This document shows, piece by piece, positions 1 to 24,384 of a stretch of DNA of 24,384 bases. How positions within the stretch are numbered: the stretch's first letter is position 1; the number at the start of each line of letters is the position of its first letter. This DNA comes from a virus, in the IMG/VR virus record IMGVR_UViG_3300042564_001687, positions 1-24,384 of that record; one strand, written 5' to 3'. The position numbers were made by a program, and so were the translations under genes. Below the pieces are notes generated by a model. That model made no database searches. It had not been told where the DNA came from and saw only the letters and a list, made by a program, of their open reading frames with translations.

Positions 1-676
1 CACTAAACACTGCCGCTGCAAATGGTGATTTTGTTGCCGCACCGGCTACTGCACCTCCAGCAATCGAGCCAATAGTCGGAACAACCTCTCCTGACGCATC
101 AATCAAATCTTTTGGAGAAAGACCAAGCTCGTCAATTGCTGTATATCTATTTGATGCCGGATCTCTAAGAATTGTTACAGTTTTTCCGGCAATGTCAACT
201 TTTTGGATGTTTTCTGTCCCAAACTTTTCTTGAAGATATTTCTCCTTGTTTTCTCCAGTTTTAAAAGCAAGTCCAAACCTTGTTTTCCAGTCAACACCAG
301 AATCAAGATCAACTTCGCCACCAAGCATGGTGGATAGCCCTTCATTTAAAGCTGAGATATATTGCCCCTCATCCATTGGGAGCAACTTCTCAGAAGCAAA
401 AACATCATCTGCCGAACCCTTGCTTATCATGCGCTTCGGAGTAAGAAAACTTCCGTCGGCAATCATGGATTTCAACCTGTCTTTTGATTTCGCCTCCTCT
501 TTAACAAGAGAGTCATATTCGGTAAGTAGAAACCGACCTTCTTCTGCTTTTTTTGCAGCAGCAATAGGATCAGTTTCAAGCAACTGGTTATACTCGGCCT
601 CAACTTGGCCAATATTGTTTACTGCTTGAGAACGAATGACTCCAAGCTCTTTCACATAAGAATCAATTGTAGCCAT
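1..676 (-). CDS. Large virion/ejection-type protein, N-terminal part (cut by window edge)
   Basis: The frame is open for 225 codons from an ATG at 676-674 to the window edge, so only the N-terminus is seen. It starts MATIDSYVKELGVIRSQ, continues as charged, helix-prone sequence, and ends in a Gly/Ala-rich hydrophobic stretch (about residues 195-225). The start overlaps the stop of the upstream gene as TAATG, indicating translational coupling. Large proteins with Gly/Ala-rich hydrophobic stretches, encoded after the tail genes of podoviruses, are often internal virion or DNA-ejection proteins; that role is inferred from position and composition. No lysozyme or transglycosylase motif is visible in this part. 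Confidence 0.7.
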   Translation of the reverse strand, partial: MATIDSYVKELGVIRSQAVNNIGQVEAEYNQLLETDPIAAAKKAEEGRFLLTEYDSLVKEEAKSKDRLKSMIADGSFLTPKRMISKGSADDVFASEKLLPMDEGQYISALNEGLSTMLGGEVDLDSGVDWKTRFGLAFKTGENKEKYLQEKFGTENIQKVDIAGKTVTILRDPASNRYTAIDELGLSPKDLIDASGEVVPTIGSIAGGAVAGAATKSPFAAAVFS

Positions 677-2361
677 TATTGTGTTGGTTGCGATGGAAAT
701 GTAGCGCGGAAACCCTTAATTTTATCATCTTCTTGGGTTGATTGTTTTTCTCCCGGATATTGGGATTGTATTTCATTATACTGATCGCTAGTAATAATCC
801 CTTTTTTAAGAAGTGACTCCCTATGTTGCTGTGTCCCATGAACAACATCAAGTAGTTTTGTCTTTACCGAGATAGCTCTTTCTCGAATTTTTTCTGGATC
901 TCCGACAAGCCTCAAGGTTCCCCATTGATCTGCAAGGGCCGAAAACTCGTTTTGAGTAACTTGCCCAAGCCCACTAGATCCGGTAGGAGAAGACTTTCTA
1001 AGTGCATCAAGAGCTTCAAACTTTAGGTTTGATGCAACCGTATCAAGAGAACTCTGCGCTTCCGCCTGTTCCTCAAAACCAACTGAACCCAAAATTTTTC
1101 TTAGTGGACTGGCAAACGGCAACTTGCTCATTTTGCCGGTATAATCAATGAACCTGTCGATTTCGCTTATCGCAACCTTGCCGATTTCTACGGCCCTATT
1201 TCTTGCTGCAACTTCAGCAGATGCTGCTTGTTGGGCCGCTTGCTCTGCCGCTCCTCCCGGAATGTTTGCAACTCGCGTTCCCGTTGGACTACTTGGGTCG
1301 GGAACAAGCTGTTGCCCTTCTCCAAGTTTTACTGTTGGCTTTCCACCAACTCCCGCGCCATACCTGACCGTAGTTTTCCCATTTTCAGTTATTACCTCAG
1401 CCCCGGTGGGGACGGGTGCTGGATAGAACCTGTTTTCTTCGTCAAATTGGCCGGCGAGTGCGTTGTATTCAGCGGCTTCTTCAGCAGTGGCTTTTCTGAA
1501 TTTGCCTGGCGGTTTATCTGTCACAAGAGAAGATCCGGCAGGAAGGCGAATTTGTCTTGATGCTTGCGTAGCGGGTTGACCGCCAGCAGCTTCAATGTTC
1601 GCTACTACTTCTGGAGCAATGGTGGTTACTGGAGTTTCACCCGCAATACTTGGAAATTGGCTGTAATCAAAGTTGCTTGGTGGAGTTGGGACACCTATTG
1701 CTCCTTTTGGTGGCAATACGCCAGGACCATCCATCGGAGTCCCATCAACAGGAACCCCGTCTGGGAATGATGGTTCGGGCGGTCCTGTTGGAGAAAACGC
1801 ATCCGAAACACTTGGATATACATTATTTGAAAGGTCTTTAAATTGCCCATATTGATCCAAAGATCCAGCGACTTTTACCTTTTGCCCATCAATTTCAATT
1901 TCCTTGTCATATGGCTTCCAGTCGGACATCTTTGGCAAAGATGCTTGTATTTGTTCAGCCTTGGCACGCTGCTCCTCCAATTTAACTTTGCGTTCTTGCA
2001 AGCCAAATTCAGCATCCGCCTGCATCTGCTTTGTTCCCATGTTAATTAGTCCAGCGACAGACTCAGCAATGTCAGCGCGTTCATTCAGGGAAACATTCTC
2101 ATCTTTGATTTGGTCGCGCACACCTTGAAGCGTTGGCGCAAGATCAGGAAATAGCTTCAAAGCCGCGTCAATCTGAATGTCGCTTTGCTTGATTAGCTTT
2201 TTCTTCTCGCCTTGTTGCTTGAAGTAGTCAGTAACTTGACCGATTCCTTTTGCGACCCCTTGCGCTCCAGCCATAGATTGCTCACGCGCCGCCGCAACAG
2301 AACCAGAATAATCTGGAGCTTGATACGGGATTGTTCTTACGTCTCCTCCGAATAGTGCCAT
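676..2361 (-). CDS. Putative DNA-ejection / internal virion protein, 561 aa
   Basis: The N-terminal third is helical and charged, with a likely coiled coil near residues 105-145. Residues about 180-300 are rich in Pro, Gly and Ser and look like a flexible linker. The C-terminal part is helical again and contains a stretch at about 438-483 with SSPTGSSGLGQVTQNEFSAL, a pattern I associate with phage DNA-transfer or internal virion proteins. There is no clear Shine-Dalgarno; the leader is A-rich. It lies 14 nt after the 344-aa gene and is coupled to the next gene by TAATG. The ejection role rests on this motif, composition and neighbours and is not proven. Confidence 0.7.
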   Translation of the reverse strand: MALFGGDVRTIPYQAPDYSGSVAAAREQSMAGAQGVAKGIGQVTDYFKQQGEKKKLIKQSDIQIDAALKLFPDLAPTLQGVRDQIKDENVSLNERADIAESVAGLINMGTKQMQADAEFGLQERKVKLEEQRAKAEQIQASLPKMSDWKPYDKEIEIDGQKVKVAGSLDQYGQFKDLSNNVYPSVSDAFSPTGPPEPSFPDGVPVDGTPMDGPGVLPPKGAIGVPTPPSNFDYSQFPSIAGETPVTTIAPEVVANIEAAGGQPATQASRQIRLPAGSSLVTDKPPGKFRKATAEEAAEYNALAGQFDEENRFYPAPVPTGAEVITENGKTTVRYGAGVGGKPTVKLGEGQQLVPDPSSPTGTRVANIPGGAAEQAAQQAASAEVAARNRAVEIGKVAISEIDRFIDYTGKMSKLPFASPLRKILGSVGFEEQAEAQSSLDTVASNLKFEALDALRKSSPTGSSGLGQVTQNEFSALADQWGTLRLVGDPEKIRERAISVKTKLLDVVHGTQQHRESLLKKGIITSDQYNEIQSQYPGEKQSTQEDDKIKGFRATFPSQPTQ

Positions 2362-2375
2362 AATTTTAGTTGTTA

Positions 2376-3410
2376 TTATCCAAGCTGGAGCCCGCCGCCA
2401 TAGTATCCCTGAGAGTTCACTGAGCCCGGAGAGTTGTTCATGCCGCCATAATTTCTATTGGCATACATTTGACCAGCTTGACCAATTCCACTTCCAAGGC
2501 TACTCCACATCTGCGCTTTGGCTTGTTGGTTTGCGGCGTTAATTTGGTAATTTGCTTGGTTGGCTTGGTTCTGCGCTCCTGCTTGTTGTTGGGCAAGGTT
2601 AAGCGGCATGTTAAAATCAAATCCACCAGCAGCTTCAGGACCAAGAGTCAATGCGGTGCGAAGATCCTGTTGTCCAGCACCATACGACAATGGAGCAGTG
2701 CGAAGAGCTTGAAGTCCCGGATTGGTGTAAAACTCGCCAGCTTGGGAGTATGCGCGTTGTCCAGCTTGTGCCGCTTCTGCCCGCTTGCGAGCCATAACAT
2801 CCTCACGCCCCATTGCTTCGCTTACAATGCCTAGGTTGCCACCAAGTCGTCCAGATGCTTGGAAACCCTCACGCGCTTGCTGCTCGTATCCACGACGTTC
2901 TTCTGGAGTTACGCCTTGCGCCGAAGCCCTAGCTCGCTCGGCTTCTTGAGAAGATGCTTGAACTGCGGCTGCTTGTTCTGGCGAGAGTGCTTGCATCAAG
3001 CCTCGTGTCATTCCTGCCTGACCGGTCATTTGGCCAAGCTCTTCAGCACGAAGTTGCTCTAAGGTTTTTCCTGCTTGTTGCGAAGTGCTTAGCTGAAGTC
3101 CTTGGAAGCCCGGTTGACCGTTAACACCACCAAGGAATTGCCCGGTTTCACCAAACATTTGGCCCATGAGTTGAGGGCCGAATTTGTTTTGAAGCTCGAG
3201 AAAGCCGGGGATGTATTCTGGATAGTAATCAAGAAGCCCTGTTGCCTGACGGCCAATTAAAGTTTTTCCTTTATTGCGTCCTTTTCTTTCTGTGTGGAAA
3301 ATATCAACCGGCGGTGGTGCTTTACCGGCTTTTCCTGCTTGACTTGCTCCGTAGATGGACGCTCCTGCACCGACTGCCGCCGATCCTATTCCTACTGCTA
3401 CCAAAGACAT
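2376..3410 (-). CDS. Putative internal virion protein, 344 aa, Ala/Gln/Gly-rich
   Basis: The N-terminus has a small-residue hydrophobic segment (about residues 8-30, GSAAVGAGASIYGASQAGKA), as in many podovirus internal virion proteins that insert in the cell envelope during DNA ejection. The rest is rich in Gln, Ala and Gly and predicted helical, with many repeated QA and AQ pairs, and it ends in a Gly/Tyr/Asn-rich tail. The start overlaps the upstream stop as TAATG. It has the best Shine-Dalgarno of the late genes (GGAGGTG, about 10 nt upstream), which fixes the start. The function is inferred from composition and position. Confidence 0.7.
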   Translation of the reverse strand: MSLVAVGIGSAAVGAGASIYGASQAGKAGKAPPPVDIFHTERKGRNKGKTLIGRQATGLLDYYPEYIPGFLELQNKFGPQLMGQMFGETGQFLGGVNGQPGFQGLQLSTSQQAGKTLEQLRAEELGQMTGQAGMTRGLMQALSPEQAAAVQASSQEAERARASAQGVTPEERRGYEQQAREGFQASGRLGGNLGIVSEAMGREDVMARKRAEAAQAGQRAYSQAGEFYTNPGLQALRTAPLSYGAGQQDLRTALTLGPEAAGGFDFNMPLNLAQQQAGAQNQANQANYQINAANQQAKAQMWSSLGSGIGQAGQMYANRNYGGMNNSPGSVNSQGYYGGGLQLG

Positions 3411-3991
3411 TAGCTCAACTCACCTCCGGAGTCGTTAATTGTGTTTTCCGTATAAGTTTCCATTATTTTAATTCCTTCTTGCTCGTATCTATCTTTCTTC
3501 CACGAATTGACTCTTTCGTCATCCTTGTTGAAAAGTGGGTTTTTATTTGGATGCGTCAAATATTCAACCATCTCATCAGGATCGCTGATATTCTCTGGGT
3601 TAGCGTGGAACGTTAGCCAAGTTGTATCTTCGTGAATATAAAGAACTCTTTTTGTTCCAGCTTCAGTGACACCGACAAATGGAGCTTCATATTCTACGAC
3701 TCCCGCCTGATCCATGACGCGCAACCTCCCAGACGCAATCACAAAAGGATGATTTGTTTTGTGCTTCATGCTTGTAAGCAATGATCCTGCGGGCATAAAT
3801 ATCTTTCGAATATACATGCCGGGAAGAAATAAATGCTCCGTAGGAAAGTATCCGTCTGGCATTTGAGCAAGTTGATACTCAAGCCGTTCAACATCAGAAG
3901 CGGAGGCAATCTCTTCAGCAGACGGAACTTTAGAAACAAATAGCTCTTGCTTGTCGCTTGATTCTTCTGTTTTTTCTAATTGTTCATCCAT
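3410..3991 (-). CDS. Cupin-like phage protein, 193 aa
   Basis: After a charged N-terminus, residues about 58-135 look like a single cupin beta-barrel: a Gly/Pro-bounded strand (GMYIRKIFMPAG), a possible metal-ligand pair in HKTNH (H77, H81), a Gly-turn strand (SGRLRV, 87-92) and a later His in LTFHANPE. Such cupins occur between tail and internal virion genes in podovirus-like genomes, but no activity is established. It could be an enzyme acting on a host glycan or metabolite, or a structural barrel. The gene sits between the fibre-like and ejection-type genes and overlaps the next one by 1 nt. Confidence 0.7.
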   Translation of the reverse strand: MDEQLEKTEESSDKQELFVSKVPSAEEIASASDVERLEYQLAQMPDGYFPTEHLFLPGMYIRKIFMPAGSLLTSMKHKTNHPFVIASGRLRVMDQAGVVEYEAPFVGVTEAGTKRVLYIHEDTTWLTFHANPENISDPDEMVEYLTHPNKNPLFNKDDERVNSWKKDRYEQEGIKIMETYTENTINDSGGELS

Positions 3992-4040
3992 ATATTTTAT
4001 TGCCTATCCTAAGTTTGTATTCATTAGGAGCAATGCTGAT

Positions 4041-4976
4041 TCATCCCACAAACATCACGTTTACCACGGGCACGGCGATTACGCTTCCATTTGTAGAGTT
4101 AGCTACGTAAATATCACAAGATTGTGCAGTTGTTGCTGTCGAGACATTTCCTCCAACAAGTCCAATTACATCAGACCCAGTCCAGTTGGCAAATCCAGAT
4201 CGCGAATAGTTGGCATCTGGAAGAGCGGTTGTAAAATTAACAGCATATTGACCAGTCCCCAATGTGCTGACCGAGTTGACGTTTCCCGATCCGCGGATCT
4301 GCCTTAAGCTGAAGGTGATTCCAGTGTTAAGAGCTGTTGTGGCAACTGTTGTAATAGTGAATGTTTTTGGACCAGTTACAGTAACCACATAGGTCCCAAC
4401 AACAACGCCAGTAAGAGCATGAAGTTTATTGCCTGTTATTAAGTTATGGTTATTTGTTGTTGTGATAGTAGCAGTAGTGCTTGCTGCCACCCGAACCACA
4501 GTAGAAGTTCCTCCAGCAAACGTTCCTGCAACAGTTCCGTCAAAGTTAACCCATGCCCTAACCCCGTAAATAGGGGCAGTTCCCGTCTGCGCTCCACTCA
4601 ACTTTGATGCGGTGATGTTTGCGTCAAGAATCTTGTCGGTAGTTACGTTTGCGTCTAGAATATTAGCCGTTGTGACAACATCGGCGTCAAGTGTGGCAAC
4701 ACCGCTGGCAACCGTGAATGCACCAAAGTCAGAATTGGATAGTTTAGCAGGGGTAACATTCGCATCAAGAATCGCCGTCGTCGTAACTGCATTTGCAGCC
4801 AACTCGTTTGCTCTAATTCCACCAGCCGCAACAGAAAGTTTACCAGTAGTAACGGCAAGAGTCGTGCCAGTAATAGCAGTAGGGTCAATCACGCTTTGAT
4901 CTAGGATGTTGTTCATCTTCGTGCTAGTGATTACGTCAGTAGCCGTGAAAGTGTAACTTGTATCAATTGCGCCCAT
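4041..4976 (-). CDS. Tail fibre-like / receptor-binding virion protein, 311 aa
   Basis: The sequence is rich in Thr, Ala, Val and Asn and has short repeats typical of trimeric phage fibres: AILDANVTPAKLS, NILDANVTTD and KILDANITASKLS lie near residues 65-130. The middle (about 160-225) contains one copy of the same beta-repeat (TTNNHNLITGNKLHAL...) that recurs in the neighbouring 1059-aa protein. The C-terminus (TALPDANYSRSGFANW onward) resembles the distal knob-like end of fibre proteins. The start is 3 nt after the nozzle-like gene and has no clear Shine-Dalgarno. A fibre or fibre-adaptor role is likely; the ligand is unknown. Confidence 0.75.
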   Translation of the reverse strand: MGAIDTSYTFTATDVITSTKMNNILDQSVIDPTAITGTTLAVTTGKLSVAAGGIRANELAANAVTTTAILDANVTPAKLSNSDFGAFTVASGVATLDADVVTTANILDANVTTDKILDANITASKLSGAQTGTAPIYGVRAWVNFDGTVAGTFAGGTSTVVRVAASTTATITTTNNHNLITGNKLHALTGVVVGTYVVTVTGPKTFTITTVATTALNTGITFSLRQIRGSGNVNSVSTLGTGQYAVNFTTALPDANYSRSGFANWTGSDVIGLVGGNVSTATTAQSCDIYVANSTNGSVIAVPVVNVMFVG

Positions 4977-4979
4977 ACT

Positions 4980-7900
4980 TTATCTTTGTGAAATGATTTG
5001 TCTGTTGGTGACTGAACCAGCCACCTTTACTGAGTTGACCTTGGGTGATCCGATAGTCCTTGTCAAGATCATTGTTCCCGTGAATCCTCTGATGCCACCC
5101 AACCTACACCGGATGCTTGCTGTTTCAGCTTCGGTAGCTGTGCTGGGTGTAAGCAATCCACCAAGAAGAGTGGTCGTTGTGCCTATGGATTGAGCATCAT
5201 CTGGATCTTCCGCTGCAAACGCAATATTATATTCCGAGTTCTGGCCGGGAAGGGACTGGATGTTTACCTGTGCGTCGGTAAATCGCTTGCGTTCCATCGT
5301 CCCGAGGTCGTATCCTCTGGTTGTAAGGGCTGCGTTGATTGCCGGGGACACGATAGCAGTAGAGTTGTCCACGTTCAGGCTGTCGTTTGAGCTTTCAGAC
5401 GCTTCGATTTGGTGCAATCCACCATTGGACGTGACCGCGTAGATGTTGTTTCTCTCGCTTGCGCTACCAATCATAAAGTCCTTGATTAAGAATCGAGAGT
5501 CTCCAAAGGTGTCTAGTGATTCCCACCCTTTGTTTAGGAAGTTATACACCAAAATAGCGTTGTTCCCGTAGGAATCGCCTGCTCCCGGAATGGAATCAAG
5601 CGGAACGGCAAGGTAATACCTGTTTTCAAACAAGATCCCCACTGCTTTATCCGCATAGTCAGCGTTGATTCGGTCGATATACGGCTGAATGTTCTTAGAA
5701 AGGGGTTCCTCAGTGCCTCGCAGGTTGTAATCGTTAAGGAACTCAATGCCATACACACCGTCATCGGACAAAAAGAGCATTGCATTGCCGCGCATGACAA
5801 CAGACTTGCGGGCTAAACATCCAATCTCGGACGTAAGCTCCTTGACTGTAACATCCAGAAGGCCTCCCAGCGTTCCCTTAACAAGATGAAGGCTATTCCT
5901 ATTCAGCACAACCAACCCGTCGTCATAGAAGCCGTGCATTGCTACAACAAAGTCTGCTGTTCCGCCACTGACACGGAATTGGTTCTCGATCTGGTCAAAC
6001 GTAGTAGTGTCTAGAATGTCTGATACAGATATTTCATCGGTAATCTTGCGGCTAGTGTATGTCACGTTGTTATACGCGCCAGATTGATCGTAATAGAACG
6101 GAACCCATAGCCTACGCTGGAAATGAACACCCCAAGGCGCACCGGGCTGGTGCATAAAGCCACCACCTACGCTGAACCTTCCTCCAATTGCGATCTGTTG
6201 ATTGGATGCACCTGTTGCAGTTGTAACATACGCACTCGTTACTGTATATGATCCACTTGCACCAACAAGGTTGTAAAGCAGACGTTTATTAATATCGTCT
6301 ATTGTTGCAAATGCGCTTGTAGTAATATATGTCCCAACTCCACCAACCAGAGTATAAGAAAAACTATTCGCGTTAATATTGGTGATAATAAACACCCCGT
6401 TAGGATTTGTTCCACTAGTAAACTCAATTCCATCAATTGTTATTGAATTACCTGTCGAAAATCCATGCCCAGTGCAATTGATGGTTACTGTGCTTCCTGA
6501 GATTGTTGCCGAGATAATATTCGTTGCTTGACGAATCGTTGTAAACAATCCGTTTGGATTTGTGCCAGTAGTGTATGTCACAGCGTTTACATTGATTATA
6601 TCTCCAACAGGAATCCCGTGGTTTGTATCAGTGAATAACTTGACTATATTGCTTGCCTGTGTGGCCGCAGTAATATCTCTAAGGATAATGTTGGGGACAG
6701 GCGCATAAAATTGAATCTGAGTGGTTGTAGCACTAACTACCTGAAATTCTTTACCTACTAGTGAGGACAATTCTGGAATAGTGTTCTCGTAAACAATAAT
6801 GAAATTACCCGCATTTAGTGTAGTATTCCCGTCTACCGTAATTGTGACAAGCCCACCATCCACTGATACCCTGCCTCCATGTGAATCAAATACTTGAGGT
6901 TGGGTGTAAGCACCACCTGGGGATAGCGTGAATCCATCAGTAGCCGTAGCAACAGTAGCAACAAACGTCGTGCTTGTCGAAATACTTGCAGCCAAAAAGG
7001 TAAACGTGTCTTGGCCAGTTACCGTGGCAACTGTGTATGTCCCGTTGGGAGGTGTTCCGGTAGTAAGCCCCGCGACAGTAATCGAGGTTCCCACTAATAG
7101 CCCGTGTTCACGCAGATTCACCGTAACAACGGTGTCTGGACTTGCCGTGTCGTCTGAACTTGCGGAAATGACTGGCCTTCCGTTTGGATACCACTCCAAG
7201 GCTTGTTGCCCTTCACGGAACAGCATCACCTTGTCGAACACTTGGATCATGTCAGTGTCAGCACCAAGGGCCTCTCCAGAAGGATACGGAATGTCCGTAA
7301 TCACATAACCATCCAAGTCGATCTTCTTGGCGACAGTATCAAGCGCAATAATCACATACTCCTTGTTGCTGTCGTTTGGATCGCTGAACAAGCAGGAAGC
7401 ACGGACGTTGGCGGCAGCATCGTCGTTGATCGGAGCTTGTGACAACGTGCCAGCACCTGAAACAGCCGTAGTTGCAACGGTTACAGGAAACGTCATGGTT
7501 GTTGCTGAAGCGTAAGTCAAAAGCCTAAGCCCATTAGGATTTGTCCCATCAAAGGTCAACCCGGCGATTAGTCCGTATCCAACAGTCCCTATGGCAAACC
7601 CATGCCCAGCAGTGATTGTGATTGTCACCACGTTGGTGGCGAGTGAGGACGAGGCGATTGCCTTTGAGGTGGACGTAATTACCTCAGAGATTGGCTCAAC
7701 GGCAGAAACGGTGTATGTTCCAGACCCACCAGTAAGCGCATAAGTAATCGTAGATGCCGAAGCCGTTATCGCAGTAAACACCCCATTAGGATCGCTTCCA
7801 GTCGTGTAGCCAATCCCAGCAATGTTTAGCGTTGCGCCGGGAGCTAGTTCGTGAGCAGAGCCAGTTGTAAGTGTGACCACGCCAGCGGTAACTGACGCTG

Positions 7901-8159
7901 CCGTAATCAAGACGCTTGTTCCAGTCAAGAGGAAGGGCAACTGCAAAGGAGACCCTCCCGTAGTCAATGCACCTGTCCTACTCACCACGTTCTTCCGTGG
8001 CTTCCAATAACCCTCCATACGCCCATTCAACGACTCCCTTACCTCACCCTCTTGGAGTTGGTTAAGTTGAAGCCTTTGGTTCACGCTCACAAACCCACGA
8101 TCAGCATCTTCGCCAATCGCAGCATCCATCGGGCTACCACTCTGGGCAAACTGGGACAT
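4980..8159 (-). CDS. Tail nozzle/hub-like virion protein with inserted beta-repeats, 1059 aa
   Basis: The first 70 residues (DADRGFVSVNQRLQLNQLQEG) and the C-terminal about 380 residues (with QRRLWVPFYYD, LFLSDDGVYGIEF, ENRYYLAVPLD, VYNFLNKGWESLD) have the blade-like strand pattern of beta-propeller nozzle or tail-tube proteins of podoviruses. Between them are about five or six copies of a roughly 65-residue beta domain with the signature T(G/D)xxPNGxF/T, at about residues 85-250 and 330-660. One conserved non-repeat block (LFSDPNDSNKEYVIIA...) splits the repeats, as if they were inserted into propeller loops. The start overlaps the upstream stop as TAATG. The repeats may decorate the tail or bind glycans. 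Confidence 0.75.
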   Translation of the reverse strand: MSQFAQSGSPMDAAIGEDADRGFVSVNQRLQLNQLQEGEVRESLNGRMEGYWKPRKNVVSRTGALTTGGSPLQLPFLLTGTSVLITAASVTAGVVTLTTGSAHELAPGATLNIAGIGYTTGSDPNGVFTAITASASTITYALTGGSGTYTVSAVEPISEVITSTSKAIASSSLATNVVTITITAGHGFAIGTVGYGLIAGLTFDGTNPNGLRLLTYASATTMTFPVTVATTAVSGAGTLSQAPINDDAAANVRASCLFSDPNDSNKEYVIIALDTVAKKIDLDGYVITDIPYPSGEALGADTDMIQVFDKVMLFREGQQALEWYPNGRPVISASSDDTASPDTVVTVNLREHGLLVGTSITVAGLTTGTPPNGTYTVATVTGQDTFTFLAASISTSTTFVATVATATDGFTLSPGGAYTQPQVFDSHGGRVSVDGGLVTITVDGNTTLNAGNFIIVYENTIPELSSLVGKEFQVVSATTTQIQFYAPVPNIILRDITAATQASNIVKLFTDTNHGIPVGDIINVNAVTYTTGTNPNGLFTTIRQATNIISATISGSTVTINCTGHGFSTGNSITIDGIEFTSGTNPNGVFIITNINANSFSYTLVGGVGTYITTSAFATIDDINKRLLYNLVGASGSYTVTSAYVTTATGASNQQIAIGGRFSVGGGFMHQPGAPWGVHFQRRLWVPFYYDQSGAYNNVTYTSRKITDEISVSDILDTTTFDQIENQFRVSGGTADFVVAMHGFYDDGLVVLNRNSLHLVKGTLGGLLDVTVKELTSEIGCLARKSVVMRGNAMLFLSDDGVYGIEFLNDYNLRGTEEPLSKNIQPYIDRINADYADKAVGILFENRYYLAVPLDSIPGAGDSYGNNAILVYNFLNKGWESLDTFGDSRFLIKDFMIGSASERNNIYAVTSNGGLHQIEASESSNDSLNVDNSTAIVSPAINAALTTRGYDLGTMERKRFTDAQVNIQSLPGQNSEYNIAFAAEDPDDAQSIGTTTTLLGGLLTPSTATEAETASIRCRLGGIRGFTGTMILTRTIGSPKVNSVKVAGSVTNRQIISQR

Positions 8160-8419
8160 TACGCGTAGTAAACAACCACCACACCGGACGTGAGAACCAC
8201 GGAACTGAAGTCACCGCCAATACCCAAGCCCGCAGGAAGGGTAATAGTCTGCAACCTCGATGCACCCGTGATGCTCCCAGACGCGCTAGCCACAGTAGCC
8301 AACACAGCGTCATTGACCACCTGAATCCAGCGGATCTTGCCAGTGTAAGTAGTTGCCGCAGTGGAAAGCACAATGCCTCCGCCTTGGCCTTGCAGATCAT
8401 ATGATACGGGACTTGCCAT
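8159..8419 (-). CDS. Small virion-associated protein, 86 aa (unknown role)
   Basis: A compact, strand-rich small protein: KIRWIQVVNDAVLATVASAS and repeated TLPAGLGIGG-like turns suggest a small beta-sandwich. It is the first gene of the leftward late unit and is coupled by TAATG to the nozzle-like gene. I recall short proteins of this type among phage structural genes as hypothetical proteins, and a decoration or tail-accessory role is only a guess. The leader is AT-rich with no Shine-Dalgarno. A second frame with an ORF at 8134-8400 on the same strand is out of phase and lacks coupling. Confidence 0.7.
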   Translation of the reverse strand: MASPVSYDLQGQGGGIVLSTAATTYTGKIRWIQVVNDAVLATVASASGSITGASRLQTITLPAGLGIGGDFSSVVLTSGVVVVYYA

Positions 8420-8465
8420 AATTATATTAAAGTATCACCACCGCAACACGCAATGGTTCACGCGC

Positions 8466-8493
8466 AAAGTAGCACATTACGCATTCTTGTCAA
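8466..8493 (-). promoter_or_regulatory. Possible leftward promoter for late genes
   Basis: On the minus strand TTGACA (8493-8488) is followed after 16 nt by TACTTT (8471-8466). The -35 is perfect but the -10 matches only 3 of 6. Transcription would start near 8459, about 40 nt before the 86-aa gene. Plausible by position, weak by sequence; a phage-specific late promoter is the alternative. Confidence 0.3.
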
Positions 8494-8576
8494 GCGTATT
8501 GTATAAGCCCCCTTTGCACATTTTTTGTCGGGCTGGATTACCGCTCAGGATTTTTCACCGCGCCAGAAATTCCAAT

Positions 8577-8586
8577 CCCCCCCCCC
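8577..8586 (+). repeat. Homopolymeric C10 tract
   Basis: Ten consecutive C in non-coding sequence upstream of the late unit. It may vary in length by slippage or contain a sequencing error; it does not break a gene. Confidence 0.8.
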
Positions 8587-8625
8587 TACTGCACCCAGCT
8601 CGCATTAGCACGTGACTTGCAATTC

Positions 8626-8664
8626 AATCACCCGTTTGAATGAAACGCTCGTTTGAATCACCCG
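8626..8664. repeat. Paired direct repeats AATCACCCG and GTTTGAAT
   Basis: AATCACCCG occurs at 8626-8634 and 8656-8664, and GTTTGAAT at 8634-8641 and 8651-8658, so the two words are nested in mirrored order. Short spaced repeats in a divergent control region could be protein-binding sites. A tandem AATCGCGCC pair follows at 8796-8813. Confidence 0.5.
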
Positions 8665-8874
8665 CTGGCCTAGCTTATCGCACTTAACTTGCACCTGCTT
8701 ATTTGTTGCGATTGTGAATTGCTGTGCCAAGTGGCCTGATAGGGAGACGTTAGACCAAAAGAGCTTTGAATCTCTCGCCCTTGCCATAGTCCCATAATCG
8801 CGCCAATCGCGCCACAGACCATCCTCGCGAGATTCCCGCTTTCGGTGCTGCTTCACGTCCAAATCTAACCGAGC

Positions 8875-8904
8875 TTGACACGTTTTCGGATATCTGCGTA
8901 TAAT
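8875..8904 (+). promoter_or_regulatory. Consensus sigma-70 promoter for the early operon
   Basis: TTGACA at 8875-8880 and TATAAT at 8899-8904 match both consensus hexamers perfectly, with an 18-bp spacer (one longer than optimal). It points towards the early operon with an expected start near 8911. It probably drives strong early transcription by unmodified host RNA polymerase. The following 600 nt are untranslated as far as I can see, and a GAGAGA/TCTCTC hairpin (8915-8938) would be at the 5' end of the RNA. Confidence 0.75.
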
Positions 8905-8954
8905 CCCTCTGGAAGAGAGACAAGGATAAGATTCTCTCCCACGTGACCCTATCA

Positions 8955-9083
8955 TTCGGTGAAGCGAAGCGTAGCCGTTACAAGCCTTCCCCCATGAGTC
9001 ACTGTCCTTCGTCGTAGCGGAGCGAAGACGGGTACAAGTACTATCAAGGGTACATTACTATCGTACGGCGGAGCGAAGCGGAG
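8955..9083. repeat. Three degenerate copies of GGAGCGAAGCG-type repeat
   Basis: Related words occur as GTGAAGCGAAGCGTAG near 8959, GTAGCGGAGCGAAGACG near 9014 and GGCGGAGCGAAGCGGAG near 9066, spaced by about 50-55 nt. The middle copy can fold (CTTCG at 9008-9012 with CGAAG). They lie in the early leader just after the consensus promoter. Iterons of an origin, binding sites or RNA hairpins are all possible. Confidence 0.5.
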
Positions 9084-9416
9084 ACTGTGCAGGCCGCATC
9101 CCTCGCGACGGCTCATAAGCCCGTTATTGTGCGCGCGTTCAGTTTATCTTATGGCGATGGGAATGGATTCTTCGGGTTTATTCTCCGGGTTTGTCCTGCG
9201 GTTGCTTTGTCTCCGGCCTGCTCTTCCCTAGTCCCTGCTAAATCCCGACAAGCGACCAATAGGGAATCACGCTAGGCGCTGTGCCATCCTCTTGGAGTCC
9301 GAGGCGGCGTCTTTTGTACTAGGTTGTTTAGCTTGCTGTACGGATCGTTTGCTCGTGGTCCAGCTTTTCCCTTGGATTGGCAAACCCTTGTATTTCCTAG
9401 GATTGCGGCAGGGCTT

Positions 9417-9446
9417 GAAACTATTTTGAGATTTTGGAAACTATTT
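9417..9446. repeat. Direct repeat GAAACTATTT, 20-bp period
   Basis: GAAACTATTT occurs exactly at 9417-9426 and 9437-9446, two helical turns apart, and is extended by TTG/TTTTG similarity. It is followed by the palindrome TGTCGACA (9446-9453). The spacing suits two dimers of a regulator on one DNA face, about 80 nt before the first early gene. Confidence 0.4.
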
Positions 9447-9500
9447 GTCGACAATGGGATTTTCGGGGTGTAGGTTCTTCTCAGTTGCAAGACGCGACGC

Positions 9501-9518
9501 CACACACACACACACACA
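9501..9518. repeat. (CA)9 dinucleotide repeat before the first early gene
   Basis: Nine CA units end 5 nt before ATG 9524 (followed by AAACG). Similar CA/AC runs begin right after the start codons at 10917 and 14892. In a genome with A/C-rich, SD-less leaders this may keep the ribosome site unstructured; slippage could also change leader length. Confidence 0.7.
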
Positions 9519-9523
9519 AAACG

Positions 9524-9799
9524 ATGAAAACAGAAAATGAAACAATCGCGGGAATTGAATTCCGCCCCGCTGAAATCCGCGCTGCAATTGACTCCGGGCG
9601 GGAATGGCTTGCCAAGGGCCGGAAGCTCTACTTTGTCAGTCATTCAGAAAACGCGGGATTCTCCGCCCGTCCCGTTTATAAGGAGCGGGGCAGCTTGCCG
9701 CTGGTGGAGAGGGGAAGATTCCTTCTCATGACGGCGCTGGAAGCAAACTCTCTTATTGGCTTCGAGCTTTGCCTTGCATTGGAAGGGGGGGCAAAGTGA
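9524..9799 (+). CDS. Hypothetical early protein, 91 aa
   Basis: First gene of the early operon. I do not recognise the family. The protein (MKTENETIAGIEFRPAEIRA...) is soluble and amphipathic with no clear motif. The start at 9524 is preferred over an in-frame ATG at 9434 because it has the A-rich ACAAAACG leader seen before many genes here and sits right after an 18-nt CA repeat. The GGAAGGGGGGG at its 3' end forms the Shine-Dalgarno for the next gene, whose GTG overlaps this stop. Confidence 0.7.
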   Translation: MKTENETIAGIEFRPAEIRAAIDSGREWLAKGRKLYFVSHSENAGFSARPVYKERGSLPLVERGRFLLMTALEANSLIGFELCLALEGGAK

Positions 9800-9942
9800 T
9801 TTCCTCCCTTTTCATCGTCGCCGCTGTGGCATTCGTCGCCATGCTGGCAATCTTCGGACCGCGCAAAGCTCCGGGAATCGTCCTGAGCATTGCCGCCGTT
9901 CTTTCCGCCGCTTGGGTTGTCTCTGCAATTCTTACGGCTTGA
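9796..9942 (+). CDS. Small two-helix membrane protein, 48 aa
   Basis: A GTG at 9796 overlaps the previous stop (GTGA) and follows a very G-rich Shine-Dalgarno (GGAAGGGGGG) by a few nt, one of the strongest in the window. The product has two hydrophobic segments (about residues 2-20 and 27-46) joined by a short basic turn (GPRKAPG). An inner-membrane location is likely. The function is unknown; early two-helix proteins can be superinfection-exclusion, anti-defence or holin-like proteins, but nothing here decides. Confidence 0.6.
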   Translation: MISSLFIVAAVAFVAMLAIFGPRKAPGIVLSIAAVLSAAWVVSAILTA

Positions 9943-9967
9943 AACAATTAGAATTTTATTCTAGACT
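9939..9967 (+). promoter_or_regulatory. Possible internal early promoter
   Basis: TTGAAA (9939-9944), a 17-nt spacer, then TAGACT (9962-9967): 5/6 and 4/6 matches. It overlaps the 3' end of the 48-aa gene and lies about 80 nt before the next gene, in one of the few early-operon gaps. Two small hairpins follow (TAGAAT/ATTCTA and a GACT-CCG/CGG-AGTC stem at 9964-9988). Confidence 0.35.
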
Positions 9968-10048
9968 ACCGGCAATTAATCGGCAGTCTCTCCACATAAC
10001 GAAGCGCGGCCAGCGATGCATGGCACAAATTAAAACAAATCAACTACG

Positions 10049-10393
10049 ATGAAAACGATCAATTCCGAAATCACCGCCCGCATTCAAGCCACAAGCCCGC
10101 GCTCAGCATGGAGCCGAGGCGTGAAGCTTTATGCTTCAGAGCTACTTGATAGCCTTGAATCGGATTACACACCTGCCGCCTTGCTTGATGGCGCTGAAAA
10201 CTGGCGGGCCTTTTCATATGGCGGCAGCGCTCTTATTTATGACGCCGATATTGCCGAGCGGCTTTGCCGCCCTTCTGAGCTTAAGCGCAAGAAAGGCGGG
10301 GACCTTCCACCGAATGCGTGCGAAACGTGGCTTGATTGCCAAACGCGCGCCCTAAACCAAGCTGCCCGCCTTGTCGCCAAGCTTTCCCGCTAA
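10049..10393 (+). CDS. Conserved phage hypothetical protein, 114 aa
   Basis: The motifs WRAFSYGGSALIYDADIAER and the C-terminal CETWLDCQTRALNQAARLV match a small protein I recall from many gut phages and mobile elements, always without a known function. It is predicted soluble and mostly helical, and the family length (about 110 aa) fits. The start follows the A-rich leader CAACTACG. There is no operon overlap on either side. Confidence 0.7.
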   Translation: MKTINSEITARIQATSPRSAWSRGVKLYASELLDSLESDYTPAALLDGAENWRAFSYGGSALIYDADIAERLCRPSELKRKKGGDLPPNACETWLDCQTRALNQAARLVAKLSR

Positions 10394-10411
10394 CCTCAAA
10401 AAAACGAAATC

Positions 10412-10612
10412 ATGACAACTCAAAAACAAGTCCGCGCCTCATTCTGGAAATCATTCCCGCACTTTGAAGAGCAAGCAAGGGAGGCTGGTATTTTAAGCAA
10501 GGGACAGAATCACCATTGCGCAACTGTCCGCTGCTCATTCGTGGATTTTGTGGATTCACTGCAAAAGTCCGGCGAAATATCCGAAAAGCTCGCCAATCGC
10601 GTTACGCTCTAA
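10412..10612 (+). CDS. Conserved phage hypothetical protein, 66 aa
   Basis: A small helical protein: KQVRASFWKSFPHFEEQ at the N-terminus and FVDFVDSLQKSGEISEKLA at the C-terminus form a pattern I recall in other phages next to the preceding gene family. The function is unknown. The start follows AAAAAAACGAAATC and there is no Shine-Dalgarno. Confidence 0.65.
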   Translation: MTTQKQVRASFWKSFPHFEEQAREAGILSKGQNHHCATVRCSFVDFVDSLQKSGEISEKLANRVTL

Positions 10613-10661
10613 ATTCAATCCGGCGAGGTCCGACCCTTCGCCAGTCCCAACAATCAAAACG

Positions 10662-10844
10662 ATGACACTTCAAGAACAATTCAAAAGCGGAATGAAAAGC
10701 GGGGAGTTTCCGCATGCAGAAAACACCCTGAAAGCGATTCGGGCGGTTGCTAGAATTGACACAGAGCCGCACGTCCGGGCTTACTGGTCGGGGTATCTAT
10801 GCAAGCTCACATTCCGCCAGATCGACGACGCTTGCTCGCCATAA
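10662..10844 (+). CDS. Hypothetical early protein, 60 aa
   Basis: Starts MTLQEQFKSGMKSGEF after the leader CAATCAAAACG; an in-frame ATG at 10548 would overlap the previous gene and is rejected. The product is amphipathic with one Cys pair (C46, C58) and no recognised domain. Confidence 0.6.
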   Translation: MTLQEQFKSGMKSGEFPHAENTLKAIRAVARIDTEPHVRAYWSGYLCKLTFRQIDDACSP

Positions 10845-10852
10845 ATTCCGAA

Positions 10853-10868
10853 ACGCCTTTCGGGGCGT
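10853..10868 (+). terminator. Small UUCG-loop hairpin between early genes
   Basis: ACGCCT pairs with GGGCGT around TTCG (last pair T-G). There is no T-run after it, so it is more likely an RNA-stability or attenuation element than a full terminator. It sits in the 72-nt gap before the next gene. Confidence 0.25.
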
Positions 10869-10916
10869 CTGGCGGTGAATCCGTCACTGACGAGGAAAAC
10901 CGAACAAAACGAAACA

Positions 10917-11264
10917 ATGACACACACACACACGCCGGGACCATGGACAAAATCAGGATGCACGGTTTATGCCGGGCAAATGGCGATCTCCGCCACTTAC
11001 TGCGAAGGAAACCGCTTTCTTCACGGAGTCGATCATGACCAAACCGTGCCGGATTCAATAGGAACGCACGGCCAAGGCTGGGATGAAGCGGGGGCAAATG
11101 CTCGTTTGATTTCCGCCGCTCCGGATTTACTGGCAGCGTTGGAGGGATTGCTTCACGGATCGCGGAAGGTTACCAGTCAAGAGGATTGGAACGCGGAACG
11201 GGAAGAGGCCAGCGCGACGGCACGCACCGCAATCGCCAAGGCAACGGGGAAGGTGGTCGCATGA
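10917..11264 (+). CDS. Phage 'NARLI-AAPDLLAAL' family protein, 115 aa
   Basis: Begins MTHTHTPGPWTKSG, has an aromatic/Gly middle and the hallmark ANARLISAAPDLLAALEGLL near residues 75-94. That N- and C-terminal signature is very common in phages of many hosts; no function is known to me. The start chosen (10917) has the A-rich leader AAAACGAAACA and is directly followed by an (AC)7 run that encodes Thr-His repeats. An upstream in-frame ATG (10875) lacks the leader. The stop overlaps the next start (ATGA). Confidence 0.75.
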   Translation: MTHTHTPGPWTKSGCTVYAGQMAISATYCEGNRFLHGVDHDQTVPDSIGTHGQGWDEAGANARLISAAPDLLAALEGLLHGSRKVTSQEDWNAEREEASATARTAIAKATGKVVA

Positions 11265-11419
11265 AAATCGTTTACATCAAAGTCGATGGCGGGAGAATCG
11301 CCAGAAACCCCATGACGGGAAGTTGGTTTGTTTACCTTGGAGATAAACTTGCGGCGGATTTTATTTGTGAAAGCAAACGGGATGCAATCGCAACGGCGAA
11401 AGAAAGGGGGGCAGCATGA
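11261..11419 (+). CDS. Hypothetical early protein, 52 aa
   Basis: The ATG overlaps the previous stop (ATGA) and the stop overlaps the next start (ATGA), so it is embedded in a coupled run. The product (MKIVYIKVDGGRIARNPMTG...) is a short strand-rich basic protein, perhaps one small beta domain plus a C-terminal helix (SKRDAIATAKERG). Not recognised. Confidence 0.65.
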   Translation: MKIVYIKVDGGRIARNPMTGSWFVYLGDKLAADFICESKRDAIATAKERGAA

Positions 11420-11676
11420 AATCGGATCTTTTATATCTCCGGGAGGGCATGTTTACGGCATTTGTGCCGCAAAGCAAAGCGGGGGAGGACGCATGGAGGG
11501 AGCTGGCAAAGCAAACGGAAGGGACGGGAAAGGTTTTGACGGTCCATCTTCCGGCAGTCTTAGCTCAGTTGCGTAAAGCGGGATACACCGTGAAGCAAGC
11601 AAAAAGGAAAAGGCCCGAGGTGATACTTCTTGAAATGGCGGGAATCATGGCAGCACTCGAAAGGATGGACGCATGA
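11416..11676 (+). CDS. Conserved phage hypothetical protein, 86 aa
   Basis: Motifs GMFTAFVPQSKAGEDAWRELA and TVHLPAVLAQLRKAGYTV match a small phage protein I recall from other genomes without function. It is an alpha/beta protein of normal length with a basic segment (KQAKRKRPE) that could contact nucleic acid. It is coupled to its neighbours by ATGA on both sides. Confidence 0.65.
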   Translation: MKSDLLYLREGMFTAFVPQSKAGEDAWRELAKQTEGTGKVLTVHLPAVLAQLRKAGYTVKQAKRKRPEVILLEMAGIMAALERMDA

Positions 11677-12053
11677 AATTTGCCTGCTCACGATGCGGAA
11701 GCCGTAATTGGCCTGACCCTGAAAGTTCCTGCCCGCTATGCAATGACGGGAGGGAAGAACCCGGCGAAGCCCTTGGCGACCCCTTGGAGGCGCGAGAACA
11801 GGCCCTTGAGAGGTTCACCCGCGATGGCTGTTGGTTTACTTCCGCGCAGAGGTGGTTGGTTTGGATCAACAAGCAAACCGACGAAGACCTTCACCCGGCA
11901 GTGATGGCGGAACGGCTCGCATGGCTTCACACTGAGGCTTGCCGGGAGGCTTGGCAGGACTTGGAGCAATCCCCCTCGCATTACGCATGGGCGGAAGCTT
12001 GCGCCCTCGCAGGCTTTGACATGGCGATACATTACAGGAAAGCAAACCAATAG
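11673..12053 (+). CDS. Zinc-ribbon-like small protein, 126 aa
   Basis: The N-terminus has two CxxC knuckles (C5, C8 and C20, C23; ACSRCGSRNWPDPESSCPLC), a likely zinc-ribbon, followed by a helical domain rich in Trp (WFTSAQRWLVWI, AWLHTEACREAW). Zinc ribbons in small phage proteins often bind nucleic acid or a protein partner, but I do not recognise this family. The start overlaps the previous stop (ATGA). Confidence 0.65.
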   Translation: MKFACSRCGSRNWPDPESSCPLCNDGREEPGEALGDPLEAREQALERFTRDGCWFTSAQRWLVWINKQTDEDLHPAVMAERLAWLHTEACREAWQDLEQSPSHYAWAEACALAGFDMAIHYRKANQ

Positions 12054-12065
12054 AAAAAAAACAAA

Positions 12066-12305
12066 ATGAGAAAAACTAAAAGTGAAAGCAGCAACCAATA
12101 CGGGCAGGGGGACGTGAGCCTTTGCGTTCTGCGTGCAAAATGGAAACAGGAAAATGGGGTGCGGAAGAGCATTGAGCCGACTCTTTTCATTTCAGGGGCT
12201 TATGGTGGAATCAGTCGGAAGTTTGCCGCTGGAATCATTCGCCAATTCCGGCGAACCGACACGGGAATCAAAAACCTCGCAAACCCAAGCAATACAGGGA
12301 AATGA
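12066..12305 (+). CDS. Hypothetical basic early protein, 79 aa
   Basis: The ATG follows a nearly pure A/C leader (GAAAAAAAACAAA). The protein is basic (MRKTKSESSNQYGQG; ISRKFAAGIIRQFRRTDTG) and could bind nucleic acid, but no domain is recognised. Its stop overlaps the start of the DnaA-like gene (ATGA), suggesting joint expression. Confidence 0.6.
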   Translation: MRKTKSESSNQYGQGDVSLCVLRAKWKQENGVRKSIEPTLFISGAYGGISRKFAAGIIRQFRRTDTGIKNLANPSNTGK

Positions 12306-12637
12306 TTACCAATTTTGACAGGCTTTTAAACGAAACCGCCGATGTTTTCGGGGTTTCCCCTGAGGACATCCTAGGACCGAAAAGGACAAAATATGCATCC
12401 TTGGCTCGTCACGTTGTCATGGCATGCTGGTCAGATTATCACCCATATCAGGACACGGCGAACCGTTGCAACAGGACTTGTCACAGCACGGTGATCTGGG
12501 CGCGGCAGAGGATCTTGAACGAAGCCGAAATGAACGTTTCATTTGCCAAGATGCTTGCAACTATTTCAAGCCGCTGCCAATACGGAGCCGAACAGGAACC
12601 CGAAAAAAAAGAGAAACAAATTGAAATTTTAGCTTGA
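12302..12637 (+). CDS. Free-standing DnaA domain IV-like DNA-binding protein, 111 aa
   Basis: Residues about 10-70 match the C-terminal DNA-binding domain of DnaA: VFGVSPEDILGPKRTKYASL (the basic loop and first helix), LARHVVMACW, and the signature NRTCHSTVIWARQRI, which corresponds to the DnaA GxRDHSTV helix that reads DnaA boxes. No AAA+ domain is present. Such stand-alone domains could act as repressors, replication accessories or competitors of host DnaA. The helicase loader at 21448 is far downstream in the same operon. The acidic/basic tail (EPEKKEKQIEILA) is not part of the domain. Confidence 0.8.
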   Translation: MITNFDRLLNETADVFGVSPEDILGPKRTKYASLARHVVMACWSDYHPYQDTANRCNRTCHSTVIWARQRILNEAEMNVSFAKMLATISSRCQYGAEQEPEKKEKQIEILA

Positions 12638-12659
12638 ACCCGGCTGAAACCCGGCTAAA
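12638..12659. repeat. Tandem 11-nt repeat ACCCGGCTRAA
   Basis: ACCCGGCTGAA (12638-12648) is followed directly by ACCCGGCTAAA (12649-12659), right after the DnaA-like gene's stop. It could be a binding site or a chance slippage product. Confidence 0.5.
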
Positions 12660-12694
12660 ACGAACACGCATTCAGCACCAAACCAAACAAAAAC

Positions 12695-12889
12695 ATGAAA
12701 ATTACGATTGAACCGACAGAAAACCATGGCCGCAAAATAGAAATGCAAAATCCCAAGGTTGAAATCTGGATTCCGGGAGACGATCACACGCTGCAAGAAG
12801 CTCTTGAGTATCTCGTTGTTCCTGCCTTGAGGGCTTTTGGCTACGGCGTTTCAGAAGGAGAAATCGTCGTGAACAAATACGAAGCGTAA
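12695..12889 (+). CDS. Hypothetical early protein, 64 aa
   Basis: Leader CAAACAAAAAC before ATG. It is a small alpha/beta protein (MKITIEPTENHGRKIEM; LQEALEYLVVPALRAFGYG) of a type often seen near phage recombination genes, but the family is not recognised. No membrane segment. Confidence 0.65.
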   Translation: MKITIEPTENHGRKIEMQNPKVEIWIPGDDHTLQEALEYLVVPALRAFGYGVSEGEIVVNKYEA

Positions 12890-12923
12890 ACCATCAGCAC
12901 AAACAAAACGAAAACAAATAAAT

Positions 12924-13559
12924 ATGCAACTAGAACACAGCACGCCTGAATTGTTCGCCGCCCTTGCAAAAATGCAGGGACAGGTGGAAAACGCAACAAA
13001 AGGGAGCGTCAACCCACACTTCAAGAGCCGATATGCGGACTTAGCGGAGGTTTTAAATACCGTCCGACCGGTGATGGCGGCAAACAGTCTAAGCGTTATT
13101 CAGTCGCCATCATTCGATGGAACCATAGTTAGCGTTACCACTACGATTTGCCACTCAAGCGGGGGGTATGTCAGCGGTGAAATCTCATGCGTCCCGGCAA
13201 AACATGACGGGCAAGGCGTTGGAGCGGCCACAACCTACCTTAGACGCTATGCCCTCGCCGCATTCGCAGGAGTCGCACAGGAGGACGACGACGGGCAATC
13301 GGCTACGACTACGCAGCGGGTCGCTTATCCTAAAATCACGCCGGGCCAAGTGTCCTCGATCAAAAGCGATTTGGAAGAACTGGCGATTGATGAATCCGCG
13401 TTTTTAAAACATTACGGCGTTACGACAATTGCTGAAATCACAACAGACAAGGTTGCGCTCATTGATAGGGCCTTTGCAGCCAAGCGGAAACCGAAAACCA
13501 CGCCCGAAAGCCTAAACGCTACTTTCGAGGCGATAGCTAAAAACATCAAGACGAATTGA
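12924..13559 (+). CDS. erf: ERF-family single-strand annealing recombinase
   Basis: A 211-aa protein with the ERF core: LFAALAKMQGQVENATKGSV, the conserved NPHFKSRYADLAEV (about residues 30-43), the strand pair around SVTTTICHSSGGY, and GAATTYLRRYALAAFAGVA (about 98-116) followed by an acidic EDDD. ERF proteins (P22 Erf type) anneal complementary single strands in phage recombination and genome circularisation. The C-terminal third is variable and linker-like. It fits with the RecE-like exonuclease at 15047 and the SSB at 15847, the usual trio. Leader AAAACAAATAAAT, no Shine-Dalgarno. Confidence 0.9.
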   Translation: MQLEHSTPELFAALAKMQGQVENATKGSVNPHFKSRYADLAEVLNTVRPVMAANSLSVIQSPSFDGTIVSVTTTICHSSGGYVSGEISCVPAKHDGQGVGAATTYLRRYALAAFAGVAQEDDDGQSATTTQRVAYPKITPGQVSSIKSDLEELAIDESAFLKHYGVTTIAEITTDKVALIDRAFAAKRKPKTTPESLNATFEAIAKNIKTN

Positions 13560-13562
13560 ATC

Positions 13563-13772
13563 ATGAAACCATACTTCTACATCTATCGAGTCGGCGGGAG
13601 CCATCCGAAGACCAAACATTTCACCGTTGAATCCGCTATCAGAGAATCCAACCGCCTTGCCGCCCAACACCCCGGAGAGACGTTTGAAATCCTGATCTGC
13701 GTTGCCACCACCCGCTGCACCACGCCCGCCACCTTTTGGATGGATGGCGTCAACCCAGAAAGCCTACCATGA
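13563..13772 (+). CDS. Hypothetical early protein, 69 aa
   Basis: Follows the ERF gene by 3 nt. MKPYFYIYRVGGSHPKTKHF, then a helix (VESAIRESNRLAAQHPGE) and a strand (TFEILICVATTRC), a layout of a small alpha/beta protein seen in many phage operons. No function is known. The stop overlaps the next start. Confidence 0.6.
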   Translation: MKPYFYIYRVGGSHPKTKHFTVESAIRESNRLAAQHPGETFEILICVATTRCTTPATFWMDGVNPESLP

Positions 13773-13921
13773 GAACTTATTACGACCCAGAAGACGACAG
13801 TTTCTGCGACAAGGCCGACCGCCACGAGCGGCTGATGGACCTCGCCGACCAACTCCGCGACGAGGCGAAAGACAGAGAGATCGAGGATGCCGAACCAGAA
13901 CAATTTCGCGGTATCGAGTGA
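13769..13921 (+). CDS. Small acidic protein, 50 aa
   Basis: The start overlaps the previous stop (ATGA), which favours 13769 over an in-frame ATG at 13736. The protein is strongly acidic (YYDPEDDSFCDKADRHERLM; DREIEDAEPEQF) and helical. Very acidic small phage proteins are sometimes DNA mimics that block host nucleases or regulators, but 50 aa with mixed charge is weak evidence. Confidence 0.55.
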   Translation: MRTYYDPEDDSFCDKADRHERLMDLADQLRDEAKDREIEDAEPEQFRGIE

Positions 13922-13932
13922 TGCCGTAAAAA

Positions 13933-14008
13933 TCCTCCCGTGCTCAAGTGAGCGGCGGATTATGACACTTATCTTGTGGGAGTGGGAGTCATAGACGCAG
14001 CGGGAGGA
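13933..14008 (+). ncRNA. Possible structured RNA element (three-way junction)
   Basis: An 8-bp closing stem TCCTCCCG (13933-13940) with CGGGAGGA (14001-14008) encloses two further hairpins: GCTC-aagt-GAGC (13942-13953) and TATGAC (13961-13966) with GTCATA (13988-13993), the latter extendable by ACT/AGT past a bulge. The element fills the 111-nt gap between 13921 and 14033, the longest in the early operon. It is tRNA-sized and followed by ACCA, but it has no T-arm, no conserved T8 and a 4-nt D-loop, so it is not a canonical tRNA. A cis-regulatory RNA or a processed small RNA is possible. Confidence 0.4.
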
Positions 14009-14032
14009 ACCAACTTAACTAAAACAAACGAA

Positions 14033-14131
14033 ATGAAACCGACATTACTAAGCATGGCAATGAAAGGCAAGGACAGGTTTTCACCTTCAGACTATCAAAA
14101 ACTAATAACAGCAATTCTAAAAGCCAAATAA
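14033..14131 (+). CDS. Hypothetical mini-protein, 32 aa
   Basis: MKPTLLSMAMKGKDRFSPSD onward, ending at TAA 14129-14131. It is supported by a good A-rich leader (CTAAAACAAACGAA) and by being followed after 1 nt by the next ATG. It is basic and helical. It could be a leader peptide under the control of the folded element just upstream. Confidence 0.5.
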   Translation: MKPTLLSMAMKGKDRFSPSDYQKLITAILKAK

Positions 14132-14132
14132 T

Positions 14133-14612
14133 ATGTGGGCGAAAGACATGACAGATGGCGGTCCGCTACAGTATGCAAACCACCCAACCATGAAAGACCG
14201 AGACGGTGGACCATTGATGGATATGAATCGAGTCGCTCCATTCATAGCAAAGAAGGCAATCACAGAATCCAAAACCATAAAAAACGAAATGAACACACTA
14301 ATCGAAGACACAAACGAAGCAAAACAAGCACTTGCGTCAGCCGTTGAAGGCATTGGCGAAAATATGGACAAGATCAAGCCAATGAAAAAGGAATTGATCG
14401 AGAATCTGCGGGGGATGCGGATGACGACCACCACCGAAGTGGCCGCGATGCTTAAACCGCTGGAGGATCTGAGAAAGTTCTTCCTTGGTGCTGAGCATGA
14501 CAAGGAAATCACCAGATTGCGGGAATTTGTGGATCTTTGCGAGCGACTGGAAGCGCTCAAGAAAAGCGGGTTCTTGGACACCGTGGCAGACACCATGCTT
14601 AAGCTATCATGA
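14133..14612 (+). CDS. Coiled-coil protein, 159 aa (unknown)
   Basis: After a Gly/Asp-rich N-terminus (MTDGGPLQYANHP) the protein is almost entirely helical, with heptad-like charge patterns from about residue 45 to 130 (ESKTIKNEMNTLIEDTNEAK; EHDKEITRLREFVDLCERLE). No catalytic motif. It sits in the recombination region and could be a scaffold or regulatory partner; nothing more can be said. The stop overlaps the next start (ATGA). Confidence 0.65.
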   Translation: MWAKDMTDGGPLQYANHPTMKDRDGGPLMDMNRVAPFIAKKAITESKTIKNEMNTLIEDTNEAKQALASAVEGIGENMDKIKPMKKELIENLRGMRMTTTTEVAAMLKPLEDLRKFFLGAEHDKEITRLREFVDLCERLEALKKSGFLDTVADTMLKLS

Positions 14613-14851
14613 ACAACATGGAGGAATCGCTTTACCGGGCCGGAGCACACATCGTTTTTAAGACCGCGCAACCCAAGCCGGAGCCAGAAACGCCAACCAG
14701 ACGGATGAAGGTCCCCGTTCCAGTGTGGCGCAAGCGCAAGATGGAGCGCAAGGCGAATCAAAGGATCATTGGTAGCATTGCTCTTGACCCCGTGAACCGC
14801 CAAGCGGCTATTGTAACGTCAAAAGCCCCACTAGAGTGTCGCCTCCAATAA
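14609..14851 (+). CDS. Hypothetical basic protein, 80 aa
   Basis: ATGA overlap with the previous gene. It is rich in Pro and basic residues (KPEPETPTRRMKVPVPVWRK, then RKMERKANQR), mostly disordered, and may contact nucleic acid. A second ATG 9 nt downstream (14618) is a possible alternative start. Not recognised. Confidence 0.55.
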   Translation: MNNMEESLYRAGAHIVFKTAQPKPEPETPTRRMKVPVPVWRKRKMERKANQRIIGSIALDPVNRQAAIVTSKAPLECRLQ

Positions 14852-14891
14852 TTCTTTTGAACACATTATCAAACTACAAAAAACAAACAAA

Positions 14892-15050
14892 ATGAGAGTT
14901 ACACACACACCGTTTAAAACGAAAACCCGCGCCATTGGAAGCGACTTAGAAATGACGCTGGCATTGCTTGGCGCATTAAATAACCCGAAACAAAGCAAAC
15001 TCAGTAAACTAGGCAAGATCGCCACAACCATCACAAAGCTATTCAAATGA
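14892..15050 (+). CDS. Hypothetical small basic protein, 52 aa
   Basis: MRVTHTPFKTKTRAIGSDLE...; ends with the stop overlapping the exonuclease start (ATGA), so it is likely co-translated with it. Leader AAAAAACAAACAAA. The first codons include an (AC)5 run. Basic, helical C-terminus (KLGKIATTITKLFK). Unknown function. Confidence 0.6.
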   Translation: MRVTHTPFKTKTRAIGSDLEMTLALLGALNNPKQSKLSKLGKIATTITKLFK

Positions 15051-15850
15051 AAATCGAACAAGGACTAGGCAAAACGTATTACGAGCGCACAGCGACCCCT
15101 TCAGACCCCAAAGCGGGGCCTGTGTCAAAGTCTATGCTGTGGGATTTTAACAAGTCTGCGTTTAAATGGCGGCACAGCAAGCCAAGGGAGGCATCGAAGG
15201 CAATGGATCTGGGGACGCTTATCCACGCCGCAACGCTGGAGCCGGAAACCGTGGAAGACATCATCGCAATCTCTCCCTACGCAGATTTCCGCACAAAGGA
15301 AGCCCGCGAGTGGAAAGCGGCACAGGCCGAGTTAGGCAAAATCATCACGTCACGAGATGAAATCGACAAAGCCCTCTCCATTGCCGAGGCCGTCACGGAT
15401 GAATACCACTTGCAATTCGATGCCAGATATAAAACCGAGGTCGCCGTTTTTGGCAAGATCGGGGCAACAGAGGTAAAAGGACTAATCGACATCGTGCCGG
15501 ATGGGTTGGACTGCCTGATGGATCTCAAGACTACCGGAGAGATTGGAAGCCTAGAATCCCTCCAGCGGGTTATCGTCAACCGGGGCTATCACTGGCAAGC
15601 GGCACTCTACCTTGACCTCTGGAATGCAGCGGCAAACGAGAAGCGGACTCGGTTCGTGTTCTGCTTTGTTGAGGTTGAATCCCCGCACGAAACGGCATGG
15701 GTGGAATTATCTGAGAATTTGCTTGAACTCGGACGGGCAGGGTATATGAACGCCTTAGCCAAGTGGCAAACCTGCGTTGCAACGAACCACTGGCCGAAAC
15801 AAATCGAAGGAATCCAAACAATCGAAACACCTAAATACATCCAACAATGA
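15047..15850 (+). CDS. RecE-like PD-(D/E)XK exonuclease, 267 aa
   Basis: Matches the C-terminal nuclease domain of RecE/exonuclease VIII-type proteins: GTLIHAATLEPE (56-67, with H60), the catalytic pair D148 in KGLIDIVPDG and D159-x-K161 in MDLKTTGE, and the Q-motif YHWQAALYLD (Q184). The enzyme would resect double-stranded ends 5' to 3' to give 3' tails for ERF-mediated annealing. Length is normal for the free-standing phage form. It is followed by an SSB with a 4-nt overlap, the usual exonuclease-annealase-SSB module, although the annealase gene is 1.5 kb upstream. Confidence 0.85.
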   Translation: MKIEQGLGKTYYERTATPSDPKAGPVSKSMLWDFNKSAFKWRHSKPREASKAMDLGTLIHAATLEPETVEDIIAISPYADFRTKEAREWKAAQAELGKIITSRDEIDKALSIAEAVTDEYHLQFDARYKTEVAVFGKIGATEVKGLIDIVPDGLDCLMDLKTTGEIGSLESLQRVIVNRGYHWQAALYLDLWNAAANEKRTRFVFCFVEVESPHETAWVELSENLLELGRAGYMNALAKWQTCVATNHWPKQIEGIQTIETPKYIQQ

Positions 15851-16164
15851 AACAAACAATTGACATCAGCCTAGACGTTAGCAAGATCGACAAGACGGCT
15901 CTTTACGAGTCGCCAAAGACTGGGAAGAAATACCTGAGTATCTCGGTGCTTATCCGGGATGAAAAGGACCAATACGGAAACGATGGGTTCATCGTCCAAA
16001 AGATCAGCAAGGAACGTAAAGCATCTGGTGAAAAGGGGCCAATTCTCGGAAACGCGAAGATCATGGACTGGGATGCACCAAGGCAAAGTATGCACGGAAG
16101 TGAGAAGTCGAACGGGTATGCACCGCAAGCTCAGGACGATGACGATTCCGAAATCCCGTTTTGA
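15847..16164 (+). CDS. SSB-like single-stranded DNA-binding protein, 105 aa
   Basis: It has strand-rich sequence (IDISLDVSKIDKTALYESPK; YLSISVLIRDEKDQYG; GFIVQKISKE) compatible with an OB fold and, decisively, a C-terminal acidic tail ending DDDDSEIPF (97-105), the SSB C-terminal tip that recruits repair and replication proteins. Many phage SSBs of this size have little sequence similarity to bacterial SSB but keep the tail. The start overlaps the exonuclease stop (ATGA). Confidence 0.75.
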   Translation: MKQTIDISLDVSKIDKTALYESPKTGKKYLSISVLIRDEKDQYGNDGFIVQKISKERKASGEKGPILGNAKIMDWDAPRQSMHGSEKSNGYAPQAQDDDDSEIPF

Positions 16165-16183
16165 GTTATAATTATAAACCAAC

Positions 16184-16399
16184 ATGGAAATTGAAATTTT
16201 AACGCCAGTTGACGCACACAAAAACGGCTATTTGTCATTAACAACTCCCTACAACCAAGAAAACCCGCAGGATGTTGAGTGGATGCGAACGGTGATAAAC
16301 GACCTGAAGGGGTGCAAAATCGTCCTAGTAGAAGTGATCGGTGGCCTTGAGGTAGCGCGTCACAAATCTGAAATGATCCTCGCAGGGCAACGTATATGA
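16184..16399 (+). CDS. Hypothetical early protein, 71 aa
   Basis: A small alpha/beta protein: MEIEILTPVDAHKNGYLSLT, then ENPQDVEWMRTVINDLKG and a strand pair. No recognised motif. A TATAAT-like word (16167-16172) lies just upstream but no matching -35 is visible, so an internal promoter is doubtful. The stop overlaps the next start. Confidence 0.6.
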   Translation: MEIEILTPVDAHKNGYLSLTTPYNQENPQDVEWMRTVINDLKGCKIVLVEVIGGLEVARHKSEMILAGQRI

Positions 16400-16602
16400 G
16401 CGACCTATTCCCAGAAACAGGAGGCAACTTGTCCCCTCGCCTTAAATGGCAGGAAGACAAGCGAATCAAAACGCTGCGACGAGAAGACGGAAAGTGGGTC
16501 GCTTTCAAATCCGAGACCAGCCACAGCTACACCGACGAGGTGGAACTGGACGCAGTGATCGGACTCGCAAAGAAGCTAAAACTTAAACTTTGGAACGAAT
16601 GA
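16396..16602 (+). CDS. Hypothetical early protein, 68 aa
   Basis: ATGA overlaps at both ends. MSDLFPETGGNLSPRLKWQE followed by a basic middle (KRIKTLRREDGKW) and a helical C-terminus (LDAVIGLAKKLKLKLW). Not recognised; perhaps a small DNA-interacting protein. Confidence 0.6.
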   Translation: MSDLFPETGGNLSPRLKWQEDKRIKTLRREDGKWVAFKSETSHSYTDEVELDAVIGLAKKLKLKLWNE

Positions 16603-16943
16603 ATCCTGAACAACAACGAATTGCCATCGCGGAGGCGTGTGGGTGGACTAAGATCAGACTTCACCCTCGATGGGTAAGCGATATTGGAAGCGAATTTCCG
16701 CCCACTCTTTGTGGGACACACCCAAGCAAAGGCAGACCTGAAGGAATCCCTTGGTGGGGGCCATTACCAGACTACCTCAACGACCTCAACGCGATGCACG
16801 AAGCGGAGAATGTGCTGACGAACGAACAATGGTGGTTGTTTGTGGAGTTTCTTACTGAAACCCGTGGTGGTGGTGTAGCTCTTTGTATTTCAGCCACCTC
16901 CGCTCAACGCGCAGAGGCCTTTTTAAAAACACTGAACCTATGA
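16599..16943 (+). CDS. Phage ABA-sandwich-like protein, 114 aa
   Basis: MNPEQQRIAIAEACGWTK, then a variable loop, PDYLNDLNAMHEAENVL and the C-terminal ATSAQRAEAFLKTLNL form a pattern I associate with phage ABA-sandwich proteins (alpha-beta-alpha, unknown function, very common in phages). The start at 16599 is set by the ATGA overlap; an in-frame ATG at 16590 lies inside the previous gene. Its 3' end is partly repeated downstream at about 17385-17430 (see the duplication finding). Confidence 0.65.
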   Translation: MNPEQQRIAIAEACGWTKIRLHPRWVSDIGSEFPPTLCGTHPSKGRPEGIPWWGPLPDYLNDLNAMHEAENVLTNEQWWLFVEFLTETRGGGVALCISATSAQRAEAFLKTLNL

Positions 16944-17338
16944 AAACCATGAATAAAGACACACCTGAATCCAATAAAGCAAAAATTGCGTTTACCTCGC
17001 TGTTTGCAAATGATGATGCCTACTGGATACCATACACAGTTGGCACGAAGCTCGAACGCGAGCGCAACGAGGCGCGCGAAGATTTGAAATTCAAAGAGAA
17101 GTTATGCGCCGAGCTGACGAAACAGCTACGCAAGGAGCAACAGCTGCATGTCCAGACTCTGAACGAGCGGGACGAGGCGCGAAAGATCGCCGCAGAACTC
17201 CGCGAGGCGCTGCAATTCGTGGCGACCGACAAAATCGCCAACGCTGCGGACATGCGCTGCCGCGCCGCTCGCGCACTGGAATTTTGTCCCGAGAACGAAA
17301 AAAGCCCATGCGCGGGCGCAACTAAAATGAAATCATGA
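16940..17338 (+). CDS. Coiled-coil protein with KLERERNEAR repeat, 132 aa
   Basis: The start overlaps the previous stop (ATGA); an alternative ATG is at 16949. After DTPESNKAKI the protein is a long heptad-rich coiled coil: KLERERNEAREDLKFKE, then QLHVQTLNERDEARKIAAEL. A 'TPET/S ... KLERERDEAR' pattern recurs in hypothetical phage proteins I associate with Verrucomicrobiota-type genomes. It is a paralogue of the next gene. Structural or scaffold role unknown. The C-terminal end (FCPENEKSPCAGATKMKS) looks unstructured. Confidence 0.65.
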   Translation: MKTMNKDTPESNKAKIAFTSLFANDDAYWIPYTVGTKLERERNEAREDLKFKEKLCAELTKQLRKEQQLHVQTLNERDEARKIAAELREALQFVATDKIANAADMRCRAARALEFCPENEKSPCAGATKMKS

Positions 17339-17685
17339 AAACGAAATCCTGCCGAAAATGCTCACCCCAAGGCAAACGCTGCGACTGTCCAACGAGCCGA
17401 GGCCTTTCTCAAAACACTGAACCTATGGAAACCATGACAGACACACCAGAGACAGACGGGGAATGGAATCGGCTCGCTTGCCAAGACCACCCGGAATTTG
17501 AACGGAACCTAGCTGACTTCGCCCGCAAGCTCGAACGCGAGCGGGACGAGGCGCGGAAGTGGGGGTGCATGCGAGTTTTTCAGCTGGCTCAGGAGCGGGA
17601 CGAGATCCGCACCCAGTTGCGTAAGGAACAACGGCTGCATGTCCAGACGCTTAATGAGCGAGACGAGGCGCGGGAAATACTTTAA
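17335..17685 (+). CDS. Coiled-coil paralogue, 116 aa; start uncertain
   Basis: From M34 (17434, MTDTPETDGEW) it is a shortened, diverged copy of the preceding protein: KLERERDEARK, EIRTQLRKEQRLHVQTLNER and DEAREIL. The longer start (17335) has the A-rich leader and ATGA overlap and adds a Cys-rich segment (SCRKCSPQGKRCDC) plus a stretch translated from the old 3' end of an ABA-sandwich gene in a new frame (SRGLSQNTEP). This therefore looks like a fusion made by duplication; either start is possible. Confidence 0.6.
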   Translation: MKTKSCRKCSPQGKRCDCPTSRGLSQNTEPMETMTDTPETDGEWNRLACQDHPEFERNLADFARKLERERDEARKWGCMRVFQLAQERDEIRTQLRKEQRLHVQTLNERDEAREIL

Positions 17686-17696
17686 CACATGAAGTC

Positions 17697-18119
17697 ATGA
17701 GAACTATAATTGGGATAGATCCCGGAACCAATGGAGGAATCGCATGGATCACAGACGGGAAACCCTGCGTGGAGAAAATGCCTGACACGTTGCAGGACTT
17801 GTGGGAGCTACTCCGTGACATTGCCGTCGAAGGTCAATGCATGGCGTATCTTGAGCAAGTTCATAGCTCGCCACAGATGGGGGTTGTCTCAAGCTTCACC
17901 TTTGGCAACGGCTTCGGACGCCTCGAAATGGCACTGACAGCAGCGGAAATCCCCTTTGAACGTGTCAGGCCGCAAGTCTGGCAAAGGGCAATGGGATGCA
18001 TGACCAAGGGCGATAAGAACGTCTCAAAGCGCAAAGCTCAGGAGCTATTCCCGAACATCAAGGTGAATCACGCAATTGCAGACGCACTACTAATCGCAAC
18101 CTATGGAACCAGACAATGA
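17697..18119 (+). CDS. RuvC-like Holliday junction resolvase, 140 aa
   Basis: The RNase H-like fold of RuvC-type nucleases is visible: IIGIDPGTNGGIAWI with catalytic D8, AYLEQVHSSPQMG with E53, and HAIADALLIATYG with H125 and D129. Length matches phage resolvases. It would cleave four-way junctions and branched DNA to finish recombination or prepare concatemers for packaging. A mini-ORF (ATGAAGTCATGA) precedes its ATG. The stop overlaps the next start, and a copy of its last 13 codons lies at 18359-18400. Confidence 0.85.
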   Translation: MRTIIGIDPGTNGGIAWITDGKPCVEKMPDTLQDLWELLRDIAVEGQCMAYLEQVHSSPQMGVVSSFTFGNGFGRLEMALTAAEIPFERVRPQVWQRAMGCMTKGDKNVSKRKAQELFPNIKVNHAIADALLIATYGTRQ

Positions 18120-18355
18120 AATATAGAGAAACAAACCACTATTACCTGAAATGCTTTCACGATGAATTTGGGCGCGAAGTAGATTCTCTTTTAGATGGAA
18201 TTGAAAGTAATAAAATCCCGAAAGGACTTGAGCATTACGGAGTGGCTATAAAGAGTAAAAATCAATGGCTTAGGGTTTACTTCTCAGTTAAATCCAACGA
18301 GTTTTATTTAGAAGGATTTGATTCGGAAGGAAATCTAGCGCACATTATGCTATGA
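18116..18355 (+). CDS. Hypothetical inserted gene, 79 aa, AT-rich
   Basis: MKYRETNHYYLKCFHDEFGR onward, with two strands (VAIKSKNQWLRVYFSV, NEFYLEGFDSEGN), perhaps a small beta-sheet protein. Base use is visibly more AT-rich than its neighbours, and it lies exactly between the resolvase stop and a second copy of the resolvase's final codons. This points to insertion of the gene at the resolvase 3' end. No known family. Confidence 0.65.
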   Translation: MKYRETNHYYLKCFHDEFGREVDSLLDGIESNKIPKGLEHYGVAIKSKNQWLRVYFSVKSNEFYLEGFDSEGNLAHIML

Positions 18356-18358
18356 TCC

Positions 18359-18400
18359 GCTGACGCATTACTAATCGCCTCATACGGGGCAAAACAATAA
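18359..18400 (+). pseudogene. Remnant of a second resolvase 3' end
   Basis: These 42 nt translate to ADALLIASYGAKQ and a stop, against ADALLIATYGTRQ and a stop at the end of the intact resolvase (18078-18119), with 10 of 13 residues identical. The codons differ at third positions, so it is not a recent tandem copy but probably the original end displaced by recombination with a related phage. It has no start of its own. Confidence 0.75.
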
Positions 18401-18414
18401 ACGAAATAAACGAA

Positions 18415-18675
18415 ATGACACCAATTGACAGAAATCCAGATATTGATCTCGACAAAGAAGAAATTCCTGCTGGGATGAACCTCGTTGAAGGGAAATGCCT
18501 AATGCACACAGCCAGATCGAATAAAATTCCTTTTGGGGTAGCTTCAGCAAGAAGCACTGAATCCAAGAACTCAAGGAGGGACACAATCGGACTAATTATC
18601 CGAGACTCCGATCTTGAGCGATTCAAGAAAGCCGTGGAAAAGAAGATTGAAAAAAGATCATTGAAAAACAAATAA
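18415..18675 (+). CDS. Hypothetical early protein, 86 aa
   Basis: Leader ATAAACGAAATAAACGAA. It has an acidic N-terminus (DRNPDIDLDKEEIP) and a basic helical C-terminus (LERFKKAVEKKIEKRSLK). No motif recognised. It lies between the resolvase region and the nucleotide-pool gene. Slightly AT-rich. Confidence 0.6.
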   Translation: MTPIDRNPDIDLDKEEIPAGMNLVEGKCLMHTARSNKIPFGVASARSTESKNSRRDTIGLIIRDSDLERFKKAVEKKIEKRSLKNK

Positions 18676-18680
18676 TATCT

Positions 18681-19010
18681 ATGAATCCCAATGACCCAAA
18701 AGGCGCGGCTGGCGCACTCAAGACGCCACTAGGATTAATCCCTCCTTGTGCGATGAACCAAACCGCGCTTGTTCATAAATTTGGAGCCTCTAGATATGGC
18801 CCATTCAACTGGCGAGATACCGGAGTATGCGCTTCAACATACGTGAACGCTATCATGCGCCATTTGAACGCGTGGAGAGACGGAGAGGATCTCGACCCCG
18901 AATCAGGAATCTCTCACATAGCGCACATTGCTTGTAGTTGCAACATCCTTATGGATGCGGACTACTGCGGAACTTTGATGGACGACAGAAACAAAGCACA
19001 AAACAAATGA
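18681..19010 (+). CDS. dATP/dGTP pyrophosphohydrolase-like protein (DUF5664 family)
   Basis: A 109-aa protein with the family signature TPLGLIPPCAM (about 15-25), HKFGASRYGPFNWRD (32-46), the helix YVNAIMRHLNAWRDGEDLD with the acidic/His metal-site pattern, and ESGISHIAHIACSCNILMD. This all-helical family, related to MazG-type pyrophosphohydrolases, is annotated as a dATP/dGTP diphosphohydrolase N-terminal domain in phages. It would hydrolyse dNTP to dNMP and pyrophosphate in the phage-infected cell, possibly to shape nucleotide pools. No PurZ-like gene is present in this window, so a modified-base genome is not shown. Confidence 0.8.
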   Translation: MNPNDPKGAAGALKTPLGLIPPCAMNQTALVHKFGASRYGPFNWRDTGVCASTYVNAIMRHLNAWRDGEDLDPESGISHIAHIACSCNILMDADYCGTLMDDRNKAQNK

Positions 19011-19216
19011 ACAAAACAATTGCAAAATTACAGGAACGAATCGAGGAACTTGTTTCCGAAAACGAAGCGTGGAAGAAAGAAGCAGAACGCTGGCGTGACA
19101 TGTATATTGAATTCGATGAAATGCTTGAAAAAGATCTTGAGAAGGCCAAGACGCGCATTGAAAATGTAACGGCCAAAATCAAATCTCTGGAAAAAGAAAT
19201 TAACAACAACTACTAA
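19007..19216 (+). CDS. Coiled-coil mini-protein, 69 aa
   Basis: The start overlaps the previous stop (ATGA), so 19007 is chosen over an in-frame ATG at 18938. The protein is one long coiled coil (NKTIAKLQERIEELVSENEA, then EKAKTRIENVTAKIKSLEKE). It could be an oligomerising partner or regulator. Unknown family. Confidence 0.6.
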   Translation: MNKTIAKLQERIEELVSENEAWKKEAERWRDMYIEFDEMLEKDLEKAKTRIENVTAKIKSLEKEINNNY

Positions 19217-19219
19217 AAC

Positions 19220-19420
19220 ATGAAGCCCAATTACTATCAAATCATCAGGGAATGCGTTGAAACAGGAACCCGTCACGGAGTGTCCCGAGCACATAAGCAT
19301 ACCGATGACCCGCCATACGACGTTATTGAAACCTGCGTTCAGGACGCGATTATGCTTGAAATCACAACTAAATTTAGCTTTGCTCCATGCGAAGACGAAA
19401 TCAACTACCAAGAACTATGA
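19220..19420 (+). CDS. Conserved phage hypothetical protein, 66 aa
   Basis: MKPNYYQIIRECVETGTRHG, RAHKHTDDPPYDVIETCVQD and a C-terminal helix form a small helical protein of a type I recall in phage early regions, function unknown. The His/Asp-rich middle could bind metal. The stop overlaps the next start. Confidence 0.65.
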   Translation: MKPNYYQIIRECVETGTRHGVSRAHKHTDDPPYDVIETCVQDAIMLEITTKFSFAPCEDEINYQEL

Positions 19421-19620
19421 AAAAAAGCGTAATCGAAAAATTGGAATCATGGCTGTGGCGCGGTTATGGAATCACTCAGCTTCAGGCACTTGAGAAGTGG
19501 GGCTGTATGCGACTATCCGCTAGGATCAACGAACTGCGGAAGATCGGAATGCCAATCATCACGCATACCATCAAGCAAAACGGCAAGAGCTTCGCCAAAT
19601 ACACAATTACAAAACCATGA
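19417..19620 (+). CDS. Winged-helix (HTH_39-like) DNA-binding protein, 67 aa
   Basis: The start overlaps the previous stop (ATGA), favouring 19417 over an in-frame ATG at 19387. The sequence SWLWRGYGITQLQALEKWG, then MRLSARINELRKIGMPIIT and a strand pair (NGKSFAKYTI), fits the small phage winged-helix family (helix-turn-helix plus wing, 'ITxxQALxxxG..RLxARIxxLRKxG'). It may be an early transcription regulator. Confidence 0.75.
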   Translation: MKKSVIEKLESWLWRGYGITQLQALEKWGCMRLSARINELRKIGMPIITHTIKQNGKSFAKYTITKP

Positions 19621-19922
19621 CAAGACAAGAAGTAATTCAAAAGCAGACTGACGAAATCATGGATGAATTTGATTTCGAGCTAGTCAGGAAGATGTTTGAG
19701 GAAAACAAGTGGACCTATCACGGGAAGCTTGAAACCCCTTCGCTTGGAGAACTAAGGAAGCTAGCAAGACAAGTCATAAGAGGCGCAGCCGATGAGGGGT
19801 ATTGCTTTTCTGGGAGATTCTCCGCAGTTTGCGCCGAGGACTCTGACGAGAAGTGGTTGCGGCTAAACCTCATGTTTACCCCGACAAGCTGGTTCATTGA
19901 TGAAGGGGAGGTATACGAATGA
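19617..19922 (+). CDS. Hypothetical early protein, 101 aa
   Basis: ATGA overlap at its start and at its end. Residues 1-60 are helical (MTRQEVIQKQTDEIMDEFDF; SLGELRKLARQVIRGAADEG) and the C-terminus is strand-rich (FSAVCAEDSDEKWLRLNLMF). I do not recognise the family. Confidence 0.6.
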   Translation: MTRQEVIQKQTDEIMDEFDFELVRKMFEENKWTYHGKLETPSLGELRKLARQVIRGAADEGYCFSGRFSAVCAEDSDEKWLRLNLMFTPTSWFIDEGEVYE

Positions 19923-20095
19923 GCGCAGGAAAGGGCGATACGCCAAGACCCGTTGATGCGAAACGCTACGGGGAAAACTACGACAACATATTCAGAAAGT
20001 GGCAAACTACACAAAAGACAACGGATTTAGAATCATCGCAGGAAGACCAAGACACAAACCATGGGAGCAACGAGTTACCGCCACATTTCGACTGA
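19919..20095 (+). CDS. 'GKGDTPRPVD' phage protein, 58 aa
   Basis: The start overlaps the previous stop (ATGA). The N-terminus (GKGDTPRPVD, RYGENYDNIF) is a pattern very common in small phage proteins, though the function is unknown; the tail is acidic and Ser/Gln-rich. Its last 97 nt overlap, out of frame, the start of the next gene. Too short for many gene finders. Confidence 0.65.
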   Translation: MSAGKGDTPRPVDAKRYGENYDNIFRKWQTTQKTTDLESSQEDQDTNHGSNELPPHFD

Positions 20096-20298
20096 CCTAC
20101 GAGACTTACCAGCGAATCCAGAGACTTGCCAAGAGGGAAAGAATTATTCCATCAAAAGCACTGGAATTACTGGTAAGAACCGCTGAATCAGAAAGAATCG
20201 AGCCGACGCAAGTAGTGGACTACACCAAGATCCACCACAAGAGCAGTTATTCCTGTTCAAACATTTTAGACAAACACTTCAACAACATAAGCCAATGA
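19999..20298 (+). CDS. Ribbon-helix-helix-like DNA-binding protein, 99 aa (GTG start)
   Basis: Read from GTG at 19999 (AAA GTG GCA AAC). Residues about 25-60 (VTATFRLTYETYQRIQRLAKRE, followed by RIIPSKALELLV) have a strand plus two helices as in CopG/MetJ-type ribbon-helix-helix proteins, which bind operators as dimers. The first 30 residues overlap the 58-aa gene in another frame; no good ATG exists in this frame nearby, so a later non-ATG start is possible. The stop overlaps the next start (ATGA). Confidence 0.6.
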   Translation: MANYTKDNGFRIIAGRPRHKPWEQRVTATFRLTYETYQRIQRLAKRERIIPSKALELLVRTAESERIEPTQVVDYTKIHHKSSYSCSNILDKHFNNISQ

Positions 20299-20582
20299 AA
20301 CTAAACGAGAAACAACTAAAAATGATTATTGATGCTCACGTCGCCTTGGGGATAGCGACCGACAAAGCATTTGATGCGGGATGCCTTGACATAAACGGGC
20401 CACTTTTCGACGCTGTTTGGCGTGGATTTGAGAGAGTGGTGAGCGTGGTGGATGACGGCGCATGGATCTCATGGTTTGTTTATGACAACGACATGGGAAA
20501 AAAAGGCTTGAGCGTCACGATCAACGAAAAGAAAATGAAGGTCAAGACAGTAAAGGCACTCCTAAAAATAATGAACTCATGA
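20295..20582 (+). CDS. Hypothetical early protein, 95 aa
   Basis: ATGA overlap at both ends. An alpha/beta protein (LKMIIDAHVALGIATDKAFD; RVVSVVDDGAWISWFVYDND; KKMKVKTVKALLKIM). No motif recognised. It directly precedes the PP-loop enzyme, so may act with it. Confidence 0.6.
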   Translation: MKLNEKQLKMIIDAHVALGIATDKAFDAGCLDINGPLFDAVWRGFERVVSVVDDGAWISWFVYDNDMGKKGLSVTINEKKMKVKTVKALLKIMNS

Positions 20583-21451
20583 AATTATTCGATCCACCAC
20601 CACCAACTCAATGGAACGTCCTGAATCTCGGGGCTGGAGTGCAGTCATCTTGTCTCGCCCTGATGGCAGCTAAGGGAGAAGTGACACCAATGCCGGACTT
20701 TGCGGTATTTGCTGATACTCAAGCAGAGCCACAGAGCGTTTACGATTGGCTTGACTGGCTGGAAAAGCAGCTACCCTTTCCCGTTTATAGGGTCACGAAA
20801 GGGAATTTGGAAGATGATAGCCTTAAGCCTGCGGTGGCAACAGCCAGAGCATTACATTATGACGAAGGAGAGGAATATATGCGGCGCATCATCCCTGTGT
20901 TTGGACAACTTCCAAACGGGACTAAGACGGCGGCGATTGGACGAAGTTGCACCGCCGACTACAAGATTAGAGTGATTGAGAAGAAGATTATCGAAAAGTG
21001 CGGGATAACTCGCGGTCAGAAAGACACAACCGTGACACAGTGGGTTGGGATCTCATGGGACGAGATGCAGAGAGCCAAAAACGCCAGACTACCTTGGACT
21101 CAGATTCGGTGGCCTCTTATTGAAAAACAGATGAAGAGACACGCCTGTCTCCAGTGGATGAGGGATAATGGTTATCCAGAACCACCAAGATCGGCTTGTG
21201 TTTGGTGTCCATTCCATTCCGATACTGAATGGCGCAGACTCCGAGATGAAGAGCCAATGGAGTTCCAGAGAGCCGTGAAATTTGACAGGGATGTCCGCGA
21301 GTTATCCAGAAAAGACAGGGCGATGAACATGACTGTTTACTTACACAATTCCTGTAAACCACTTGACGAGATAGATTTCGACTCCGACGAGCAAAAGGGA
21401 CAACAGGTTTGGGACTTCCAAGCCGAATGTGAAGGGATGTGCGGAGTATGA
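20579..21451 (+). CDS. PP-loop / PAPS reductase-like phage enzyme, 290 aa
   Basis: The N-terminus carries a PP-loop-type nucleotide site, NLGAGVQSSCLALMA (residues 16-30, variant of SGGxDS), followed by the adenine-nucleotide alpha-hydrolase strand FAVFADTQAEPQSVYDWLDW. Conserved Cys are C124 (GRSCTADYK), C190, C207 and C210 (SACVWCPFHSD), suggesting a zinc or iron-sulfur site. The phage family is widespread but its substrate is unknown; related enzymes activate sulfate, or modify DNA or tRNA. It overlaps both neighbours by 4 nt. Not a sulfur-assimilation gene by context. Confidence 0.8.
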   Translation: MKLFDPPPPTQWNVLNLGAGVQSSCLALMAAKGEVTPMPDFAVFADTQAEPQSVYDWLDWLEKQLPFPVYRVTKGNLEDDSLKPAVATARALHYDEGEEYMRRIIPVFGQLPNGTKTAAIGRSCTADYKIRVIEKKIIEKCGITRGQKDTTVTQWVGISWDEMQRAKNARLPWTQIRWPLIEKQMKRHACLQWMRDNGYPEPPRSACVWCPFHSDTEWRRLRDEEPMEFQRAVKFDRDVRELSRKDRAMNMTVYLHNSCKPLDEIDFDSDEQKGQQVWDFQAECEGMCGV

Positions 21452-22035
21452 AGCTACTTAAAGGATTCCCAAGCCGCTACAAGGATGCCCCTGAGGCCAC
21501 TGGAGACGACTGGTGGACACATTACCGCCTAGCCCTCGCTACGGTCGATTCTGGTGGCATTGTGGTGATGTATGGGGCGCACGGGACAGGAAAGACGCGA
21601 ATGGCTTGGGAAGTTGCCCGAAAATGCACGCCTAAAGACGCAACGGTGAGTATCGCAGGCGTTGGATGGACTACCGCCAAGCGTGACAGGCCAGCGATCT
21701 ACACTACGGCTGTTGGGTTATTCCGCGACATTCGGGGGACATACTCGAAAGATGCGGACGCCTCCGAGGCGCAAGTAATCAAAGCGCACACGGATGCCGG
21801 GTTGCTGGTCATTGACGAAATGCAAGAGCGTGGGAAGACTGAGTTTGAGGACAGGGAACTGACATCGATCATTGACGAGAGATACGCTCATGAACGCCCG
21901 ACGATCTTGATTACGAACTACACAAGGGAGAAGCTGGCAGCGTCACTTTCGCCCGCTGTCCTCGATCGAATCCGTGAGAATGGATGCGGCCTTAATTTTA
22001 ACTGGACAAGCTTCAGGAAACAGGATAATATCTGA
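21448..22035 (+). CDS. DnaC/DnaA-like AAA+ ATPase, putative helicase loader, 195 aa
   Basis: Starts at 21448 (ATGA overlap); an in-frame ATG at 21439 is less likely. It has Walker A GAHGTGKT (43-50), Walker B LLVIDE (119-124), sensor-1-like ITNY (155-158) and SPAVLDRIRENG (168-179) with the Arg-finger region. This fits DnaC/DnaI-type helicase loaders, which place the replicative helicase on single strands. No helicase or primase gene is in the window, so it may load the host's or one encoded elsewhere. It is the last early gene, before the terminators. Confidence 0.8.
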   Translation: MKLLKGFPSRYKDAPEATGDDWWTHYRLALATVDSGGIVVMYGAHGTGKTRMAWEVARKCTPKDATVSIAGVGWTTAKRDRPAIYTTAVGLFRDIRGTYSKDADASEAQVIKAHTDAGLLVIDEMQERGKTEFEDRELTSIIDERYAHERPTILITNYTREKLAASLSPAVLDRIRENGCGLNFNWTSFRKQDNI

Positions 22036-22093
22036 CTCACGCCCCACAAGCCTCTCAACGATGCTCAAACCATATCGTGAATTAACACGTGAA

Positions 22094-22125
22094 CCCCTAG
22101 GACGCTAGGGGGTAGGGGATTTTTT
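22094..22125 (+). terminator. Rho-independent terminator of the early operon
   Basis: CCCCTAG (22094-22100) pairs with CTAGGGG (22105-22111) around GACG; alternatively CCCCTA pairs with a second TAGGGG (22113-22118) that lies directly before A and a T6 run (22120-22125). Both versions end the rightward transcript about 60 nt after the last early gene. Confidence 0.75.
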
Positions 22126-22176
22126 GTTCGTGAGGCGTCCCGCTTGGCCCGTCGGGATCACCCTTTCACGAGCAAA

Positions 22177-22203
22177 CCGGGACGGATTCCAAATCCAGCC
22201 CGG
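22177..22203 (-). terminator. Hairpin terminator candidate of the lysis cassette
   Basis: CCGGG (22177-22181) and CCCGG (22199-22203) enclose a 2x2 internal loop and GGATT-cca-AATCC (22184-22196). Read leftward it lies about 25 nt after the stop of the last minus-strand gene and is followed only by TTTGCT, so the U-tract is short. Confidence 0.45.
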
Positions 22204-22226
22204 AGTTAACGGGCCTTCACTTTCTG

Positions 22227-22463
22227 TCAAGCCTTGCGGTAAAGCGTGCAACGGTTGCCGTTAATGCAGAACGGCCTTTTCAACAAGCCTCCATTGCTCA
22301 CCATCCGCTTGAGTTTCGCTTCGGCGGAGGATCTGGATGCTGCGCCGCCTAATTGAAGAAACTCTTCACAGGTAAACTCGTCTTCTTGTCGAGGTGGCTC
22401 GATTGATTGGGCAATCGCCCATTCTAAACTACTCAATGCCTTTTCCGTTTTTGTGTTTTTCAT
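22227..22463 (-). CDS. Winged-helix-like small protein, 78 aa
   Basis: The start at 22463 is set by ATGA overlap with the upstream metallophosphoesterase; an in-frame ATG at 22487 lies inside that gene. The C-terminal half (EEFLQLGGAASRSSAEAKLK, then RMVSNGGLLKRPFCINGNRC) has the helix-turn-helix plus wing pattern of small regulators. Last gene of the leftward cassette; it may regulate phage or host transcription. Moderate certainty. Confidence 0.65.
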   Translation of the reverse strand: MKNTKTEKALSSLEWAIAQSIEPPRQEDEFTCEEFLQLGGAASRSSAEAKLKRMVSNGGLLKRPFCINGNRCTLYRKA

Positions 22464-23194
22464 AAAATTCCCATTGGTGAGATCCAATCATTGCCCTCCT
22501 TGATGACGTGCCATGCGTGCCAAGCACCGGTCTTGTCGTTAATCATGCCGTAGATGAATCCTTGTCTCCAGCCCATCTTGGAGGAGTAGCGATCAGCGTA
22601 GTGCATTTTCTCGATGTCACCGATGCAGCCGGAAGACATGCTCATCCCCCCGTCAGCGTGAGTTGCAACGTAAGTATCAGGCTTGTGAACGTGTCCGTGG
22701 ATGCAGCTCCCCCAGTCGGCATGATGGAGCTTGGCGGGGCTCACCATGGATGAACGGAATCCGTGCATGAATTTTGGTCCACCTTCCGGCATTTTCAAAT
22801 ATTTACCAACAACGTATGGAATCCACGTAATCTTGCGCTTCTTAAACTCGACTTCGCTTTGCTTGGCTAGTTCGGCACAATGCTCACGGAGGACGCCATT
22901 GCTGTTGTCGCGTCCAATTTGCCAGATACGGTCGTCGTGGTTTCCAAGCGTCAGGATATTTGGCTTGTATTCATCCAAGAACTTGATGCCTGCATTGTAG
23001 TCCTCGGAGATTCCTCCTGCTCGATCTTCAGGGCTTGCTCCACCGCGCAACGGCGAGAAGTCCCACAGGTCGCCACCGTGAATGCGGTAATGCGGTTTGA
23101 AGTCCTCAGCGAACTTTAGCAGCTTTTTGCGTGATTCATCGTGAATCAAATCGCCATGAGAGTCGGCACAATAAAGGAAGCGTTTGAATGCCAT
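22460..23194 (-). CDS. Calcineurin-like metallophosphoesterase, 244 aa
   Basis: The metal-binding motifs are in order: DSH (D11, H13), GGD (40-42), GNHD (84-87), MHG (143-145) and HGHVH (166-170). Phage members of this family hydrolyse phosphomonoesters or diesters in nucleotides or nucleic acid, and the substrate is unknown here. The leader is CAAGAAAAC before ATG, 11 nt after the amidase stop. It lies within the lysis cassette but probably acts in the cytoplasm (no signal peptide). Confidence 0.85.
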   Translation of the reverse strand: MAFKRFLYCADSHGDLIHDESRKKLLKFAEDFKPHYRIHGGDLWDFSPLRGGASPEDRAGGISEDYNAGIKFLDEYKPNILTLGNHDDRIWQIGRDNSNGVLREHCAELAKQSEVEFKKRKITWIPYVVGKYLKMPEGGPKFMHGFRSSMVSPAKLHHADWGSCIHGHVHKPDTYVATHADGGMSMSSGCIGDIEKMHYADRYSSKMGWRQGFIYGMINDKTGAWHAWHVIKEGNDWISPMGIL

Positions 23195-23205
23195 GTTTTC
23201 TTGAG

Positions 23206-23778
23206 TTAGTCTAAATAGCCCATGACTCCGTGAGCGATAGCCCTTGCAATGTCAAGTTTTTTACTCGTCATCAATGCCCAGTCTTTCGGGCTACTTCCGA
23301 AACCAACCTCGCAAATGATCGCTGGACAATGCGTTCCCGAAAGGAATTCTGATCCGCGATCACCTTGGAAGCGTGGTTTTGCACCTCTGGCTTTTATCTC
23401 GCCAACTCCCAAACACATTTCGTCGTGGAGGCTTTTAGCCAATGCCTTCCCGTTGCTGCTGCTGCTCCAATACAGCCACTCATGGCCGTTCGCCTTTGGA
23501 TCATCAGAGGAGTTGAAATGCAACTCAATTGCAATAGTCGCGTTGCACTCCTTTAGCCTTTTAGCTAACCACCTTTGCGCGGAGCCGTAACCGGCCCCCT
23601 CATACTTGGAGATTTCAACCGTGTCGATAGTCCGTTTGCCGAGCTCGTCAACGATCATTTCTCCAAGTTGACGATTGTAGCTCCATTCTGATTCGCCACC
23701 TACTGATACCGCTCCACCCTCGATTCGCCCGTTGACGCTGCGAGAATGTCCAATGCAGATTGCTACTAGTTGACTCAT
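23206..23778 (-). CDS. N-acetylmuramoyl-L-alanine amidase (Amidase_3), endolysin, 190 aa
   Basis: The zinc site of Amidase_3 is visible: GHS with H11, E31 (SEWSYN), H87 in ELHFNSSDD, and catalytic E157 in CEVGF. The whole protein is one catalytic domain with no signal peptide and no wall-binding domain, consistent with a phage lysin against Gram-negative-type murein. It would cut the amide between MurNAc and L-Ala at lysis. It follows the small membrane gene by 1 nt; a holin is needed for its release. Confidence 0.85.
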   Translation of the reverse strand: MSQLVAICIGHSRSVNGRIEGGAVSVGGESEWSYNRQLGEMIVDELGKRTIDTVEISKYEGAGYGSAQRWLAKRLKECNATIAIELHFNSSDDPKANGHEWLYWSSSSNGKALAKSLHDEMCLGVGEIKARGAKPRFQGDRGSEFLSGTHCPAIICEVGFGSSPKDWALMTSKKLDIARAIAHGVMGYLD

Positions 23779-23779
23779 A

Positions 23780-23875
23780 TTAATATTTCACAAGAATGTA
23801 AGCAACCCAAACCAAAGTGAGTGCTACTACGGCAATAATACCTGACCAGAAAGACTGGTCTTGATAAGGGTCCAT
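23780..23875 (-). CDS. Single-pass membrane mini-protein, 31 aa
   Basis: MDPYQDQSFWSGIIAVVALT... has one hydrophobic helix (about residues 10-29) with a short polar N-terminus and a Lys-Tyr end. It lies one nt upstream of the endolysin ATG, so a holin, antiholin or spanin-associated role is plausible; no sequence family recognised. Very short, so confidence is moderate. Confidence 0.5.
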   Translation of the reverse strand: MDPYQDQSFWSGIIAVVALTLVWVAYILVKY

Positions 23876-23888
23876 ATTGGAATGATGT

Positions 23889-24035
23889 TCACTTAGAAGA
23901 ATAAGTCACGTAAGCTTTAGCTGCGTTTTCCATATCAAGCGCAAAGTTTCGAGTGCCATCTGGAGAAACACTCACAGAACAACCTGCGAGTAAAAGAATC
24001 GAAGAAATGATTGCAAGTATCGCTTTTGGTTTCAT
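23889..24035 (-). CDS. Small lipoprotein, 48 aa (possible outer spanin)
   Basis: MKPKAILAIISSILLLAGCS is a classic signal peptide with lipobox LAGC, giving a mature lipoprotein of about 30 residues (CSVSVSPDGTRNFALDMENA onward). In a lysis cassette, small lipoproteins often act as outer spanins (Rz1-like), implying a host with an outer membrane. It lacks the proline-rich tail of classic Rz1 and no inner spanin is obvious nearby. The leader is AAAAAACCC. Confidence 0.7.
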   Translation of the reverse strand: MKPKAILAIISSILLLAGCSVSVSPDGTRNFALDMENAAKAYVTYSSK

Positions 24036-24047
24036 GGGTTTTTTAGT

Positions 24048-24224
24048 TCACCGCTTCTTAACAAGTTTCAGCAAAGAAAGCAAGCCAACAATTATTCCGA
24101 TTGTCAACGATGTCATACGCATACCCCATTCAAGCTGCTCTTGGAATGATGTAACGAATCCAATAGCCGGGGCTACCGTTCCGACTACTCCGTGCAAGAA
24201 GTCTCTTCCTTGGTCAGCAGTCAC
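24048..24224 (-). CDS. Holin-like two-segment membrane protein, 58 aa (GTG start)
   Basis: GTG overlaps the upstream stop as GTGA. Two hydrophobic stretches (about residues 12-25 and 40-55) are separated by SFQEQLEWGMRM, and the C-terminus is basic (KLVKKR), as in small holins. Holins of this size permeabilise the inner membrane so the endolysin can reach the wall. Identity as the holin is by size, topology and position only. Confidence 0.6.
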   Translation of the reverse strand: MTADQGRDFLHGVVGTVAPAIGFVTSFQEQLEWGMRMTSLTIGIIVGLLSLLKLVKKR

Positions 24225-24373
24225 TTGTTGTCGCGTGCCTTGATGAGTCCAACGCCTGCGGTCAAAGCTGCAAACGCGCTCATTAAATCAGGTGATCCAC
24301 CCTTGAGGACTTGAATGCCAACATTAGACAATGTGGCGACGATAGTAAGGATTCCCAGTGCTGTGGTTTTCAT
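24221..24373 (-). CDS. Small hydrophobic protein, 50 aa (holin-like family)
   Basis: MKTTALGILTIVATLSNVGI, then a Gly/Ser turn (KGGSPD) and a second hydrophobic segment (LMSAFAALTAGVGLIKAR). This pattern is common in small membrane proteins beside phage endolysins. Together with the 58-aa gene it may form a holin/antiholin pair. Start at 24373 after CGAAAATACAT; the stop overlaps the next start. Confidence 0.65.
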   Translation of the reverse strand: MKTTALGILTIVATLSNVGIQVLKGGSPDLMSAFAALTAGVGLIKARDNK

Positions 24374-24384
24374 ATGTATTTTCG

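Follow-up and report, generated by a model that had tools for sequence, protein, structure and literature searches.

A probable mosaic joint behind a phage resolvase gene, with a captured gene and a readable scrap of the displaced gene end

Gene insertion at phage mosaic joints

Phage morons in the strict sense carry their own promoter and terminator (PMC3029335; definition also in PMC2629481). Where phage mosaics bear traces of homologous exchange, these are in most cases confined to one side, and recombination genes of the exonuclease and annealase kind allow exchange between diverged phage sequences (PMC3945230). Gene 68 of mycobacteriophage Island3 is the nearest published case that has been found for the locus described here. 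This inserted gene of 85 residues lies behind another gene and is absent in a relative. Its last 18 residues (about 50 bp) copy the end of the upstream gene, a feature which has been attributed to repeated-end recombination (PMC3029335).

The window, a stretch of 24,384 nucleotides of viral DNA (IMG/VR record IMGVR_UViG_3300042564_001687), holds a case of the same kind behind a RuvC-like resolvase gene, with better evidence for its direction. It has been compared with 71 IMG/VR contigs encoding a relative of the resolvase, which are designated below by L numbers. As in Island3 (PMC3029335), there is an inserted gene and, beyond the cargo, a copy of the upstream gene's end. In Island3 the inserted gene has this copy as its own C-terminus, fused in frame, whereas in the window the copy is a seemingly untranslated scrap past the inserted gene's stop. 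Unlike for Island3, polarity can be argued, as several diverged relatives show the empty state and one phage has a donor-type order. The locus also resembles the mosaics of relaxed homologous recombination associated with Rad52-like recombinases, given that one boundary lies in diverged homologous sequence and that the phage encodes an Erf-like annealase and an exonuclease VIII; what sets it apart from those mosaics is that at its other boundary a remnant of the replaced gene end can still be read (PMC3945230). Few phage mosaic joints are young enough and untidy enough to reveal how they were formed. In this one the displaced end is legible, relatives with the empty state and one with a donor-type order are known, and homology is found on one side but apparently not on the other. 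Though an ordinary phage mosaic joint, it is unusually legible and well suited as a calibration case for gene capture.

Two copies of the resolvase end

The features of the locus, all on the + strand, are as follows.

17697..18119, +: RuvC-like Holliday junction resolvase of 140 residues, a hybrid (PHROG 1770, E 3.6e-27; split-likelihood; sliding identity)
18078..18119, +: present, probably incoming, resolvase end, ADALLIATYGTRQ-TGA (sequence comparison; ATYGT type elsewhere)
18116..18355, +: AT-rich, probably captured gene of 79 residues, its ATG overlapping the resolvase TGA as ATGA (homologue behind the L006 resolvase; GC content)
18356..18359, +: right junction (TCCG) with possible CCG microhomology (L006 homology ends; L003 homology from 18359)
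18359..18400, +: scrap left from the end of the acceptor's resolvase, ADALLIASYGAKQ-TAA, lacking a start codon (42/42 match to L016)
18401..18414, +: leader ACGAAATAAACGAA of the acceptor, preceding the next gene (common to L003 and L012)
18415..18675, +: gene of 86 residues, directly behind the resolvase in relatives that lack the 79-residue gene (relatives' gene order)

The last 14 codons of the resolvase (18078-18119), with the bases GCAGACGCACTACTAATCGCAACCTATGGAACCAGACAATGA, translate as ADALLIATYGTRQ and a stop, and the second copy (18359-18400), with the bases GCTGACGCATTACTAATCGCCTCATACGGGGCAAAACAATAA, as ADALLIASYGAKQ and a stop. The two share 31 of 42 bases, including an identical core of 10 bases (TACTAATCGC), and 10 of 13 residues, the three changes (T/S, T/A and R/K) being conservative; at the codon level there are five synonymous differences, three residue changes and different stop codons. 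In a six-frame scan of the whole window the second copy had a BLOSUM62 score of 51, against 30 for the next best place, and its DNA is identical to the genuine resolvase end of L016 at 42 of 42 bases and to those of L003, L022 and L065/L066 at 41 of 42. Judged by these scores and identities, the match between the two ends far exceeds chance. A reading of the sequence alone had described just this layout, with the resolvase's 3' end present twice, many silent differences between the copies and a 79-residue gene between them starting on the resolvase stop, and the comparison bears it out in each respect.

The present end is of a type (ATYGT) that is also found in L006, L009, L011, L017, L024 and L028. 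The scrap shares its frame with the 79-residue gene and is separated from it by that gene's TGA stop and one codon (TCC); since it lies behind these and lacks a start codon, its translation is not expected. Within IMG/VR the scrap is carried by the window and by two contigs that are 99.9% identical to it, not by many genomes as the same sequence-only reading had allowed for as a counter-case. These near-identical contigs come from other IMG datasets and show the same junction, which makes an assembly error unlikely. A scan with the motif [AS]D[AS]LL[IL], which shorter scraps would escape, detected no similar scraps at other loci.

The inserted gene

The 79-residue gene has a GC content of 35.4%; the resolvase has 51.8% and the window 48.9%. 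Its homologue behind the L006 resolvase is likewise AT-rich (35.6%), so both copies, at about 35.5% GC, stand beside resolvases of about 51.5%. The two proteins are 57-58% identical, the L006 homologue having seven extra C-terminal residues, and the dN/dS of the pair is about 0.31; therefore the protein is probably made and kept. In the collections searched, the family was found at no place other than the window type and L006: no relatives of the protein were detected in phages, plasmids, Pfam, PHROGs, PADLOC or, by sequence, PDB, nor in GTDB species genomes by a peptide pattern search. The predicted model (window 18116-18352) has one helix and four strands at a pLDDT of 73 and no fold match to it reached significance; its resemblance to Bacillus YkuJ (E 0.3, TM 0.49), a small protein that has been modelled with NusA, is weak, falls short of significance and is a lead at most. 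The sole base difference from L002 within 15501-20000 falls in this gene, at 18212 (Lys33 to Glu).

Like phage morons, this is an extra gene of differing base composition that lies between genes adjacent in relatives. Unlike them, it starts on the resolvase stop, appears to have been acquired together with its neighbour's end, and shows no promoter or terminator of its own on the + strand of 17711-18414 in a scan of the sigma-70 type only. The earlier label of moron-like therefore holds for the extra gene and its odd composition, while the overlapping start and the lack of detected signals make the term fit only loosely.

A resolvase with two affinities

PHROG 1770 covers residues 1-139 of the resolvase (E 3.6e-27), and cleavage of Holliday junctions is the activity predicted from this profile match. 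No relative of the resolvase was found in GTDB species genomes, and no DNA relative of the stretch in 50,697 phage records. The two parts of the gene differ in their relatedness. Up to about 17872 the 5' part has 4 mismatches in 176 nucleotides against L003 (172/176), whereas the 3' part (17873-18119) has 44 in 247 (203/247). The best single split by likelihood lies at 17873, with a permutation p of 0.0005 (0 of 2000 permutations equalled it). Codon differences from L003 number 5 of 59 before the split and 37 of 82 after it, 29 of the 37 being synonymous. The 5' half of the L003 gene is 97.7% identical to the window, and its 3' half, at 82.5% to the window, is nearer to other phages (L014, L016, L007 and L004, 85-87%), which indicates an exchange inside the resolvase gene. 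Among the relatives there is no close donor for the 3' part, the best being 81-84% identical, and L003 itself could be recombinant there; the position of the left breakpoint is thus an estimate. That the window was the recipient of the end with the 79-residue gene follows from the joint at 18359. There may have been more than one exchange. The sequence-only reading had placed the recombination inside the resolvase end; it does fall within the resolvase, though with its left point about 200 bases before the duplicated end.

Empty and donor-type arrangements

Uninterrupted relatives ending in ...GAKQ and lacking the 79-residue gene had been proposed as a check, and their absence as grounds for giving up the idea. 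When this check was run on IMG/VR, at least six were found, joining the ...GAKQ end to the same downstream gene. In L003, L012, L014, L022, L065 and L066 the resolvase ends in ...YGAKQ-TAA; a leader of the type acgaaataaacgaa comes next, and directly behind it the homologue of the 86-residue gene. Scrap and leader together are identical to L003 at 58 of 59 bases and to L012 at 57 of 59, and from 18359 onward the window is 95-96% identical to L003 over 1.9 kb.

The other unrecombined arrangement is represented by L006, where the resolvase (...ATYGTKQH) is followed immediately by the homologue of the 79-residue gene and no second resolvase end comes after it. L006 aligns with window 17697-18359, resolvase and 79-residue gene included, at 73% identity, and the alignment ends at 18359. 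The window thus changes partner sharply, being of L006 type up to 18359 and of L003 type from 18359. The sequences at the joint are ...CTATGATCCGCTGACGCA... in the window, ...CTAGGAGTCCGATCACTT... in L006 and ...GCAACCGCTGACGCA... in the acceptor-type L016. The two sides share no more than three bases (CCG), which suggests that the right joint is non-homologous. Since the actual donor is not among the contigs compared, L006 being only 73% identical and its homologue having the additional residues, the exact right-hand donor sequence is uncertain, and a short homology there is conceivable.

Proposed origin of the joint

Taken together, these comparisons argue that the window carries a mosaic joint at which a 79-residue gene was captured along with an incoming resolvase end, the acceptor's old end being left behind, a reading to which we assign a probability of about 0.88. 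The recombinational capture with the old end as debris, as first read from the sequence, is thus supported by the empty relatives and by the donor-type L006. Both crossovers and the order of events, as we infer them from comparison, would be as follows. The acceptor phage would have had a resolvase ending in ...ADALLIASYGAKQ-TAA, with a short leader separating it from the 86-residue gene, and the donor would have been a related phage with a resolvase ending in ...ADALLIATYGTRQ-TGA, its stop overlapped by the 79-residue gene. The left crossover was presumably homologous and within the resolvase gene, 17873 being the best single estimate, so that the resolvase would have stayed a full-length hybrid. 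The right joint would be nearly non-homologous: donor sequence just past the 79-residue gene would meet the acceptor's resolvase where 14 codons, counting the stop, were still to come. The outcome would be the 79-residue gene in the slot, with the acceptor's last 42 bases left as untranslated debris. Such a near-random right joint may have been retained because the resolvase is whole and the next gene keeps its native leader. The window's genes include an exonuclease VIII (a RecE-type exonuclease) and an Erf-like annealing protein; these, together with the resolvase itself, are plausible agents of the exchange.

The capture could have taken place as described and the second end been retained for a function, for instance as a leader or in translation coupling for the 86-residue gene. 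The scrap shows no decay, with its 42 of 42 bases identical to L016 and 41 of 42 to L003, and it stands directly before the downstream gene's native leader. This conservation is nonetheless uninformative, as a flank at 95-96% identity predicts only about two changes in 42 bases, and in L004 the 86-residue gene follows another gene with only a short leader-like stretch retained. A function for the scrap is thus considered unlikely.

The polarity may also be turned around, with the interrupted state ancestral and the L003-like phages having lost the 79-residue gene by recombination between the two ends. These form direct repeats (31/42 identical), and their deletion would leave a GAKQ end joined to the downstream gene; in the Island3/Brujita case such a deletion could not be excluded by the authors (PMC3029335). 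In the present case, however, the empty state is found in several diverged relatives (L012, L014, L022, L065/L066), GAKQ ends are joined to other genes as well (L016, L084, L090), and the scrap occurs in three near-identical contigs only and has no visible decay, all of which renders a loss very improbable.

That a small mobile element brought in a substitute end, inserted itself at the 3' end of the resolvase and so restored the gene, with the old end displaced beyond it, is the least credible explanation: islands do integrate at gene ends, the order of new end, cargo gene and displaced old end is the expected product, and the 10-base core is common to both ends, but the insert measures only about 281 bases and holds no known mobility gene family, the ends differ at 11 of 42 bases rather than being identical att repeats, no Rfam family and hence no known intron lies near the site, divergence from L003 already sets in about 200 bases ahead of the duplicated end, and the L006 homologue follows a normal resolvase with no second end.

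Variable segments around the resolvase

The slot behind the resolvase is a hot spot in this phage group, the first genes behind the resolvase belonging to 27 families in 63 relatives, and the present case points to it as a site of gene capture. Behind one and the same kind of resolvase end stand the 86-residue gene, MKELIEQIKQWG... (L016, L084) or MTLNADNW... (L090), and in L004, L005, L007 and L046 a gene beginning MRQINPT... lies behind the resolvase with an ATGA overlap as in the window. The conserved resolvase end may conceivably serve as a docking sequence, the following gene being swapped repeatedly through recombination inside the resolvase, although we hold this only tentatively. If so, a recombination gene would itself supply the homology arm, and would thereby make the site next to it more variable than any other slot of the early region.

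The MRQINPT... gene, of about 120 residues (L004 5423-5788; same slot in L005, L007 and L046), runs at its end into a CAAAACAATAAACGAAATG-like stretch that resembles the acceptor's resolvase end and leader and is perhaps a short boundary homology. At 20283-21447 the window has a second clean difference from L003/L004, consisting of an ORF of 95 residues and a PAPS-reductase-like gene of 290 residues (PHROG 424); the flanks of this segment are about 96% identical to L003 on both sides, and the flanking genes are adjacent in L003/L004. Another variable segment, upstream of the resolvase (16617-17665), differs from L003 though both flanks match, and in both the window and L003 it contains ORFs with repeated ERDEAR-like motifs.
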